Shown here piece by piece: positions 1 through 64,000 of a stretch of DNA of 64,000 nt (its first letter is position 1; each line of letters starts with the position of its first letter). Below the pieces are notes generated by a model. It was not told the DNA's origin and searched no databases. It saw only the letters and a list, made by a program, of their open reading frames with translations. The stretch lies in NCBI GenBank assembly GCA_902786855.1, contig CADAEH010000001.1:1-64000 (forward strand), in the 5' to 3' direction. The stretch comes from an uncultured Eubacteriales bacterium. GTDB taxonomy: Bacteria; Bacillota; Clostridia; Peptostreptococcales; Anaerovoracaceae. A program made the translations under genes and the position numbers.

Positions 1-4
1 TATG

Positions 5-41
5 GAGGTGTCAAACCATCTGGCGAGACGCCTCTTTTTTT
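5..41 (+). terminator. Rho-independent terminator of an upstream gene
   Basis: Stem 5-12 with 27-34 (GAGGTGTC/GACGCCTC, one G-T wobble) followed by seven Ts. It ends a plus-strand gene lying left of the window. Confidence 0.75.
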
Positions 42-218
42 GAGAAAAATGTTATCGCCTTTATTCAGTTATTTACTTTTCGTGTTAAAGAAGGCTCTTG
101 CGGTAGTTTTTTGGACGTAACTATTCCATAAGGGTTGATATAAATTGTGATAATTGTTTTATCATTTATAAAGCCGTCATAAATATCAACTATAGATATT
201 GATTTAGGAGAAATATAT

Positions 219-631
219 ATGTGGCTGGTTTTTGCAATTCTTTCGTCCAGCTTTGCAGCGTTGACATCTATTCTTGCTAAAGTCGGTATAGAAGGGGTGG
301 ACTCAAATTTGGCAACAGCAATCAGGACGGCTGTGGTACTTATCATGGCCTGGGGAATGGTCTTTCTTACGAGCGCTCAGAACGGTATCGGGCAGATCAG
401 CCAAAAAGCTGGACATTTCTGATCCTTTCAGGGCTTGCTACTGGTGCATCATGGCTCTGTTATTATAAAGCCCTTCAGATGGGAGAGGTATCCAAGGTCG
501 TGCCAATTGACAAATTGAGCGTTGTGATAACGCTGTTCCTGGCATTTATCTTTTTACATGAGCAATTCACCTCAAGATCCATTATCGGCTGTATCCTGAT
601 AGGCGCAGGAACTCTATTGATGGTAATGTGA
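219..631 (+). pseudogene. EamA/DMT-family transporter, single-domain, frameshifted
   Basis: The first 67 codons give a hydrophobic small EamA-type (drug/metabolite transporter) N-terminus. The reading frame then stops at 420-422. One frame over (-1, or one inserted base) the family continues without a break, with GASWLCYYKALQMG and VVPIDKLSVVIT motifs, to a stop at 629-631. The switch point is the A5 run near 402-406. Restoring one A gives a 137-residue protein, the usual size for this half-length, four-helix family. A ribosome binding site (AGGAG, 207-211) precedes the ATG and a strong hairpin follows. A recent inactivation or a homopolymer sequencing error are both possible; a programmed shift is less likely. 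The transported substrate is unknown. Confidence 0.75.
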
Positions 632-658
632 AGGCCGTCCCATAAAGAACATAAAGAT

Positions 659-687
659 AGACCTCCCATCTTCATCAAGGGAGGTCT
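659..687. terminator. Convergent-gene terminator hairpin
   Basis: Perfect 9-bp stem 659-667/679-687 (AGACCTCCC/GGGAGGTCT) between the transporter and the convergent radical SAM gene. The flanking T-rich stretches are weak on both strands. Confidence 0.55.
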
Positions 688-705
688 TATGTTTTGCAGA
701 GGTTA

Positions 706-2052
706 TCAGAGTTCGTGCCCGGATCCTGTCCAGAGTTTTTCAGATACCGGCTTCCAGAGAGCCGCTTTCTCAACACACTTATCCGAGTATTCCTTTGCGG
801 ACTCGGTGTCAGAGTAGTCGGTCGAAACCGCGCCGGACTCTTCAACAATAGCGGTCAGCCTTCCCGGATTATCGAGAACAGGGCAAGGCCTCAACATGTT
901 GCCGTTGAAAGGCTGATTGTGCCTATAACCCATGAAGAGCGGTGACTGATAGGCCTCGAGAAGAGTCTTTTCACGGATGTTGGAATCCGAATAGTGGATG
1001 AACGCGCACGGTTCGATGTCACCATTGGCATTGATATGGCAATATGACCGCCCGCCGGCGATACACCCTCCGACGAATTCTCCGTCGTTCCAGAAGTCTA
1101 CTGTGAAAAGAGGTTTTGTCTTTCTGAACTCCCGCACCTGGTGATACATGAATTCTCTCTGTTCAGCTGTTACCATAAGCTCAGGGACGGCTTTTTTGCC
1201 TACAGGCATGTATGTGAAGATCCAGGCGAACAGAGCACCCATATCTATCATGGCATCAAAGAACTCTTCGCTCCCAATAACATCAGCGTTTGCTGATGTA
1301 TAGCAGCACGATATTCCAAACGGCAGCTTATGCTCCCTGAGGATATTCATTGCGCGTATCGTTTCCTGATATGTACCTTTTCCGCGTCTTGAATCCGTCG
1401 CCTCCTCGAAACCTTCGATTGAAATGGCAGGGACAAAATTCTTCACCCTCAGCATGTCTTCTGCAAACGCGTCATCTATGAGCGAGCCGTTAGTGAACGC
1501 GCTGAACACGCAGTCGCTATGCTCCTCGCAAAGTCTGATAATATCTTTTTTTCGTACCAGCGGTTCGCCGCCTGTGAACAGATACATAAAAGTGCCGAGA
1601 GCCTTGCCCTGAGATACTATGCTGCTCATTTCTTCATAACTGAGATTGAGCTGGTTGCCGTACTCAGCTGCCCAGCATCCTATGCAATGCTTGTTGCACG
1701 CACTGGTCGGGTCGAAAAGTATGGCCCACGGGATGTTGCAGTCATACTTCTGTTCATTGTCAAACTGCATGTCGCCGCCTATTATGGTCGCGTTAACGAC
1801 GAAGTTACGGAAGATAGTCATCCGTACATCTTTGTCGATGTCTGAATACATTTTGAGCACCAGCTTGCGCCAGTTGCTGTCAGGGTCCGTAAGCGCAGGA
1901 CGGGCAGCCTTCATATGTTTGTCGATGCGGCCTCTGCGGTCGAAAGCGTCGATCCAATTGAGCAGCTTTTCAATGTTTCTTTCCGGATCTTTTTCCAGAT
2001 ATGCCAGGGCCTGATTGACTGCCACGGATGCTACAGCTTGCTTTATAGCCAT
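706..2052 (-). CDS. Radical SAM protein with SPASM-like C-terminus
   Basis: A 448-residue radical SAM enzyme. C119, C123 and C126 (CNKHCIGC) form the CxxxCxxC site for the [4Fe-4S] cluster that binds S-adenosylmethionine, and GGEP follows at about 161-164. A second cysteine group (CIAGGRSYC...NANGDIEPC) near residues 330-350 resembles the auxiliary-cluster region of SPASM/NirJ-type members. About 100 residues precede the core. The ATG at 2052 is preferred over one 6 bases upstream because AGGAGG lies 7 bases before it, whereas it abuts the upstream ATG. It is divergent from a TetR gene over shared promoter DNA, so that protein probably represses it. The reaction and substrate cannot be named; no precursor peptide gene is visible nearby. 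Confidence 0.85.
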   Translation of the reverse strand: MAIKQAVASVAVNQALAYLEKDPERNIEKLLNWIDAFDRRGRIDKHMKAARPALTDPDSNWRKLVLKMYSDIDKDVRMTIFRNFVVNATIIGGDMQFDNEQKYDCNIPWAILFDPTSACNKHCIGCWAAEYGNQLNLSYEEMSSIVSQGKALGTFMYLFTGGEPLVRKKDIIRLCEEHSDCVFSAFTNGSLIDDAFAEDMLRVKNFVPAISIEGFEEATDSRRGKGTYQETIRAMNILREHKLPFGISCCYTSANADVIGSEEFFDAMIDMGALFAWIFTYMPVGKKAVPELMVTAEQREFMYHQVREFRKTKPLFTVDFWNDGEFVGGCIAGGRSYCHINANGDIEPCAFIHYSDSNIREKTLLEAYQSPLFMGYRHNQPFNGNMLRPCPVLDNPGRLTAIVEESGAVSTDYSDTESAKEYSDKCVEKAALWKPVSEKLWTGSGHEL

Positions 2053-2082
2053 GATCATACCTCCTTAGGGTTTTTCCACACA

Positions 2083-2166
2083 TGTTGATTATCTGTTGTT
2101 ACCGTATTATACTCTTTTACAAGCGGAGTTCAATTGCCAGCATTACGGAAGCGTTGAATAATCAAC
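2083..2166. promoter_or_regulatory. Divergent overlapping promoters with paired inverted repeat
   Basis: Plus strand, toward TetR: -35 TTGATT (2085-2090), 17-base spacer, -10 TATACT (2108-2113). Minus strand, toward the radical SAM gene: -35 TTGAAC (2133-2128), 16-base spacer, -10 TATAAT (2111-2106). The two -10 boxes overlap. A perfect 9-base inverted repeat, GTTGATTAT (2084-2092) and ATAATCAAC (2158-2166), brackets the promoters and is a candidate TetR operator pair. Confidence 0.6.
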
Positions 2167-2187
2167 AATTACGAAAGAAGTGTGGAA

Positions 2188-2763
2188 ATGGACAGAAGAG
2201 TTGCAAGGACTGATCAGGCCATAAAGGATGCCTATTTTTCGCTTATAAGAGAAAGAGGCACTACAAGGATCACTATTTCAGAGGTAGCTAGGCGGGCGGA
2301 CATTGACCGGAAGACGTTTTATCTTCACTATGATTCGCTGAAGGACGTTCTCGATGAATACATAGAGGAACGTATATCGCACATAGAAGCACTGCTTGCG
2401 GATACAGACTACCTGACAGACCCGTTCAACGTCGGGATCATCTACAGCATTATCAACAGTGCCAATGAAGCAGAACTTGAATTTCTTGAAAGCATATCAG
2501 CGAGTGAGTCGTATAACGATCTGTGGAAGCAGATAAGTGATGTTCTGACAGAAAAAGCTGTCGAGATCTATAAGCCTCACACAGCGCCGGAGATCGATGA
2601 GAAGGTGCTCAGGGTATACGCAGATTATTTCATTTCAGGTGCCCTCAGCATTTACCGCAAATGGCTGAGAGGGGATTATGAGATATCCTGGCACGAGCTG
2701 GTAAAAACAGTGAGAGAAGTAGGCGAGCATGGCCTGAAGAGAGTGCTTATGATAACTGGATAA
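2188..2763 (+). CDS. TetR/AcrR-family transcriptional regulator
   Basis: A 191-residue regulator. The N-terminal helix-turn-helix (TISEVARRADIDRKTFYLHY, about residues 31-50) is a clear TetR signature; the C-terminal helical ligand domain is divergent. The ATG at 2188 is chosen over an in-frame GTG at 2182 because AGAAG sits about 7 bases before the ATG. It is transcribed away from the radical SAM gene and the two promoters overlap, which predicts autorepression and control of that enzyme. The inducing ligand is unknown. Confidence 0.85.
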   Translation: MDRRVARTDQAIKDAYFSLIRERGTTRITISEVARRADIDRKTFYLHYDSLKDVLDEYIEERISHIEALLADTDYLTDPFNVGIIYSIINSANEAELEFLESISASESYNDLWKQISDVLTEKAVEIYKPHTAPEIDEKVLRVYADYFISGALSIYRKWLRGDYEISWHELVKTVREVGEHGLKRVLMITG

Positions 2764-3096
2764 CACCATTTTCACCAGAAAAGAGCAAGTCTTTTAGCCA
2801 ATCGACCTAGTTGGGTAACACTCAGACCTATGGCTGAGTCCGCTAGTGAGTCTGCAGTGTTTTCTGAAACATTGAAAACTTAGTACTTGGACGTCTGTTC
2901 AATTCCGGTCACCTTCACCATCCCTTGATGTATAGAGGGATATCCCTTAATTTTCCTCATATTCTGAGGATAAATGGACTTCTATACACCTCTCCGAACC
3001 TTTGTATACCTTTTTGCATAAAGACTCAATACGTTGAAATTACTGAAGTTGCTGAAAAACAAAGAACTTCCGGTTTTACCCGAAAGTTCAGAGTCT
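2764..3096. other. Gene-free stretch with a tRNA 3'-end remnant
   Basis: No convincing gene. Bases 2898-2920 match the 3' end of a tRNA in exact geometry: T-loop TTCAATT, five stem bases, seven acceptor bases CACCTTC, discriminator A, then CCA. The 5' T-stem partner does not pair and no acceptor GAAGGTG is found upstream, so it is a fragment. A short hairpin (ACTCAG/CTGAGT) lies near 2819-2838. The rest is unassigned. Confidence 0.4.
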
Positions 3097-3171
3097 TGGA
3101 GCTGATGGGGGGAGTCGAACCCCCAACCGCCTCGTTACGAATGAGGTGCTCTGCCATTAAGCTACATCAGC
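3097..3171 (-). tRNA. tRNA-Thr (anticodon CGU)
   Basis: The minus strand folds as a complete tRNA: acceptor GCTGATG (3171-3165) with CATCAGC (3107-3101), discriminator T, and encoded CCA (3099-3097). The T-arm has loop TTCGACT in a G/C stem. The 7-base anticodon loop TTCGTAA gives anticodon CGT, decoding ACG as threonine. The anticodon stem has one A-C mismatch at its loop end. Two partial copies of its 5' half lie immediately upstream. Confidence 0.92.
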
Positions 3172-3327
3172 GTATTACGAATGAGGTGCTCTGCCATTAA
3201 GCGTTTATCGGAGGAGCGCAGCCGACGGAGATCAAGGTTTCCGACAATACGGCAACGCCGTATGATCCGGAGGAAACCTTACATCAGCGTATTACGAATG
3301 AGGTGCTCTGCCATTAAGCGTTTATCG
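3163..3327 (-). repeat. 48-bp direct repeat carrying partial tRNA-Thr copies
   Basis: Bases 3163-3210 and 3280-3327 are identical over 48 bases. Each holds 28 bases of the tRNA-Thr 5' half (D-arm through anticodon loop), also present in the real gene at 3135-3162. The first copy overlaps the tRNA 5' end. The copies lie on the upstream side of the tRNA, so a transcript made from a promoter above them would carry two broken tRNA halves before the intact one. Slippage or aborted integration at the tRNA could explain this. Confidence 0.85.
3234..3280. repeat. Nested palindrome between the tRNA-fragment repeats
   Basis: The outer arms AAGGTTTCC (3234-3242) and GGAAACCTT (3272-3280) are perfect. 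Inside is ATACGGC-AAC-GCCGTAT (3247-3263), also perfect. No T tract follows on either side, so it does not look like a terminator. Confidence 0.7.
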
Positions 3328-3413
3328 TGCTGTAATCAGCGAAATTCATTATAGCAAAGTGTGCCATTATATTCAATTTATATTTTTGTATCAGGGTGTG
3401 CTGTGATTTATTG

Positions 3414-4526
3414 CTATCCTGCCATATCGTATTCCAGGGCGACTGAGACTTCGTAATCATGATGCTTTTGCTTTACCGCATCCTTTATTGCTTCTTGTAC
3501 CGCTGCCTTGTCCGCAGTATCAAAGTCTATCACTGCGTTAAACCTGATCTCTTTATCCACTTCATCCAGATAGAAGCCGTTCATCCTCAGGACCTTGTCG
3601 ATACCGGTTACGGTTTGTCTGATATCCTCCTCCATTTCTGCAGCTCTTTCGTCCCTTGTGTTGACTGCATAGATCGACAATCCGAGCATCACTACTCCGG
3701 TGTCTTCCAGTACCTTTTTGCTGATTGCCCGCTGCAGATTGTCTATCCAGGATGCTTTCAACCCTTCAGGGACTTCTATGTAAGCTGAACCGTACAGCTT
3801 TTCTTTGCCGTAATTGTGGATGACCAGATCAAACACATCTCCTACTTCCGGGAATGACAGGATGGACTCACGCACGCTTGACGCCAGTTCAACCGATACT
3901 CGTTCGCCGAGAATTTCGTTTATGGTCTCTCTGAGGATCTTGATGCCCGTTCTTATGATCAGGCACGATATCACCACTCCTACATAGGCCTCGATATCCG
4001 CATGCATATAAATATAAACCAGCGCCGCTGCAAGTGTGGCAGCAGAGGCCATTGCATCGTCAAAAGCTTCATGACCCGATGCCATCAGTGCCTGTGAATC
4101 CAGTTCTCTGCCGTGGCGCAGGGCATACAGGCCCATGCCGATCTTGGCGGCAGCGGCTGTGACGATAACAACGATGACATGCAGGGTATACTCGTGCTTC
4201 TCAGGCGTGATAATTCGCTGGACAGACTCAACCGCGCCTGTGACTCCGACATATAGTATGATGGCGCCGATCACCAGGGCTGACAGAAACTCTACTCTGC
4301 CATAGCCGAATGGATGGTTTCTGTCGGGATCTTTCATCGACAGCTTCGCTCCGATAATTGTGATAACAGAAGACAGTGCATCGCTAATGTTGTTCACAGC
4401 GTCTATCATGATCGCGATGGAATTAGCCGCAAGACCTACGCCCAGCTTAAAAATGCACAGAAAGACATTTCCGAGTATACCAACAAGACTGGTTTTTATT
4501 ATCTTTTTCGTTCTATCTGACTTCAC
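3414..4526 (-). CDS. Cation diffusion facilitator (CDF) metal efflux transporter
   Basis: A 370-residue membrane protein of the CDF family, which exports divalent metals (Zn, Mn, Co or Fe) in exchange for protons. D42 and D49 in helix 2 and H152/D156 (HEAFD) in helix 5 form the expected metal site; HPFGYGR (71-77) is the family signature between helices 2 and 3. The C-terminal ~170 residues are cytoplasmic and longer than the usual ferredoxin-like domain, perhaps two such domains. The start overlaps the end of the CARF-HEPN gene by 14 bases, so it is probably the last cistron of that operon. The metal cannot be assigned; DxxxD in helix 2 is more typical of Mn/Fe-type than Zn-type members. Confidence 0.9.
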   Translation of the reverse strand: MKSDRTKKIIKTSLVGILGNVFLCIFKLGVGLAANSIAIMIDAVNNISDALSSVITIIGAKLSMKDPDRNHPFGYGRVEFLSALVIGAIILYVGVTGAVESVQRIITPEKHEYTLHVIVVIVTAAAAKIGMGLYALRHGRELDSQALMASGHEAFDDAMASAATLAAALVYIYMHADIEAYVGVVISCLIIRTGIKILRETINEILGERVSVELASSVRESILSFPEVGDVFDLVIHNYGKEKLYGSAYIEVPEGLKASWIDNLQRAISKKVLEDTGVVMLGLSIYAVNTRDERAAEMEEDIRQTVTGIDKVLRMNGFYLDEVDKEIRFNAVIDFDTADKAAVQEAIKDAVKQKHHDYEVSVALEYDMAG

Positions 4527-6357
4527 TTTTCTCCAGTTTCTTTGCTGCGGCTTTGACTTCGTATGAATTGATCCTGACTACATCAAGTTCTCTGTCTCCG
4601 ATGATAGATGTGACTTTTTCGTAGCAATTGATGAAATACTGTATGACCTCTCTGATCTTGACAAGTCTTGTCATCTCATCTTTTTCCTCAGTGATCAGTC
4701 TGTCTTCGGTGAATCCATCAGAATCTTCGGCGTGATTGATGTGATTCCTGACGTTCCCTATATAATAATACGCATAGAGGAGATCTTCGACTGCCTGACG
4801 GTCATCGCAGGCTGTAAATGCTGTGATCACTCCTTCATCAGTATTGTCCAGTCCTCTCATTCTCTGCTGTGCATATGCCCTCTGCGGATCATCGTTCTTT
4901 CCGCTTCTGTCACGGCGCTCGTAGCTCTTGAGGAAGTAGTGGTCGATGTTGTCCATATGCCAGTATTCAAAAGGACGCATTTCTGACCTGATCTGTGCAA
5001 GTATATTGATGACCTGCTCTTTATACTCTTCACTGTTGCAATAGTAAAAGATCCCCTTACTGACAAATTCTTCCGGAGCTCTTGCTTCGATAAGCGTGAG
5101 AGTCTGCTGATAAAACTTCTTCCTGTGTCCCCATTTTACCAGGTCGATAAAATTAGTCTTGTCTCCTTCCATCAGCGGGCCGTAGTCATGCCTGACTCCT
5201 CCTGCAAGCCCCAGAAAGATCCTGCTGTAATAATTATCAGGTTCCTCTTCCGGCGGATTCCTGAAAAGATCCCTCAGATCCTTTATGCCTCGCTCCATCT
5301 CACTGATCTTGCACAGAGACAGACCGGCATCGATGCGTCTCATCGCATAGACCATCTTCTCTGCATACTCGTCGCTGACACCGGTCCTTTCCCAGTAGTT
5401 AACGAGCATATCCGCTTTGCCGTAATTCATGAAGGTCTTTATAGCCGCCGTAAGTTCAGTGATGCCAAAGCTGTCCGTATCGTCTTTTATCTCTCCTGTA
5501 AGAGTATTGTGTTCTCTGGACGCTGTGAACGTTTTGATGACATCGACATCCTTTCCGAGCATTGTGTCGATCATATCAAGCATATTCATCAGGACATAGC
5601 TGTCTGACATGTCATCGCTGTTCAGCGCAACATAGAGATAGACCTGCTCGCCCCTGTGCTCGCCGACTATAGCATCCAGCAGTCTCCGGATATTTTCTAC
5701 CGGAAGTTTTCCGTCATTGGTATTATTGGTAGGTATGAATCTGACCTTGACATCTTCATTCTCCGGCAGGAGGTCCATTTTGACAGAATCTTTGAGTTCC
5801 ATCCACAGATAGTTCTTGATCCATGCGTAATAATTCCGGCGATTCGCACCTTCAGGGATCATTTCGTCAATAACATCCTCAAGTTCTTCGTACCATCCTC
5901 TGTCCTGTGCCAGCTTGTCGAAAAAACGGTTGAATTTCCCCTGAGGATCCTTCTCTTTTGCAAACACTGTAACGATGCTTCTGACCTCGTCCTGAGCTTT
6001 TTCGTCGAGCAGTTCCAGGAGATCCTGCTGCTCGAGTCTCAGCTCATCGATATACTGGGCTATCCTGTATCTGTACAGACTGTAGGTGGACAGATCCCTT
6101 ATATCTGACGTGTAAAAGTCTTTTCCGCTCTTAAGCTCGATCAGTCTGCCGTCATCGCCGTCATCAAATGTGGTCTTACGTCCGATGGTCACGATCTCAT
6201 CGATCTCATGTTTTGAAAGGACAAATTTTGTGCTTGCCTCAACAGTCGTCAGGGCATCACAGTAATAGTTTCTGCCGCCGTCTTTTGCATAGAAATAATG
6301 CAAGTCGCCGTTCTTGTCTGCTTCATAAAGTGAAGTAAGCAATATTTTATATGCCAT
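4513..6357 (-). CDS. CARF-HEPN protein, TM1812/Csx1-like, outside a CRISPR locus
   Basis: A 614-residue soluble protein. The N-terminal ~320 residues resemble the CARF domain of TM1812/Csx1 proteins: an opening strand KILLTSLY, EIVTIGR at 54-60, a helical insert (about 90-200), then VKVRFIPTN, QVYLYVALN and a closing region DSFGITELTAAIKTFMNYG (296-314) that fits the family. The C-terminus carries R537-N-H-I-N-H542, the R-x4-H motif of HEPN ribonucleases. In CRISPR type III such proteins are RNases switched on by cyclic oligoadenylate. The usual D-x-T-H-G-type ligand stretch is replaced by ALNSDDMSD. No CRISPR array or cas gene is present in the window. It sits between the HdeD-like gene and the CDF gene, overlapping the latter. 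Family call is good; function is inference. Confidence 0.7.
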   Translation of the reverse strand: MAYKILLTSLYEADKNGDLHYFYAKDGGRNYYCDALTTVEASTKFVLSKHEIDEIVTIGRKTTFDDGDDGRLIELKSGKDFYTSDIRDLSTYSLYRYRIAQYIDELRLEQQDLLELLDEKAQDEVRSIVTVFAKEKDPQGKFNRFFDKLAQDRGWYEELEDVIDEMIPEGANRRNYYAWIKNYLWMELKDSVKMDLLPENEDVKVRFIPTNNTNDGKLPVENIRRLLDAIVGEHRGEQVYLYVALNSDDMSDSYVLMNMLDMIDTMLGKDVDVIKTFTASREHNTLTGEIKDDTDSFGITELTAAIKTFMNYGKADMLVNYWERTGVSDEYAEKMVYAMRRIDAGLSLCKISEMERGIKDLRDLFRNPPEEEPDNYYSRIFLGLAGGVRHDYGPLMEGDKTNFIDLVKWGHRKKFYQQTLTLIEARAPEEFVSKGIFYYCNSEEYKEQVINILAQIRSEMRPFEYWHMDNIDHYFLKSYERRDRSGKNDDPQRAYAQQRMRGLDNTDEGVITAFTACDDRQAVEDLLYAYYYIGNVRNHINHAEDSDGFTEDRLITEEKDEMTRLVKIREVIQYFINCYEKVTSIIGDRELDVVRINSYEVKAAAKKLEKSEVR

Positions 6358-6403
6358 GTGTCCTCTCCCCTGTCTGCACTGTGTCCAAGTACTTTTAAGT
6401 TCT

Positions 6404-6943
6404 CTATTGTATATATACTATCGCTGTGCGCCTGAATGCAGATGCTGCCCTCAGCATCGCTGAATAGACCAGTCCCACAGCATACACATACACCGCGATC
6501 CTCAGATCGTGCATGTAAAAGCCGCTCACTATGACCGCCGTCCCCAGCAGTACGTCAGTCGTGCCGAAAGCCATAGTAAACCTCCACGAGGCACCGACTG
6601 CTTTTGCTTCTCTTGACCGCAAAACATCGATCAGTCCCGCGAACAGATGCAGTCCTGCTACATAAAGTATAATGATGTATGCCGAATTGTCTATGATAGT
6701 TCCGGTAAAAAGTCCGGCATCGACCATGATGATCCCGCGGTACAGCACATTCTTGCCGCCTACCATATGTCTCGCCATTGTATAATAGTAGACCAGCCGC
6801 CGGAGACCTCTCACCGTAAAAGATATACTTACGACGATCGCCACGACCGGAAGTCCTTCTACCGGGCTTACGAAGAGCAGCCCTGCAAAAGCTATCATGA
6901 CCACAGCTGTTATTAAATTTCCGATACGCTGCACTTTAGTCAT
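6404..6943 (-). CDS. HdeD/DUF308-like membrane protein
   Basis: A 179-residue protein with about six predicted hydrophobic helices arranged as two similar halves, as in HdeD/DUF308. In enterobacteria HdeD contributes to acid resistance; no biochemical activity is established. Its start overlaps the end of the DUF6765 gene by 8 bases, implying coupled translation. A 46-base gap separates it from the CARF-HEPN gene. A membrane helper role for the operon is inference. Confidence 0.7.
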   Translation of the reverse strand: MTKVQRIGNLITAVVMIAFAGLLFVSPVEGLPVVAIVVSISFTVRGLRRLVYYYTMARHMVGGKNVLYRGIIMVDAGLFTGTIIDNSAYIIILYVAGLHLFAGLIDVLRSREAKAVGASWRFTMAFGTTDVLLGTAVIVSGFYMHDLRIAVYVYAVGLVYSAMLRAASAFRRTAIVYIQ

Positions 6944-8102
6944 TGATCGTGCTCCTGGTACTCTGCTCAGCCAGCTTTTGGAAATCCTTTATTCCGGCAA
7001 AGCCTTTCTCTCTGAAGTCGATCGAGAACCCCGCGATCAGGCTTCCCGAAGTGAATATGCGGTTGGTCACCATGCTCTTCTGCGCCATAGCCGCAATGAA
7101 AAACTGCCCGAGGAACGTCTCATCTCTGGACGATTCGTCAGTGTCCATGTATTCCTTCTGGTATTTTTCTATATCAAAATCCTCAACACTGCATCCTGAG
7201 ATCCTCTCTGCCAGAGCCTTCCAGTCGGAGCATGCATCGGTCTGTCGTTTTGTCAGAATGTGTATGATATCGTCTTTATACGGCCATACCGCCTCTGCAT
7301 CATATCGTTCGGTCTCGAAGGGCTTTCCCTCTTTCAGACATTTCAGGGCGTACACCATCTGGCAGAAGGCATGGAAATAGTCAGATGGATTGTCCTTGAT
7401 GATCTCTTTATATTCTCCCCATGCCGGCATATATATGTATCTGGCATAGCTGTAGTCCGGAAGGTGTCCTGCTCTGCCGTGCCCGAGATTCATCACGGAG
7501 TTTTCCTCACTCTGGAACAGGCTGTTGGTATAGACGCCTTTTTCCGGTACATCGGGTGAAGACGGATTGTGGTTGAACCTTATCGGTCTCAGCTTAAAGC
7601 TCTCTCCTTCAGGCACTATCTCATAGAAGTATCTGGTCGTATTGTTGATGGCAAGCGAAGGGGTCCCGGCAAAATACCTGTGTGCCCAGGTGTCTGCGAG
7701 TATATGCATCGCAAGGCCGGCTGCAGGAAGGCCTCTGTCCCTGACCAGCTCTACAGTCTCAGCAAGGAGGCTGCTGTTAGGATTGCAGATCAGACGGTAC
7801 TTACTAAGGTATCTCCTGCCGCACTTTTCCTTTTCTGCATGAAGATCTCCCGGAAGGAAGTGAAAAGATGCCCATATCCTGGTCATGTTCTGTATGCTCG
7901 ATATGTCAGAGCCCTCATTCATCATCTCGAGCTGCAGCTGTGTCGTTGCAGCAGAAAGCGGTCCGCCTGTCTTCCTGAGCAGTGTAACGGAACAGCAGTC
8001 GACAAACTGAGCGCTGTAGGCTATCTGCAGGCTTTCCTCAGGCGTGTATCCGGCGATACATGCCGCGCAGTATGTAGCATAATAGTGAAAATCAAGCTGC
8101 AT
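6936..8102 (-). CDS. DUF6765-family protein, possible zinc phospholipase C fold
   Basis: A 388-residue protein opening with QLDFHYYATYCAACIAGY, which matches the DUF6765 family as I remember it. HILADTWAHRYFAGTPS (about 128-144) has the histidine/aspartate arrangement seen in zinc-dependent phospholipase C-like folds, and several more conserved histidines follow. No signal peptide or membrane helix is seen, so it is probably cytosolic. It overlaps the HdeD-like gene by 8 bases and follows the small membrane protein by 3 bases. Nuclease or phospholipase activity is possible but not shown. Confidence 0.65.
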   Translation of the reverse strand: MQLDFHYYATYCAACIAGYTPEESLQIAYSAQFVDCCSVTLLRKTGGPLSAATTQLQLEMMNEGSDISSIQNMTRIWASFHFLPGDLHAEKEKCGRRYLSKYRLICNPNSSLLAETVELVRDRGLPAAGLAMHILADTWAHRYFAGTPSLAINNTTRYFYEIVPEGESFKLRPIRFNHNPSSPDVPEKGVYTNSLFQSEENSVMNLGHGRAGHLPDYSYARYIYMPAWGEYKEIIKDNPSDYFHAFCQMVYALKCLKEGKPFETERYDAEAVWPYKDDIIHILTKRQTDACSDWKALAERISGCSVEDFDIEKYQKEYMDTDESSRDETFLGQFFIAAMAQKSMVTNRIFTSGSLIAGFSIDFREKGFAGIKDFQKLAEQSTRSTIND

Positions 8103-8105
8103 ATC

Positions 8106-8657
8106 CTAAGCCCTTTTCTTCCTTTCCTGCCGGGCGAATCTCCTGATCCTGACAGAAGCGATCGTCATCTCCAGCAGCATGATAAATGAAGTCAGCTCTA
8201 TCAATACCGAAGACAGCATACTGTCATTATTGAAAACTTCTGTCAAGATCCCTGCGTCTTCCTGAGTTCCCGTCAGCAATGTAATGATGTTGGAGATATT
8301 GACGATCATCATTATGCAGGCTATGACGACATACGGAAATCTCATGTTTCTTCCGTTGCCCTCGGAGATCGCTGAAAGCCCCACGAGAAGTCTGGATGCG
8401 ATGTCAAAGATCAGCATGGTCATTGCCATTATCAGCATCATTTTGAACAAAAGTGACGGGCTGATCTCTGTCACATCAAGACCTTTTTCCTGAGCATCTT
8501 CATACACCGCCGATATGATCTCGTGTCTTCTGATAAAAAGCACGCTAAAAACCTTAACAAGGGACCATATCCCAAAGGCTATGGTCCCTGCTCCGACGAT
8601 CCTGAGTGTATTCCGATCGCGTCTTAATCTGATATGTTCCGGACTGTTGTTAATCAC
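8106..8657 (-). CDS. Small membrane protein of unknown family
   Basis: A 183-residue protein with four predicted hydrophobic segments (about 20-40, 68-90, 105-125, 150-165), an amphipathic loop after helix 1 and a strongly basic tail (RIRRFARQERKKRA). I do not recognise the family. It starts inside the last 8 bases of the clostripain gene and ends 3 bases before the DUF6765 gene, so it is made in step with both. Confidence 0.75.
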   Translation of the reverse strand: MINNSPEHIRLRRDRNTLRIVGAGTIAFGIWSLVKVFSVLFIRRHEIISAVYEDAQEKGLDVTEISPSLLFKMMLIMAMTMLIFDIASRLLVGLSAISEGNGRNMRFPYVVIACIMMIVNISNIITLLTGTQEDAGILTEVFNNDSMLSSVLIELTSFIMLLEMTIASVRIRRFARQERKKRA

Positions 8658-11307
8658 CTATGTGTGCCTCTACCACTTCTGTATATAACTCTCTCTGGTA
8701 CGCATCAGTCAGTCTGCCGAGGAATTCTATGTCACAGTCCTCAAGCTCTCTGTCGGCTACATCCAGCTTATCCATGGTCCTTACATAGATGCTCTTGCCG
8801 TAAGGTTCTGTCGAAATAAGCTTGCCCTCTTCATCGTAATAATCAAAGAGGAAATCGATCTTGTCTCCGGCGTTGAGTTTCTGTGTACCTTTCGACATGA
8901 AGGCGAATTCATCTTCGACAAGATCATATCCGGTCACACGCCCTGTTTCGCCTCCTTCAGCATTATCTGAAGAAGGATTCCACTCTATGTGGATGAGGAT
9001 ATCATCTGCGTCGTTGAGTCTGGCTTTCACGTCTCCCGTGAAGAATGTACCATCTTCCGTTTCCTTGGCGCCCCTGTCCTCATAGCATACGAGCTGTCCG
9101 TTGATATGTACCCACCTGTCATCCATGTCGACCATCGGATGACCGTCAGCATCTAAGTCTCCTGTATGGTCGTATCCCAGATAGCGCATCTTTCCGTCTT
9201 CAGTCTTCTGATAAACGATGGTCACGCAGTCTGCGATTATCTTCCATGTCTTTTCCGGCAGCTGTACGCTGAATCCATTTCCGGTATCGGTCAGCGGTAT
9301 ATCGACAAGTGTCGTTGTAGGATAATAGTCTTCGAATCCTTTTACATACCATTCCTGCTGTGTATAGTCCTCATACTGCAGCTCATCGAGGAAATTTATC
9401 AGCCTGCTTTTCGAAGGTTCCTTGTTGTCATGCTCAGCCTTTTTCTGAACGGCTATGATACTGAATATATCATTAAATACTGCTTTCTCCTTTAATAATC
9501 TAAGGTTGTCAAACTCAACTGCTGTATCCGAATAAAAGTCTATACTCTTGTAAGGCAGCGCAAGTGCCATACCGTTGATGCCTTTTGCGGAATCACGGTT
9601 TCTGTAGATCACGCAAGCCTTTACGGCATTGATGGCATCATCCTTGTCCGCCTGGCTGCATATGGAGTCATTGACATCTGCATCATCGAGCTTTTCAATG
9701 AAGTCGACCAGATCCATCTGAATGTTATCTGCGAACGCATACGCGTTCATAGCAGCAAGACCGACCTCGCCGAAATCAGCCGGGTCATTTTTGATTGCCT
9801 GATCCGCCTGTTCAAGCAAGCCATTAAATTTTTTATAGGCCGGTCTTACCAGGGTCAGATCGACAAGCGACAGAGTCGCGCTGTTTTTTGCCTCACCGTC
9901 GTTAAGGATGGTATTGAACTGGTCATACGCTGCAACGATGTCTTTGCCGAACTCTTCGGTGCTCATTCCCGGATCTGACGCCAACTTTCCGAATGATGAA
10001 GTGTAATACCAGCCGAAGCCGCCTTCTGTCTCTTCTGAGCCGAGATAATAATCAGCATAAGGCTCGAATGCACGGGCTATCTCGATATCCTGCATCAGGC
10101 AGGCGTCGAATCCGATCAGATCGAATCTGATGCCCGACTTCTTCACGGCATCTACTACTTCTGATACGCTCAGGCCTCTTCTCTCATCGTCTTCATTATC
10201 AGGTTTCCTTGGGTTGAGCTGATCCCTTGCGTATCCGTACGGAACTCCGCCGCCGTGATCCCACAATACGAGCATGTATCTGTCTGCAGGGTAGTTTTCC
10301 GCAGTCCATTTTATGAAATCTTCAAGGCTTTCAGACTCTTCGAGACTGGTCCCATTGTCGAGATCCATAACTTTTTTCAGGGCACCGCCCTTGATGTCGT
10401 ATCTGCCGTAGCTGTTGTCAGCGATACCGCCGGTGAACCATCTCTTTGATCCGCCTGCCTCGAGCACGAAAGTCAGAGCGTCGCCTTTTTTTGTCGCATC
10501 CTTCATCATGCTGATATTCGCCGACGCCATTCCCATACGGTCCTCAAGGTCAGCGCCTACGACATATTCCATGACAACAACACTTTTGTCTTTTGAATGA
10601 TCAGGGAACATTTTTTCCCTGCTAGGAGTGATGTCCTTTAAGGAAGCTGCGGCTTCTCCCATTGCTTCATCTCTTCCCACAGCATTGCCGTCGGAAACTA
10701 TGTCCTTGGTTTTTGCATATGTATCGTTAAGAATATAGTTCACGAGAGGGACCGGCGGATATGCGCGGACTGTATAGAATCCGACTCCGAGCACCAGGAT
10801 TATCACCTCTGCTATCGATATCAGGGCTACTGTCAGTTTTCTTATCTGGTTGTAGAACCTGCTGTGCCATCTTTCCTCCTTGAACTCGAGAGGATGGTAT
10901 TGGCTCTTGCCGAGACCGAGGATAAGCAGGAACAGGGTCGGGAAAAGTATCATGAGTATGGTATATATGACACCCTTTCCGAAACTCTTCGCCAGTCTGC
11001 AGTACAGGCGTATCAGGAACAATCCGTATACGACAATGGCTATGCACATGTACGCAGCACCCGTGCCTTCTTCCGGTCCCAGATAATAAGCCCCCGTCAC
11101 AAACACTGCCGCTATGATGAACGGTCTGTAGAAAGATCTCATCTTGCGGAACAGTACAGTCGACATCTCACGTTCTGCAAGGAACGGTATGATCGCGGTC
11201 CATTTCTTCAGGCCCATTTTCCTGAGAATGAAGAAATATGCTATAGCCTGCAGGACCAGCGGAAAGATCCAGTTTTCCGGATCCATCATCAGGTAGTTTA
11301 AAATCAT
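8650..11307 (-). CDS. Membrane-anchored clostripain (C11) cysteine protease
   Basis: An 885-residue protein. The first ~180 residues hold about five membrane helices (13-28, 61-76, 84-103, 111-133, 160-180). The C11 protease domain follows: H351 in VLWDHGGG and C403 in GFDACLM form the His-Cys dyad of this caspase-fold family, which cleaves after arginine or lysine. The C-terminal ~300 residues are acidic and probably beta-rich. Clostripains are normally secreted with a signal peptide; a multi-helix N-terminal anchor is unusual. Which side the protease faces cannot be told from sequence. RBS AAGGAG precedes the start; 28 bases separate it from DUF1846. Downstream genes overlap. Confidence 0.88.
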   Translation of the reverse strand: MILNYLMMDPENWIFPLVLQAIAYFFILRKMGLKKWTAIIPFLAEREMSTVLFRKMRSFYRPFIIAAVFVTGAYYLGPEEGTGAAYMCIAIVVYGLFLIRLYCRLAKSFGKGVIYTILMILFPTLFLLILGLGKSQYHPLEFKEERWHSRFYNQIRKLTVALISIAEVIILVLGVGFYTVRAYPPVPLVNYILNDTYAKTKDIVSDGNAVGRDEAMGEAAASLKDITPSREKMFPDHSKDKSVVVMEYVVGADLEDRMGMASANISMMKDATKKGDALTFVLEAGGSKRWFTGGIADNSYGRYDIKGGALKKVMDLDNGTSLEESESLEDFIKWTAENYPADRYMLVLWDHGGGVPYGYARDQLNPRKPDNEDDERRGLSVSEVVDAVKKSGIRFDLIGFDACLMQDIEIARAFEPYADYYLGSEETEGGFGWYYTSSFGKLASDPGMSTEEFGKDIVAAYDQFNTILNDGEAKNSATLSLVDLTLVRPAYKKFNGLLEQADQAIKNDPADFGEVGLAAMNAYAFADNIQMDLVDFIEKLDDADVNDSICSQADKDDAINAVKACVIYRNRDSAKGINGMALALPYKSIDFYSDTAVEFDNLRLLKEKAVFNDIFSIIAVQKKAEHDNKEPSKSRLINFLDELQYEDYTQQEWYVKGFEDYYPTTTLVDIPLTDTGNGFSVQLPEKTWKIIADCVTIVYQKTEDGKMRYLGYDHTGDLDADGHPMVDMDDRWVHINGQLVCYEDRGAKETEDGTFFTGDVKARLNDADDILIHIEWNPSSDNAEGGETGRVTGYDLVEDEFAFMSKGTQKLNAGDKIDFLFDYYDEEGKLISTEPYGKSIYVRTMDKLDVADRELEDCDIEFLGRLTDAYQRELYTEVVEAHIGD

Positions 11308-11335
11308 AGAGTTGCTCCTTTCAGCAACGTTTCAT

Positions 11336-12847
11336 CTATTTTGAATAAAGATTGTTATTTGAAAATTCAGGGTTCGAAGTGATATCTATTCCGAGTGACT
11401 TAAGCGCCTGCTCGTCTTTGTCTGACAGTATCGCGGTGCAGTGAGCGATGCATCCGTTCAGATGCGGGATCTCTCTCAGCGCGAGTTCAGCGAACGGGTT
11501 GGTCAGCTTGGTCAGTGTCAGAGCCATTATGACCTCTTCAAGGTTGAGGCTGGACTTATCGTGAAAAACTCTGACCTTGGTGTTGGTCATGCTCTCGAAA
11601 ATAGTCGGCGAGATGATCAGCATCTCATCCTGGATGCCGGCAAGCTTTTTGATCGCATTCAGAACCATGGCGGCTGTTGCGACCATTCTCTTAGATGATC
11701 TTCCGGTCACGATGCTGCCGTCAGGCAGTTCTATCGCAGACACAACCACGTTTTCATATCTATCAGGATCCTGAGCCTTCTTGACCTCGACATACTCTTC
11801 GGCAGCCGCTACAACAGATCGGTCATACCTTGTTGCACCGACCTCCTCCATCAGCAGCTTGCATCTCTCGAGCGTCGATGCATCTATATTGCCCTTTCTG
11901 TATTGGCATTCAGCGATGAGATACCTTCTGACGATCTCCTGGCGCGAAGCCTCTCTGCATGCCTCATCATCGATGATGGCAAAACCGCATCTGTTCACAC
12001 CCATATCTGTAGGGGACTTGTATCCTTCATCAGAACCGGTGATAGCGTGCAGGATCCTCTTGAGAACAGGGAAAGCATCGACATCTCTGTTATAGTTGAC
12101 TGCGACCTCTCCGTACGCATTGAGGTGGAACGGATCGATCATATTGAAATCCTTGAGATCTGCAGTCGCAGCTTCATATGCTATATTGACAGGGTGCTTG
12201 AGCGGGAGATTCCAGATAGGGAATGTCTCGAACTTGGCGTATCTCGCTTTGCGCCCCAGACTGTACTCGTGATAGACCTGAGAAAGTGAAGTCGCCAGTT
12301 TGCCCGATCCGCCGCCCGGTCCGGTCACGACGATCAGCGGTCTGCTGACCTCTATATACGGATTGGCGCCGTAGCCTTCTTCTGAGACGATGGTATCGAC
12401 ATCTGTAGGATATCCCTTGGTGTACATATGCTTATATGTGCGTATGCCTCTCCTCTCTAGCTTGGCTATGAACTGGTTCACCGAAGGCGCATCTTCATAT
12501 CTGGTGACGACTACAGAGTTTACCTCGAGATCATAGCTGCGGAACTCATCGATCAGCCTCATAACTTCAAGGTCATATGTGATGCCGAAATCCTGACGCG
12601 TTTTGCTCTTGATGATATCGCCGGCATAGATGCAGATGATGATCTCTGCCTTGTCGCTCATCTTCTGCAGGAGCTTGATCTTGGCATTCTCGTCAAAACC
12701 CGGCAGGACTCTCATCGCGTGCTTGTCTTCCACGAGTTTTCCGCCGAACTCCAGGTAAAGCCTGCCCTCGCCGCTGTTGATCCTCTCGAGGATATACTTT
12801 GACTGTTCTTCGATATACTTTTCTGCGCTGAATCCGATTTTCTTCAT
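11336..12847 (-). CDS. DUF1846 family protein
   Basis: A 503-residue protein, the usual length for DUF1846, opening with the family-typical KIGFSAEKYIEEQS. A glycine-rich GPGGGSGKLATSLSQ (about 174-188) resembles a P-loop. The family is widespread in Firmicutes with structures known but no firm function; nucleotide binding is inferred from the loop. It lies 28 bases ahead of the clostripain gene and may be co-transcribed with it. Confidence 0.88.
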   Translation of the reverse strand: MKKIGFSAEKYIEEQSKYILERINSGEGRLYLEFGGKLVEDKHAMRVLPGFDENAKIKLLQKMSDKAEIIICIYAGDIIKSKTRQDFGITYDLEVMRLIDEFRSYDLEVNSVVVTRYEDAPSVNQFIAKLERRGIRTYKHMYTKGYPTDVDTIVSEEGYGANPYIEVSRPLIVVTGPGGGSGKLATSLSQVYHEYSLGRKARYAKFETFPIWNLPLKHPVNIAYEAATADLKDFNMIDPFHLNAYGEVAVNYNRDVDAFPVLKRILHAITGSDEGYKSPTDMGVNRCGFAIIDDEACREASRQEIVRRYLIAECQYRKGNIDASTLERCKLLMEEVGATRYDRSVVAAAEEYVEVKKAQDPDRYENVVVSAIELPDGSIVTGRSSKRMVATAAMVLNAIKKLAGIQDEMLIISPTIFESMTNTKVRVFHDKSSLNLEEVIMALTLTKLTNPFAELALREIPHLNGCIAHCTAILSDKDEQALKSLGIDITSNPEFSNNNLYSK

Positions 12848-12872
12848 ATGGTCCTTCTTTCCCTTTCAATAT

Positions 12873-12904
12873 GAAAAGCACATCCTGCTTAGGGGTGTGC
12901 TGCT
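12873..12904 (-). terminator. Weak hairpin, possible attenuator
   Basis: Six-bp stem 12877-12882/12896-12901 (AGCACA/TGTGCT) followed on the minus strand by TTTC. It may only partly separate DUF1934 from DUF1846. Confidence 0.3.
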
Positions 12905-12920
12905 TTCTGTCGGTCCGTGT

Positions 12921-13394
12921 TCAGGATGGCATCACTTCTATCTCAAGAATGTTGCGTCTTGAAAAGAACTGATCGAATTTGATCCTGTAGTCTACGGATA
13001 TTGTGCCGTAACCTTCTTCATCAAGGTCATCCGTGAGGCTGTTGGTATATACCTCCAGGCTGACAGGAGTCATTGCCGGTATCTGAAACCTGGTGATGCT
13101 CAGTATGCCGGGTTCTAATGTCATATCCATCCCGTCATCGTCATCAGCCCCATATCTCTTTATGTTCAGGCGCCCGTCGCTCAGCTTGACCAGAGTATGG
13201 CTGTCAGTAAGACCTGCTTCTTCTGATTCCTCATAGCTTATGTATCTCGCATTGTTCTTCTGATACATAGTGCCCTCGGTCAGTATCTCGAGAAAATCTT
13301 CCTTTTCAAGTTCGCGAAGAAAAGCCTCTCCGCTCGGCTTGAGGTTTTCAGAATACTGTGTGCTTGTGATCTTGAGGTTTACGTTTTTTTTCAT
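12921..13394 (-). CDS. DUF1934 (YwiB-like) protein
   Basis: A 157-residue protein with a DUF1934-like pattern: an N-terminal strand (VNLKITSTQYS), YQKNNARYISYEES, a charged middle and a C-terminal DYRIKF strand, consistent with the calycin-like barrel of YwiB relatives. Function is unknown. It is divergent from htrA and heads the minus-strand run. Confidence 0.75.
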   Translation of the reverse strand: MKKNVNLKITSTQYSENLKPSGEAFLRELEKEDFLEILTEGTMYQKNNARYISYEESEEAGLTDSHTLVKLSDGRLNIKRYGADDDDGMDMTLEPGILSITRFQIPAMTPVSLEVYTNSLTDDLDEEGYGTISVDYRIKFDQFFSRRNILEIEVMPS

Positions 13395-13591
13395 GTTTTG
13401 CAGGTGTCTCTCATCTGAAGGCTGATTACTTCATAACTTCTTTATTTTATACTTTTAACTCAGATGACACAAGACTGACCTATTTCAAAATCAGTATATT
13501 TCGTGTAAAATATTTAAGGTTGATTTAAGCCGCTAAACAGATAATCTAGTTCTAAAAGACTTTTACATTTATACGACAGAAGGTGAGCAAA

Positions 13592-15007
13592 ATGGATGAA
13601 AAAGACAGAATGATCGTTACATTCGGCGGAGATGACGCTTCTCAGACCCCTGAATACGGATCCGGGAGTTTTTCCATGGATGTGGATGTGCCTGAAGCAC
13701 CGGCTTCTGAGACCGCTTCTTACAGTTCCGCACCGGAAACACAGAGCAGTTCTCCGAAGGATGATTATCTTGAAGATTACAAGACTTATACCGCGAACTA
13801 TGCCTCCAGGCATGAATCCGAGCCGCATTATCAGGCTGAACCGGTCAAAATGCCAAAAGGCAAAAAGTCTTCGCGCGAACCTAAATATGTTACGAAAGGG
13901 GCTCTCGTCGTCTGCATGGTTCTCACAATGCTCGTGAGTACTCTGCTGGGAGCTTTCCTCGGCGGTGCATTATCAGGCAGCTCACTGCTTTCAGCACCAT
14001 CGTCAACAACGGAAGACAACCGGGAGCCGAGAGAAGATTCCGACCTGTCCAAGCTGTCTCTCAGCGATGGAACAGGCAGCACAATGGCAGTCTCAGATAT
14101 CATCGAAAAGAATGCCGATGCTGTAGTCGAGATCCTCGTTTCAGGTACTACCCAGGATTACTTCGGCATGATGCAGGTCACCGAGGGTGCCGGTTCGGGC
14201 GTCATCGTCACCGAAGATGGTTACATTGTTACTAATTATCACGTTATCCAGGGTGCCAACAAAGTTCAGGTAACACTGCACAACGGCGAAACATATCCTG
14301 CAGTAATAGTCGGCGGAGTAGATGAGAACGATATTGCTGTCATCAAGATCAACGCGAACGGACTGAAAGTGGCACAGTTCGGTGACAGCAGCACTGTAAA
14401 GGTCGGAGATACCGCTGTTGCAATAGGTAACCCTCTCGGCCAGCTTGGCGGAACAGCAACTTCCGGTATCATCAGCGCTCTTGACAGGACCCTTACCATC
14501 GAAAACAGAACTATAACACTGATGCAGACTGATGCTGCGATCAACGGCGGAAATTCCGGCGGCGGACTTTTCAACGACAAGGGCGAGCTTATCGGTATCG
14601 TTGATGCCAAGAGTTCCGGAGTAGGCATCGAAGGACTTGCTTTTGCCATTCCTATCAATACCGTCGATGACATCATCAACGACCTTATCGAGAACGGCAA
14701 GGTCACAACAAGACCTGTCGTCGGCATCACCATCCAGGATGTCACAGAAGCTAACGCTGAGAACTATGGTCTCGAAGCAGCCGGAGTATATATCGCTCAG
14801 GTAACCGGCGAAAACGCTAAGCAGGCAGGCTTCCAGCAGGGCGACCGCATCGTATCGATAGACGGTACCCAGATAAACGACAGCCAGACCTTCATCAGCA
14901 AGGTCAGACAGCACAAGGTCGGCGACACTGTTGCGATAGTTGTCAGCAGACAGGGTCAGGAGATCGAGATCAAGACAGTCCTCGAAGAACTGGCTACTAC
15001 TGAGTAG
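13592..15007 (+). CDS. htrA: HtrA/DegP-like membrane-anchored serine protease with PDZ domain
   Basis: A 471-residue cell-envelope quality-control protease. An acidic cytoplasmic region (1-100), one membrane helix (103-128) and a linker are followed by a trypsin-like domain with catalytic H217 (TNYHV), D247 (ENDIAV) and S322 (GGNSGGG), then one C-terminal PDZ domain (about 370-460). This is the usual Firmicutes HtrA/YyxA architecture. The ATG at 13592 is preferred over GTG at 13583 because AGAAGGTG (13578-13585) is placed correctly for it and overlaps the GTG. It is transcribed alone, divergent from DUF1934 and closed by a strong terminator. Confidence 0.93.
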   Translation: MDEKDRMIVTFGGDDASQTPEYGSGSFSMDVDVPEAPASETASYSSAPETQSSSPKDDYLEDYKTYTANYASRHESEPHYQAEPVKMPKGKKSSREPKYVTKGALVVCMVLTMLVSTLLGAFLGGALSGSSLLSAPSSTTEDNREPREDSDLSKLSLSDGTGSTMAVSDIIEKNADAVVEILVSGTTQDYFGMMQVTEGAGSGVIVTEDGYIVTNYHVIQGANKVQVTLHNGETYPAVIVGGVDENDIAVIKINANGLKVAQFGDSSTVKVGDTAVAIGNPLGQLGGTATSGIISALDRTLTIENRTITLMQTDAAINGGNSGGGLFNDKGELIGIVDAKSSGVGIEGLAFAIPINTVDDIINDLIENGKVTTRPVVGITIQDVTEANAENYGLEAAGVYIAQVTGENAKQAGFQQGDRIVSIDGTQINDSQTFISKVRQHKVGDTVAIVVSRQGQEIEIKTVLEELATTE

Positions 15008-15061
15008 TTCTGTCCTCTGCCAATAAAAGAAATCAAACTATTAAAAACTGAATACTAAAAG

Positions 15062-15098
15062 ATCCCGTCGATTGAATGATCAATCGGCGGGATTTTTT
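15062..15098 (+). terminator. Strong terminator after htrA
   Basis: Stem 15062-15074/15081-15093 (one mismatch in 13), 6-base loop, then TTTTTT. Confidence 0.9.
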
Positions 15099-15146
15099 CC
15101 GTCTGTTTTGCAGGGCAAAGTTTCTGACGCTTTTGAATGGGTTTTG

Positions 15147-15830
15147 TTACTCGTTATCTCCCATGGTTTTCATTTTCTTGCCGAGTTCAAATACAAACTC
15201 CTTGAGAGCCTTCACATGTGCATCAGCCTCTCTTCTTGCCTCTTCCTCTCTGCCGTTATTTATGGCTTCCATTATCCTGTTATGCTGCTCGGCAGTGGAC
15301 TCATAGAGAGAAAAGTCATTATAGTACAGATATCTGAATCTGAGCGACAGTTCCTGTACATATTTTACGAGCTCACTCAGCGTCTCATTACCGCTGCAGG
15401 CTACGATGAAGTTGTGGAACTCTTCATCGAGCTCAATGATCGTTTCCTTGTTACCGCTTTTAAGCGCTTCATCATATTCGTTTGCTATCCTGCTGAGCTC
15501 TTTCTTTTCATCTTCTGTTATCCTCTTTGCCGCCAGCTTGGCTGCGAAGCCTTCCATATCTTCTCTGACTTCGAATACATCAAGCATATCCTTGATGGAT
15601 ATGTTGGCAACATAAGCACCTCTCCTCGGCTCTACCTTAACAAGTCCGTCATCGGCGAGTCTCTTGATGGCCTCTCTGATCGGTGTCCTGCTGACATTCA
15701 TTTTTTCGGACAGATCGATCTCCATGAGTCTGGTCTGGGAAACGATCTCTCCGGTCAGTATCTTGTGCTTCAGTTCAAGATATACCAGGTCTTTGAGGGG
15801 TTTCTGTACTTTCAGCTGGATTTCCATCAT
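15147..15830 (-). CDS. GntR-family (FCD) transcriptional regulator
   Basis: A 227-residue regulator. The N-terminal winged helix contains the GntR signature VSRTPIREAIKRLADDGLV (about 47-65) and the C-terminal FCD domain has the histidine-rich metal/ligand pattern (EFHNF, EQHNRI). It follows ispE by 79 bases and probably shares its transcript, an arrangement I have met in other Clostridia. The ligand is unknown. GGAG precedes the ATG-ATG start. Confidence 0.88.
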   Translation of the reverse strand: MMEIQLKVQKPLKDLVYLELKHKILTGEIVSQTRLMEIDLSEKMNVSRTPIREAIKRLADDGLVKVEPRRGAYVANISIKDMLDVFEVREDMEGFAAKLAAKRITEDEKKELSRIANEYDEALKSGNKETIIELDEEFHNFIVACSGNETLSELVKYVQELSLRFRYLYYNDFSLYESTAEQHNRIMEAINNGREEEARREADAHVKALKEFVFELGKKMKTMGDNE

Positions 15831-15909
15831 TTTATCTTCTCCTTACAGTTGTTATGGGGCCTTCTCTTTTACGGTCATTATTGCGGCCGGGATCACCGTG
15901 AACTGCAGA

Positions 15910-16857
15910 TCACCTGTTACCCGTGACTGTCAGCCATGTGCGCCAGCCTGATTCTTTTGCGGTCAGTTCTTTCATGCGGGCAAAATCCACGGACGCTTTC
16001 TCCTGATCTTCGTAATAAGCGACCATCGTCGGTCCGCTCCCGCTCATCAGTACAATATCGGATCTGAGTTCATGCTGCATCACATTCCTGAGCCTTGCTG
16101 CCTCGGGATAGTCCCTGAGAGTGTATTTCTCAAGGTCATTTACAAAGAGAGGATATTCTTCCGTCATTCTCTTGTATCCCGGTTCTGCCATTATTGCGTC
16201 GATGCCTTCATAGGCTGACCTTGTAGATACTGCGATGCCGGGATTGGCCAGTATCACGTAACGGAGCATCGGTTCAACAGGGTCAACGATGTCACCGATG
16301 CCGCCGATCCATGCGGCGGTACTCGCCTCGTCTATGCCTTTAAGGGAAGCGAGTGCTCCGGCATTGCGCCGTGCATTCATCAGCATAGAGAAAGGAATAT
16401 CTGCTCCGACCTTTGCACCTCTGTCCATCAGCTCTCTCAGGCTGAAAGGATATCCGAGCAACGCGTTCATTCCGAGCATACATACGGCGCCGTTGCCGCT
16501 GCCTCCGGCTATACCTGCAGCCACAGGAAGCCTCTTGTCTATGGTCACCAGAAGTTCTTCAGGCATCCGGCCATCATATCCGTCCAGCACTGAAGCGATC
16601 CCTTTCAGGGCAAGATTGCTCATGTCCACTGGAATTGTATCTGCGTCCGTACATAAATATACAACAACATCGCCGATTGTGCAATGAGGCAAATTGTATT
16701 TTGTTCCATTTTGAGGACATTTTGTTATTTTTATCACATCGAAAAGGTCGATCCCCTGCATCAGTGACCTGATATCGTGATATCCGTCAGTCCTTCTGCC
16801 TGTCACTGTCAGTGACAGATTGATCTTGGCATATGCGTTAAGTGTGATCTCCGTCAT
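15910..16857 (-). CDS. ispE: 4-diphosphocytidyl-2-C-methyl-D-erythritol kinase
   Basis: A 315-residue GHMP kinase of the non-mevalonate isoprenoid pathway, phosphorylating CDP-methylerythritol. Seen: the N-terminal AYAKINLSLTVTGRRTDGYHD substrate region (about 8-28), the ATP loop PVAAGIAGGSGNGA (about 111-124) and a C-terminal MSGSGPT motif. Slightly longer than the usual ~285 residues. It heads a unit with the GntR gene. Confidence 0.93.
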   Translation of the reverse strand: MTEITLNAYAKINLSLTVTGRRTDGYHDIRSLMQGIDLFDVIKITKCPQNGTKYNLPHCTIGDVVVYLCTDADTIPVDMSNLALKGIASVLDGYDGRMPEELLVTIDKRLPVAAGIAGGSGNGAVCMLGMNALLGYPFSLRELMDRGAKVGADIPFSMLMNARRNAGALASLKGIDEASTAAWIGGIGDIVDPVEPMLRYVILANPGIAVSTRSAYEGIDAIMAEPGYKRMTEEYPLFVNDLEKYTLRDYPEAARLRNVMQHELRSDIVLMSGSGPTMVAYYEDQEKASVDFARMKELTAKESGWRTWLTVTGNR

Positions 16858-16877
16858 ATCTATCCAGACTTTCTCCT

Positions 16878-16906
16878 AAAAAACAGGGGAGCCGCGGCTC
16901 CCCTGT
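16878..16906 (-). terminator. Terminator after the Ig-like membrane protein gene
   Basis: A perfect 24-base palindrome (16883-16906, core GAGCCGCGGCTC) followed on the minus strand by a run of Ts (16883 down to 16878). Confidence 0.85.
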
Positions 16907-16939
16907 AATATGCATCCGGCTTCAGGCGCCTGATTGTTC

Positions 16940-17803
16940 TTATCTGCGCTTTTTCTTAGCTCTTGCAGCAGCCTGAGCAGCTTTCTCAGCTTTTTCGGTT
17001 CTTGCCGCTTCTTTTCTCATCGAGATGAGAGCATTCACGGATCTGTCTTCCTTGCTGATAGGTGCAGGAGCGTGTACGTGATAGACGTTGTTGAGAAGCT
17101 CCGCACAGTTCTCGATCTTGCCTTCCTGAGGAGCAGAGTCCTTGTTCTTGTTCTTGCGGGCTTTCTTCTTCGCAAGCTTTTCTTCTTTCTTAGCCTGCTC
17201 TGCCATTACCTCTTCAACTGACTTTCCTGTCCTCTTGGCTTCTCTGTAAGGATTGAAGGCTTCTTTTGGTTCTTCTTTGACTTGCTCTTCTTCCTTCTTG
17301 TTGTTCTGACGCAGTGTGAGGACCATAATGCCTCCGAACATGACGAACATCATTCCCATGTTGACCATGTTGTTGACTCTCTGGTTGTATGTCCTGAAAG
17401 TGATGGTCTGTGCCTGAGCGAGTTCATTGCCGTCATTATCGACGAGGCCTTCTTCGATCTTCAGTGTGTACTCAGCGTTGTTCTTGGCAACGAATCCCTG
17501 GTCTATGTCTGCTACGACGAGAACAAGACCATCGTTCTTGTCACTGAACAGGACCTGTACAGGCACCTTCTTGCCGTCTTCATCGATGATGCTGAACTTG
17601 GAAGCATCGACCTTCTTAGCCTCTGCTGAATTGATAGGATTGTTGAATGTCAGCTTGACACCCAGGTTTTCCATAGATGTATTAGTCTGGCCGTCTTCCG
17701 GGTATGATGACATCAGTTTAAGCCCGTCGTCCGCGAAACTGAACACAGAACATGCCATTATCATGACCGCAGTGAGAACAGCGATCAGAGTTCCCCTTTT
17801 CAT
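16940..17803 (-). CDS. Secreted/membrane protein with SbsA-type Ig-like domain
   Basis: A 287-residue protein. A signal peptide (1-24, ending VFSFA) is followed by an SbsA/Big_5-like Ig domain (about 27-140, SSYPEDGQTNTS to ITFRTYN), a membrane helix (about 145-163, methionine-rich) and a long, very basic and alanine-rich tail (KKEEKLAKKKARKNKNK and a C-terminal KKKRR). The tail is probably cytoplasmic. Function unknown; the basic tail could bind nucleic acid or acidic lipids, which is only a guess. Confidence 0.75.
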   Translation of the reverse strand: MKRGTLIAVLTAVMIMACSVFSFADDGLKLMSSYPEDGQTNTSMENLGVKLTFNNPINSAEAKKVDASKFSIIDEDGKKVPVQVLFSDKNDGLVLVVADIDQGFVAKNNAEYTLKIEEGLVDNDGNELAQAQTITFRTYNQRVNNMVNMGMMFVMFGGIMVLTLRQNNKKEEEQVKEEPKEAFNPYREAKRTGKSVEEVMAEQAKKEEKLAKKKARKNKNKDSAPQEGKIENCAELLNNVYHVHAPAPISKEDRSVNALISMRKEAARTEKAEKAAQAAARAKKKRR

Positions 17804-17833
17804 TAATTATTTCCTCCGTTATCTATATATACG

Positions 17834-18310
17834 CTATCTGCGTTTTGCTCTGAAAAAATCTTTGAGCATCCGGCTGCACTCTTCCTCAAGCACGCCGGAA
17901 GTGATCTCTATCCGGTGATTGAGCCTGCTGTCACAGGCGATATTGCTGACCGACCCGCAGGCACCCGCCTTGGGATCCGATGCGCCGAATACCAGTCTCT
18001 GTATCCTCGCAAGGACCATAGCACCTGCACACATACTGCATGGTTCAAGTGTAACGTATAACGTACAGCCTGTGAGCCATTTTGCTCCGAGATACCTCTC
18101 GGCCGCATCGAGTGCAAGCATTTCAGCGTGCGCCGATGAACTCTTCATGGTCTCAACGAGATTGTGTGTCCTTGCGATGATCTCTCCCTCACGGACCACG
18201 ACCGCCCCAACCGGCACTTCGCCGGCAGCGGCAGCTGACCCGGCCTCGCTCAGCGCCTCGAACATGAAGCGTTCGTCATCATTTGAACATACTGATCTGT
18301 CAAAAACCAT
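17834..18310 (-). CDS. tadA: tRNA-specific adenosine deaminase
   Basis: A 158-residue cytidine-deaminase-fold enzyme converting the wobble adenosine of tRNA-Arg(ACG) to inosine. Zinc site H61-A-E63 and P90-C91-S-M-C94 are intact. Length is typical of TadA. Downstream lies the Ig-like gene after 30 bases. Confidence 0.92.
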   Translation of the reverse strand: MVFDRSVCSNDDERFMFEALSEAGSAAAAGEVPVGAVVVREGEIIARTHNLVETMKSSSAHAEMLALDAAERYLGAKWLTGCTLYVTLEPCSMCAGAMVLARIQRLVFGASDPKAGACGSVSNIACDSRLNHRIEITSGVLEEECSRMLKDFFRAKRR

Positions 18311-18360
18311 AGCTGAAGTATTGTATCACAACGCGCCTTGAAATATCAACAAAAACACGT

Positions 18361-18395
18361 AAAAAGCCCTCCCTGCGGTAATGTGCAGAGAGAGC
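18361..18395 (-). terminator. Terminator after cvpA-like gene
   Basis: An 11-bp stem (18366-18376/18385-18395, two G-T pairs), 8-base loop, then TTTTT on the minus strand. Confidence 0.8.
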
Positions 18396-18411
18396 ATATG
18401 TCCGGTATCTT

Positions 18412-19161
18412 TTATTTTATGAAATGTTCGATTATGAGCATGATCGGATTTATATCGTATATCGTACCGGCGACATATGTTTTTTCCATCGCACTCAATA
18501 TCTCGGGCACCTTATCGGGCGCAAACCATGTTGAGAGAGGTATGAGCGCTGCCATAGCAAGGAATGAAAGAATGAGTCCTCTGACGACGCCGAACGCCAT
18601 CCCGAGTATGCGGTCAGACAGCCTGATCAGCACGGAAGTGTTTCTGAGCTGCCTGAAGATGAACCTTATTATGGTCATAGCAAGCCACGCTGCGACTATA
18701 ATGACGACCACCGACAGTATATCGATACATATGTCAGTGATCCTTGTCGCTGCCGCCGTCGCAGTCTTGTCCACAAGATCGTTTACAGCACTGCCGATCG
18801 TTTTAGGCATTGCCTCAGTGTACGGATCTGCCTGAGGAGTCCCGACAAAACCGTTGATGATATCGGTCGAACTTCCGTCTGCAGGAGCTGTGCCCGCCGC
18901 CTCAGCGGTCTGAGCGGCTGCCTCACTCTCTATGTGACCCTTTATCATCATATATACATGCCTGTGGATCTTGCTCTGTACCGGTGAAACAGCAAGCCAT
19001 GCTGATACTTTATCAAGATAAAAATAGCTGAGGGCAAAACCTCCTGCAAGGCTGATGATACGAAGGATCGTATCGCCGATGCCCCTTACAGCTCCTCTTA
19101 TTACAGCTACCAGACAGATCAGTCCTACTGCTCCGTCCAGCATCCACCATTCTATCTTCAT
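18412..19161 (-). CDS. CvpA-family membrane protein
   Basis: A 249-residue protein with four hydrophobic helices (about 8-26, 35-50, 148-165, 188-210) and the CvpA pattern of an N-terminal LDGAVG-GAVRGIGDTILRI segment and a later RLSDRILGMAFGVVRG. An alanine- and threonine-rich loop (80-140) separates the helix pairs. CvpA proteins have been tied to colicin V release and envelope homeostasis; the exact role is unknown. It is closed by its own terminator. Confidence 0.82.
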   Translation of the reverse strand: MKIEWWMLDGAVGLICLVAVIRGAVRGIGDTILRIISLAGGFALSYFYLDKVSAWLAVSPVQSKIHRHVYMMIKGHIESEAAAQTAEAAGTAPADGSSTDIINGFVGTPQADPYTEAMPKTIGSAVNDLVDKTATAAATRITDICIDILSVVVIIVAAWLAMTIIRFIFRQLRNTSVLIRLSDRILGMAFGVVRGLILSFLAMAALIPLSTWFAPDKVPEILSAMEKTYVAGTIYDINPIMLIIEHFIK

Positions 19162-19214
19162 TCTTTAATGTCCCTGATTATGTGAATTGCGTTGTCTTAC
19201 GGCAACGCTGCCTG

Positions 19215-21044
19215 TTATTTAGTATAGCACTTTTTCTCTGTTACTACACAATCTACCGGGATATCATGCGGGTCGGAAGGTATCGCCTCTGACTTCTGCG
19301 TTTCAAATGCTACCGCTATAAAGTCTGCCGATCTGCAGCCGGGAAGATATCTGTCATAGAAGCCTCCGCCCATTCCCATCCTGTTGCAGTCCTCATCGAA
19401 TGAAGAGCACGGGCAGACGACGAGGTCTATGTCCTCCGGTGCTATGACCGTACCCTTATCTGCATCAGGCTCGAGGATACCATAATAGCCGCTCTTCCAG
19501 GCATCTTTACCTGACCCCGGCAAAACAGCGACCATCTCGGTGTCGCTTATACAGAGCGGGTATATCAGCTCTTTTTCCTGCTCTGAACCTGTCTTCTCAA
19601 GCTCGTCAAGCTTTACCTCACCGCGGGTCCACTTGTATACCATGATCCTGCGGGCGTTTTTCCAGAGATCATTAGCGGCAACACCTCTGCATATCTCAGC
19701 TGAGAGGTCTATGCGTTCCTGCTCTGTCAGGGAATTTCTCGCTTTGATCTTGCGGCTCCTGAGCCACCTGCGGTAGATCTGCCTGAACATTGACCTTATC
19801 TCACCGGCGAGATAGAGGGATCCCATCATTACAAGGACGCCGCCGCCATCCGCCGCAGCAGTCAGTCCGGTGCGGATGGCTGCCTGCAGAGACTCTGCCG
19901 TCTCAGCCTCCATGCCGCGCGATCTGATGCTCTCTGCCAGGGTCTCTGCAGGCAGGGCTCTCGGGCTCGGCGGCGTCACGCACACGAACCTCTCCGCATG
20001 AGGCGCGAGTATCTCTGTCATTTTTGTATGATCTTTATCTGCGAGTATCCCCGTCAGGATCACCGCTCTCTTTCCGGGCAGCAGTTCTTTCAGTGTCTGC
20101 GCCAGAGCTTCAGCGCACTGCTGATTGTGAGCTCCGTCCAGTATCACCAGCGGCTCGCGTGCCAGCACCTCGAACCTTGCAGGCCACTTTGTTTTCTCAA
20201 AGCCCCTCAGCACTGCTTCTTCCGGGATATCCAATCCACCTTCACGCAGGATATCAAGCACCTCAAGCACGACTCCCGCATTGTATATCTGATGATCTCC
20301 TGCCAGAGGGATCATGTATTGCCTGTCCTTCCACAAGAACGTCTGACCGGAGATGCTTCTCGCAAGCGCCTCTGTATCAGACCTTAAAGCTACCGTCATC
20401 GGCACACCCGCATCGTGGCAGTGTCTGCGCACCACCTCGGTGACCACAGGTTCTCCGTCATAGCATACGACCCGGCAGCCCGGCTTGATGATGCCGCATT
20501 TTGTCCCGGCGATCTCCTCGAGTGTCTTGCCGAGATACTCCGTGTGCTCGAGTGTGATGTTGGTTATCACTGCAACCATCGGTGCCTGAACAGCGTTAGT
20601 GCTGTCAAGCGCTCCTCCCATGCCGACCTCGAGTATGACAGGATCTGCTTTCATGCGCCTGAAAAAGAGCATGGCAACAGCGGTGATCATCTCGAATCTG
20701 CTCGGATGGTCTTCCATCTGATCAGCCTCAGCTCTGACGATCTCAGTTATCTCAGCGAGTTCATCGCCTGTTATCTCTCTGCCTCCGGCTCTGATCAGCT
20801 CTTCGAACCTCTCAAGATAAGGTGATGTGTACAGTCCGGTATTATACCCTGCCTCGCGCAGGATGCTGTCGAGCATGGCGCAGGTGCTTCCCTTGCCGTT
20901 GCTGCCTGCAACGTGGATAAAGCGCAGATCTTTCTGCGGATCGCCAAGACGGGCAAGGAGTTCTTCCGTCCTTGCCAGCCCGAGTCTCGTGGCACTCCAT
21001 CCCGCTTGTTCAATATACTCTACTGCTTCGTCTCTGGTCATCAT
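19215..21044 (-). CDS. folC: Folylpolyglutamate synthase fused to 5-formyl-THF cyclo-ligase
   Basis: A 609-residue two-domain enzyme. Residues 1 to about 420 are FolC (dihydrofolate/folylpolyglutamate synthase): GSNGKGST ATP loop (48-55), TSPYLERFEE, and the Mur-ligase EVGMGG and DGAHN motifs. From about 430 (IKARNSLTEQERIDLS) to the end is a 5-formyltetrahydrofolate cyclo-ligase with its signature MGMGGGFYDRYLPG, converting 5-formyl-THF to methenyl-THF. The fusion joins folate polyglutamylation with rescue of 5-formyl-THF. It starts at the stop codon of folT, so both are under the THF riboswitch. Confidence 0.93.
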   Translation of the reverse strand: MMTRDEAVEYIEQAGWSATRLGLARTEELLARLGDPQKDLRFIHVAGSNGKGSTCAMLDSILREAGYNTGLYTSPYLERFEELIRAGGREITGDELAEITEIVRAEADQMEDHPSRFEMITAVAMLFFRRMKADPVILEVGMGGALDSTNAVQAPMVAVITNITLEHTEYLGKTLEEIAGTKCGIIKPGCRVVCYDGEPVVTEVVRRHCHDAGVPMTVALRSDTEALARSISGQTFLWKDRQYMIPLAGDHQIYNAGVVLEVLDILREGGLDIPEEAVLRGFEKTKWPARFEVLAREPLVILDGAHNQQCAEALAQTLKELLPGKRAVILTGILADKDHTKMTEILAPHAERFVCVTPPSPRALPAETLAESIRSRGMEAETAESLQAAIRTGLTAAADGGGVLVMMGSLYLAGEIRSMFRQIYRRWLRSRKIKARNSLTEQERIDLSAEICRGVAANDLWKNARRIMVYKWTRGEVKLDELEKTGSEQEKELIYPLCISDTEMVAVLPGSGKDAWKSGYYGILEPDADKGTVIAPEDIDLVVCPCSSFDEDCNRMGMGGGFYDRYLPGCRSADFIAVAFETQKSEAIPSDPHDIPVDCVVTEKKCYTK

Positions 21045-21045
21045 C

Positions 21046-21579
21046 CTAGTTTTGCACTACCGCCCTTCTGACAGTGCTGATCAGCTTAGGCATGATGCTT
21101 CCGAAGACTGCACCCTTGGTAAAGCATATCAGAAGCCTCAGTCCAAGGGCTCCGATGATCAGCGCAGGAGTATAGTAACCATAGATGTGGCTGTCGATAT
21201 AAATGGTGCCGGTATTCAGGATCGTTACCATGAATTCGCACAGCATCGTCATGACAAAATACTGTTTTGCGCTCAGATCGTAATTATGCTTTCTGGCGTA
21301 CAGACCGCAAACGAGACCGAGTATGGAATACGGAAGTATCCACAGCGCGGTCGTAGCACTGAATCCGTACATGAGCATCTGATAGATAAAGGTCCCCAGA
21401 GTTCCCACGGCAAGACCGCATTCCGGCCCCAGCAGGAAACCCGCTATATAGATCGGAAATGACTCAAAGGTGACCTTGACAGCATTGGTGGTGACTGCCA
21501 GTGCGGCGAGCACTGCGACCATCGCTGCAAGAAGTGCGCACATGGTCAGCTGCCTTGTGCTGAATCTTGAATTTTCCAT
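21046..21579 (-). CDS. folT: ECF transporter S component, folate-specific type
   Basis: A 177-residue membrane protein with about six helices and the N-terminal TRQLTMCALLAAMVAVLA pattern of ECF substrate-binding subunits. Specificity for folate is inferred from the THF riboswitch upstream and folC downstream. It needs the shared ECF ATPase/EcfT module encoded elsewhere. Start: the ATG at 21579 has AGGGAG 8 bases upstream; an in-frame ATG 30 bases earlier lacks one. Confidence 0.88.
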   Translation of the reverse strand: MENSRFSTRQLTMCALLAAMVAVLAALAVTTNAVKVTFESFPIYIAGFLLGPECGLAVGTLGTFIYQMLMYGFSATTALWILPYSILGLVCGLYARKHNYDLSAKQYFVMTMLCEFMVTILNTGTIYIDSHIYGYYTPALIIGALGLRLLICFTKGAVFGSIMPKLISTVRRAVVQN

Positions 21580-21641
21580 AACAAAAACTCCCTTCATGAC
21601 GTTAGCCACAAAAGGAGCCGGCTTGCACTTTATCCTCTTAT

Positions 21642-21752
21642 GGCAGCGGACGCGGAGACAGCACCGCAGGCTTTAGACCGCATGGCCGAGCCTTTCGTTT
21701 ACAGGCAACTTCCCATCCTGTAACACTTTACGCGCTGTTCCTACTCTGACAT
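21642..21752 (-). promoter_or_regulatory. THF (tetrahydrofolate) riboswitch
   Basis: Read on the minus strand it has the THF-I elements in order: AGAGTAG, ACAGC-GCGTaAAGTG, a hairpin TTACAG...CTGTAA closing GATGGGAAGTTGC, then ACGAA, a second hairpin AGGCT...AGCCT, GCGGT, GCTGT (pairs with ACAGC) and TCCGCTG. This is the class that binds reduced folates upstream of folT. The expression platform up to the RBS at about 21585-21591 has the palindrome AGCCGGCT and a short T run; control of termination or translation cannot be told apart. Confidence 0.85.
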
Positions 21753-21906
21753 CTGAATAGCGTATTATTACATATTCTACGGAGACATCATAGCAGAAAC
21801 TCCCCGATATATCAATACTTTTGGGACCTTAACGGCCCTTCTCGGCCATGCTTTTTTTGCATAATTTTTGTGCATGATTATGCGTTCTGGCATAGGGTCA
21901 TTTGCA

Positions 21907-22088
21907 TTGACGCTTTGCGTACCTCGGTGCTATTATTAGTGTATGTTAGATAAGTGGGATTGCGCCCTTTTTCTGGTGAGAAGGCAGCTGCTTTGGCATC
22001 AGAGAGTGCAAAAGCATGCCGCACGGCCGACGGCATGAACACAGGGTGTGTTCCCCGGAGCTTAATTATTAATTGGAGGTATAGAACG
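21907..22088 (+). promoter_or_regulatory. gcvT promoter and structured leader
   Basis: -35 TTGACG (21907-21912), 18-base spacer, -10 TATTAT (21931-21936) predict a leader of about 145 bases. In it CATGCCG (22015-22021) can pair with CGGCATG (22031-22037), while the overlapping ATGCC (22016-22020) can instead pair with GGCAT (21995-21999): two exclusive stems. It does not match the glycine or THF riboswitch core. The RBS GGAGG (22075-22079) precedes gcvT. Confidence 0.5.
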
Positions 22089-23177
22089 ATGGACAAGAAA
22101 ACCCCGCTCTATGATACCCACGTTAAGTACGGCGGCAAGATCGTTGAATTCGGTGGATTCCTTCTTCCGGTACAGTACGGCAGCGGTGTCAAAGCAGAGC
22201 ACATGGCAGTCAGAACACAGTGCGGACTCTTCGACGTATCCCACATGGGCGAAGTTCTCGTACAGGGAGAGAAGGCAAAAGACTTCCTCAACATGCTTCT
22301 GACCAATGATTACACCGATCTTAAGCCTGGGTTCGCAAGATATTCCCCAATGTGCAACGAGAACGGCGGTACAGTCGATGACCTTATCGTATATATGAAG
22401 GCAGAGAACGACTACTTCGTAGTTGTCAACGCAGCCAACACAGATAAGGACTTCGCATGGATGTGCGATCACAAGATCGATGGCGTTGAGCTTACCAACG
22501 TTAGTGACCAGTATGGTCAGGTTGCTCTTCAGGGACCTAATGCTGAGAAGGTTCTCAGAAAAGTCGTAGACGAGAAGTTCATCCCTGCAGGATATTACAC
22601 ATGCATCTTCGATGCTGAGTTCAAGGATTTCAAGTGCATGATCTCCAGAACAGGTTACACAGGCGAGGATGGATTCGAGATCTACATGCCGGCTGACAAG
22701 GCTGTTGATGTCTGGGAAACACTGATCGAAGCAGGCAAGGATGAAGGTCTTATCCCATGCGCACTCGGCGCAAGAGATACCCTCAGAATGGAAGCTGCAA
22801 TGCCTCTCTACGGACATGAACTCAATGACGAGATCAGCCCTAGAACAGCAGGCCTCGGCTTCGCTGTCAAGATGGACAAGCCTGACTTCATCGGCAAAGC
22901 TGCTCTTGAGGCAGACAAGCCTCTCAAGAACAGAAGAGTCGGTCTCAAGGTCACAGGCCGCGGCATCTTAAGAGAGCACCTCGATGTTTACAGAGACGGC
23001 AAGATCGTCGGTCACACAACATCCGGCACATTCCTGCCTTACCTCGGAGCATCCTATGCTATGGCTATCGTTGAGTCCGGCGCAAGAGAGATCGGCGCTC
23101 CATGCCAGGTAGACGTAAGAGGACGTATGGTAGACTGCGAGATGGTAGGTCTCCCATTCTACAAGAGAGCGAAATAA
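22089..23177 (+). CDS. gcvT: Glycine cleavage system T protein (aminomethyltransferase)
   Basis: A 362-residue protein that moves the aminomethyl carbon from lipoyl-H protein to THF, giving methylene-THF and ammonia. Seen: the N-terminal TPLYDTHVKYGGKIVEFGGF region, FDVSHMGE, and RTGYTGEDGFEIY. An open frame extends 45 codons upstream, but GGAGG lies 9 bases before ATG 22089 and the upstream part reads as leader RNA. First gene of gcvT-H-PA-PB. Confidence 0.95.
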   Translation: MDKKTPLYDTHVKYGGKIVEFGGFLLPVQYGSGVKAEHMAVRTQCGLFDVSHMGEVLVQGEKAKDFLNMLLTNDYTDLKPGFARYSPMCNENGGTVDDLIVYMKAENDYFVVVNAANTDKDFAWMCDHKIDGVELTNVSDQYGQVALQGPNAEKVLRKVVDEKFIPAGYYTCIFDAEFKDFKCMISRTGYTGEDGFEIYMPADKAVDVWETLIEAGKDEGLIPCALGARDTLRMEAAMPLYGHELNDEISPRTAGLGFAVKMDKPDFIGKAALEADKPLKNRRVGLKVTGRGILREHLDVYRDGKIVGHTTSGTFLPYLGASYAMAIVESGAREIGAPCQVDVRGRMVDCEMVGLPFYKRAK

Positions 23178-23286
23178 GTTTTTCGGAGGCACAGCTCCTT
23201 CGACAAAAGCACAGTTAATATCCGCTCCGCGGATCAAATAACCGATATCATTTTTTCTATCAAACAATTAAAAGGAGATTAAAACA

Positions 23287-23655
23287 ATGATTGATCCAAA
23301 AGAACTGAAGTACACCAAGGATGATGAATGGGTTCGTTTCGATGGAGATGATGCTTATATAGGCATTACAGATTATGCTCAGAGCGAGCTTGGCGACCTG
23401 GTATTCGTTAACCTCCCAGAAGTAGGCGATGCAGTATTTGCAGGCGAGCCTCTCGGCGACGTTGAGTCCGTTAAGGCTGTTGCAGACGTATTCTGCCCTG
23501 TTTCCGGCGAAGTTCTGGAGATAAACGAAGATCTTCTTGATGATGCAGCTCTGATCAACAACGATCCTTATGGCGCTTGGTTCATCAAGGTAGGAAACAT
23601 CACTGATCAGGTTGAGTTCCTCACCGCTGACGAATACGACGAGTACAGAGGATAA
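23287..23655 (+). CDS. gcvH: Glycine cleavage system H protein
   Basis: A 122-residue lipoyl carrier. The lipoylated lysine is K63 in [11 protein letters not shown], and the C-terminal half-motif [10 protein letters not shown] is intact. It shuttles the aminomethyl group between P, T and L proteins. The lipoate ligase lplA lies 8 kb away and probably loads it. Good RBS AAGGAG before the ATG. Confidence 0.96.
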
Positions 23656-23762
23656 TCCCTGCTCATCGCAGAACGTTTTTACAATTCCAATTGAATATAC
23701 GGGGCTGCGGCGCGTCTCTGTCATGCGCCGCCCCTTTTCAGACATGTAAGGAGGAATAAACA

Positions 23763-25106
23763 TTGGGCACTTTCATTCCTAACACCAAGGAAGAGCAATT
23801 AAAAATGCTCAACGAGATTGGTTATAAGGATTTTGACGATCTCTTTAAGGTGATCCCTGATGCTGCCAAGGTCAAAGGCGAACTCAACCTTCCTGACGGA
23901 TTATCCGAGATCGAAGTAGACCGCAAGGTAGAGGGACTCGCTGCAAAGAACGTCGTTTTCCGCTCGATCTTCCGCGGTGCAGGCGCATATAACCACTATG
24001 TACCTTCCGCAGTAGATGCTATAGCCAACAAAGAAGAATTCGTAACAGCATATACTCCATATCAGGCTGAGATCAGCCAGGGTATCCTCCAGTCGATCTT
24101 TGAGTATCAGACAATGATCGCTGAGATCACCGGCATGGACATCGCTAACGCTTCGATGTACGACGGCGCTTCCGCAGCAGCTGAAGCATGCTGGATGTGC
24201 AAAGACAGAAAGCACAGCACCATCTATGTATCCGGCGCTCTCGATGAGAGGATCCTCACAGTAATCAACACATATTCATTCGGAAGAGGAAGCAAAGTAG
24301 TAGTCATCCCTGCTAAGGACGGTGTTACCGATAAGGATGCTCTCGCAAAAGCTCTCGCAGACGATGCTGAAGCAGCATGCTTCCTGATGCAGTATCCTAA
24401 CTTCTACGGTATCGTAGAGGATGCTGAAGAACTCTGCAAGATCACTCAGGATGCCGGCGCTAAGTTCATCATGTACTGCCACCCGCTCGCACTCGGCGCT
24501 CTCAAGAGCCCTGGCGAGATCGGAGCTGACATCGCAGTAGGCGAAGGACAGCCTCTCGGACTCGGACTCGAGTTCGGCGGACCTTACCTCGGATTCCTGT
24601 CAACAAGACAGCAGTACATGCGTCAGATCCCTGGCAGACTCATCGGCGAGACTGTAGACACAAGAGGCGACAGAGGCTTCGTTCTTACCATTCAGGCAAG
24701 AGAGCAGCACATCCGTCGTGAGAAGGCAAGCTCCAACATCTGCTCCAACGAGGCATGGTGTGCACTCAGAGCAGGCATCTATCTGTCGACCATCGGTGCT
24801 GAAGGCTATGAAAAGGTCGCCGCACTCTGCTCATCCAAGGCTCACTACATGGCAGATGAGCTTGAGAAGATCGGTATGAAGAAATGCTTCAAGGGTGAGT
24901 TCTGGAACGAATTCGCAACAACATGTCCTGACGCTGACAAGCTGCTCGCAGCTCTCGAAGCTAAGGGCATCCTCGGCGGACTCAAGCTCTGCTGCGGCTG
25001 CTGCGATGCCGGATGCGACACAGACTGCATACTCTGGTGCTGCACAGAACTGAACAGCAAAGAAGATATCGATGAAGTCATAGCTATCGCAAAGGAGGTG
25101 TTCTAA
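23763..25106 (+). CDS. gcvPA: Glycine dehydrogenase (decarboxylating) subunit 1
   Basis: A 447-residue alpha subunit of the split P protein; with GcvPB it decarboxylates glycine. Family motifs are present: IFRGAGAYNHYVPSAVDAI and ASMYDGASAAAEA. Start is TTG at 23763, chosen because AAGGAGG ends 8 bases before it and no ATG occurs nearby. Odd: near the C-terminus, residues 410-427 carry eight cysteines (CCGCC, C418, C422, CC at 426-427), where the family normally has a DLGRYYPEL-like stretch. This looks like an added metal or disulfide site. It overlaps the RBS of gcvPB. Confidence 0.93.
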   Translation: MGTFIPNTKEEQLKMLNEIGYKDFDDLFKVIPDAAKVKGELNLPDGLSEIEVDRKVEGLAAKNVVFRSIFRGAGAYNHYVPSAVDAIANKEEFVTAYTPYQAEISQGILQSIFEYQTMIAEITGMDIANASMYDGASAAAEACWMCKDRKHSTIYVSGALDERILTVINTYSFGRGSKVVVIPAKDGVTDKDALAKALADDAEAACFLMQYPNFYGIVEDAEELCKITQDAGAKFIMYCHPLALGALKSPGEIGADIAVGEGQPLGLGLEFGGPYLGFLSTRQQYMRQIPGRLIGETVDTRGDRGFVLTIQAREQHIRREKASSNICSNEAWCALRAGIYLSTIGAEGYEKVAALCSSKAHYMADELEKIGMKKCFKGEFWNEFATTCPDADKLLAALEAKGILGGLKLCCGCCDAGCDTDCILWCCTELNSKEDIDEVIAIAKEVF

Positions 25107-25107
25107 G

Positions 25108-26526
25108 ATGAAGTTAATATTCGAGAAGAGCATTCCTGGTAGAGGACAAGATATCTTCCCTGCATGCGATGTTCCTGTAAAGCTGCCTGCAGCTCCTCTT
25201 CGTGAGAAGAAGGCACATCTCCCTGAGATCTCCGAGAACGAGATGGGAAGACACTATACAGCTCTTGCTAAGAGAGCACACGGAGTCAATGACGGATTCT
25301 ATCCTCTCGGCTCCTGCACAATGAAGCACAACCCTAGGATCAATGAGAAGATGGCAAGCCTCCCTGGTTTTGCAAAACTGCATCCACTGCAGCCTGCACA
25401 CACCGTACAGGGCGCTCATGAGCTCATCGCTGACCTCGAGAAATTCCTCTGCGAGATCACAGGCATGGCAGGCGTAACATTCCAGCCGGCAGCCGGAGCT
25501 CACGGTGAGTTCACCGGACTTCTCCTGATCAAGGCTTATCACACAGACAGAGGCGACACAGAGCGTAACGAGATCATCGTACCTGACGCTGCTCACGGCA
25601 CCAACCCTGCTTCAGCAACCATGGCAGGCTACAAGACGATCGTTATCAAGTCGAATGAAAACGGAACAGTTGACATCGACGACCTCAAGGCTCACCTCGG
25701 TCCTAAGACTGCAGGTCTGATGCTGACCAACCCTAATACGGTAGGTCTCTTCGACCCTAACATCATGGAGATCACCAAGCTCGTCCATGAGGCAGGCGGA
25801 CTCTGCTACTATGACGGTGCTAACCTCAACGCTGTAATCGGAATCGTACGTCCTGCAGACATCGGATTCGACGTAATCCACATGAACCTGCACAAGACAT
25901 TCTCGACTCCTCACGGCGGCGGCGGTCCTGGCAGCGGCCCATGCGCATATAAGGATTTCCTGGCGCCATTCGCACCTGGTCTTGTATGCAAAGACGGCGA
26001 GAACTATGTAAGAGCTGAGAAGTCCATCGGTAACATGACAGGCTTCTACGGCAACTTCCTCGTAATGGTCAAGGCTTACACATACCTGCTGACCATCGGC
26101 AAAGAAGTTTACACTCTTGCTCAGAACGCTGTACTCAACGCTAACTACATGCAGGAAAAGCTCAAGGATATCTATCCGATCGCATTCGATACTACCTGCA
26201 TGCATGAGTTCGTAATCGGCCTCGATCCGATCTACAGAAAGACTCATGTATCGGCTCTGGACGTAGCCAAGGCACTCCTCGACTACGGTATCCATCCACC
26301 TACAATCTACTTCCCTCTGATCGTACACGAAGCTCTCATGATAGAGCCGACCGAGACAGAGACGAAGGAGACACTCGACGAGGCTATCACAGCATTCAGA
26401 GAGATCTACGACAGGATCTTCAGTGCTCCTGAGAGTGTACAGATGGCACCTCAGACCACACCTGTACTGAGACTTGATGATACCAAGGCTGCAAGAGAAC
26501 CTCATCTGAGATACACATTTGAATAA
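25108..26526 (+). CDS. gcvPB: Glycine dehydrogenase (decarboxylating) subunit 2
   Basis: A 472-residue beta subunit carrying pyridoxal phosphate. The PLP lysine is in MNLHKTFSTPHGGGGPGSGP (about 267-286). The substrate and cofactor region GSCTMKHNPRINE and AAHGTNPASA are intact. AAAGGAGG lies inside the end of gcvPA. The operon ends at the terminator that follows. Confidence 0.96.
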   Translation: MKLIFEKSIPGRGQDIFPACDVPVKLPAAPLREKKAHLPEISENEMGRHYTALAKRAHGVNDGFYPLGSCTMKHNPRINEKMASLPGFAKLHPLQPAHTVQGAHELIADLEKFLCEITGMAGVTFQPAAGAHGEFTGLLLIKAYHTDRGDTERNEIIVPDAAHGTNPASATMAGYKTIVIKSNENGTVDIDDLKAHLGPKTAGLMLTNPNTVGLFDPNIMEITKLVHEAGGLCYYDGANLNAVIGIVRPADIGFDVIHMNLHKTFSTPHGGGGPGSGPCAYKDFLAPFAPGLVCKDGENYVRAEKSIGNMTGFYGNFLVMVKAYTYLLTIGKEVYTLAQNAVLNANYMQEKLKDIYPIAFDTTCMHEFVIGLDPIYRKTHVSALDVAKALLDYGIHPPTIYFPLIVHEALMIEPTETETKETLDEAITAFREIYDRIFSAPESVQMAPQTTPVLRLDDTKAAREPHLRYTFE

Positions 26527-26555
26527 GCTCCAGAGTGATATCTAACGCACGTAAA

Positions 26556-26583
26556 AACCCGGGACTCCATATCCCGGGTTTTG
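26556..26583 (+). terminator. Terminator of the gcv operon
   Basis: Perfect 9-bp stem 26556-26564/26572-26580 (AACCCGGGA/TCCCGGGTT) with Ts after it. Confidence 0.9.
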
Positions 26584-26638
26584 TGTTGTATCAAATGCGG
26601 AGTGTGTAATAAAGTCTGTAAATTGCTCCGTATGGCAG

Positions 26639-28363
26639 CTAACTTTTTACTTTTACCTTTTTTCCGCAGTTCTTCTTCGTGAAGATCTTCTTGTATTTCT
26701 TCACGAAGGTCTTGCTCAGTTTCTTGTTCCCTGTTTTTACTTTGATCGTTTTGACCTTTGAAGCCTTGAGGCTGTTTTTGACAGATTCCTTCGTGAGCAT
26801 TCTGGTCTTTATTGTGACCGTTTTAGCCTTACTGCCCTTGAAGGCTTCCGCCTTGATGCCCGTTACCTCTCGGGTCGCTCCGTCATTACACTTTATCCTT
26901 GCAGGGATCGTGACATTCTTAGCATTCTTTGCCCTGAGCAGGCTTACAGTGATCTTACCAGTCTGGCCTGATTTCCTTACTTCGTATTTAGATCCTTTTA
27001 CCGTTACTATTGATACAGAATCAAAATAGTAAACATCTGATACGTTGACCTTCACCCAGGAGCCTGTCCATCCGCCTCCCACATAAGCATGTACATATAT
27101 ACGGGTCGTTCCGGCGCTATGTGCAGTTACTGTTCCATCCTGATCTACGCTGGCAACAGCATCATTATCGCCATCCCATTTTATCGGTACTGCGGCGGCA
27201 TTCTGCGGGATAAAATGATATGTCAGCTTGCGCTTCTCTCCCGGACGCAACTTCAGGACATAGTCCCCGTCAGTATCTACAGTCATATCAGCCTGCTTAT
27301 CAATTTCGATCCCCGTAGCAGATTCCCCGGTATCGCCTGATCCAGATCCAGAGTCATTAGTCGTATAACAGACCTTGTAATCTTTGTACATACAGTCATA
27401 ACCGCTGTTGCTTTCAACCTCTACATAATAATCGGCATTGGTTTTCAGATTCGAATATTCCAAGCTGCCGGATTGAGTGAGCTGCAGTGCCATTCCGTAA
27501 TACCCCCAGGTATTAGAGCCGCTGTCGAACTTCACTTCATTAAAATTGCTGTCAAGCAGTTTTACGCTGATACCTTGCGAGTCATGATCATCACTGGCGT
27601 AGCCGGTGAATGACGCGTAGTTGGCCTTCACAACATAAGTCGCTCCGGCTGTACTGCCAGTGCGAAACTTATAGTACTGATGAGTATTTTCCATGTAGAC
27701 GCCGTTCTGACCGCTATTGCCGTATGTTCTGTAGGTGTAAGTAAATCTGCCGGTTTTCCACTGTCCTGCGGTGAGGCTCTGCGTACCGTTTGGATCATTG
27801 CCCGTAGTCCCGCCAGTCGTATAGCAGACCTTATAATCTATAGCATTCCGGTCATAGCCGGAGCCGCTGTTGACCACTACATAATAATCAGCATTGGTTT
27901 TTAAGTTTGTGTAAGTCATGCTGCCAACGTTAGAGTTCATCAATGAAATACCATAATACCCAAAAGTATTATAACCGCCGCTGAACTTCACTTCATTTAA
28001 ATTGCTGTCCAGAAGCTTGACGGAAATGCCGGCGCTGTCATGATCATCGCTTGTGTAGCCGGTGAATGACGCATAGTTGGCCTTCACAACATAAGTTGCT
28101 CCGGCTGTACTGCCAGTGCGAAACTTGTAATAGTGCAGGGTCTCAGCCATATAAGTGCCGTTCTGATCGTTGGCGCCGTATGTTATTTTGGTGTAAGTAA
28201 ATCTGCCTGTTTTCCACTGTCCCGCAGTGAGGCTCTCTGCTCCATCCGGGGTCGTCGAGGCCGCATGGACTGCATCCGGCATCAGAAATGCCCCGGACAG
28301 CACAATGCATACCGTCATCACAACAGCCAGCAGCTTCTTTATCGCCCTTTCAGCCATTGCCAT
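26639..28363 (-). CDS. Secreted repeat protein with Ig-like (Big_2) and BspA-like C-terminus
   Basis: A 574-residue exported protein. The signal peptide (about 1-31) ends near DAVHAAST. Two tandem ~140-residue repeats follow (each starts SLTAGQWKTGRFTYT and ends DYKVCYTT), then a Big_2 Ig-like domain (LRPGEKRKLTYHF to ATTRIYVHA-type strands) and a lysine-rich region with BspA-like leucine-rich features (IKAEAFKGSKAKTVTIKT). It ends in a polybasic tail (KNCGKKVKVKS). ATG 28363 is preferred over upstream starts because AAGGAG is 9 bases before it and the signal peptide begins there. The repeat copies are near-identical in stretches, pointing to recent duplication. An adhesin-like role is inferred. 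Confidence 0.8.
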   Translation of the reverse strand: MAMAERAIKKLLAVVMTVCIVLSGAFLMPDAVHAASTTPDGAESLTAGQWKTGRFTYTKITYGANDQNGTYMAETLHYYKFRTGSTAGATYVVKANYASFTGYTSDDHDSAGISVKLLDSNLNEVKFSGGYNTFGYYGISLMNSNVGSMTYTNLKTNADYYVVVNSGSGYDRNAIDYKVCYTTGGTTGNDPNGTQSLTAGQWKTGRFTYTYRTYGNSGQNGVYMENTHQYYKFRTGSTAGATYVVKANYASFTGYASDDHDSQGISVKLLDSNFNEVKFDSGSNTWGYYGMALQLTQSGSLEYSNLKTNADYYVEVESNSGYDCMYKDYKVCYTTNDSGSGSGDTGESATGIEIDKQADMTVDTDGDYVLKLRPGEKRKLTYHFIPQNAAAVPIKWDGDNDAVASVDQDGTVTAHSAGTTRIYVHAYVGGGWTGSWVKVNVSDVYYFDSVSIVTVKGSKYEVRKSGQTGKITVSLLRAKNAKNVTIPARIKCNDGATREVTGIKAEAFKGSKAKTVTIKTRMLTKESVKNSLKASKVKTIKVKTGNKKLSKTFVKKYKKIFTKKNCGKKVKVKS

Positions 28364-28559
28364 ATAACGATTCTCCTTATTATAGATCTTCCTCATCAGT
28401 TCAATGGCAGGAATACTTCTTCCCCCACAGGGAGAAGGTCGAAGATCCGTGCCATCCTCCTTTCCTGTCAGTATCAAATTCTGCTCGATATTGATCTCCT
28501 CTGCCGCATATGATCTATGGTATTGGACCAAAATGCAGTTTTATCGAAATAACGATTTA

Positions 28560-28609
28560 CACCTATATAGGTGCAAAAAAATTGTATCATGTCTGCGCGA
28601 CGCTTTCAA
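28560..28609 (-). promoter_or_regulatory. Promoter with palindromic operator for the secreted repeat protein
   Basis: Minus strand: -35 TTGAAA (28609-28604), 17-base spacer, -10 TACAAT (28586-28581). A perfect 14-base palindrome CACCTATATAGGTG (28560-28573) lies at the predicted start site. The leader to the ATG is then about 210 bases. Confidence 0.5.
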
Positions 28610-28647
28610 TCAAACCGTTCCGGACAAGATAAGATGCAGGACGCAAA

Positions 28648-28708
28648 AGGACCCGCCCCGGTGCACGCAGTGCGTGTTAAAACACGTGCGTACACGGGAG
28701 TGGGTCCT
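28648..28708 (-). terminator. Long terminator hairpin after lpdA
   Basis: Outer arms AGGACCC/GGGTCCT (28648-28654/28702-28708) enclose further imperfect pairing rich in GTGC/GCAC; TTTT follows on the minus strand. Confidence 0.7.
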
Positions 28709-28737
28709 GTCAAAGAACTGCGCTGATATCGTCCGGT

Positions 28738-30129
28738 TTACAGGCGTGCTGCTTCCATGATAGCCTCAGCGAAGGATGGATGCGGATGAATGATATTCGC
28801 AACTTCCTCAAGAGTCATGCCGCGGCCGATCGCTACGGAAAGCTCGCCGATCAGGTCGGATGCTCTGCCGCAGAGGAGATGTGCTCCGATGAGCCTGTGA
28901 TCTGACTCGTCTGCTACGAGCTTGACGAAACCTCTGTCGAGTCCGGCGATAAGAGTCTTGCCGTTAGCTGACATAGGATACTTCTTGGTGATAGGGCTGA
29001 TGCCTGCTTCCTTAGCCTCATCAGCAGTCATTCCTACTACTGCGATCTCAGGGTCAGTGTAGATGCAGCTTGGAACTGTTCCCATGTTAATGGTAGGCTC
29101 TGCGCCGTTCATGATAGCTACTGCGTTGCGGCCTTCTGCAGCTGCTGTATGAGCAAGCTGGATCCTTCCGATGCAGTCGCCGATAGCATATACATCCTCT
29201 ACAGGAGTCCTGTAGTTCTCGTCTGCCTTGATGAATCCCTTGCCGTCCTCGAGGTCAGGATATTTTGCCAGAAGCGCTTCACTGAATACTCCTGCTGTGT
29301 TAGGTCTGCGGCCTACACACATGAGTACCTTGTCAGCTTTTACAGTGATCTCTTCGCCCTTCTTATTGGTGAGGACTACTGCGAGCTTGTCTCCGTCCTT
29401 TTTGATCTCCTTGACAGGTGAAGCCACGTGTACATCTACGCCCTTCTTCTCAAGAGTCATCTTGATGCTGCGGCCAATCTCCTTGTCGATGATAGGCAGG
29501 AGCCTGTCCATACCCTCGATAACTGTTACATGGTCTCCGAGATCTGCATAGATAGTAGCGAACTCAATACCGATAACGCCTCCGCCGATGATGACGAATT
29601 CAGGGATCTCAGCAGCGCCCATGTCCAGAAGCTCTGTGCTGTCAACAACGCCAGGAAGATCTGAGCCCGGAATTGGAGGCATGAAAGGCTTTGAACCGGT
29701 GGCTACCATTATGTTCTTCGCTCTGACGATAACGTTTCCTCCCTCAGGGGATGTCACGCTGACGACATGCGGCTCGATGATAACGCCTTCGCCCTGGATC
29801 AAATCGATCTTCTTTTTCTTGATGAGTCCGCTGATACCGTTTCTCAGTGTATCGAGAACTTCGTCTTTTCTCTCACCGATCCTCTGGCGATTAGCATGAA
29901 GGCCTTCGACCTCAACGCCAAGTGCTGCGCCGTGAGCAGCGTCGCGGTAAACATCTGAAGAATGCATAAGAGCTTTGGTAGGGATGCAGCCTCTGTTAAG
30001 GCAGGTGCCGCCTACTTTGTCTTTCTCTACGATGGCAACCTTCATACCGAACTCCTGCGCAAAGAATGCTGCCTCATATCCGCCCGGGCCTGCTCCGATG
30101 ATAAGGAGATCATACTGATAATCACTCAT
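28738..30129 (-). CDS. lpdA: Dihydrolipoyl dehydrogenase (glycine cleavage L protein)
   Basis: A 463-residue FAD enzyme that reoxidises dihydrolipoyl-H protein with NAD. FAD site IGAGPGGYEA (11-20), redox cysteines C43/C48 (GGTCLNRGCIPT), NAD site IGGGVIGIEFA, and the C-terminal HPHPSFAEA with the catalytic histidine are all present. Facing gcvTHPAPB and adjacent to folD, it serves glycine cleavage here. Confidence 0.95.
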   Translation of the reverse strand: MSDYQYDLLIIGAGPGGYEAAFFAQEFGMKVAIVEKDKVGGTCLNRGCIPTKALMHSSDVYRDAAHGAALGVEVEGLHANRQRIGERKDEVLDTLRNGISGLIKKKKIDLIQGEGVIIEPHVVSVTSPEGGNVIVRAKNIMVATGSKPFMPPIPGSDLPGVVDSTELLDMGAAEIPEFVIIGGGVIGIEFATIYADLGDHVTVIEGMDRLLPIIDKEIGRSIKMTLEKKGVDVHVASPVKEIKKDGDKLAVVLTNKKGEEITVKADKVLMCVGRRPNTAGVFSEALLAKYPDLEDGKGFIKADENYRTPVEDVYAIGDCIGRIQLAHTAAAEGRNAVAIMNGAEPTINMGTVPSCIYTDPEIAVVGMTADEAKEAGISPITKKYPMSANGKTLIAGLDRGFVKLVADESDHRLIGAHLLCGRASDLIGELSVAIGRGMTLEEVANIIHPHPSFAEAIMEAARL

Positions 30130-30198
30130 TTCTGTTCTTTCCTTTCTTAGGTAGTTGATAAAAATGTATATGTTACGGTTCTCTGTCCCTTGTTAACT

Positions 30199-31083
30199 TT
30201 ATCTGCTTGCCGCTTCATAAAGAGGCTTTCTTTTGGCGTATCTCTTCGCTGCTTCTATAACATGCTCTACAAGCACGCATGTAGTGATACGTCCTACGCC
30301 TCCCGGCACTGGGGAAATCGCTCTGACGAGAGGTTCAACACGATCAAAGTCCACGTCTCCGGCTGTTTTCTCTTTCTCAGGGTCCCAGTTGGTACCGACG
30401 TCTATGATGACCTGATCCGGATTGGTGTGCTCCGGGCCGACAAGTTTCAGCTGTCCGGCAGCTACCACCAGAATATCTGATCTGCTGGTTATGGCTGCTA
30501 TATCTTCTGTACGGGTATGGCAGTTGGTCACAGTAGCGTTCTCGTGCATCAGCATCATAGCCACCGGTCTTCCGATGACCAGCGAACGACCTATTATCGC
30601 CGCCTTTTTGCCTTCGATGTCGATGCCGTAATAATGCAGCATCTCCATGGTAGCCTGCGCAGTGCATGACGGGAAGCCCTTGTCTGTGCTGGTAAAAACA
30701 CCTGACAATGAGCGGTCTGTTATACCGTCAATATCCTTCTCAGGTGACAGCAGCATACGGGCCCTTTCAGCGTCGAGCTGCTCCGGAAGAGGCATGAACA
30801 TGAGTATTCCATGGACGCCCGGATCGTTATTCAGCATAGAAAGAGCTCTGTCGAATTCATCCTGAGTAGCATCGCCCGGAAGGGTCAGTGTCATAACACG
30901 TACGCCCACGGAATTACAGCGTTTTATCGCACTGTTTTCATATTGTACGTCGTCATGGCGATCGCCTACTCTCAGAATAGCGATGGTAGGAGATACGCCC
31001 TGAGCTTTAAGCGCTTCAACGTCATGTGTCATTTTCTCGCAGAGCGCCTTTACCACAGGTGCGCCCTTCAGGATCTCGGCCAT
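30199..31083 (-). CDS. folD: Methylene-THF dehydrogenase / methenyl-THF cyclohydrolase
   Basis: A 294-residue bifunctional enzyme turning methylene-THF into formyl-THF with NADP reduction. Seen: VGDRHDDVQYENSAIKRC (the expected lysine is K in SAIKRC rather than the usual YVxxK spacing, here with Q-Y-E), PLPEQLD, and the Rossmann IIGRSLVIGRPVAMML. ATG 31083 is chosen because GGGGG lies 8 bases before it; the upstream in-frame extension has none. It removes the one-carbon product of glycine cleavage. Confidence 0.92.
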   Translation of the reverse strand: MAEILKGAPVVKALCEKMTHDVEALKAQGVSPTIAILRVGDRHDDVQYENSAIKRCNSVGVRVMTLTLPGDATQDEFDRALSMLNNDPGVHGILMFMPLPEQLDAERARMLLSPEKDIDGITDRSLSGVFTSTDKGFPSCTAQATMEMLHYYGIDIEGKKAAIIGRSLVIGRPVAMMLMHENATVTNCHTRTEDIAAITSRSDILVVAAGQLKLVGPEHTNPDQVIIDVGTNWDPEKEKTAGDVDFDRVEPLVRAISPVPGGVGRITTCVLVEHVIEAAKRYAKRKPLYEAASR

Positions 31084-31218
31084 TAAAATGTCCCCCTTGA
31101 TGCTGGATTTCCGCTGACCAATGCCGTGCACTACTCGAAGCGCCCGTGAAGTCAGCCAGCTATTATTGTATCATCAAACAATGCTTTCTGACCATAAAAA
31201 GTCAAAATGATACTGCCA

Positions 31219-32244
31219 TTACTCTACAGATGAAGCTATAAGCTCGAGGATCTCATATCCTGTCGCGGATGTGCCCTGCGGCAGCCTCAGTCCGAGGATC
31301 TCTTCCGAATCATAGCGGCACCCCGCGAGAAGTTCAGCTATCTGTTCGAACAGATCTGTTTCGAGGGAATCTGAATACAGTCTGCAGCTGAGTATATATT
31401 CACCTCTCATCTCTAGCTGTACCTCGACCCCGCCCCAGTCGAAGCGGTGCTCTATCACCTTTGAGAACGGTATCCTGGTGCCATAGCGCCATTCTTCTGA
31501 TGCATATTTTGCATGAAGTTCTTCCGGCACTACAGGAAGCTCTCTTTCCTCTGCATCGCAGCCATATTCTCTCTCTGCCGCTCTGATCAGGTCATCCTGC
31601 ATAGCTTTTACTGCCTTTTGCGTGCGGATCTCCTGTGGAACCGCTTCCTCTGATCCGCATATGCTTATGAGCTTCTCCTCAGGTATCTGCTCCATCAGAT
31701 TCGTTACTCTCGAGCGGACAGAGGCCACGCCTTTTGACTTCAGCTTTGCTTCAGATACTCTGAGGTATTTAGGCATATCCTCACCTGAAACGTTCATCAT
31801 GATAGTTCCGTGGTGGTAGTTGTATCCACCCGACGAGAAATACGCGTGTCCGGAGAACTTCTTTCCATCTGCGGTCAGGTCATTCCGCCCCGTCTTCGAA
31901 GCGTTTATGCCCATCAGCCTGCAGGCAAGAAGTATGATATCTGTCTGCCTGGTTATATCGAAAAGACCGTCTCTGGCAATGAATGTAAAATTGAGATTTC
32001 CCATGTCGTGGTAGACCGCCCCGCCTCCGGACATCCTCCTTGCGAGGTATATCCCGTCGGCTTTGATGTTCTCAACATTGCATTCACTCCACGGATTCTG
32101 GTTCTTGCCTATAACAACAGTATGTGCATTCTGCCACAGAAACAAAATGACCTCATCTTCTTCGCACGAAAAAGTCAGGTGCTCCTCCATCGCGAGATTG
32201 ATGTACGGGTCAGTATTGTCTGTGCGGTAAACGATCAGTTTCAT
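31219..32244 (-). CDS. lplA: Lipoate-protein ligase A
   Basis: A 341-residue ligase that activates lipoate with ATP and transfers it to the H protein. The RRMSGGGAVYHDMGNLNFTF motif, a K-x-SGHA motif (KKFSGHAY) and HHGTIMMN are intact, with the C-terminal accessory domain present. Start ATG 32244 follows AGAGGGTG by 6 bases; an in-frame GTG lies inside that RBS. It follows the acidic anchored protein by 12 bases. Confidence 0.93.
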   Translation of the reverse strand: MKLIVYRTDNTDPYINLAMEEHLTFSCEEDEVILFLWQNAHTVVIGKNQNPWSECNVENIKADGIYLARRMSGGGAVYHDMGNLNFTFIARDGLFDITRQTDIILLACRLMGINASKTGRNDLTADGKKFSGHAYFSSGGYNYHHGTIMMNVSGEDMPKYLRVSEAKLKSKGVASVRSRVTNLMEQIPEEKLISICGSEEAVPQEIRTQKAVKAMQDDLIRAAEREYGCDAEERELPVVPEELHAKYASEEWRYGTRIPFSKVIEHRFDWGGVEVQLEMRGEYILSCRLYSDSLETDLFEQIAELLAGCRYDSEEILGLRLPQGTSATGYEILELIASSVE

Positions 32245-32256
32245 CACCGTCACCCT

Positions 32257-32970
32257 CTAAGTTGCATCAGGCTGATCTTCGGATTCAGGAATAACGCCGG
32301 CATCTTCGGCCGCTTCCTGTGTCTCTTCGCGATTCTCCTGCTGCTCTTCGGCAGCCCCAAGGCCGCCGTCATCTGAAATATCTTCTGAACCATCCGAAGC
32401 CTGAAGATCTTCGCCCTCTTCCGGCAGAGCTTCTTCTTCACCTTCCGAATGATAATTGCCCAGAGTCGAAGGATCTATCGGTTCCGGTGCAGGCTCGTCG
32501 GTCTTTTTAAAGACCTGCTGATAGTACACCAGATTACCGGCCTTATCCACATAGATCTCAGACATCCAATGGAATCTGATTACGCCCTTGCGGTAATCCC
32601 ACTCTTCTACCTTGTCTTCATAAACCGAGTCATCATATTCATCGTATCCGTAACGCTCCGCATAATCTCTGTCATAATGGGACATATTATAGTAAGTCAG
32701 CGTCACATCATCGCCTTCGAAAACCAAGTCTTCATATGCGTCAGTCGCAAAGCGTCCCTGAATGGCAGCACGCATCTCCTCCTCGGAATGGAACACCGTC
32801 CTTGACCCGAGAATGGACAGATAATAAATCGCATAACCGATGATGACAGCAGCAACTACTGCACCCAAAGCCAGGAAGACCTTTTTGCGTCTCTGCTTCA
32901 GAGACCACTCTTCTGCCCAGTACATGGCCTCGCGGCGATTCTGATCATAATTATTGTTCTTGCCTGCCAT
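32257..32970 (-). CDS. Single-helix anchored acidic protein, unknown
   Basis: A 237-residue protein I do not recognise. A charged N-terminus, one membrane helix (about 30-52), a mixed domain rich in Tyr/Asp (YDRDYAERYGYDEYDDS), then an acidic low-complexity tail of Glu, Asp and Ala from about 165 to the end. It is probably co-transcribed with lplA. No catalytic motif is visible. Confidence 0.7.
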   Translation of the reverse strand: MAGKNNNYDQNRREAMYWAEEWSLKQRRKKVFLALGAVVAAVIIGYAIYYLSILGSRTVFHSEEEMRAAIQGRFATDAYEDLVFEGDDVTLTYYNMSHYDRDYAERYGYDEYDDSVYEDKVEEWDYRKGVIRFHWMSEIYVDKAGNLVYYQQVFKKTDEPAPEPIDPSTLGNYHSEGEEEALPEEGEDLQASDGSEDISDDGGLGAAEEQQENREETQEAAEDAGVIPESEDQPDAT

Positions 32971-33051
32971 TATCTCAATTTCCTTTTCTGTTTGTCTTCT
33001 TCATCAGTGTCAGACGGCATGATCATGCTGATCTGCAGTGACCTGCTTATT

Positions 33052-34305
33052 TTACCAACATTCCTCATATATCTCAAGGATTTCAGCAGTATCGACCGGG
33101 CGCAGCGCACCTGAGGAGATCGAGCACGACGCAGCGATCTCCGGCAGGATCTTTTTTTCCTCCTCGCCAAAACCGAGTTCACGCAGTCTCGTCGGCAGGC
33201 CGGCTTCCTGAATAAGGTCTGCGAGAGCCTCTATGCCGGCAAGCGCCAGAGCTTCATCGTCGCTCATATCAGCTCCGCTGCTCTCCTTATACCTGATCGC
33301 ATCTTCATCTGTCAGGCCCCAGACATTTCGTGCAAAACTGACGAATTTCGGCAGACCGGCTTTATAAATATGCCTGTAATATACAGGATGGAGTGCGGCA
33401 AGTCCCTCCCCATGGTTACAGCCTGTATAGGCAGAAAGCTGATGTTCCATGTTGTGTGCCTGGAAGTCCTTGCTCTTTCCTGTCTTGATGATGCGGTTTT
33501 CGGCAAGAGAGGCGGTCCACATTATGTTGCTCCTTGCCTGCAGATCCTGCGGGGATGAAAGCGCTGCACGAAAATCTCTTATCAGTCCCTTCATCAGGCC
33601 CTCAGAGACATCATCTGCAGGATTCCCCTCTACAGGAAAGCTGAAATATGTCTCCATGATGTGAGAGAGTATATCGAAAGTCCCTGCTCTCATCTGTCTT
33701 ATCGGCATGCTCAGGGTGTACCCCGGGTCCATCAGAGCGAAAACCGGATTCATCTCAGGGTAGTCCCGGTCGCATTTGATCCTGGTCTCTTCATTGGTGA
33801 GCACAGCGCATCCGTTAACCTCACTTCCGGTCGCCGGCATTGTGACAACAACCCCGCACGGTATGATGCTGTGCCGCATAGGTTTACCCTGCATCCAGAA
33901 GTCTTCCCATGCATCGCCGTCATATCGCGTCTGCGCGGAAACAGCCTTGCAGCAGTCCATGACAGAGCCGCCTCCTACCGCAATGATAAGGCCGACATTG
34001 TTCTCCCTCGCCAGCTTCGCTCCCTCAAGCATTTTTGCAAGCGTCGGATTGGGCATGATACCGCTGAATTCCACGACCCTGCCTTTTGCGCCGTCTGACC
34101 TTGCATCGGGAGAATACCCCATGGATCCAAGCACACCCATGACATCATCATACGCTCCGTTCTTTTTAGCTGATCCTCCGCCCAGCCCGATCATAATGTT
34201 ACTGCCGGCAGGGGCATATTCTTTGACCAGTTCTTCAAGGTATTCCCTGACGCAGCCCGTTCCAAACCGCACCTTAGTTCTGCATTCCCATCTGAAATTA
34301 TCCAT
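33052..34305 (-). CDS. Iron-containing alcohol dehydrogenase (butanol dehydrogenase type)
   Basis: A 417-residue group III alcohol dehydrogenase, probably reducing an aldehyde with NAD(P)H in fermentation. The nucleotide loop GGGSVMDCCKAV and the metal ligands D (FDILSH), H (ILSHIMETYF), H (MEHQLSAY) and H (CNHGEGLA) follow the BdhA pattern. Substrate length cannot be read from sequence. It is separated from the next gene by 81 bases. Confidence 0.9.
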   Translation of the reverse strand: MDNFRWECRTKVRFGTGCVREYLEELVKEYAPAGSNIMIGLGGGSAKKNGAYDDVMGVLGSMGYSPDARSDGAKGRVVEFSGIMPNPTLAKMLEGAKLARENNVGLIIAVGGGSVMDCCKAVSAQTRYDGDAWEDFWMQGKPMRHSIIPCGVVVTMPATGSEVNGCAVLTNEETRIKCDRDYPEMNPVFALMDPGYTLSMPIRQMRAGTFDILSHIMETYFSFPVEGNPADDVSEGLMKGLIRDFRAALSSPQDLQARSNIMWTASLAENRIIKTGKSKDFQAHNMEHQLSAYTGCNHGEGLAALHPVYYRHIYKAGLPKFVSFARNVWGLTDEDAIRYKESSGADMSDDEALALAGIEALADLIQEAGLPTRLRELGFGEEEKKILPEIAASCSISSGALRPVDTAEILEIYEECW

Positions 34306-34347
34306 GATGTATTCTTTCTCCGGGTATTACCGGTTCTCCTTTTGAAA

Positions 34348-34380
34348 AAAGATCCGCCCGCATAAACCGGACGGATCTTT
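34348..34380. terminator. Bidirectional terminator
   Basis: Stem AAAGATCCG/CGGATCTTT (34348-34356/34372-34380), extended by CCG/CGG inside, with A/T tracts on both sides. It separates DUF937 from the alcohol dehydrogenase. Confidence 0.8.
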
Positions 34381-34400
34381 GAATTCAAAATCCTCAGTTA

Positions 34401-34919
34401 TTACTTAAGGAGAAGGCTTGCCAGTTTGATGACATCGCCTGCATCTACTCCGTCAAGGAGACCTCCGACTACGCTCAGCATATCATCGGAACCGCTCTTC
34501 TTAGCAGATGACTTCGCTGTGCTGCCCATCTTGGACATCAGCAGAGGTGCCATGATCGCCATGATCTTGAGGATCGTCTTGGTGTCTATGCCGCTCTTCT
34601 TCCTAGCCTTGGCTGCGACAGCTTCCTGCTCCTTAGCATCGAGCAGATGATTAACGATCTTAGCTCCGTCATCAGTATCTACTTTCTTCAGGAACTTTGC
34701 AGTATTCTTTGAATCCTGTTTGCCGTGATCAGCAAGAGCCTGCAGGAATCCATCCTGTGTCGACTTGTTGGCTGCCTGTCCCTTCATTCCCATGAGAAGT
34801 ACAGGGAGCAGATCTTCCATTACTTCTGCAGCATCTGTTACGGAGATGCCGGTCTGCTGGCTTACCTGCTCAGCAGCGCCACTGTTGATCATCAATTTTA
34901 AAACATCGGTCATATCCAT
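34401..34919 (-). CDS. DUF937 (YidB-like) protein
   Basis: A 172-residue alpha-helical protein with the DUF937 pattern (DVLKLMINSGAAEQVSQQTG, LLPVLLMGMKGQA, hydrophobic IMAIMAPLLMSKMG, closing GGLLDG). No enzyme activity is known for the family. Its own terminator follows. Confidence 0.8.
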   Translation of the reverse strand: MDMTDVLKLMINSGAAEQVSQQTGISVTDAAEVMEDLLPVLLMGMKGQAANKSTQDGFLQALADHGKQDSKNTAKFLKKVDTDDGAKIVNHLLDAKEQEAVAAKARKKSGIDTKTILKIMAIMAPLLMSKMGSTAKSSAKKSGSDDMLSVVGGLLDGVDAGDVIKLASLLLK

Positions 34920-35055
34920 GAGAAGAGCCCTCCTTTGGTCTTTTTCTTCGTTGCATCGGCCTACCCTTAGAGCCGAATCAGATACATATAAATTTTACTA
35001 GTCTCAGCAGCCTTAGTCAATCAGCTTGTAAACAGCGGGGGACATCCAGCGTCTG

Positions 35056-35514
35056 TTATTCTGTGATCTTTACTCCGCACTCGCGCTCCATGATCTTCGC
35101 AAAAGACCGGATGCAGGTGTGAACAATGCCGGTGCAGAACACCTTGCGGTCAGGTTCTGTGAATTCATAATCATATATCAGTTCCGGGCATATGCTGCTT
35201 ACATAATCTTTTGCCACATCATCATTGAGCTCTCTGACCACTTCGATGCACTTTTTGAAAGCAGGGTCACCCTTGACCGTCCTTCCGAAGACCTTGCCGA
35301 GACACATCGTAGCACCGGCAACTGCTCCGCATACGTTTCCGCCGTCACCAAATCCATACGGGAAGCCTGTCGACAGAGCGATCGCTTCCTCACCTATGCC
35401 CAGATCATAGTGCCTGTTAAGGACCTCAAGCACCGATTCCGAGCACATGAATCCGGTAGTGAAATTCTCAGTAGCGTCCTCAAGCATTTTTGTCATATTG
35501 ACTTCCTTTACCAT
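35056..35514 (-). CDS. C_GCAxxG_C_C family (putative redox) protein
   Basis: A 152-residue protein with the defining NVCGAVAGATMCLG motif (about 62-75) and spaced cysteines (C in MCSESV, KKCIE, SSICPE, HTCIRS). The family is named for this pattern; some members are linked to redox or metal handling, but function is unproven. The ATG at 35514 follows AGGGAGG; an ATG 18 bases upstream is less well placed. Next upstream on the strand is prmA. Confidence 0.85.
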   Translation of the reverse strand: MVKEVNMTKMLEDATENFTTGFMCSESVLEVLNRHYDLGIGEEAIALSTGFPYGFGDGGNVCGAVAGATMCLGKVFGRTVKGDPAFKKCIEVVRELNDDVAKDYVSSICPELIYDYEFTEPDRKVFCTGIVHTCIRSFAKIMERECGVKITE

Positions 35515-35576
35515 ATCTCCCTCCCTGTACATGATATTTTGCTTTGAAGAATCATCCTTTTCTCCATTTCAACTTT

Positions 35577-36539
35577 CTATTCTCTTCTGGCTGCAACAGC
35601 GCACCACTCTCCGTCGTGAATCACTTGTTCTATCCTGAAACCGGCACTTTGTATCGCCTCGCTGACCACTGCTTCTTTGATATCCAGTATTCCTGATGTG
35701 ATATACAGGCCTCCCGGCGCAAGATGCTCTGCTGCCGCAGGTGAAAGTCTGATGACAAGATCAGCCATCAGATTCGCGGTAATGATATCCGCTTCATAGC
35801 TGACGCCTTCCGTCAGGTCACCATACTGCACAGTTATCCTGTCAGCAAGTCCGTTATGTTCTATATTCTCTTCCGCCACCCTGACAGCATCGGTATCTAT
35901 GTCTATCCCGAGCGCTTCATCTGCTCCGAGCAATGCAGCTGCTATTGCAAGTATGCCTGTTCCAGTCCCGACATCGAGCACTCTGATCGCATTGTCAGAA
36001 TCCTTCTGTCCGCCGGCTTTGCCTTTTCCAAGATATTCCTCCAGTGCTTTTATACACATGGAAGTGGTCTCGTGAAGTCCGCTTCCGAAGGCCATCCCCG
36101 GATCCATCTCTATGACCAGTTCGCCTTCTGCCGGCTCGTATTCCTCCCAGCTCGGTTTAACGACGATACGGCTGCCCACCCTGGTCGGTTTGAAGTGTTC
36201 CTGCCACTTATACAGCCACTCACTGTCGTCCCCTGCACTGCTGCTCTCCATACTGATCCCGGGCATGCCGCTTTCGAGCAGCTGTTTTGCCCTTGTGAGC
36301 TCCGCTCTGCCCTCTTCATCATCAGTAAAAAACAGCGTGATCACCGGACTGCGGTCCAGGTCTTTTGTCAGCGCTTCATTGATATAATCATACCGGTAAA
36401 TATCCGGATGCGCTGCGATGTCCCTTATGTCATCAGGATCATCGATCATCATCGAAATGAAGCCTGCATCGGTCAGCAGGTACTCTGTATTCTCCAGATG
36501 AGATCTATCTACTTTTATCTTAAGTTCCAAATATTCCAT
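35577..36539 (-). CDS. prmA: Ribosomal protein L11 methyltransferase
   Basis: A 320-residue SAM methyltransferase that methylates L11. N-terminal substrate domain (about 1-130), then LDVGTGTGILAIAAA (SAM loop), GIDIDTDAV, and the catalytic-region NLMADLVI in place of the common NI-A. The start at MEYLELKIK is the family start; an upstream in-frame ATG adds six residues. No strong RBS is seen. Confidence 0.92.
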   Translation of the reverse strand: MEYLELKIKVDRSHLENTEYLLTDAGFISMMIDDPDDIRDIAAHPDIYRYDYINEALTKDLDRSPVITLFFTDDEEGRAELTRAKQLLESGMPGISMESSSAGDDSEWLYKWQEHFKPTRVGSRIVVKPSWEEYEPAEGELVIEMDPGMAFGSGLHETTSMCIKALEEYLGKGKAGGQKDSDNAIRVLDVGTGTGILAIAAALLGADEALGIDIDTDAVRVAEENIEHNGLADRITVQYGDLTEGVSYEADIITANLMADLVIRLSPAAAEHLAPGGLYITSGILDIKEAVVSEAIQSAGFRIEQVIHDGEWCAVAARRE

Positions 36540-36715
36540 GTAACAATGATAGCACAAATCTGCTCATGTGAGAACCGCTGCAAGCCGTGAAGCCGTTCTA
36601 AATCATGGCTTTAGAGCATTTTACTTGACTGGTTTTTCTTATAGTGATAACCTTGTTTCGGGACTTTTTTTATTCGCGTGCAGAATTTTTTCTGCCTATC
36701 TCAGGGGGTATTAAA

Positions 36716-37357
36716 ATGGGAAAGGTATTACAGAACAAGATCCAGAAAAGGACCGCTTTGCTTGACAGTGCTTTTGAATTATTCACTACCGTCGGTTTTA
36801 CAGATACGACGATCAGGGACATAGCCAGCAAGGCGGGAGTTGCAAAGGGTACATTTTATCTGTATTTCAGGGATAAAACTGACATCCGCGATGCACTTAT
36901 CCGGGCAAAGGCAAGCAAGCTGCTCCAGGATGCTTATGAAAGCATGGAGGCTCAAAGAAATGAGCTTACTGAAGAAATGGATGCCGCTGATAAGTTCATC
37001 TACATCATCGATCATATAGTGGACAGCGTTACAGAAGATGTCTACTTCGTAAAGTTCATCTCAAAGCATCTGTCATGGGGTCTCTTCACCAAAGGCCCTC
37101 GCACTCCGAATGAGTACTACGGCATCGAGGAAAACAGAGCGACTGTTCTGGATTTCGAGGTCCAGATCCAGAATATGCTTGATGCCGACAATGTCAAGGT
37201 CCGTGACCTGCGCATTCTTCTTTTCACACTGCTTGAGCTGGTGAGTTCAGTAACATATGATCTTGCCCTATATAATGAGCCAATGTCACTTGAAGAGTTC
37301 AAGCCGCATCTCCACCGCAGCATACGTCTGCTCGTCAATGATGCAATCATCGAATAA
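36716..37357 (+). CDS. TetR/AcrR-family transcriptional regulator
   Basis: A 213-residue regulator with a canonical helix-turn-helix (TIRDIASKAGVAKGTFYLYF, about 31-50) and a helical C-terminal domain of the TetR_C type. ATG 36716 follows AGGGGG by about 7 bases, so an upstream in-frame start is not used. It is a single-gene unit between prmA (divergent) and tyrS (convergent); its target cannot be inferred. Confidence 0.88.
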   Translation: MGKVLQNKIQKRTALLDSAFELFTTVGFTDTTIRDIASKAGVAKGTFYLYFRDKTDIRDALIRAKASKLLQDAYESMEAQRNELTEEMDAADKFIYIIDHIVDSVTEDVYFVKFISKHLSWGLFTKGPRTPNEYYGIEENRATVLDFEVQIQNMLDADNVKVRDLRILLFTLLELVSSVTYDLALYNEPMSLEEFKPHLHRSIRLLVNDAIIE

Positions 37358-37374
37358 CGTCTATGCAAGCCAAA

Positions 37375-37400
37375 AGCGGAGCCAACCGGCTCCGCTCTTT
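37375..37400. terminator. Convergent terminator, TetR gene and tyrS
   Basis: Perfect 9-bp stem AGCGGAGCC/GGCTCCGCT (37375-37383/37388-37396) with a 4-base loop and T tracts on both strands. Confidence 0.88.
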
Positions 37401-37421
37401 TGTTTTGCTGCAGCGTGAATG

Positions 37422-38756
37422 TTACGCAAGCACGATCTTCTTGAATTTCTTTTTGCCCTTCTGAAGGATGAGCTCTCCGTCCTTGAACTGGTCAAGAGTG
37501 ACTGCGAACTTCTTGTCTGTGACCTGCTCGCCGTTTACTCTTGCGCCGCCGCCCTGGATGGTCCTGTAAGCCTCTGATGTTGAAGGCTCGAGTCCTGCTT
37601 CCTTGAGAAGTGCTGCAAGTCCGAAGCCATCTCCCTCGAATCTTGCCTTGTCCATCTGTACTGATGGCATATCCTGTGAAACTCCGCCGCCTGCGAAGAT
37701 CTCACGGCTTGTCTCGAGAGCTTTCTTAGCTTTCTCTTCGCCGTGTACCAGCTTGGTCACCTCATAGGCGAGGATCTCCTTAGCCTCGTTGATAGCTGAA
37801 CCCTCGAGAGCAGAGAGTCTGTTGACCTCGCTCATAGGCAGGAATGTAAGCATCCTCAGGCACTTGTTGACGTCTGCGTCAGCAACATTTCTCCAATACT
37901 GGAAGAAGTCATATACCGGGCACTTTCTCTCGTCAAGCCAGAGCGCTCCCTTGGCTGTCTTACCCATCTTCTTGCCTTCGCTTGTTGTCAGCAGTCCGAC
38001 TGTGAGTCCGAATACTTCCTTGCCGCAGGTCTTTCTGGTCAGATCAACACCTGCAATGATGTTGGACCACTGGTCGTTTCCGCCGAACTGTGCTTTAAGG
38101 TCGAAGTCTCTTGCCATGACCATGAAGTCGTAAGCCTGGAGCAGCATGTATGAGAACTCGAAGAATGAAAGTCCTTCGTCTCTTTCCATTCTGGTCTTGA
38201 ATGCGTCAGCTCTCAGCATGGTGTTGACGTTGAAGTGTCTGCCGATCTCTCTTGCGAATTCTGTGAACTTGCAAGGTCTGATCCACTCAGCATTGTTGAC
38301 GCTTACTGCCAGTCCAGGAAGAGGCTCTCTGTTCTGGTGTCCCGGGTGGTATACGCCTTCGTTACCTTCATATTTCCAGCCGTCATCAAAATCTATGAAT
38401 TTCTCGAAGAGTCTCTTGAACTGTCTGCAGTTCTCGTCGATCGTCTCGATAGTCATTACCTGACGCATGTCACTGCGTCCGGAAGGATCGCCGATCTCAC
38501 CTGTTCCGCCGCCGAGGAGGAATACAGGAGTATGTCCGTATTTCTGCATATACATCATGGTGATGACAGGGATAAAGTGTCCTACATGCAGGCAGTCTGC
38601 TGTCGGGTCGAATCCGATATAGAATTTTATCTTTTCCTTGCCGAGGAGCTCTCTCAGAGCTTCAGGGTTGGTAGCCTGTTCGATCAGTCCTCTCTCAACC
38701 AGGACATCATATACATTGGTGTGCTCACTGACATTATCAGGAATTAACGTTTTCAT
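37422..38756 (-). CDS. tyrS: Tyrosyl-tRNA synthetase
   Basis: A 444-residue class I synthetase charging tRNA-Tyr. HIGH-type motif CLHVGHF (about 55-61), KMSKS-type KKMGKTAKGALWL, and a C-terminal S4 domain (about 380-444, ends KGKKKFKKIVLA). The insert YWRNVADADVNKC is typical of the longer TyrS variant. No T-box leader is visible in the 170 bases upstream. Confidence 0.94.
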   Translation of the reverse strand: MKTLIPDNVSEHTNVYDVLVERGLIEQATNPEALRELLGKEKIKFYIGFDPTADCLHVGHFIPVITMMYMQKYGHTPVFLLGGGTGEIGDPSGRSDMRQVMTIETIDENCRQFKRLFEKFIDFDDGWKYEGNEGVYHPGHQNREPLPGLAVSVNNAEWIRPCKFTEFAREIGRHFNVNTMLRADAFKTRMERDEGLSFFEFSYMLLQAYDFMVMARDFDLKAQFGGNDQWSNIIAGVDLTRKTCGKEVFGLTVGLLTTSEGKKMGKTAKGALWLDERKCPVYDFFQYWRNVADADVNKCLRMLTFLPMSEVNRLSALEGSAINEAKEILAYEVTKLVHGEEKAKKALETSREIFAGGGVSQDMPSVQMDKARFEGDGFGLAALLKEAGLEPSTSEAYRTIQGGGARVNGEQVTDKKFAVTLDQFKDGELILQKGKKKFKKIVLA

Positions 38757-38852
38757 TGATATTCTCCTTATTCTAGTTGGTCAAAATCCACACAAAACTA
38801 TATCACTTTTGCCGCAAAGCGTCAATTGAAAAGCGGTCAGCCGGTACAGTTC

Positions 38853-38887
38853 AAAAAAACAGCAAGACATCTGATGATATCTTGCTG
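38853..38887 (-). terminator. Terminator after rpiB
   Basis: Stem CAGCAAGA/TCTTGCTG (38860-38867/38880-38887) and seven Ts on the minus strand. Confidence 0.85.
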
Positions 38888-38927
38888 CCGTTGTTTGCTT
38901 TTTTCTCAAACCGAGTCAGGACAAGCT

Positions 38928-39365
38928 CTAAAAATCCAGATCCTCGATCTCGTTGATCCTGCGCAGGTGCTTTCCGCCTTCGAACTCTGTAGTCATCCAT
39001 GTATCGATGATATCAAATGCGAGCTCCTGGCTGATCATCCTTGCTCCCATGCAAACTACGTTGGCATTATTGTGTCTTCTGCACATTTCTGCCATCTCTA
39101 CAGATGTGCACAGAGCGGCTCTGATGCCAGGGACCTTATTGCATGCGATACTGATGCCGATGCCCGATCCGCAGACTGCTATGCCTCTCTCAGCCTCGCC
39201 GGAAGCAACTGCTTTACCGACAGCATGTCCGTATTTCGGATAGTCTACTGACTCCGGTGAATATGTGCCTACATCTATAATAGTGTGGCCTTCGCCTTCC
39301 ATTTTAGCTTTGATAGCTTCTTTAAGTTCGTAAGCTGCATGGTCACTGCCAAGTGCGATTATCAT
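38928..39365 (-). CDS. rpiB: Ribose-5-phosphate isomerase B
   Basis: A 145-residue RpiB/LacAB protein. GSDHAAYELK (start) and AVCGSGIGISIACNK hold the catalytic Cys and phosphate-binding loop; CRRHNNANVVCMG is also typical. It interconverts ribulose-5-P and ribose-5-P. ATG 39365 follows GGGGGAGG. In many Clostridia rpiB sits between sua5 and upp; here it is next to the TRAP/transketolase locus, so it may serve that pathway. Confidence 0.93.
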   Translation of the reverse strand: MIIALGSDHAAYELKEAIKAKMEGEGHTIIDVGTYSPESVDYPKYGHAVGKAVASGEAERGIAVCGSGIGISIACNKVPGIRAALCTSVEMAEMCRRHNNANVVCMGARMISQELAFDIIDTWMTTEFEGGKHLRRINEIEDLDF

Positions 39366-39438
39366 TGTTTTCCTCCCCCGTATAAATAAGGCCGCTGATC
39401 TTATCAGACGGCCAAAAGTTCTGCTTGCGCTCACTGTT

Positions 39439-40161
39439 TCAGTGCTGTTCTAAGAGCTCCTCTTCGAAGTAACTCTCTCTGACCTTTGCGCTGAGACTGT
39501 GGCTGTCTTTATTCCTTATGGATTCAAGCAGCTGTCTGTGTGCATCGATAAGTTCTTCATATCTGCCGGCTTTGATCATAGCTTCAACAGTATGCAAGCG
39601 CACGGCATAAGTAAGAGATCTTACTACTCTGTTGATCTTGTCTGCCATAGGGTTCTTTCCCATTAAGGCAATCAGATCATGGAACTTTTCATCTGCTTCA
39701 AAGAAGGCTTTGACAGGATCTTCTTCGTCTTTGAGAGATTCTCTCATCACATCCAACTGTGATTCCAGTTCTTCCAATTCTTCTTCTGTATGGTGGTCAA
39801 TGGCCAGACGCATCATACCGGCTTCCGTCATCTCCCTGAGCTCCATGAGATTCTCAAAAGAATCCTGGTTGAGGATAATACCGTAAACCATAGGGTCTAT
39901 CATGCTCTCTGTGTAGCCGTTGCATACGAAGGTTCCCTCCGAACGCTTGCTTTCAAGCACACCGAGATAGGTCAGGATCTTGATTGCTTCTCTGACACTG
40001 CTGCGTGCGACTCCGAGCGACTCTGCCAGTTCCGGCTCAGGCGGTATCTTATCCCCAGGTTTAAGCTCTTTGGTGCGCATCGCATCAGTAAGCCTGTTGA
40101 TAACGCTCTGGACCACTGATTCTTTTTTCAGGCTCTTGAGATAGGTTGGTGTCTGGCCCAT
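39439..40161 (-). CDS. FadR-type GntR regulator, paralog 1
   Basis: A 240-residue regulator: winged helix (ESLGVARSSVREAIKILTYLG, about 50-70) and FCD ligand domain (FEADEKFHDLIALMGKNPM; later DAHRQLLESI). It is close to the protein at 43600-44334 through its whole length, the DNA-recognition helices being almost identical. The two flank dctPQM. FCD regulators usually sense small organic or sugar acids. It has its own promoter region behind the dctM terminator. Confidence 0.9.
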   Translation of the reverse strand: MGQTPTYLKSLKKESVVQSVINRLTDAMRTKELKPGDKIPPEPELAESLGVARSSVREAIKILTYLGVLESKRSEGTFVCNGYTESMIDPMVYGIILNQDSFENLMELREMTEAGMMRLAIDHHTEEELEELESQLDVMRESLKDEEDPVKAFFEADEKFHDLIALMGKNPMADKINRVVRSLTYAVRLHTVEAMIKAGRYEELIDAHRQLLESIRNKDSHSLSAKVRESYFEEELLEQH

Positions 40162-40306
40162 CGCTGTATCTCCTTTGTTATTGATCGAGCTTATGTCATT
40201 ACATTATTGCAGGTCGTATGTATGACGTAATACACTGTGAAGCATAACAGAGTTAACTATTTTTGTCAATCATTTTAGCCCTGCAATTGAACGTTCGGTC
40301 AATTCC

Positions 40307-40317
40307 GGTCAGACATA
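40307..40317. promoter_or_regulatory. Half operator-like site upstream of GntR paralog 1
   Basis: GGTCAGACATA shares GTCAGACATA with the site ahead of dctP (43451-43463); the other arm is degenerate. Confidence 0.35.
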
Positions 40318-40357
40318 ATCAGAAGCTGCATGTCGTTTTACTTCATAAAAGCAACGA

Positions 40358-40388
40358 AAACTGCCGGGAGCCTTGCAGCCGGCAGTTT
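40358..40388 (-). terminator. Terminator of the TRAP operon
   Basis: Stem AAACTGCCGG/CCGGCAGTTT (40358-40367/40379-40388), TTTTC after it on the minus strand. Confidence 0.8.
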
Positions 40389-40401
40389 CCGATATTGCAT
40401 T

Positions 40402-41682
40402 TTAGCCGAATAATCCCGGCAGCCATGTAACGAAAGCTGGTACGTATGTGATCAGCAGCAATACGACCACAAGCGGAACGAGGAATGGAAGTACAGCTTT
40501 GTACATTTCCTCTATTCTTATGTTTGCAGTCTTTGCGCAGATGAACAGGCTTGTCCCTACAGGCGGTGTGCACAGACCGATCATCAGGTTCAGTACCAGT
40601 ACGACGCCCAGGTGTACAGGGTCGATTCCGAATGATCCCATGAGAGGGATAAGGAACGGAACTGTGATGGTCATAACAGCCAGCGCTTCCATGAACATTC
40701 CGATGATCAGGAATGCGATGTTCAGGATCAGCAGCATGATGTATTTGTTGGTTGTCATGCTTGTCAGTGCGTGTGACAGAGCATCTGTCATACCCATCAT
40801 TGTAACGAGCCATGAGAATGCTGCCGCACCGCAGATGATGATCAGGATTCCGGCACCGTCTGCTACAGTCTGCTTGAGAGCCTCATAGATCTCCTTTACT
40901 GTCATGCCCTTATAGAGGATGACTGACAGGATGAATGCGTATACTACAGCTACGCACGCAGCTTCTGTAGGTGAGAAGATACCTGTCCAGATACCGCCGA
41001 TGATGATGACAGGTGTCATCAGTGAAAGGAAAGCTTCCTTAGTAGCTCTGAGGAGTTCCTTTCCATCGAATTTGTGTACCGGATAATTTCTCTTCTTGGA
41101 CACTATGAATACCAGGATACTTGTGGCAAGAGCCAGCAGCAGGCCAGGTACGATACCTCCGATGAAGAGTGTACCTACAGCGACTTCGGTCATCATTCCG
41201 TATACTACCATAGGGATCGAAGGCGGGATGATAGGTCCGATCGTTGCGCTTGCGCATGTTACTGCAGCTGCGAAGTCAGCGTCGAATCCCTCGTCGATCA
41301 TAGCATCGACCTCGATCTGTCCGAGTCCGCCGGCGTCAGCAACAGCTGAGCCGCTCATTCCGGAGAATACGATTGAAGCGAGTACGTTGGCGTGTCCGAG
41401 TCCGCCCGGGATCCACCCGATGAGTGCAGAACAGGCCCGGAATATTCGTCGTGTGATGCCGCCCGTATTCATTAGCTTAGCAGCTAATATGAAGAACGGG
41501 ATGGCCAATAACGTGTATGAAGATGCATTACCTATCATTCGGTGTACGATAGCTGTCGGCTCGAACATGCCCGTGATCATTGTTGTAGACAGGGCAGATA
41601 TAGCCAGTGAAAAACCGATCGGTACACCCATGATCATGAGTAACAGGAATATTCCCATTACCAGAATTACCAGTTTAATCAT
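40402..41682 (-). CDS. dctM: TRAP transporter large permease (DctM)
   Basis: A 426-residue membrane protein with about twelve hydrophobic helices and the DctM family pattern (GVPIGFSLAISA near the start, FSGMSGSAVADAGGLG, TVPFLIPL, LMIGLCTPPVGTSLF). It is the sodium-coupled transport channel of a tripartite ATP-independent carboxylate transporter. 17 bases downstream of dctQ; good RBS GGGAGG. Confidence 0.94.
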   Translation of the reverse strand: MIKLVILVMGIFLLLMIMGVPIGFSLAISALSTTMITGMFEPTAIVHRMIGNASSYTLLAIPFFILAAKLMNTGGITRRIFRACSALIGWIPGGLGHANVLASIVFSGMSGSAVADAGGLGQIEVDAMIDEGFDADFAAAVTCASATIGPIIPPSIPMVVYGMMTEVAVGTLFIGGIVPGLLLALATSILVFIVSKKRNYPVHKFDGKELLRATKEAFLSLMTPVIIIGGIWTGIFSPTEAACVAVVYAFILSVILYKGMTVKEIYEALKQTVADGAGILIIICGAAAFSWLVTMMGMTDALSHALTSMTTNKYIMLLILNIAFLIIGMFMEALAVMTITVPFLIPLMGSFGIDPVHLGVVLVLNLMIGLCTPPVGTSLFICAKTANIRIEEMYKAVLPFLVPLVVVLLLITYVPAFVTWLPGLFG

Positions 41683-41699
41683 ATTTATACCTCCCGATT

Positions 41700-42215
41700 T
41701 TAGATCTCTGCAGCTGGAGCAGCAGCCTCAGGCTCAGCGTTTTCTGCAGCCTTGATCCTCTTGTATCCTACGTTAACGATCTGGAAGAGCGACATAAGGG
41801 CCCCGATCGGGAACGGCATGTAGAACCATCCACGGGCGACCGGGATCGTCTGATAAAGAGTCTGCATGGAGTTCTGTACGACACCTATAGCAAGGTAACC
41901 TGCTACACACAGGAATACGAAGCAGAATCCATCCATGACTGTCAGCCAGATCGCGCGCTTTTTTGGACTCATTGCGTTAGGCACGAAAGTCAGCCTCATG
42001 TGCTCGTCATTATGGAATGTCATGGACATACCGATAAATACGATCCATGACAGGCATACAAGGGTTACCTCGTACTGCCAAGCAACAGGGTTGTTGAAGC
42101 AGTAACGGCTGATAACCGACCATGTGATCAGGAGGATGAGGAATACCATCAATATTACCGTAATGGCAGACGCGATGTTATTTATCACCTCGCAAAATTT
42201 ATCGAATTTTTTCAT
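41700..42215 (-). CDS. dctQ: TRAP transporter small permease (DctQ)
   Basis: A 171-residue protein with four membrane helices and the DctQ signature WQYEVTLVCLSWIVFIGMSM (about 52-71). It pairs with DctM and docks DctP. The tail is Ala/Glu-rich. The gap to dctP holds a strong hairpin. Confidence 0.92.
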   Translation of the reverse strand: MKKFDKFCEVINNIASAITVILMVFLILLITWSVISRYCFNNPVAWQYEVTLVCLSWIVFIGMSMTFHNDEHMRLTFVPNAMSPKKRAIWLTVMDGFCFVFLCVAGYLAIGVVQNSMQTLYQTIPVARGWFYMPFPIGALMSLFQIVNVGYKRIKAAENAEPEAAAPAAEI

Positions 42216-42243
42216 AATTCAGATTCCTCTCTGTGACTTATAA

Positions 42244-42282
42244 AACATATGCAGGGGCGTGTATGTCGCCCCCGCATATGTT
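42244..42282 (-). terminator. Intra-operon hairpin between dctP and dctQ
   Basis: Stem AACATATGC-GGGGC / GCCCC-GCATATGTT (42244-42282) with opposed unpaired bases A42253 and C42273, TTTTA after it on the minus strand. Likely a partial terminator or stabiliser that leaves more dctP than dctQM message. Confidence 0.7.
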
Positions 42283-42343
42283 CAGGACGAAATCTTTTCA
42301 GTTACTGACGATTAGTACTTAGATTAGCAAACTGTAGCCGTAA

Positions 42344-43378
42344 TTACTCAGCAGCCTGGATGCGCTTTACGAGATCCTCGGCCCAGTCATTCTGTGCATA
42401 GAAGTCATCATATACAGAAGCTGTAGCAGCCTTGAGCTCTTCAACATCCGGATAAGTTACTTCCATACCAGCTTCCTCAAGATCTTTCAGCATAGTCTCC
42501 TGGCTGTCAACGATAGCCTTACGATGCTCATCGCCGTAAGTCTTAGCAGCTTCCTTGAGGAGGTTCTGAACGTCTTCAGGATACTTGTTCCATGATGTGA
42601 GTGAGAAGATCATGTTCTTGCACTCATACTTGTGGTTGGTCATAGCCAGATATTTCTGAACATCCTGGAAGTTGTTAGCATGGATGTTGGAAATCGGGTT
42701 TTCCTGACCATCGAATGTTCCCTGCTGCAGAGCGAGGTAGAGCTCGGAGAATGCAAGAGGTGATGGGGAAGCACCGAGTGCTTCAAAGATAGCCATTGTC
42801 ATAGCATCCTCAGGAGTTCTGATCTTCAGGCCCTTGAAGTCAGCAGAGCTGTTGATAGCTCTCTTGGAGTTAGTTGTCTGACGCAGACCGTTTTCCCAGT
42901 ATGCAAGCTGGATCATGTTGTGGCTCTCAAGGTCAGCTACGAGCTCGTCACCGATCTCGCTGTCGAGTACCTTGTAAACGGAATCATAATCCGGGAAGAG
43001 GAACGGGAGACCCAGAGTGTTGATCTTAGGAGCGAAAGATGCTTCCTGTCCCTGAGGCATCATCATAGCGTCCAGTGATCCCATCTCGAGCATCTCAGCC
43101 ATCTCAGCGTTGGATCCGAGCTGTTCAGCAGCATAGATGTCTACCTTAACTGCTCCGCCTGACTGCTCCTCTACATACTTAGCAAAGTTTTCAAGAGAAA
43201 CGTTGATAAGGTTAGTTGTTGTGTCGCTGTGGCCGATCTTGATAGTGAATGTCTGTCCGCCTGCGAATGCATCGGAATCTCCACCATCAGCTGCGCCGGA
43301 ATCACCGCCGCCTCCACATGCTGCAAGAGCAAATGTGAGAACTGCCATCATTAACAGTGCTAAAAGTTTTTTCTTCAT
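42344..43378 (-). CDS. dctP: TRAP transporter solute-binding lipoprotein (DctP)
   Basis: A 344-residue lipoprotein. Signal peptide with lipobox LAAC (C21), low-complexity GGGGDSG spacer, then the DctP fold with INSSADFKGLKIRTPE (about 175-190, including the conserved Arg that binds the substrate carboxylate) and QGTFDGQENPISN. Substrate is an organic or sugar acid not readable from sequence. First gene of dctPQM; an operator-like palindrome lies 70 bases upstream. Confidence 0.94.
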   Translation of the reverse strand: MKKKLLALLMMAVLTFALAACGGGGDSGAADGGDSDAFAGGQTFTIKIGHSDTTTNLINVSLENFAKYVEEQSGGAVKVDIYAAEQLGSNAEMAEMLEMGSLDAMMMPQGQEASFAPKINTLGLPFLFPDYDSVYKVLDSEIGDELVADLESHNMIQLAYWENGLRQTTNSKRAINSSADFKGLKIRTPEDAMTMAIFEALGASPSPLAFSELYLALQQGTFDGQENPISNIHANNFQDVQKYLAMTNHKYECKNMIFSLTSWNKYPEDVQNLLKEAAKTYGDEHRKAIVDSQETMLKDLEEAGMEVTYPDVEELKAATASVYDDFYAQNDWAEDLVKRIQAAE

Positions 43379-43445
43379 TTTTACCCTCCTAATACCATTG
43401 ATTCAGGTGTTTTAAATAAGTTCCAGCAATAACATACTTGTTTGT

Positions 43446-43463
43446 TGTCATATGTCAGACATA
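43446..43463. promoter_or_regulatory. Operator-like site upstream of dctP
   Basis: TATGTCAGACATA (43451-43463) is a perfect 13-base palindrome. TGTCATATGTCA (43446-43457) is identical to 48599-48610 ahead of the dehydrogenase gene. The two neighbouring FadR-type regulators are the obvious candidates to bind it. Confidence 0.55.
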
Positions 43464-43548
43464 CTATGTAAGGCAATGATACCTTATCAACTTATAAATG
43501 TCCAGCAATTCGGGTGATTGTTATTAGTTTCACAGTTATTGACTTTTT

Positions 43549-43604
43549 TATAACAAACGCCCATGTCTCCCGCCTCTATATATGCAGCGGGTTGAACTAT
43601 TACG
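43549..43604. mobile_element. Short copy of an IS200/IS605-end-like repeat
   Basis: Starts TATAACAAACGCC, contains CATGTCTCCCGCCTCTATA and GCGGGTTGAA, ends CTATTAC. It matches the two ends of the longer element at 57800-57976 with the interior missing. Its right end TTA is the stop codon of the GntR gene read on the minus strand. No transposase is present. Confidence 0.5.
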
Positions 43605-44334
43605 TGTCTTGCCCGGTCGTCTCGGTCAGCTCCTCTTCATAGTAGCTGAATCTGACCTTATTGCTGAGGTCATGGGTGTCCTTCTCCCTTATGGCTTCCA
43701 TCAGCTGGCGGTGAGTCTCGATCAGTTCTTCGGCACGGCCTTCGTTTATCATGATCGATACTGTTCTGAATCTCATGTTATAAGTCAGCGATCTCACCAC
43801 TCTGTTGATCTTGTCTGCCATCGGGTTTTTACCCATTTCGGCTATTTTGTCATGGAAGCTTTCATCAGCCCTGAAGAATGTCTCAACAGGATCATCTTCG
43901 GTCTCGACCGCACGCTCCATTTCTACAAGCAGTTCTTCAAGTTCCTGCAGTTCCTCTTCGCTGTGATGATCTATGGCCAGGCGCATCATACCTACCTCAG
44001 TCATCTCTCTGAGCTCCATAAGGTTCTCAAACGAGTCCTGATTAAGGAGTATCCCGTAGACCATAGGATCTATCATACTTTCGCTGAATCCGCTGCAGAT
44101 AAAAGTTCCTTCTGACCTTTTGCTCTCCAGAACTCCGAGGTAGGAGAGTATCTTGATGGCCTCTCTCAGGCTGCTCCTTGCGACGCCAAGGGCTTCTGCG
44201 AGCTCGATCTCAGGAGGTACTTTGTCTCCCGGCTTCAGCTCTCCGCTCTTGATAGCATCGGTCAGCCTGTTGATCACGCTCTGTACTACTGATTCTTTTC
44301 TGAGATTCTGCATGTACGATGGTATCTGGCTCAC
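43600..44334 (-). CDS. FadR-type GntR regulator, paralog 2
   Basis: A 244-residue regulator nearly colinear with the 39439-40161 protein: shared KESVVQSVINRLTDA, GVLESKRSEGTF, ESMIDPMVYGI and MADKINRVVRSLTY. Winged helix at about 50-70, FCD domain after about 90. Its stop codon lies in the end of the repeat element at 43549-43604, so its tail (TETTGQDT) may have been altered by insertion. It precedes dctP on the strand and follows the PPi-phosphofructokinase gene by 32 bases. Confidence 0.9.
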   Translation of the reverse strand: MSQIPSYMQNLRKESVVQSVINRLTDAIKSGELKPGDKVPPEIELAEALGVARSSLREAIKILSYLGVLESKRSEGTFICSGFSESMIDPMVYGILLNQDSFENLMELREMTEVGMMRLAIDHHSEEELQELEELLVEMERAVETEDDPVETFFRADESFHDKIAEMGKNPMADKINRVVRSLTYNMRFRTVSIMINEGRAEELIETHRQLMEAIREKDTHDLSNKVRFSYYEEELTETTGQDT

Positions 44335-44366
44335 TTTGATTTATCTCCTTCTGCTGTTTGTAATAA

Positions 44367-45590
44367 CTATTTCAGTGAAAGATGCTGTGGCACACCCTCC
44401 GAATAATACGGTTCGATCTCTCCCATGATCAGCGGGCGAGCGTAAGCAATGAATTCATCGCTTACATATGTTCCGTCTTCTGTGATCCATTCCAGTGGGA
44501 CCTTACGCTCTACATTGGCTATCTCGTGGATATCGAAATTGCTGTATGACACAAGATACGGAGCTCTGGATTCGACCTTGATGGTTATCATGCTTCCGGT
44601 ACATCCCTCAAAAGCCTTCTTTGCTGCAAGATAACCTGCATTGTAAGCCTCATCCGCATCTGTGCGCGATACCACGTGGGAAGCGCATCTCTGAAGTGTC
44701 GAGAACTCTATAGCTCTGGCCTTGATACCTGTTTTATCGCTTATCAGTGCCGCAAGATAGGTTCCTACGCCTGAAAGCTGCTTGTGACCAAAAGCATCGA
44801 GCTTGTCGCTGCTGCTTCCGAGCTCACAGACGAATCTTCCGTCTTCGAGCTTGATTCCCTCAGATACTGCCACGGTTATTGAGCTCTTGGTTTCTGCCAG
44901 TTTCTTGATCCTTTTGATGAAATCATCCGGATCAAAGTTTACTTCCGGAAGGTATATGAGATCCGGCTTGTTGTTGCCGAGCGCCGCGGCAGCTGTGAGC
45001 CATCCTGCATGTCTTCCCATGATCTCTACGATGCACACCGAAGTCCTGTAAGGACCGTAGCAGTCACTGTCTACCATTATCTCCTTAAGAGAAGTAGCTA
45101 TGTACTTTGCCGCCGATCCATACCCCGGGCAGTGATCTGTCACAGGAAGGTCATTATCGATGGTCTTAGGTACTCCCATGAATTTCTGCGGTTTATTGTG
45201 CATCCGCGCATAGTCTGACAGCATCTTGACGGTGTCCATGGAATCATTTCCCCCGTTATATAGGAAATACTGGATATCATACTTTTCCAGGATTTCAAAT
45301 ATCTTCTCATAGACATCCTCATTGCCTTCTATCTTAGGGAGTTTATAGCGGCATGAACCAAGGAATGCAGATGGTGTTCTCCTGAGCAGAGATATGTCTG
45401 CTGCATCTTTTACATGGTCACGAAGATCGATGATGTCCTCATGCAGAAAGCCTTCAATGCCATAATGCATGCCGTATATTTTCTTTACTCCCGCTTCTTT
45501 TGATGCTTCAATAGCACCGGCGAGACTGGAATTGATCACAGCGGTCGGGCCGCCGGACTGCCCATATATAATGTTTCCTTTAATGCCCAT
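44367..45590 (-). CDS. pfp: Pyrophosphate-dependent 6-phosphofructokinase
   Basis: A 407-residue PfkA-fold enzyme. GGNDS (in YNGGNDSMDT, about 113-122) and the PKTIDNDL motif with lysine are the residues associated with pyrophosphate rather than ATP as phosphoryl donor. MGRHAGWL is intact. It interconverts fructose-6-P and fructose-1,6-bisP; the PPi enzymes can also act on sedoheptulose-7-P, which would fit the neighbouring transketolase. RBS AGGAG, 7 bases before the start. Confidence 0.9.
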   Translation of the reverse strand: MGIKGNIIYGQSGGPTAVINSSLAGAIEASKEAGVKKIYGMHYGIEGFLHEDIIDLRDHVKDAADISLLRRTPSAFLGSCRYKLPKIEGNEDVYEKIFEILEKYDIQYFLYNGGNDSMDTVKMLSDYARMHNKPQKFMGVPKTIDNDLPVTDHCPGYGSAAKYIATSLKEIMVDSDCYGPYRTSVCIVEIMGRHAGWLTAAAALGNNKPDLIYLPEVNFDPDDFIKRIKKLAETKSSITVAVSEGIKLEDGRFVCELGSSSDKLDAFGHKQLSGVGTYLAALISDKTGIKARAIEFSTLQRCASHVVSRTDADEAYNAGYLAAKKAFEGCTGSMITIKVESRAPYLVSYSNFDIHEIANVERKVPLEWITEDGTYVSDEFIAYARPLIMGEIEPYYSEGVPQHLSLK

Positions 45591-45615
45591 TTTCGGTCTC
45601 CTGTTTTGTTTCCCC

Positions 45616-45663
45616 TCAGACTCCCCGGGAGAAATTGCTCGCTTTTCGCCTCAGGGAGTCTGA
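45616..45663. other. Perfect long-loop hairpin between transketolase and PPi-PFK
   Basis: Arms TCAGACTCCC (45616-45625) and GGGAGTCTGA (45654-45663) are perfect; the 28-base loop can partly pair. No T run follows on the minus strand, so it may be a processing or stability element rather than a terminator. Confidence 0.6.
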
Positions 45664-45725
45664 TATGTAAGGAGGTGAAATATAAGAAGTTTATTATGGT
45701 ACCCTTTTTGATTGCTTAATATTGC

Positions 45726-46661
45726 TTACTGAAGCTTCTCAGCCTCTGCAACGATGTCTTCAACAGTGATGCCGTTCTTAGCGAGCAGTCTCTCATAAGG
45801 AGCTGATTCGCCGAACTGATCCTGTATTCCTACTCTCTTTACTTTGCCCTTGCCCATCTCAGCTACGACTTCGCATACTGCGCTGCCGAGGCCGTTGATG
45901 ATGTTGTGGTCTTCTACAGTGACGATCTTGCCGATGTCATTGACACAAGCCTTAACAGCATCTACATCGAGAGGCTTGATTGTGTGCATGTCGAGAACTC
46001 TTGCAGAGATACCTTTTTCCTCAAGGATCTTTGCAGCCTTGATAGCGAGGCATACTGTATCACCGTTAGCGATGATAGCAACATCCTTACCATCCTGGAG
46101 CTGATAAGCTTTGCCGATCTCGAACTCTACTTCTGGTCCGTAAACCTGTTCCATAGCGTCACGGGTGAATCTCAGATACATAGGTCCGTAATTCTCAGCA
46201 GCTGCTCTGACGAGTTTCTTTGCCTGGTTGTAATCTGCAGGCATCATTACTGTCATGTTAGGGAGAGTTCTGAGGATACCCATATCCTCGATAGCCTGGT
46301 GGGATGCACCGTCGTTAGCAGGTGTGAAACCACCGTGTGAGCATGCGATCTTTACGTTGAGGTTGGTATAGCAGATCTCCTGACGGATCATCTCGCAGAT
46401 TCTCATTGATCCGAAAGCTGCGTATGTTACTACGAATGGGATCTTTCCGCATGTTGCGAGTCCTGCTGCTACTGCTGCGCCGTTCTGCTCAGCGATACCT
46501 ACGTTGATATACTGATCAGGAAGCTCTTTTCTGAAGTCCTGAGTCTTGCAGCTCTTGCCGATATCTATGTCAAGAACTACTACATCCGGATTGTCTTTTC
46601 CTACTGCTACGATCTCTTCACCGAATCCGTTTCTTGTTGGGATCTTCTTCAGTTCACTCAT
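45726..46661 (-). CDS. Transketolase, C-terminal subunit
   Basis: A 311-residue half transketolase with the pyrimidine-binding domain (DIDIGKSCKTQDF, NVGIAEQNGAAVAAGLA with the catalytic Glu) and the C-terminal domain (VEDHNIINGLGSAVCE). It pairs with the N-terminal subunit encoded 15 bases upstream. Could instead act as a sugar-acid specific transketolase-like enzyme. Possible single-copy pentose phosphate enzyme of the cell. Confidence 0.92.
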   Translation of the reverse strand: MSELKKIPTRNGFGEEIVAVGKDNPDVVVLDIDIGKSCKTQDFRKELPDQYINVGIAEQNGAAVAAGLATCGKIPFVVTYAAFGSMRICEMIRQEICYTNLNVKIACSHGGFTPANDGASHQAIEDMGILRTLPNMTVMMPADYNQAKKLVRAAAENYGPMYLRFTRDAMEQVYGPEVEFEIGKAYQLQDGKDVAIIANGDTVCLAIKAAKILEEKGISARVLDMHTIKPLDVDAVKACVNDIGKIVTVEDHNIINGLGSAVCEVVAEMGKGKVKRVGIQDQFGESAPYERLLAKNGITVEDIVAEAEKLQ

Positions 46662-46676
46662 TACTATGTCCTCCTG

Positions 46677-47510
46677 TTAAATCAGCTGAGCCTTGAGCTC
46701 TGCCATTGCCTGTGCATACTGTTCATCGTTAGGAGCTACTCCGTGCCAGCCTACCTGGTTCTCCATGAAGCTGACGCCCTTGCCCTTAACTGTCTTTCCG
46801 ATTATTGCTTTAGGATTGCCGTTCTGAGCTGCATAGCACTTGTCGATAGCATCACAGACTTCTTCCATATCGTTACCATTGATGTAGAATACATCCCAGC
46901 CAAAGGCTTTGAACTTTTCACCGAGGTCTCCGTTAGGCATTACCTCATCGCAAGTTCCGTCGAGCTGCAGATTGTTCTCGTCAACGAATACGATGAAATT
47001 GTCGAGTTTATACTTGTTAGCTGTGTTAGCTGCTTCCCAGATGATTCCTTCCTGAGCCTCGCCGTCTCCGAGAACACAGAAGACCTTGTAGTCCTTCTTG
47101 TTCATCTTTCCGCCGAGAGCCATTCCTGCTGCGCATGCCATTCCCTGTCCAAGTGAGCCTGTTGAAATGTCGATTCCCGGGCACTTGATCATTGATGGAT
47201 GTCCCTGCAGAGGGGAACCTTCCTTACGAAGTGTGTCAAGAACTTCCTCAGGGAAGTATCCGAGTGTTGCAAGGCAAGCATACTGGATCGGGCATACATG
47301 ACCCTTGGAGAGAACCATTCTGTCGCGGTCTGCCCACTGTGGGTTCTTTGGATCAACATTCATGTACTTGAAATAGCATGCTGTGACGAAGTCTGCTGCT
47401 GACAGAGATCCGCCTGGATGTCCGGACTGTGCCTTATAGATCATGTCGATGACCTTCATGCGCATTTCCGTTGCCTTGTTCTTGAGTTCGTTGATGGAAA
47501 TGTCTTTCAT
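46677..47510 (-). CDS. Transketolase, N-terminal subunit
   Basis: A 277-residue half transketolase with the thiamine diphosphate domain: SGHPGGSLS, LSKGHVCPIQYA, and the GDGEAQEGIIWEAANTANKY loop ending near NLQLDG. It transfers two-carbon units between ketoses and aldoses when joined to the C-terminal subunit. First of a unit with the half at 45726. Confidence 0.93.
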   Translation of the reverse strand: MKDISINELKNKATEMRMKVIDMIYKAQSGHPGGSLSAADFVTACYFKYMNVDPKNPQWADRDRMVLSKGHVCPIQYACLATLGYFPEEVLDTLRKEGSPLQGHPSMIKCPGIDISTGSLGQGMACAAGMALGGKMNKKDYKVFCVLGDGEAQEGIIWEAANTANKYKLDNFIVFVDENNLQLDGTCDEVMPNGDLGEKFKAFGWDVFYINGNDMEEVCDAIDKCYAAQNGNPKAIIGKTVKGKGVSFMENQVGWHGVAPNDEQYAQAMAELKAQLI

Positions 47511-47593
47511 AGTGTCTCCTTCATTTCTTCTTCGGTGGTGATTGTTTGTTTTTAAGGATGTAGTTTATATAAAAGTGTTGGCGTATCAATTTA

Positions 47594-48532
47594 CTAGCGT
47601 CCGAGATAGAGGGACTGCTTTGCGAGTACCAGATACATAATCATCTCGTTGCAAGGTGTAGGGATTCCATACTGCTGACCAAGCTTTACAACGGCACCGT
47701 TGATGATCATGATCTCGGTTTCACGCTGATGTGTTACAGCCTGTACCATTGAGCTGATCGTCTCATCTGTTGCGCGGGATACTTCGTATGCATGCTCAAG
47801 TTCTTCTTCATAGTTGAGTGTGCATCCTGCTGCATTAGCAACTGCGATAGCCTCTTTGATCAGTCTCTTTGCGAGCTCATTAGCATACTGGTTCTTAGCG
47901 ATAAATCCATTCGGAGTTCCGAGCAGTGCGCTTACACCATTGATAGCTACGTTAGCGGAAAGCTTGTGCCAGATAGCGTTCAGTACGTTCTCATGAACGT
48001 CTGTCTCAAGACCTGCGATACGGAATGCCTCAGCTACTTCCTCAACTTTTGCCATAGGAGCCTTTGGTGAACCCATGTTGGTCGAGCCGTATCCTGTATG
48101 TCTTACGTGGCCAGGTTCGATCGGAGTTGCGCCGAAAGCAGTGTTTCCGATAATGATCTGCTCTTCAGGAACAACTTTAGCGATCTCATCATAGTTGCCG
48201 TATCCATTCTGGAGGCAGAGGATCATGGTGTGATCGTCTATCATTGGAAGTGCATTGCGTACAGCATCCTCCAGGAACTTATAGTGAACGAATACTACCA
48301 GAAGATCTACAACGCCGATCTCCTTAGGATCTGTTGTAGCGATCGTTGGATAGTAAGCGACTGTTTCGCCGTTGCCTGATCCAGGTGCACATTTGTCTAT
48401 AAGAATTCCGTTCTTCTTTATGTTCTCGATTACTGGTTCATAAGTATCCAGTACACATACCTCATGCTTTGACAGAAGATAGCTTGCATAGCAGCTTCCG
48501 ATTGCTCCGCATCCTACAAATCCGATTCTCAT
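47594..48532 (-). CDS. Ketopantoate reductase-like (PanE/ApbA) dehydrogenase
   Basis: A 312-residue NAD(P) enzyme: Rossmann GFVGCGAIGSCYASYLL (5-21), then the ApbA C-terminal helical domain with the typical catalytic Lys region (NAIWHKLSANVAINGVSALLG). The fold reduces 2-dehydropantoate in PanE, but paralogs in catabolic loci act on other 2-oxo or 2-hydroxy acids. The shared operator word with dctP argues for a catabolic role. Start ATG 48532 follows AGGAAGGAG; an in-frame TTG 6 bases upstream is less likely. Confidence 0.85.
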   Translation of the reverse strand: MRIGFVGCGAIGSCYASYLLSKHEVCVLDTYEPVIENIKKNGILIDKCAPGSGNGETVAYYPTIATTDPKEIGVVDLLVVFVHYKFLEDAVRNALPMIDDHTMILCLQNGYGNYDEIAKVVPEEQIIIGNTAFGATPIEPGHVRHTGYGSTNMGSPKAPMAKVEEVAEAFRIAGLETDVHENVLNAIWHKLSANVAINGVSALLGTPNGFIAKNQYANELAKRLIKEAIAVANAAGCTLNYEEELEHAYEVSRATDETISSMVQAVTHQRETEIMIINGAVVKLGQQYGIPTPCNEMIMYLVLAKQSLYLGR

Positions 48533-48596
48533 GATCAAAACTCCTTCCTCTTAATTAAGTTGATCGTCTTTAAATTTTCCAGTCGGTTGTTATTAA

Positions 48597-48628
48597 TTTG
48601 TCATATGTCATTTGTCTGACATATGACA
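48597..48628. promoter_or_regulatory. Operator-like inverted repeat ahead of the ApbA-like gene
   Basis: Perfect arms TGTCATATGTCA (48599-48610) and TGACATATGACA (48617-48628) with a 6-base centre. TTTGTCTGACATA (48611-48623) matches the dctP palindrome at 12 of 13 positions. Confidence 0.6.
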
Positions 48629-48702
48629 CTTGTATTGTATGATTCCCTTACAAAATAAGCAACTGTTTTCTTCAATAATTAAAAATTTAACAAAATAAAT
48701 GC

Positions 48703-48738
48703 AAAATAAAACAGGAGCAGGCTTTGTTTTCCTGCTCC
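48703..48738 (-). terminator. Terminator after upp
   Basis: Perfect 8-bp stem GGAGCAGG/CCTGCTCC (48714-48721/48731-48738), then TGTTTTATTTT on the minus strand. Confidence 0.85.
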
Positions 48739-48786
48739 CGTTCGTCTTAGAACACTATATATTGTTATCCTATTATATATATGACT

Positions 48787-49416
48787 CTATTTTGTTCCGA
48801 ATATCCTGTCGCCTGCATCACCGAGACCAGGTACGATGTACGCATTCTCATTGAGCCTTTCATCCTTCGCTGCGATGTAAATGTCGACATCAGGATGAGC
48901 CTTTGTAAGTGCCTCGATACCTTCAGGTGCTGCGATAAGGAACATAAGGCTGATATCCTTGGCGCCTTTCTTCTTTACGAAGTCAACTGCTGCGACCGCA
49001 CTTCCGCCGGTAGCCAGCATCGGATCTACTATGATGACCTTTCTCTTGTCGATGTCTTCAGGAAGCTTGCAGTAATACTCTACCGGCTCGTGTGTTACAG
49101 GATCTCTGTAAAGTCCTACGTGTCCGACCTTAGCATTAGGGATGATCTCGAGCATTCCGTCTACGAAGCCGAGTCCTGCTCTCAGAATAGGAACGATTGC
49201 AACGTCCATTCCGGCGAGCATTTTTACTTTTGTCGGGCATATCGGTGTCTCGATATCAACATCCATGGTCGGCAGATCTCTGGTGACCTCGAATGCCATA
49301 AGCATTGCAACTTCTCTGGCAAGATCTCTGAAAGCCTTGCTTGGTGTGTTCTTGTCTCTCATCAGTGAAACCTTGTGCTGGATGAGAGGATGATCAAATA
49401 CCATCACTTTTGCCAT
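48787..49416 (-). CDS. upp: Uracil phosphoribosyltransferase
   Basis: A 209-residue salvage enzyme making UMP from uracil and PRPP. PRPP loop [14 protein letters not shown] (about 131-144) and the C-terminal [17 protein letters not shown] uracil site are intact. Last gene of prfA-tsaC-upp; strong GGAGG start. Confidence 0.95.
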
Positions 49417-49484
49417 TTAGTAACCTCCGTGATTTTTATAATCTGATTAAGAATAGTGTAACTATATTACGAAATCCCATTCCC

Positions 49485-50516
49485 TTAATTAACTATGTCA
49501 TATCCTGCGCTCTTGAGCATACGGTTCATGACGCTGAATCCAAGCCCCGACTGTTCAAGCGTCCTTATAAGTATCAGGTCATAACCCTGCCTGTCGAATT
49601 CTCTCAGGTCTGCAAAAAGATCGTGGGCTGCCGTCAGCTCGTCCTCCTCGTAATCGAGTATCGCAGGTCTCTGTCCGTTCCTTATTGCTTCGAGTCCCAG
49701 TTCCCGGGCTTTTGCCGCGAATTCTTCTGCGCTGCCCTCGATCAGCCTTACTCTGGCTTTGGGCGAATAATGGCGGTATTTCATGCCCGGTGACTTTGGC
49801 TTGAACTCAGTATCAGCAACGCCGCTTTCCGGATCTGCTTCTGCGACCGGTCTTTCGAGTAAAGCGTTATAGTAAACAACTTCCATTCCCAGCGCTTCTG
49901 TGAGAGCTTCCTTAGTGATGATGCCCGGTCTCAGTATTGTCGGGACCTCGCCTGTCAGGTCGAGCACGGTCGACTCTATCCCGACGTCGCACTGCTCGCC
50001 CATTATGACTGCATCGATGCGGCCGTCCATGTCTTCGAGGACGTCCTCTGCTGTGGTCGGGCTCGGTCTGCCTGAAATGTTAGCACTCGGTGCGGCTACC
50101 GGCCTGAGAGCTGCTGCTATAAGCATATATGCTGTTCTGTTAGACGGCATCCTGATCGCAACTGTATCGAGTCCGCCGGTAGTTGCATAAGGCACAGTAT
50201 CTGACTTGGGGAAAATGATGGTCAGCGGACCCGGCCAGAAAGCATCCATCGCTTTGCGCGTCACCTCAGATATGCCGTCAAGACCGCCCTTTATAAGTGG
50301 ATCAAGTTCTGACGTCTCCGCTATGTGAACGATCATCGGGTTGTCTGAGGGTCTGCCCTTTGCCGCATAGACTGACCTGACAGCCTCTGCATCAAGTGCG
50401 TTGGCTCCGAGTCCGTATACTGTTTCTGTCGGGAAGGCTACCAGTCCCCCGCGCCGTATGATGTCTCCTGCTTTCAGAATATCTTCAAGTTCAGTTGTCA
50501 GTCTTTCCGTCGTCAT
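49485..50516 (-). CDS. tsaC: Threonylcarbamoyl-AMP synthase (Sua5 type)
   Basis: A 343-residue enzyme for t6A modification of ANN-decoding tRNAs, joining Thr, bicarbonate and ATP. N-terminal YrdC domain: VAFPTETVYGLGANA (about 26-40), KGRPSDNPM, PSANISGRPSPT. Residues from about 240 form the Sua5 C-terminal domain, with the linker SPGMKYRHYSP. It starts 14 bases after prfA. Confidence 0.93.
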   Translation of the reverse strand: MTTERLTTELEDILKAGDIIRRGGLVAFPTETVYGLGANALDAEAVRSVYAAKGRPSDNPMIVHIAETSELDPLIKGGLDGISEVTRKAMDAFWPGPLTIIFPKSDTVPYATTGGLDTVAIRMPSNRTAYMLIAAALRPVAAPSANISGRPSPTTAEDVLEDMDGRIDAVIMGEQCDVGIESTVLDLTGEVPTILRPGIITKEALTEALGMEVVYYNALLERPVAEADPESGVADTEFKPKSPGMKYRHYSPKARVRLIEGSAEEFAAKARELGLEAIRNGQRPAILDYEEDELTAAHDLFADLREFDRQGYDLILIRTLEQSGLGFSVMNRMLKSAGYDIVN

Positions 50517-50530
50517 CTGTCAATAACCCA

Positions 50531-51598
50531 TTAACCGAAGTCACGCATCTTTTCAGCCTGGTCGGCGGTGATGAGACCGTCGATGGCTTCATCGATGTCA
50601 CCGTCGAGGAACTGCTCGAGCTTGTACATGGTGAGGTTGATGCGGTGGTCGGTTATCCTGCCCTGCGGGAAGTTGTAGGTCCTGATACGCTCAGACCTGT
50701 CGCCTGAGCCGACCTGACTTCTTCTGTCCGCAGAGATCTTATCGTTCTGTTCCTGTACCATCTTGTCATAGAGTCTGGCCTTGAGTACTCTCATGGCCTT
50801 CTCTCTGTTCTGGATCTGTGACTTTTCATCCTGGCATGTTACTACAATGCCTGTAGGAAGGTGAGTCATCCTTACTGCGGAGTCTGTCGTGTTTACGCAC
50901 TGTCCGCCGTTGCCCGATGCCCTGTATACGTCTACCTTGACATCGTTAGGGTTTATCTCGACCTCTACGTCATCTACTTCAGGCAAAACAGCTACTGTCG
51001 CTGCCGAAGTATGGATACGGCCTGATGACTCTGTCTCAGGAACTCTCTGTACTCTGTGTACTCCCGACTCGAACTTGAGCCTTGAGTAAGCTCCCTTGCC
51101 CTTGATCATGACTACGGCTTCCTTGATGCCGCCGATACCGGTGTCGCTGATCTCGATGATCTCGGCCTTCCATCTGCGGCGCTCTGCGTATCTGAGATAC
51201 ATCCTGAGAAGGTCATTGCCGAAGAGGGCTGCTTCTTCTCCGCCTGTACCTGCTCTGATCTCAAGGATGACGTTCTTGTCATCGTTAGGGTCTTTTGGCA
51301 GCAGGAGGATCTTGAGCTCTTCCTGGGCTTTTGCCATTTTCTCTTCGAGCTCCTTGGCCTCTTCCTTGGCCATCTCTTTCATCTCTTCATCGTCTTCAAG
51401 ATCCATGATCTCTCTGGCGTCTGCGAGGTCGCTCTGCATCTTTCTGTATGATTCATATGCCCTTACGATCGGTTCGATCTCGGCCATCTCTTTCATGTAT
51501 TTCTGCCAGGTCTTCTGATCGGCGATGACAGCAGGGTCAGCTACCTTCTCACTCAGCTCCCGGTATTTCTCTGTTATAAAATCCAGTTTATCAAACAT
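50531..51598 (-). CDS. prfA: Peptide chain release factor 1
   Basis: A 355-residue factor that ends translation at UAA and UAG. GGQ in [16 protein letters not shown] (about 228-243) and the codon-reading PET-type tripeptide before [13 protein letters not shown] are present. The usual partner prmC, which methylates the GGQ glutamine, is not next to it. Confidence 0.96.
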
Positions 51599-51819
51599 AT
51601 CTTTTCAGCCTTTCTTTCTACTTTCTTCATTAATATATATGTCAAAACAGATGTATGCCAAAACCGGCATATGCCGAATGGATATGTCCGCTATCGTCCT
51701 TCTAGTTTTCTTCTGCCGTTTCTGTCTGTCATAGTTGTATTCTCCGGGCTGTTCTCAACCAATTAATTATATCAGAAAAGCCCTTCTTAATCAGTAGATA
51801 CTGTGTTTTTTGCAGTGCT

Positions 51820-53139
51820 CTATCCGACGAATCCTTCGTAAATGACCTGAGTTGCTCTTTCAAAATCGTCTGCGTCCACACCGACGATGACGTTGATCTC
51901 GTTGGTGCCCTGGTTGAGCATGCGGATATTGATGCCGTTTTGTGCAAGTACAGAGCATATCTTCGCTGCAGCGCCGACGGATCTTTTCATCTTGCGGCCT
52001 ACTACTGCTATCAGTCCTATCCTGTTCTCAACGGATATCTCATCAGGTCTGAGCTGCATGTTAAGAGCTTCGATAATGTCCTCAAGCTTATCCTCAAGTT
52101 CGCTCGTAGCAATGAACATCGAAAGTGAGTCTATGCCCGTAGGTATATGGTCAAAGCTGACTCCTGCCTCTTCGATCACGGCCAGTGCTCTTCTGACAAA
52201 ACCGATCTCTTTGTTCATCATGTTCTTGTATATCGAGATGACTGTGAAGTCAGGCTTTCCTGCTATGCCGCTTATGATCCTGTCATCGAGCTCTTTTTCA
52301 TCATTGGTGATGAGTGTGCCCGGGTCTTCAGGCGCGTTGGTATTCCTGATGTTGATAGGAATATCTGACATTCTTGCCGGGAAGACAGCGTCTTCATGAA
52401 GTACGCTTGCTCCCATGTATGAAAGCTCTCTGAGTTCAACATATGAGATCTTCTTGATAGGCAGCGGGTCTTTTACGATGCGCGGGTCAGCCATGAGCAT
52501 GCCCGAAACGTCGGTCCAGTTCTCATAGATATCGGCATTCGCTGCGCGTGCGACCAGCGATCCGGTCACATCAGAGCCTCCACGTGAGAAAACGCAGACC
52601 TCGCCGTTATTCATATATGAGCCATAGAATCCCGGAAGAACAGCTCTCTCGTGTTTTGCCAGCTCTGCTGATAAAAGCTCGTTGGTCTCATCGAAAAGGA
52701 GTCTGCCTCTGCTGTCGAACTTGATCAGATCCTGTGTATCTACAAAATCATATCCGAGATATGCAGCTGCCATGATCGCGGACAGGTACTCACCGCGGCT
52801 GGCGATATATGCTTTGCTCGCGCCTTTTCCGACATTTTCTCTGATCTCGTCGAATCTCGCATCAAAGTCAGGAACGTCTATACCAAGATCATCCACGATA
52901 GATGTATATCTCCCCTTTATTGTTTCAAAAAGGCTGTCATATGGTATGAACTCATCAGCCTGTGCCTTGAGCATGAAGAGCATATCCGTGACCTTATTGT
53001 CACTGCTGTGTCTTTTGCCCGGAGCGGATACTACAACGTATCTCCTCTCAGGATCTGCTTCTACTATAGCTTTTATCTTGCTGAGCTGAGCTGCGTCAGC
53101 TACTGACGATCCGCCGAATTTCAGTACTTTAAGTCCCAT
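51820..53139 (-). CDS. lysC: Aspartate kinase
   Basis: A 439-residue aspartokinase opening KVLKFGGSSVADAAQL, with FSRGGSDVTGSLVA and two C-terminal ACT domains (about 300-439) for feedback control. First step to lysine, threonine and methionine. It is divergent from argC. No lysine riboswitch is visible upstream; a 12-base palindrome CGGCATATGCCG lies downstream at 51665-51676. Confidence 0.94.
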   Translation of the reverse strand: MGLKVLKFGGSSVADAAQLSKIKAIVEADPERRYVVVSAPGKRHSSDNKVTDMLFMLKAQADEFIPYDSLFETIKGRYTSIVDDLGIDVPDFDARFDEIRENVGKGASKAYIASRGEYLSAIMAAAYLGYDFVDTQDLIKFDSRGRLLFDETNELLSAELAKHERAVLPGFYGSYMNNGEVCVFSRGGSDVTGSLVARAANADIYENWTDVSGMLMADPRIVKDPLPIKKISYVELRELSYMGASVLHEDAVFPARMSDIPINIRNTNAPEDPGTLITNDEKELDDRIISGIAGKPDFTVISIYKNMMNKEIGFVRRALAVIEEAGVSFDHIPTGIDSLSMFIATSELEDKLEDIIEALNMQLRPDEISVENRIGLIAVVGRKMKRSVGAAAKICSVLAQNGINIRMLNQGTNEINVIVGVDADDFERATQVIYEGFVG

Positions 53140-53333
53140 ATCTGTTCTCCTGTTCTTGTGTTATTCTGTAGTCCCGTGCTTCAGGAATTGCTCTTTTGCC
53201 CGGGCAGTATCACCCGTATAAGCAACAAATCGCCTTATTATAACAGAAAGACGTCCCCGATGGGAGTATAGGAATATCTTTTTGCAAGAATATTAAGCAA
53301 TTGAACGATCAAGGGTCGTCAGCACTTTGTGCA

Positions 53334-53395
53334 TTAAAAAATATTCATCAAAAAGAATAAATATACTTGCATAGTTTTGTTTTTTTGCCTATTAT
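53334..53395 (+). promoter_or_regulatory. Tandem ARG boxes and promoter of the arg operon
   Basis: Two sites matching the ArgR consensus TGAATAAATATTCA: TTAAAAAATATTCA (53334-53347, 12 of 14) and AGAATAAATATACT (53354-53367, 11 of 14), 20 bases apart. The second abuts -35 TTGCAT (53367-53372), followed by 17 bases and -10 TATTAT (53390-53395). ArgR-arginine repression of argCJBDF is the natural reading. Confidence 0.75.
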
Positions 53396-53435
53396 TGTTC
53401 TAATATACTATAGCAAAACCGCGGAGGTTCAGAAT

Positions 53436-54365
53436 TTGCACAAGATTTTTATAGACGGAGGCCACGGAACGACTGGCCTTAAGATCAGTGAATATTTATG
53501 TAAAAGACCCGATATAGAGATCATCGAGATCGATCCGGACGAGCGAAAGAACACTGATGCCAGACTGCAGATGATAAAAGAGGCGGATGTCAGCCTGCTC
53601 TGTCTGCCTGACAAGGCATCTGAAGAGATCGCTCTTCTCGCTCCTGACGATGCTGTCCTGATAGACACTTCCAGCCGCCACCGCACAAGCGAGGGATGGG
53701 TGTACGGCATGCCTGAGCTGACAGCAGGTCAGAGGGATCTCATCAGAAACAGCACCCGTATCGCTAACCCGGGGTGCCATGCGAGCGGATTCATCCTTCT
53801 GGTTCGCCCTCTGGTAGATGCGGGTCTGATCAGCAAAGACTCTCTACTGAGCTGCTTTTGCGTAACAGGTTATTCGGGCGGCGGAAAGTCGATGATCGGC
53901 CGCTATGAGAGTGCAGACAGACCGAACTGTCTCGATTCACCGGGACAGTATGCTCTCGGGCAGAGTCACAAGCACCTGCCTGAGATGGTCGCTATGACCG
54001 GTCTTGTAAATGCTCCTTGTTTCAGCCCGGTCGTAGGGGATTTCTACAGCGGCATGGTGATGACAGTCCAGCTCCATGGTGCACAGCTCAGCAAAGCCGC
54101 AGGACCGGAAGAAATACTCGAGGTGCTGAACGCGAGATATGCCGGAGAGCCTCTGATCCGTGTCAGAGAGGATGCTCCGGAAGACGGGTTCATCTATTCG
54201 AATCCTCTTGCAGGTTCAAACGGAATGGATATATATGTGTGCGGCAATAAGGACAGAATGCTCCTTGCTGCAGTTTATGACAACCTGGGAAAAGGTGCCT
54301 CGGGAGCGGCAGTGCAGAATCTGAACATTGTGCTCGGCGCCGGGGAAACAACAGGTCTTATATAA
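53436..54365 (+). CDS. argC: N-acetyl-gamma-glutamyl-phosphate reductase, short type
   Basis: A 309-residue AGPR of the type-2 (short) class, reducing N-acetylglutamyl phosphate with NADPH. FIDGGHGTTGLKI nucleotide loop and NPGCHASGF with the catalytic cysteine are present. Start is TTG at 53436, with GGAGG (53423-53427) 8 bases before it; a longer upstream frame lies in the promoter. First gene of argC-J-B-D. Confidence 0.93.
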   Translation: MHKIFIDGGHGTTGLKISEYLCKRPDIEIIEIDPDERKNTDARLQMIKEADVSLLCLPDKASEEIALLAPDDAVLIDTSSRHRTSEGWVYGMPELTAGQRDLIRNSTRIANPGCHASGFILLVRPLVDAGLISKDSLLSCFCVTGYSGGGKSMIGRYESADRPNCLDSPGQYALGQSHKHLPEMVAMTGLVNAPCFSPVVGDFYSGMVMTVQLHGAQLSKAAGPEEILEVLNARYAGEPLIRVREDAPEDGFIYSNPLAGSNGMDIYVCGNKDRMLLAAVYDNLGKGASGAAVQNLNIVLGAGETTGLI

Positions 54366-54399
54366 TAAGAAGAAAAATTATTCAATGGGGGATAAAACG

Positions 54400-55617
54400 A
54401 TGATAAAAATTATTGACGGCGGCGTTACCGCAGCAAAAGGATTCAAAGCAGCCGGTGTTTACAGCGGGATCAGGAAAGGCGGCAACAAGAGTGACATGGC
54501 TCTGATCGTCAGCGATGTACCGGGAAACGCTGCTGCAGTATATACCAAGAACAAAGTAAAGGCAGCTCATATCGCTGTCACCAGGCGTCACCTCGCAGAC
54601 GGCATCGCGCAGGCTGTTCTCTGCAACAGCGGGAATGCCAACACCTGTACTCCTGACGGAGAAGAGATCGCAGAAAAAGCTACTCAGATAGCTGCAGCAG
54701 AGCTGGGCATCAAAAGCGAAGACATCCTGCCGGCTGCCACCGGCGTGATCGGTGTTCCTCTGCCGATAGAACCATTTGAAAAAGCGATGCCGGAACTCGT
54801 TTCCTCCCTTTCAGAAGATGGATCGAAAGATGCGGCTTTTGCCATACTCACTACAGATACATACATAAAAGAATACGCTGTGCAGTTCGAGGCCGGCGGA
54901 AAGATTTGCACACTCGGCGGAATAGCCAAGGGCAGCGGCATGATACATATCAACATGGGCACGATGCTCAGCTTTATCTCAACGGACTGTGCCATCAGCA
55001 AGGAAATGGTGAGCAAGGCTCTTCATGATGTGATCATTGATACCTATAACCAGGTAAGTGTCGATGGCGATACATCTACCAATGATACTGTTGTTGTCAT
55101 CGCGAACGGCATGGCCGGAAATCCTGAAATAACGGAAGCAGGCGCTGACTATGATGAATTTTTCCAGGCGCTGAAGATCGTCAGCACTGAACTCTCGAAG
55201 ATGATCGCCGGAGACGGTGAAGGCTGCACCAAGCTGCTCGAAGCACATGTAACAGGTGCACCGGATAAGGATGTCGCGAGACTCGTTTCCAAAAGCATCA
55301 TTTGCTCATCGCTATTCAAGGCAGCCGTATTCGCATCCGATGCCAACTGGGGGCGTATCCTCTGTGCGATAGGATATACCGATGCTGACTTCGACGCTTC
55401 AAACATCGATGTGTCTGTGAAGTCGGAAGCCGGCGAGGTCCAGGTATGCAAAGCCTCTGCATCGATCCCGTTCGATGATGACTTTGCAACTGAGATACTG
55501 TCGAAAAAGGCAGTAACAGTCGAAGTTGACCTGCATGACGGCACTGAGGAAGCATACGCCTGGGGCTGCGACCTTACCTATGATTATGTAAAGATCAACG
55601 GTTCTTACCGCTCATAA
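54400..55617 (+). CDS. argJ: Bifunctional ornithine acetyltransferase / N-acetylglutamate synthase
   Basis: A 405-residue ArgJ. Self-cleavage occurs before a Thr in a KG-T-ML motif; here GSGMIHINMGTMLSF gives GTML rather than the common ATML. The oxyanion pair (TG in AATGVIG) and the C-terminal YVKINGSYRS are typical. It recycles the acetyl group from acetylornithine. The ATG at 54400 follows GGGGG by 8 bases. Confidence 0.95.
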   Translation: MIKIIDGGVTAAKGFKAAGVYSGIRKGGNKSDMALIVSDVPGNAAAVYTKNKVKAAHIAVTRRHLADGIAQAVLCNSGNANTCTPDGEEIAEKATQIAAAELGIKSEDILPAATGVIGVPLPIEPFEKAMPELVSSLSEDGSKDAAFAILTTDTYIKEYAVQFEAGGKICTLGGIAKGSGMIHINMGTMLSFISTDCAISKEMVSKALHDVIIDTYNQVSVDGDTSTNDTVVVIANGMAGNPEITEAGADYDEFFQALKIVSTELSKMIAGDGEGCTKLLEAHVTGAPDKDVARLVSKSIICSSLFKAAVFASDANWGRILCAIGYTDADFDASNIDVSVKSEAGEVQVCKASASIPFDDDFATEILSKKAVTVEVDLHDGTEEAYAWGCDLTYDYVKINGSYRS

Positions 55618-55708
55618 TTCTTTCAGGCAGCGGGTCAAAATATAAAATACAGCAGACTCCGGATACTCATTTTGAAACTTCGGAGCCGGAAAAGGAACAC
55701 AGCACATT

Positions 55709-56605
55709 ATGGTAAATCAGAAATACATGGAAAAAGCGAGCGTACTCATTGAGGCGCTTCCTTATATACAGCGTTTTAACCGCAAGATCATAGTAATAAA
55801 GTACGGCGGAAGTGCCATGCTCGACGATGAGCTGATGAAGCATGTCATCGAAGATGCCGTTTTGCTCAAGCTCGTAGGCTTCAAGCCTGTCATCGTTCAC
55901 GGCGGCGGCAAGGAGATCAGCAGCTGGATGCGCAAGACGGGCATCGAACCGCATTTTATCGACGGTCTGCGTGTCACTGACGCAGCCACCCTGGAGATCG
56001 CTGAGATGGTGCTCGGTAAGGTCAACAGCGATCTTGTCACCATGGCTCAGCAGCTCGGCGTACGTGCCTGCGGCATAAGCGGAAAAGACGGCAGGCTCCT
56101 CACGGTTAAAAGAGCGACCCCAGGCGGAAATGATATCGGATATGTCGGAGAGGTGACCCATGTGGATACCAAGATCATAATGGATCTTCTCGCCAACGAC
56201 TTCCTGCCAGTCATCTACCCTATAGGCATGGATAAGGACGGTCAGTCGTATAATGTCAACGGCGACCACGCAGCAGCTGAGATCGCCCAGGCTCTGCAGG
56301 CTGACAAGCTCGCATACCTGACAGATACCTCTGGTGTATATACAGATCCGGATGATCCGGAATCCTTTATCTCCGAACTGAGCATAACTGAAGCTGAGCA
56401 GCTTATAGATAACGGAACTGTCTCAGGAGGAATGATACCTAAGATCAGGAACTGCATCCATTCAGTAACAAGCGGTGTCAACCGCGTGCACATCCTGAAC
56501 GGGAGCATCCCTCACTGCCTGCTTCTTGAGATATTCACCGACCGCGGAGTCGGTACCGTTATACTGAATGATGGTGAGAGGTACTATAAAGGAGGCGATA
56601 ATTGA
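55709..56605 (+). CDS. argB: Acetylglutamate kinase
   Basis: A 298-residue amino-acid kinase phosphorylating N-acetylglutamate. KYGGSAM, VHGGGKEI, and GGMIPKIRNC are all intact. N-terminal extension (about 1-25) suggests the arginine-sensitive hexameric class. Its TGA overlaps the argD ATG. Confidence 0.95.
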   Translation: MVNQKYMEKASVLIEALPYIQRFNRKIIVIKYGGSAMLDDELMKHVIEDAVLLKLVGFKPVIVHGGGKEISSWMRKTGIEPHFIDGLRVTDAATLEIAEMVLGKVNSDLVTMAQQLGVRACGISGKDGRLLTVKRATPGGNDIGYVGEVTHVDTKIIMDLLANDFLPVIYPIGMDKDGQSYNVNGDHAAAEIAQALQADKLAYLTDTSGVYTDPDDPESFISELSITEAEQLIDNGTVSGGMIPKIRNCIHSVTSGVNRVHILNGSIPHCLLLEIFTDRGVGTVILNDGERYYKGGDN

Positions 56606-57777
56606 TGGATCGCGAACTACTAAAGCAAAAGGACGCTCAGTACATAGTCCATACCTATAACCGATATGACATTGTGATCGATCATGCAGAGGGCGCAGTC
56701 ATCACGGATGTTGACGGCAGACAGTTTATAGACCTCTGCAGCGGTTATGCTGCCAATTCTCTTGGATACCAGAACGCGGCATGGCTTGAAGCAGTCAAGG
56801 GTCAGCTCGACAAGGTGCAGCACACGTCCAATCTGTACTACTCTGAGCCAGGAGTGCTTGTCGCTGAAAAGCTCGTGAAAAAGAGCGGGCTCTGCAAGGT
56901 CTGGTTCGCCAATTCAGGCGGTGAAGCCAACGAGGCTGCGATCAAGACAGCAAGAAAGTATGGCAATACGCTTGCCGATCATAAGAAGAACACGATAATC
57001 TCTCTTAAGAAATCGTTCCATGGCAGGACGCTCGCTACAGTAACAGCGACCGGTCTTGCAGAGGCGCAGGAAGTATTCGCTCCTCTGGTTCCGGGTTTTG
57101 TCCATGCAGAGGTCGATGACCTCGCGCAGCTCGAAGCACTTGTCAACGAGTACGATCCGTGCGCATTTCTGATGGAGCTCGTGCAGGGCGAAGGCGGAGT
57201 CCACGCTCTTGACAAGGATTTCGTTCAGGGGGCAGCCGCACTTTGCAAGGAAAAGGACATCCTCTTCATCGATGATGAGGTGCAGGCAGGTATCGGCAGG
57301 ACAGGAACACTTTTTGCATATCAGCAGTACGGCATCATGCCGGACATCGTCTCTTTTGCAAAAGGCATCGGCGCCGGTCTTCCGATCGGCGGCATCATCT
57401 GCGGTCCTAAGACCTGCGATGTTCTCGTGCCTGGGGATCACGGATCTACATTCGGCATGAACCCTGTGGCATGCGCCGGAGCCTGCGTTGTGCTTGACAC
57501 GATGGATGAAGACTTCCTTGCCTCAGTCAGAGAGAAATCCGACAAGCTCCGCAGTGCTCTGTCTGAAATGAGCAAAGTAAAGGGTCTTGACGGTCTCGGA
57601 CTTATGGTGGGCATCGATCTTGACGGGATGACAGGTGCTGAAGCTGTAAACCAGCTCATGGCAGAAGGAGCTCTTGCGATACCTGCGCAGAGCCGCCTGC
57701 GTCTGCTTCCTCCGCTGACGATAAGCGATGAAGAATTAGAGCAGGCTATAGCTGTTCTGAAGAAAGTTTTGGACTAG
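56605..57777 (+). CDS. argD: Acetylornithine aminotransferase
   Basis: A 390-residue class III aminotransferase. PLP lysine in VSFAKGIGAGLPIGG, with DEVQAGIGRTG before it and SGGEANEAAIKTAR for the phosphate. The ATG at 56605 shares bases with the argB stop (TGATG); GGAGG is 9 bases before. It is followed by the structured repeat and then argF. Confidence 0.94.
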   Translation: MDRELLKQKDAQYIVHTYNRYDIVIDHAEGAVITDVDGRQFIDLCSGYAANSLGYQNAAWLEAVKGQLDKVQHTSNLYYSEPGVLVAEKLVKKSGLCKVWFANSGGEANEAAIKTARKYGNTLADHKKNTIISLKKSFHGRTLATVTATGLAEAQEVFAPLVPGFVHAEVDDLAQLEALVNEYDPCAFLMELVQGEGGVHALDKDFVQGAAALCKEKDILFIDDEVQAGIGRTGTLFAYQQYGIMPDIVSFAKGIGAGLPIGGIICGPKTCDVLVPGDHGSTFGMNPVACAGACVVLDTMDEDFLASVREKSDKLRSALSEMSKVKGLDGLGLMVGIDLDGMTGAEAVNQLMAEGALAIPAQSRLRLLPPLTISDEELEQAIAVLKKVLD

Positions 57778-57799
57778 TCCGGATATTTAACATATTATT

Positions 57800-57976
57800 A
57801 TAACAGACGCCGATGTCCCCCGCCTCTATAGGCGGCGGGTTCCATCTTCGACCGTCGGTAGCGGGTAACAATCCCCGACCGACGATCTCAGGAGCTGAAG
57901 CTCTCGGCGTCTGTTGACGGTGTCGCTCGCTCCAATCAAGCGAGCTTGTTGGAGCTTTGCTCCTGGTTGAAGTATT
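57800..57976. mobile_element. Non-coding structured element resembling an IS200/IS605 end
   Basis: Fills most of the 318-base argD-argF gap. A perfect 12-bp closing stem AACAGACGCCGA/TCGGCGTCTGTT (57802-57813/57904-57915) encloses three hairpins: CCGCC/GGCGG, CGTCGGT/ACCGACG and GAGC-tgaa-GCTC. Two more follow: GCTCGCT/AGCGAGC and GGAGC-ttt-GCTCC. It ends GGTTGAAGTATTAC. Both ends recur in the short copy at 43549-43604. No ORF of note. It could be a PATE-type derivative, an orphan guide-RNA-like scaffold of TnpB elements, or a regulatory leader of argF. Confidence 0.5.
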
Positions 57977-58095
57977 ACAGGATATGGCAGTTTCCTGTTA
58001 CCGGTGCAGGTGGCCGAATCATCCTGTTATTGTCACGGAAAGCTGGGATCATCCCGTTACTGATACCGATAAAATGATACAGGGGGTAATTGCTT

Positions 58096-59103
58096 ATGGC
58101 AGTTGATCTTAAAGGAAGACATTTTCTGACTCTGATGGATTTCACGCCAGAGGAGATAAGATACATGCTCGATCTGGCACACGAGCTCAAGGCAAAGAAA
58201 AAGGCCGGCATCAAAGGCACTTCCCTTGTCGGCAAGAACATCGTTTTGCTCTTCGAGAAGACTTCGACAAGGACACGCTGCTCATTTGAGACAGCAGCCA
58301 TGGATGAAGGCGGCGGAGCTACATATCTTGATCCTAAGAGTTCGCAGATGGGCAAGAAAGAAAGCATTGCAGATACCGCTAAGGTGCTCGGACGCTTCTA
58401 TGACGGTATAGAGTTCAGAGGCTTCAGCCAGGAAACAGTAGAAACGCTCGCTGCAAACGCCGGCGTGCCTGTATGGAACGGGCTTACTGACGTCGATCAT
58501 CCGACACAGATCCTCGGCGACATGATGACCATCGAGGAGCACCTTGATAAGCCTCTTTCGGATGTAAAAGTAGTATTCGTCGGTGATGTCAGAAACAACA
58601 TGGCCTATGCCTGGATGTACGGCTGTGCCAAGATGGGCATGAAGTTCGTCGCATACGGACCTGAGGAACTTGCATCACAGGTGGATGCCGGTGTCCTTGA
58701 GAAAGCCGGAGCAGTCGCCGCACAGACCGGAGCTGAGATCACAGTAAGCTCCGATATTGAAAGCATAAAAGGTGCCGATGTCATCTATACTGATGTATGG
58801 GCATCTATGGGCGAAGAATCTCAGATACCTGATAGAGTCAGGATGCTGACACCGTTCAAGGTCACCGAAGAGATGATGGCTGCTACAGGCAACCCGGACT
58901 GCCTCTTCATGCACTGCCTGCCTGCTTTCCACAACTTCGAGACAACTCTCGCAGCAGAGCAGATGGCCCTCGGATACGATATCCGCGAGGTCACAGAGGA
59001 AGTTTTCTCAGGCAGGAATTCAGTAGTATTCGATGAAGCAGAGAACAGACTCCATTCCATCAAGGCCGTCATAGTAGCGACCATTGGAAATATAGAGTTA
59101 TAG
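58096..59103 (+). CDS. argF: Ornithine carbamoyltransferase
   Basis: A 335-residue enzyme joining ornithine and carbamoyl phosphate to citrulline. Carbamoyl phosphate loop STRTR (57-61) and the FMHCLPAFH ornithine site are intact. ATG 58096 follows GGGGG by 9 bases. It is separated from argD by the structured element, so it may be expressed apart from argCJBD. Confidence 0.95.
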   Translation: MAVDLKGRHFLTLMDFTPEEIRYMLDLAHELKAKKKAGIKGTSLVGKNIVLLFEKTSTRTRCSFETAAMDEGGGATYLDPKSSQMGKKESIADTAKVLGRFYDGIEFRGFSQETVETLAANAGVPVWNGLTDVDHPTQILGDMMTIEEHLDKPLSDVKVVFVGDVRNNMAYAWMYGCAKMGMKFVAYGPEELASQVDAGVLEKAGAVAAQTGAEITVSSDIESIKGADVIYTDVWASMGEESQIPDRVRMLTPFKVTEEMMAATGNPDCLFMHCLPAFHNFETTLAAEQMALGYDIREVTEEVFSGRNSVVFDEAENRLHSIKAVIVATIGNIEL

Positions 59104-59167
59104 GACAAAAGAACTGACTGTCATGTCTTTCAGTAAGCACTGCCCGTATGTTTGTGACATAATAAAA

Positions 59168-59228
59168 ACCGCCTTCCAGGAGTCACATTGTTTCAGTTGC
59201 TGAATTAACATGTCCCCTGAAAGGCGGT
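59168..59228. terminator. Convergent terminator, argF and rpmE remnant
   Basis: Outer stem ACCGCCTT/AAGGCGGT (59168-59175/59221-59228), continued by CAGG/CCTG inside, with inner hairpin TTCAG-ttg-CTGAA. A run of five Ts follows on the minus strand and a T-rich tract on the plus. Confidence 0.8.
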
Positions 59229-59246
59229 CTTGCTTTTCTCTTTTGA

Positions 59247-59379
59247 TTACAGGTTGTACTTGTTCTTGAACTTCTCAACACGGCCGCCTCTGTTAGCAAA
59301 CTTCTGCTGGCCTGTGAAGAATGGGTGGCATTCTGAGCAGATTACATTCCTTATAACCAGGATGGATTCCTTCCTTCAT
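59247..59379 (-). pseudogene. rpmE: Ribosomal protein L31, internally deleted
   Basis: The minus strand opens [11 protein letters not shown] from ATG 59379 with RBS AGAGGT, then stops matching and stays in a wrong frame to an early stop. In another frame the C-terminal half is perfect L31: [17 protein letters not shown] followed by [15 protein letters not shown] and TAA at 59247-59249. The middle of the protein, including the first zinc cysteines (CxCG region), is missing, and the join is out of frame. L31 is not otherwise seen in the window, so an intact copy should be elsewhere. Confidence 0.85.
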
Positions 59380-59480
59380 GTTGGTACCTCTTTTCTGTAA
59401 TAATTCTTAGAAACGTTTCAGTGCTGCCAGTTGTACGCGCTCCCCCCGCGGGTGATGTCCGTCAAGGCGACAGCTTGATG

Positions 59481-59509
59481 AGTATATCACTCAAACACGG
59501 GCATTTCAA
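59481..59509 (-). promoter_or_regulatory. Promoter of the rpmE remnant
   Basis: Minus strand -35 TTGAAA (59509-59504), 17-base spacer, -10 TATACT (59486-59481). About 95 bases of leader precede the broken gene. Confidence 0.65.
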
Positions 59510-59571
59510 GGGGTTTTTCAATTATTTTCATACTGAAGCCAGGGCTTTTTTGCCGCTGTCTGCATCGCGAG

Positions 59572-60588
59572 TTATCTGATACGTTCAAAGAGCACATCTA
59601 TTACTCCGCCGCAGACCATACCACTACCCGCTGTAGCTTTATCTCCTACCCGGATTATCTCAGTGATGAATCCAGGGTCGTCCATATGCTCATGCGCTAT
59701 CTTAGTAGCTTCGGCCTCCGCAGCGCCGCCTCCGATAGTGCCCCACTTCCTTCCGTCACTTGTCACGACCATTTTGGTCCCCGGATCTCTCGGAGATGCG
59801 AGATGCTTCCTGATAATTGTGACAAGCAGAGGATCGCCTGTATCTGATGCTATAGCGTCCAGCTGCTCATGGTCGAATGCCCTGGTAATGATCTTCCCGG
59901 TATTTTTCACGGAGATGATCTCCGCCATGACAGCGATCGCGATCTCCTCCGGTGTATTGGCACTGATATCAAGTCCGACAGGAGTATGGACAGTATCGAA
60001 CAATTCTTTCGAGATCCCTTTTTCTTCCAGATCGGTTCTTATCTTGTTGATCTTGCCTGCAGAGCCCAGCATGCCGACATAAGCATGCTTTTTCTGAAGG
60101 ATCTGCTCCAGGCATATCTCATCGAATGCGTGCGCCCTCGTCATGCAGAGGAAAAACACGTTATCTCCGCCTTTGATCTTCTCCAGTTCAACGGCATAAT
60201 CTCCGCATATGACCTCATCGGCTCCCATCCTGCGGGCTGTTTCCGCAAAATCCTGCCTGTCTTCGATACATGTGATATGCATGTCCAGAGTGGAAGCGGT
60301 TCTGATACACGCAGCCGCAACATAACCGCCGCCGCAGACAACAAGCTCCGGAGTTTCCTCAAGCACTTCGCAGTAGACCTCTCTGCCGCCTATTGTATAC
60401 ACTCCGGTAGTGCGTACATCTACGATCTCGTCGAGATTATCCTGAAAAAACTGCTCATTGCCGCTGCAGTATTTTATCTCATATCCATATATAAGTGTCT
60501 TGGTCAGCTCTCCCGGTTCAAGGATCGTAGCCATGACGCGATGAAGCGCATCGCTGTCCTTGCTCAGCTCTTTGAAGAGTTCTTTCAT
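59572..60588 (-). CDS. XdhC/CoxI-family protein with unusual domain order
   Basis: A 338-residue protein related to XdhC, which inserts sulfurated molybdenum cofactor into xanthine dehydrogenase-type enzymes. A degenerate N-terminal part (1-80) is followed by the Rossmann domain (ELVVCGGGYVAAACI, about 81-95; VGMLGSAGKINKI). The glycine-rich XdhC/CoxI motif (SDGRKWGTIGGGAAEAEA, and later GSGMVCGGVIDVLFE) sits at the C-terminus, whereas it usually opens the protein. No molybdenum hydroxylase gene is in the window. Confidence 0.8.
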   Translation of the reverse strand: MKELFKELSKDSDALHRVMATILEPGELTKTLIYGYEIKYCSGNEQFFQDNLDEIVDVRTTGVYTIGGREVYCEVLEETPELVVCGGGYVAAACIRTASTLDMHITCIEDRQDFAETARRMGADEVICGDYAVELEKIKGGDNVFFLCMTRAHAFDEICLEQILQKKHAYVGMLGSAGKINKIRTDLEEKGISKELFDTVHTPVGLDISANTPEEIAIAVMAEIISVKNTGKIITRAFDHEQLDAIASDTGDPLLVTIIRKHLASPRDPGTKMVVTSDGRKWGTIGGGAAEAEATKIAHEHMDDPGFITEIIRVGDKATAGSGMVCGGVIDVLFERIR

Positions 60589-60627
60589 TGATGGTCTCCT
60601 TTTCAGAATTCTCTGTTCAGCGGGATC

Positions 60628-63600
60628 CTATTTCTTGATCTTCACCTTTTTAGCAGCAGATAATTCACTGTATACGATCTTGCCGTTGATCTTTTGATAA
60701 TACCTTATCTTATAGTAATAGGTTTTCTTTTTCTTCAGCTTTTTATTGGTGAATGACAGAGTCTTTTTCTTTTTGATCTTCTTTGTCACTTTGACAGCTT
60801 TTATCATCTTGTATTCACCATCAGGTTCTGTTGACCTGTACAGCTCATACCCGGCTGCCTTGCTGAAGCGCTTCCATTTGATCACGACCGTTTTCTTCTT
60901 GGAGTTCTTGGCTGATTTGAGGCTCATTGCCGGCAGCAGTACAGAAAGTGTCTGCACGGAAGACCATTCTCCGTAATACCTTGCGCTTCCTGACTGCCTG
61001 AACGCCCTGACCCTATAGCTGTAAGTATTTCCTACAGAAATGTTCGCATCAGTAAATCCTGCTGCAGTGCCGCTGTAGATCAGAGTATATGCACTGCCGT
61101 TTACCGAGCGATACAGTTCAAATCCGTCTTTGAGGCCGGAAGCAGTCCATGTCATTGCGATCGCGCCTGTGCCTTGTTTGCTCAGGCTGCTTAATGCGAC
61201 CGATGAGACGAAGGAAGGATCCTGATACGCAAGAACAGGATATCCGTTATTCACGGACCTGCGGTCTGCGATAAAGTTGGCTCCGAGAGGAACTGAAAGG
61301 CTCTTCAGGTTCGCAGCAGCGACTGTCGTTCCCCCGATCCCGGCACTTCCTCCGATAGAAGCTGTTGCCTCGTCTGTGCAGTAAACGTTAGTAATAACAT
61401 TGGTTGAAGCATTTCCGTAGGCTATGGCTCCGCCGTATACTCCGGCATAGCTGCTTCCTACAGAAACTGCCCCGATATTATAACAGTTCCTTACAGTTGC
61501 AGATACGGATTTGTTGGTTCCGATATTAACTATGCCTGAAGTCTGCGCCTTCGCTGATCCACTTTCTGAGGAGACAGATCCTGTATTATAGCAGTCTTCG
61601 ATCGTTCCTCTGAGCACAGTGCCGGCGATCCCGCCCATTGCATAAGTCTGGACAAGGCCTTTCAGATCGCCATGATTGATGCACTGGCTGCATGTGATCG
61701 CTCCTGCTGCATAGCCGAGTATGCCTCCTACCGCATGCACATATGAAGAAGTTCCTCTCATAGAGGTCGTTATGTTTCCGTTATTGACGCATCTTGTGAC
61801 CGCCGCACTGTATGTCTCTCCGCTGCCGAGTATTCCGCCGACCTTCCAGCTGACCGATGTGAGCGCACCGTTGTTGACGCAGTCATTTATCTGGACACCA
61901 CTGTCACCGATCTTTCCGACGATCCCGCCTATCGACTCATTGTTTCCGTTTATTGTTCCGGAAAAGCTGCAATTCCTGATAACAGTCTTTCCCTCAGCGA
62001 TCCCGACGATCCCGCCTGCAGAGTAGGCTTTTTCCATCTTCACGCTGGCGGTGCAGTTTTCAATAAGAGTATCGATAGCGTTCCCTGCTATGCTGCCTCC
62101 GTTGGCTCCATTTTTGAAGCTGCATTCCATATCAGCACCATCGTTACCTGTATATGTTCCGGATTCAACATTTACATTTCTGATAACCGCCCCGACGGTG
62201 ACTCCGAACAGGCCGCCGTTTCTTCCATCGCTGTACCCCAGCGCAAAATTCCTGTGCATGTACCTGATGGTATGACCCTGTCCGTCAAAAGTTCCCCTGA
62301 AGGAATTCTTCTCGCTTGCACCGATCCCGATCCAGCTTCTTTCATATCCGTAATTATCACCGCTGTTCGCTTCAGTATTATCCAGACTGATGTCCGCGCC
62401 CAGTTTTACTGTCACTCCTTCAAAACTTGTTCCGGAGGAACATAGTTTTGCCAGACCGGCAAGCTGCCTGGCTGTTGTGAGGGTAAATGTATCAGTTCCT
62501 GCTTTATACCATGATGTGTCAGCAACACTTGTCCACTGTTTGCCCTGTGTCTTAGGCAAAACAGTGATGTCTATGTCCTCAACGTCACCCGTTACTTTAT
62601 ATGTTCTTGCCAGCTTGTTCACTACTTCAAGTGACCATTCTGTATATTCAGGATCTCCGAATTTACCGGTGTACTCAATATATTTAATGTCCGGCTGCGT
62701 CGTTGTCAGCCTGATATCTACCGGTGTGATCCTGATGACATCGTCCATATCGATCTGGTCACCGCTGCGGAGTACTACAGGAGGATCGCATGCTCCGTCA
62801 TCTGCATCAGACATCTTTTCTACTTTAATATAGTAAGGAGCTCCGTCGTTTTCCTCCATGAATCTGATCGTAGAAGGAACTCTCTCTCCGAATATGCCTT
62901 CTATTGTCACATCCCTGCCGGTGACTGTGTAGAAACCGTTGGCCGGGATGAGCTTTTCAGAAGAATCGCCAAAAGTCACCTTATATCCGTTCAGTCTCTT
63001 TCCCTTGTCTGCCTTTGCACTTAGTTCAATGACCGTCCCATATGGGATCTGTGTAAGATCTGAACCGGATGATATGGTGCCGCCTTCGACCTGACGCAGG
63101 GTGACAGTCGCTTTGGCTGAACCTGAAGATTTCTGGAAATACAGCAGCGGGTAACCGTTGTTGATATTTTCAGTATCCTTTACGAACACTTCTCCGTTTG
63201 CGTTCAGCTTTTCGAGGGTCTCATCAGATGTGAGGTCTGCTGCTTCTACATTTGTGACCTTTGCTTTTCTGTTGATCGAAGATTCGCCGACAGAATAGCC
63301 TGTTTTGCCTTCTTCAGGTGAATCCGGCTGCAGGTAATAGCAATTTGAGACCTTATAAGAAGCAAAAGCCTCTCCATCCACCCCGATTTCCTGACCGTCA
63401 TAGACCCAGGAATCAGATGCCCGGTCATATTTAGCTGTTTCTCCGCAGTTATAGCAGTTATAAATATCTGCGGCAACAGGATCTCTGCCCTCGCTTCCCT
63501 CGTATCCGTTGCTTCCTATTATGCCGCCGTGCTCCCAGTAGTTTGAATGGATCACTCCGGCGTTATAGCAGTTGCGGATAACGCCTTTGCCCCATGCAGC

Positions 63601-64000
63601 ACCTGCGATACCCGCACAGCCCCTCATATCAGTAGCATAGACACTTGCATAGTTCACGCAGTTCTCGATCACGATACCGTAATTCGTTTCACCGGTTCTG
63701 CCTACTACTCCGGCGACCATTCTGCGGCCCTTTACATCTCCTCTGACCACCAGGTTCCTGACAGTAGGTACCCAGTATTTTGCATAATCCATACATGTGT
63801 CCTTCGGATAGCCGTTATTGTAATCTACACCGCCTCCGAGATAGCCGATGAATGCGATCTCCATTGCATATGCAAACCCCAGTTTTGCCATTCGGTCACA
63901 GTTGATGGTCACGGTGTGTCCCTGCCCGTCAAATACTCCCTGGAAGCGTGTGTCCAGGACTTTTGCATCATAGCCATTGTCTGCGTCACGGTTCATGGCA
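60628..64000 (-). CDS. Large surface protein with GLUG-type repeats and Fn3 domains (5' truncated)
   Basis: At least 1123 residues; the frame stays open to the window edge, so the N-terminus and signal peptide lie outside. Many GLUG-like units (IGGIVGKIGDSG, VGGILGSGETYSA and similar, each with NCVNNG-type turns) form probable beta-helix blocks, interrupted by a region with VTGRDVTIEGIFG-like Ig strands. The C-terminus has two Fn3-like domains (GFELYRSVNGSAYTLIY; GYELYRSTEPDGEYKMI) and a lysine-rich end (KKKKTYYYKIRYYQKI). Similar polybasic ends occur in the secreted protein at 26639-28363. Adhesin or carbohydrate binding is inferred. Confidence 0.8.
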   Translation of the reverse strand, partial: AMNRDADNGYDAKVLDTRFQGVFDGQGHTVTINCDRMAKLGFAYAMEIAFIGYLGGGVDYNNGYPKDTCMDYAKYWVPTVRNLVVRGDVKGRRMVAGVVGRTGETNYGIVIENCVNYASVYATDMRGCAGIAGAAWGKGVIRNCYNAGVIHSNYWEHGGIIGSNGYEGSEGRDPVAADIYNCYNCGETAKYDRASDSWVYDGQEIGVDGEAFASYKVSNCYYLQPDSPEEGKTGYSVGESSINRKAKVTNVEAADLTSDETLEKLNANGEVFVKDTENINNGYPLLYFQKSSGSAKATVTLRQVEGGTISSGSDLTQIPYGTVIELSAKADKGKRLNGYKVTFGDSSEKLIPANGFYTVTGRDVTIEGIFGERVPSTIRFMEENDGAPYYIKVEKMSDADDGACDPPVVLRSGDQIDMDDVIRITPVDIRLTTTQPDIKYIEYTGKFGDPEYTEWSLEVVNKLARTYKVTGDVEDIDITVLPKTQGKQWTSVADTSWYKAGTDTFTLTTARQLAGLAKLCSSGTSFEGVTVKLGADISLDNTEANSGDNYGYERSWIGIGASEKNSFRGTFDGQGHTIRYMHRNFALGYSDGRNGGLFGVTVGAVIRNVNVESGTYTGNDGADMECSFKNGANGGSIAGNAIDTLIENCTASVKMEKAYSAGGIVGIAEGKTVIRNCSFSGTINGNNESIGGIVGKIGDSGVQINDCVNNGALTSVSWKVGGILGSGETYSAAVTRCVNNGNITTSMRGTSSYVHAVGGILGYAAGAITCSQCINHGDLKGLVQTYAMGGIAGTVLRGTIEDCYNTGSVSSESGSAKAQTSGIVNIGTNKSVSATVRNCYNIGAVSVGSSYAGVYGGAIAYGNASTNVITNVYCTDEATASIGGSAGIGGTTVAAANLKSLSVPLGANFIADRRSVNNGYPVLAYQDPSFVSSVALSSLSKQGTGAIAMTWTASGLKDGFELYRSVNGSAYTLIYSGTAAGFTDANISVGNTYSYRVRAFRQSGSARYYGEWSSVQTLSVLLPAMSLKSAKNSKKKTVVIKWKRFSKAAGYELYRSTEPDGEYKMIKAVKVTKKIKKKKTLSFTNKKLKKKKTYYYKIRYYQKINGKIVYSELSAAKKVKIKK

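Follow-up and report, generated by a model that had tools for sequence, protein, structure and literature searches.

The locus and its variable site

The window analysed in this study, a stretch of 64,000 nt from an uncultured Eubacteriales bacterium of the gut, carries a string of eight genes on the minus strand. These genes encode a DUF1934 protein (157 aa; 12921..13394; PF09148, 3.8e-19), a DUF1846 protein (503 aa; 11336..12847; PF08903, 2.2e-163), a membrane-anchored clostripain (C11) protease (885 aa; 8650..11307; PF03415, 1.2e-34), a small membrane protein (183 aa; 8106..8657), a DUF6765 protein (388 aa; 6936..8102; PF20551, 2.1e-72), a DUF308/HdeD-like membrane protein (179 aa; 6404..6943; PF03729, 1.2e-5, a weak match at 25.9 bits, the cut-off being 25), a putative stand-alone CARF-HEPN RNase (614 aa; 4513..6357) and a CDF cation-efflux transporter (370 aa; 3414..4526; PF01545, 6.6e-39, with TIGR01297 above its cut-off). 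All eight open reading frames were found where the earlier note had placed them, and its domain calls held. The protease contains the catalytic domain of peptidase family C11 together with the motifs WDHGGG and DACLMQ, which we take to be the His and Cys motifs of clostripain catalysis.

The first two joints of the string are gaps of 73 nt (DUF1934/DUF1846) and 28 nt (DUF1846/C11). The C11 gene then overlaps that of the small membrane protein by 8 nt, a 3-nt gap precedes the DUF6765 gene, the DUF6765 and HdeD-like genes overlap by 8 nt, and the CARF-HEPN and CDF genes overlap by 14 nt. The three overlaps of 8-14 nt and the 3-nt gap had thus been described correctly, but the 46-nt gap that separates the CARF-HEPN gene from the HdeD-like gene upstream of it had been left unmentioned. 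Beyond the CDF gene, a repeat search revealed two 48-nt copies containing part of the tRNA-Thr 5' half, which flank a hairpin element (3163..3327, minus strand) and form the right edge of an islet. The tRNA-Thr (CGT) itself, called by both ARAGORN and Rfam (3097..3171, minus strand), marks the right edge of a variable site whose left edge is the DUF1846 gene.

Comparison with 15 same-genus relatives demonstrated that DUF1934 and DUF1846 belong to the chromosomal backbone, DUF1934 lying outside the islet; DUF1846 was 82-95% identical, and DUF1934 adjoined it in 15 of the 15 regions. The remaining six genes, from the C11 protease to the CDF transporter, occupy the variable gap bounded by DUF1846 and tRNA-Thr. 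In the 12 of the 15 relatives with the tRNA-Thr inside the region compared, this gap was essentially empty (7/12) or held other cargo (5/12). Partial tRNA-Thr copies similar to those of the window were found in L144, L150 and L152. At the same site in L143, the block of small membrane protein, DUF6765 and HdeD-like genes (37%, 64% and 46% identity, respectively) occurs without a CARF-HEPN gene. Moreover, BLAST homologues of these three proteins were found in none of 74 CARF-HEPN loci, with a DUF308-family protein detected by Pfam in L115, and no DUF6765 was found in viral contigs. The eight-gene order was rejected as a conserved system. The operon or module proposed previously was not supported as a conserved unit by the gene-order comparison, in which the whole string was not conserved beyond near relatives, an outcome named beforehand as speaking against that proposal.

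The varying cargo of the site, the block lacking a CARF-HEPN gene and the absence of its three homologues from the 74 loci are all in keeping with an ordinary accessory islet, in which unrelated envelope and transport genes have gathered at a tRNA-Thr hotspot and share a transcript without joint function. This explanation is possible but rather doubtful; it accounts for the gene order of the window, but not for the repeated linkage of the CARF-HEPN family to MATE transporters, and it leaves the order C11-MATE-CARF-HEPN in L049 and L111 unexplained.

The CARF-HEPN family and its neighbours

Eight of the 74 loci (L054, L084, L097, L102, L117, L118, L119 and L121) were not used full-length. The tree was built from the other 66 loci except L076 and L086, giving 65 rows with the window, and the alignment comprised 46 of the 66, hand-chosen for spread, plus the window (47 sequences). 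The cas, C11 and SMODS searches covered 54 genomes, namely that of the window, four family members and 49 from the loci; the genome of L118 lies outside this set. A tendency of the family to lie near tRNA genes was considered and set aside: such genes were observed in 11 of the 52 CARF-HEPN loci scanned, six of these having tRNA-Glu.

The 614-aa protein matched the PADLOC profiles CARF2--CARF_HEPN (6.6e-27) and Csx1/Csm6 (1.2e-17), and had no accepted Pfam or NCBIfam match. The hhalign comparison with the CRISPR-locus Csx1 homologues of L118 and L121 gave a probability of 100 over residues 3-587, so that the Csx1/Csm6-type homology extends across both CARF and HEPN. Solved-structure sequences were also searched, the queries being the protein, its alignment and both CRISPR-linked relatives, and none of these searches returned a CARF. 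The HEPN active-site motif (R-x4-6-H) reads RNHINH at residues 537-542, and R537, N538 and H542 were invariant in all 47 aligned sequences (R-x4-H). The form RN-x3-H was present in 65 of the 66 homologues listed, the exception being the broken, short frame of L086. Judged from its sequence, the protein belongs among the CARF-HEPN relatives of Csx1/Csm6 type, as had been proposed.

A MATE transporter gene adjoins the CARF-HEPN gene in 24 of the 74 loci. MATE proteins made up 24 of 136 adjacent genes and only 8 of 627 genes farther away, and the difference persisted after clustering at 70% (18/100 versus 3/511) and at 50% (5/27 versus 1/137). The adjacent MATE proteins belong to at least two highly divergent subfamilies, which are approximately 21% identical to each other. 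The first is internally 52-98% identical, and the best listed MATE matches to one of its members among 197 family genomes reached up to 40%; at E<=1e-100, matches to the second were confined, among 250, to the genome of the query and a single further carrier. An Asp near the start is invariant in both groups and presumably has a role in transport. In L048 and L049, the nearest relatives of the window protein, the MATE gene lies 22-23 nt upstream. The window itself has a DUF308 gene upstream and the CDF gene downstream, and the MATE neighbour was probably lost from this locus. The pump is not obligatory, since an adjacent MATE is absent from 50 of the 74 loci (contig ends there remove the upstream gene in 3 and the downstream gene in 9) and from one whole clade of 21 tree rows. 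With MATE excluded, multi-membrane neighbours in general showed no enrichment, and the overlap with the CDF gene may therefore mean little. A literature search found no description of MATE beside CARF-HEPN, part of which the published CARF classification may cover. These data suggest that a CARF-HEPN protein and an adjoining membrane pump form an undescribed stress or defence pair.

The linkage of the sensor-RNase to a membrane protein, as the earlier note had supposed, thus stands for a different class, MATE, while the C11 protease occurs within only three of the 74 loci (L049, L111 and L107) in addition to the window. In the near relative L049 the order is C11-MATE-CARF-HEPN, and its C11 protein is 63% identical to that of the window; L111 has the same order, with C11 likewise two genes upstream of CARF-HEPN, and in L107 C11 lies 4 kb downstream. 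On these co-occurrences a module could be imagined in which the RNase and the membrane clostripain protease act jointly, the protease being activated with or by the RNase. Furthermore, C11 was found in 47 of 54 carrier genomes, and within the family, to which this comparison is confined, a match to the window C11 was present in 4 of 5 carriers versus 32 of 192 non-carriers (Fisher p 0.004), or in 3 of 4 versus 32 of 192 without the window's own genome (p 0.019). However, C11 was absent from 71 of the 74 loci within the stretch examined, and approximately 0.7 chance neighbours are expected among 848 ORFs, with P(>=3) of 0.035, given 99 C11 matches in the 54 genomes and an assumed 2200 genes per genome. 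In our reading, moreover, the three C11 proteins are of different types (membrane, secreted and anchored), and non-carriers (G135, G114, G169 and G156, none with a CARF-HEPN match) have C11 homologues of 43-54% at other sites. Such a module is consequently unlikely; there is a C11 link, albeit a weak one, and the protease in the window is at most a lineage-specific helper.

The CARF pocket and apparent independence from CRISPR

The part of PMC4012209 used here defines a polar residue (S/T) with which CARF strand 1 ends and the motif [DN]x[ST]xxx[RK] after strand 4. The former is present in the window protein as T8, conserved in at least 90% of the 47 aligned sequences. At the latter the window protein reads ALNSDDM, and the CRISPR-linked L118 (DVQGGGR) and L121 (DLHGGFR) have the D and R and lack the S/T. 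The usual basic ligand residue was lost at the aligned position in 46 of the 47 sequences; L090 retains it and in four others a K/R follows at the next position, so that the pocket may not be altered throughout the family.

No CRISPR-like array was found in the window by a simple scan for exact 23-mers recurring three or more times at a spacing of 48-90 nt, in agreement with the earlier note, and among 122 records scanned such arrays occurred only in L118 and L121. The window's genome (87% complete) gave no match to the Cas10 palm and RAMP families, and the window protein has no type III Cas10 or RAMP gene, alongside or in that genome, by which a type III ancillary effector would be recognised. 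Cas1 matches on two other contigs indicate that this genome probably carries, or once carried, another CRISPR type. Among the 54 genomes, type III RAMP genes were found in 5, that of the CRISPR-linked outgroup included, and Cas10 matches above 80 bits in 4. The Cas10 palm model matched 23 of 54 at E<=1e-3 and 10 of 54 above its cut-off; since E. coli likewise matches, the hits in all but four genomes were read by us as GGDEF relatives. In 43 of the 54 genomes there was no Cas1 match above the cut-off and no type III RAMP gene, as against 9 of 145 CARF-bearing genomes with neither cas1 nor cas10 in the consulted part of PMC4012209, the latter genomes being complete and ours mostly incomplete assemblies. 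Most of our genomes are metagenome-assembled, and the absences of cas genes are therefore soft. With RAMP genes in so few genomes and the CARF basic residue lost almost throughout, the family looks CRISPR-independent on these sequence comparisons.

It is very unlikely that the protein is a type III ancillary effector answering in trans to cyclic oligoadenylate from Cas10 elsewhere in the genome or acquired from neighbours, for although its full-length relationship to CRISPR-locus Csx1, the retained strand-1 Thr and HEPN motif and the type III genes of a few carriers would fit, RAMP genes are absent from 49 of 54 genomes, the window's genome lacks Cas10 and RAMP matches and the strand-4 motif of the window protein departs from the consensus. 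Two further candidates were rejected. Viral contigs, plasmids and phages contained no relative, at the sensitivities used, that would point to a phage or plasmid origin of the family, and a CD-NTase (SMODS), considered as a general messenger source, was present in only 4 of the 54 genomes.

Comparison with known systems and proposed function

The family resembles the Csx1/Csm6 (TM1812-like) type III RNases in its CARF-HEPN architecture, its R-x4-H motif and its full-length profile match to the L118/L121 homologues. Unlike them, it stands without a CRISPR locus, its genomes usually yielded no type III genes, it has lost the strand-4 basic residue and it has MATE as a recurrent neighbour. Another parallel for the CARF domain is RtcR, which, according to the parts of PMC7790460 and PMC4012209 consulted, also has a CARF outside CRISPR and mostly lacks the basic residue after strand 4, for which the authors of PMC4012209 suggested a distinct ligand; RtcR, however, is a sigma-54 transcription activator, whereas the present family is related to HEPN RNases. 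CARF-nucleases encoded by stand-alone, CRISPR-independent genes have already been mentioned in PMC3710099, without a transporter partner in the part consulted; the words 'transporter' and 'permease' are absent from its main text. In type III systems, CorA/SAM-AMP (PMC12669027) and the CARF/SAVED membrane effectors (PMC9704534) similarly tie a nucleotide messenger to a membrane protein. As described in the portions of these papers used, the Cas10-dependent effector is that very membrane protein, whereas here a separate MATE-family protein lies beside the RNase, usually without Cas10.

The best explanation, which we put forward with about even confidence, is that of a stand-alone, CRISPR-independent Csx1/Csm6 relative; it rests on the CARF-HEPN homology, the intact HEPN motif, the finding of no type III genes in the window's genome, the lost CARF residue and the MATE adjacency. 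The CARF domain would sense a small ligand other than the cyclic oligoadenylate made by Cas10, and, in a cell that is stressed or attacked, the bound ligand would trigger RNA cleavage by HEPN and growth arrest. The neighbouring pump would act in the same pathway, most simply as an off-switch that exports either the ligand or whatever insult drives its level up. In the window, the CARF-HEPN gene would serve this role from within an accessory islet, between the DUF308 membrane protein and the overlapping CDF exporter. A bolder proposal, offered tentatively and on the whole improbable, is that rumen and gut bacteria possess an immune or stress system derived from CRISPR but free of it, in which the ligand pocket of the CARF-HEPN RNase has been remodelled, a dedicated MATE moves its non-cOA, nucleotide-like messenger across the membrane, which would let the alarm be vented or passed from cell to cell, and a membrane C11 protease joins in some lineages.

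If the stand-alone RNase and its pump do work together, the family would offer a coherent example of how an effector of CRISPR signalling has been co-opted for a different role; its ligand would be new, and its partner, a multidrug-type exporter, would come from an unexpected class. Should the messenger be what the pump moves, its export would represent a novel means of either terminating or propagating a nucleotide alarm.

Gene content of the putative operon and its accessory insert

The positions of the open reading frames bore out the eight minus-strand genes that the earlier note had placed at 3414..13394, together with the joints between them, and further revealed a 46-nt gap, absent from that description, between the HdeD-like gene and the CARF-HEPN gene. 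The domain calls DUF1934, DUF1846, C11, DUF6765, DUF308 (weak) and CDF agreed with Pfam. The 614-aa protein (4513..6357, minus strand) had no accepted match in Pfam or NCBIfam; it matched the PADLOC CARF-HEPN and Csx1/Csm6 models, which supports its predicted role as a sensor-RNase. At another CARF-HEPN locus, only about 20 nt separate the CARF-HEPN gene from a preceding gene for a four-repeat DUF308 membrane protein (L115:5593-6708), paralleling the weak DUF308 protein of the window. A THF riboswitch lies at 21642-21750 on the minus strand.

The DUF1934-DUF1846 pair was kept in all 15 same-genus regions (L141-L155), with HtrA beside it in 12 and tRNA-Thr(CGT) present in 12; regarding the tRNA exceptions, L142 and L154 stop at contig edges, and the 12.5 kb examined in L148 contained no tRNA. 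Among the 12 relatives with both flanks present, the spacer between DUF1846 and tRNA-Thr measured 42-411 nt and held a small ORF at most in seven (L141, L144, L145, L146, L151, L153 and L155), and measured 1.0-5.5 kb with other genes in five (L143, L147, L149, L150 and L152); the same spacer in the window is 8164 nt long and holds six genes. Since the spacer content varies among these relatives, and since L143 carries at the same site a small membrane-DUF6765-HdeD block without C11, CARF-HEPN and CDF, the six window genes are, judged by gene order, a mosaic accessory insert with DUF1934 and DUF1846 as bystanders. The eight-gene string was consequently not upheld as one unit, the site being variable and its cargo differing among same-genus relatives.

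Several small features were observed at this site. In L141, L143, L146, L150-L153 and L155, DUF1846 is directly followed by a small ORF (about 50 aa) that has a single hydrophobic stretch; the window lacks this ORF, the islet beginning at that point. At 3097-3327, two partial copies of the tRNA-Thr 5' half flank a hairpin element (AAGGTTTCC...GGAAACCTT) immediately upstream of the intact tRNA, and L144, L150 and L152 have comparable partial copies. The genome of the window holds a second, imperfect copy of the hairpin element, around which no tRNA was found within 3 kb.

Distribution of the CARF-HEPN family and its relation to CRISPR

The CARF-HEPN gene was present in 5 of the 197 genomes sampled from Anaerovoracaceae, including that of the window. 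Among the 84,980 species genomes of the collection scanned, 74 loci were identified, hosted by Bacillota and Spirochaetota according to the record titles. A ruminant gut site is named in 17 of these titles, and 29 more carry RUG names, which we take to denote rumen collections. No relatives were found among viral contigs, plasmids and phages. Residues R537, N538 and H542 were invariant in all 47 aligned members. Some assemblies contain two divergent paralogues (L062/L074, L066/L085 and L075/L092); in RUG14393, L074 is MATE-linked, and L062 adjoins a YitT-family gene and has a tRNA-Glu upstream, at a distance of about 150 nt. The stretches of one clade (L061, L062, L063, L077 and L101) include a tRNA-Glu(CTC), comparable to the tRNA-Thr of the window; it immediately precedes CARF-HEPN in L062, and MATE in L077 and L101. 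In L079, about 150 nt separate the end of a tRNA-Met from the CARF-HEPN gene that follows.

CRISPR-like arrays, with cas genes alongside, occurred in only 2 of the 122 records scanned, L118 and L121, whose proteins are two of the four weakest family matches (26% identity each). The family profile aligned to both proteins over residues 3 to 587 with a probability of 100. In L121 (Holdemanella biformis), the CRISPR-locus protein (7694-11260) has 1189 aa, with a Csx1-like CARF-HEPN C-terminal half preceded by an N-terminal half without a domain assignment, and the locus also carries a Csm3/Cas7-like gene.

The CRISPR INDEPENDENCE covered 54 genomes: the window's own, those of four family members, and 49 belonging to the loci, L121's included. 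The Cas10 palm model matched in 23 genomes at E<=1e-3, in 10 over the cut-off and in 4 above 80 bits. Because the control E. coli, which is not known to have a type III system, also exceeded the cut-off, the weaker matches were read as probable GGDEF proteins. RAMP matches were found in five genomes, that of L121 among them, and four of the five were strong-Cas10 genomes; 43 of the 54 had neither Cas1 over the cut-off nor RAMP. The genome of the window has Cas1, and neither RAMP nor other type III genes were found in it.

According to published work, only 9 of 145 CARF genomes were without cas1 and cas10, the CARF signature is [DN]x[ST]xxx[RK], and CARF families that lack its basic residue may have different ligands (PMC4012209). 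At the signature position, the sequence is DVQGGGR in L118 and DLHGGFR in L121, both CRISPR-linked, and ALNSDDM in the window protein. Of the 47 stand-alone members, 46 lack the basic residue where it aligns, and L090 keeps it; K/R stands one position later in four (L061, L071, L074 and L080). Stand-alone CARF-nucleases are already on record (PMC3710099).

Candidate membrane partners of the CARF-HEPN gene

A MATE-type transporter gene adjoins the CARF-HEPN gene in 24 of the 74 loci (21 upstream, 3 downstream), and MatE was confirmed by Pfam in both proteins tested (L061 and L107). MATE made up 24/136 adjacent flank genes versus 8/627 at offsets 2-10 (Fisher p 5e-13); the counts were 18/100 versus 3/511 after clustering of CARF-HEPN at 70%, and 5/27 versus 1/137 at 50% (p 5e-4). 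The adjacent gene was on the same strand in 23 of 24 cases and within 51 nt in 20, with a 4-base overlap in three. Other multi-membrane neighbours of CARF-HEPN genes showed no enrichment. On the CARF-HEPN tree, in which 23 of the 65 rows carry the MATE label, adjacency requires a minimum of 10 changes, and one clade of 21 rows is entirely without it; 50 of the 74 loci have no adjacent MATE, contig ends accounting for some.

The MATE proteins form two main groups with a mutual identity of about 21%, L108 standing separate. The first comprises 10 proteins, 52-98% identical internally, from records labelled Spirochaetota, Erysipelotrichaceae and Anaerovoracaceae. In the 197 family genomes, for each of which at most 8 candidates were scored, some MATE match was found in 188, and the top identity to the L049 MATE, one of these 10 proteins, was 40% among the matches listed. 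For the second group, the L107 query reached E<=1e-100 among 250 genomes of its carrier's family only in its own genome and in the carrier of L106, where the gene lies 234 nt upstream of CARF-HEPN; second-group genes also occur non-adjacently, 2.4-4.3 kb away, in L056, L080 and L081.

Within the window's genome, the L049 MATE found its closest match at 31%. In L048 and L049, the nearest relatives of the window protein, a MATE gene lies 22-23 nt upstream, and its loss or replacement in the lineage of the window is therefore probable. The proposal of membrane partners for the sensor-RNase accordingly held at the family level, with MATE, absent from the window, as the main partner. This pairing was not found in the literature searched, whose coverage leaves out most subscription papers.

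The C11 gene occurred near CARF-HEPN in 3 of the 74 loci in the stretches examined, versus a chance expectation of about 0.7 if 2200 genes per genome are assumed. The order C11-MATE-CARF-HEPN is found in L049, whose C11 is 63% identical to that of the window, and in L111, whose C11 has 980 aa; in L107, C11 lies 4 kb downstream. C11 was present in 47 of the 54 genomes searched. Within the family, genus effects included, 4 of 5 CARF-HEPN carriers matched the window's C11 versus 32 of 192 others (p 0.004), or 3 of 4 carriers when the genome of the window is excluded (p 0.019). Homologues of 43-54% stand in other contexts in four genomes without a CARF-HEPN match (G135, G114, G169 and G156). Five of 56 window ORFs matched the part of the L049 genome that was compared (45, 55, 70, 48 and 84% identity), and it is therefore possible that the C11 gene string of L049 and the window reflects shared ancestry. 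C11 is regarded as a lead and not as part of the system. A second clostripain-family gene of the window's genome (L012; G000:C6:23868-24791) has a stronger Pfam match than the window's C11.

Proposed function

By sequence comparison, the window protein has CARF-HEPN homology and an intact RNase motif, lies in an islet of a genome in which type III genes were not found, and belongs to a family linked to MATE. These features suggest that binding of a ligand other than cOA to the CARF domain would gate RNA cleavage by CARF-HEPN and lead to growth arrest, and that the target of the exporter would be either the ligand or the insult.
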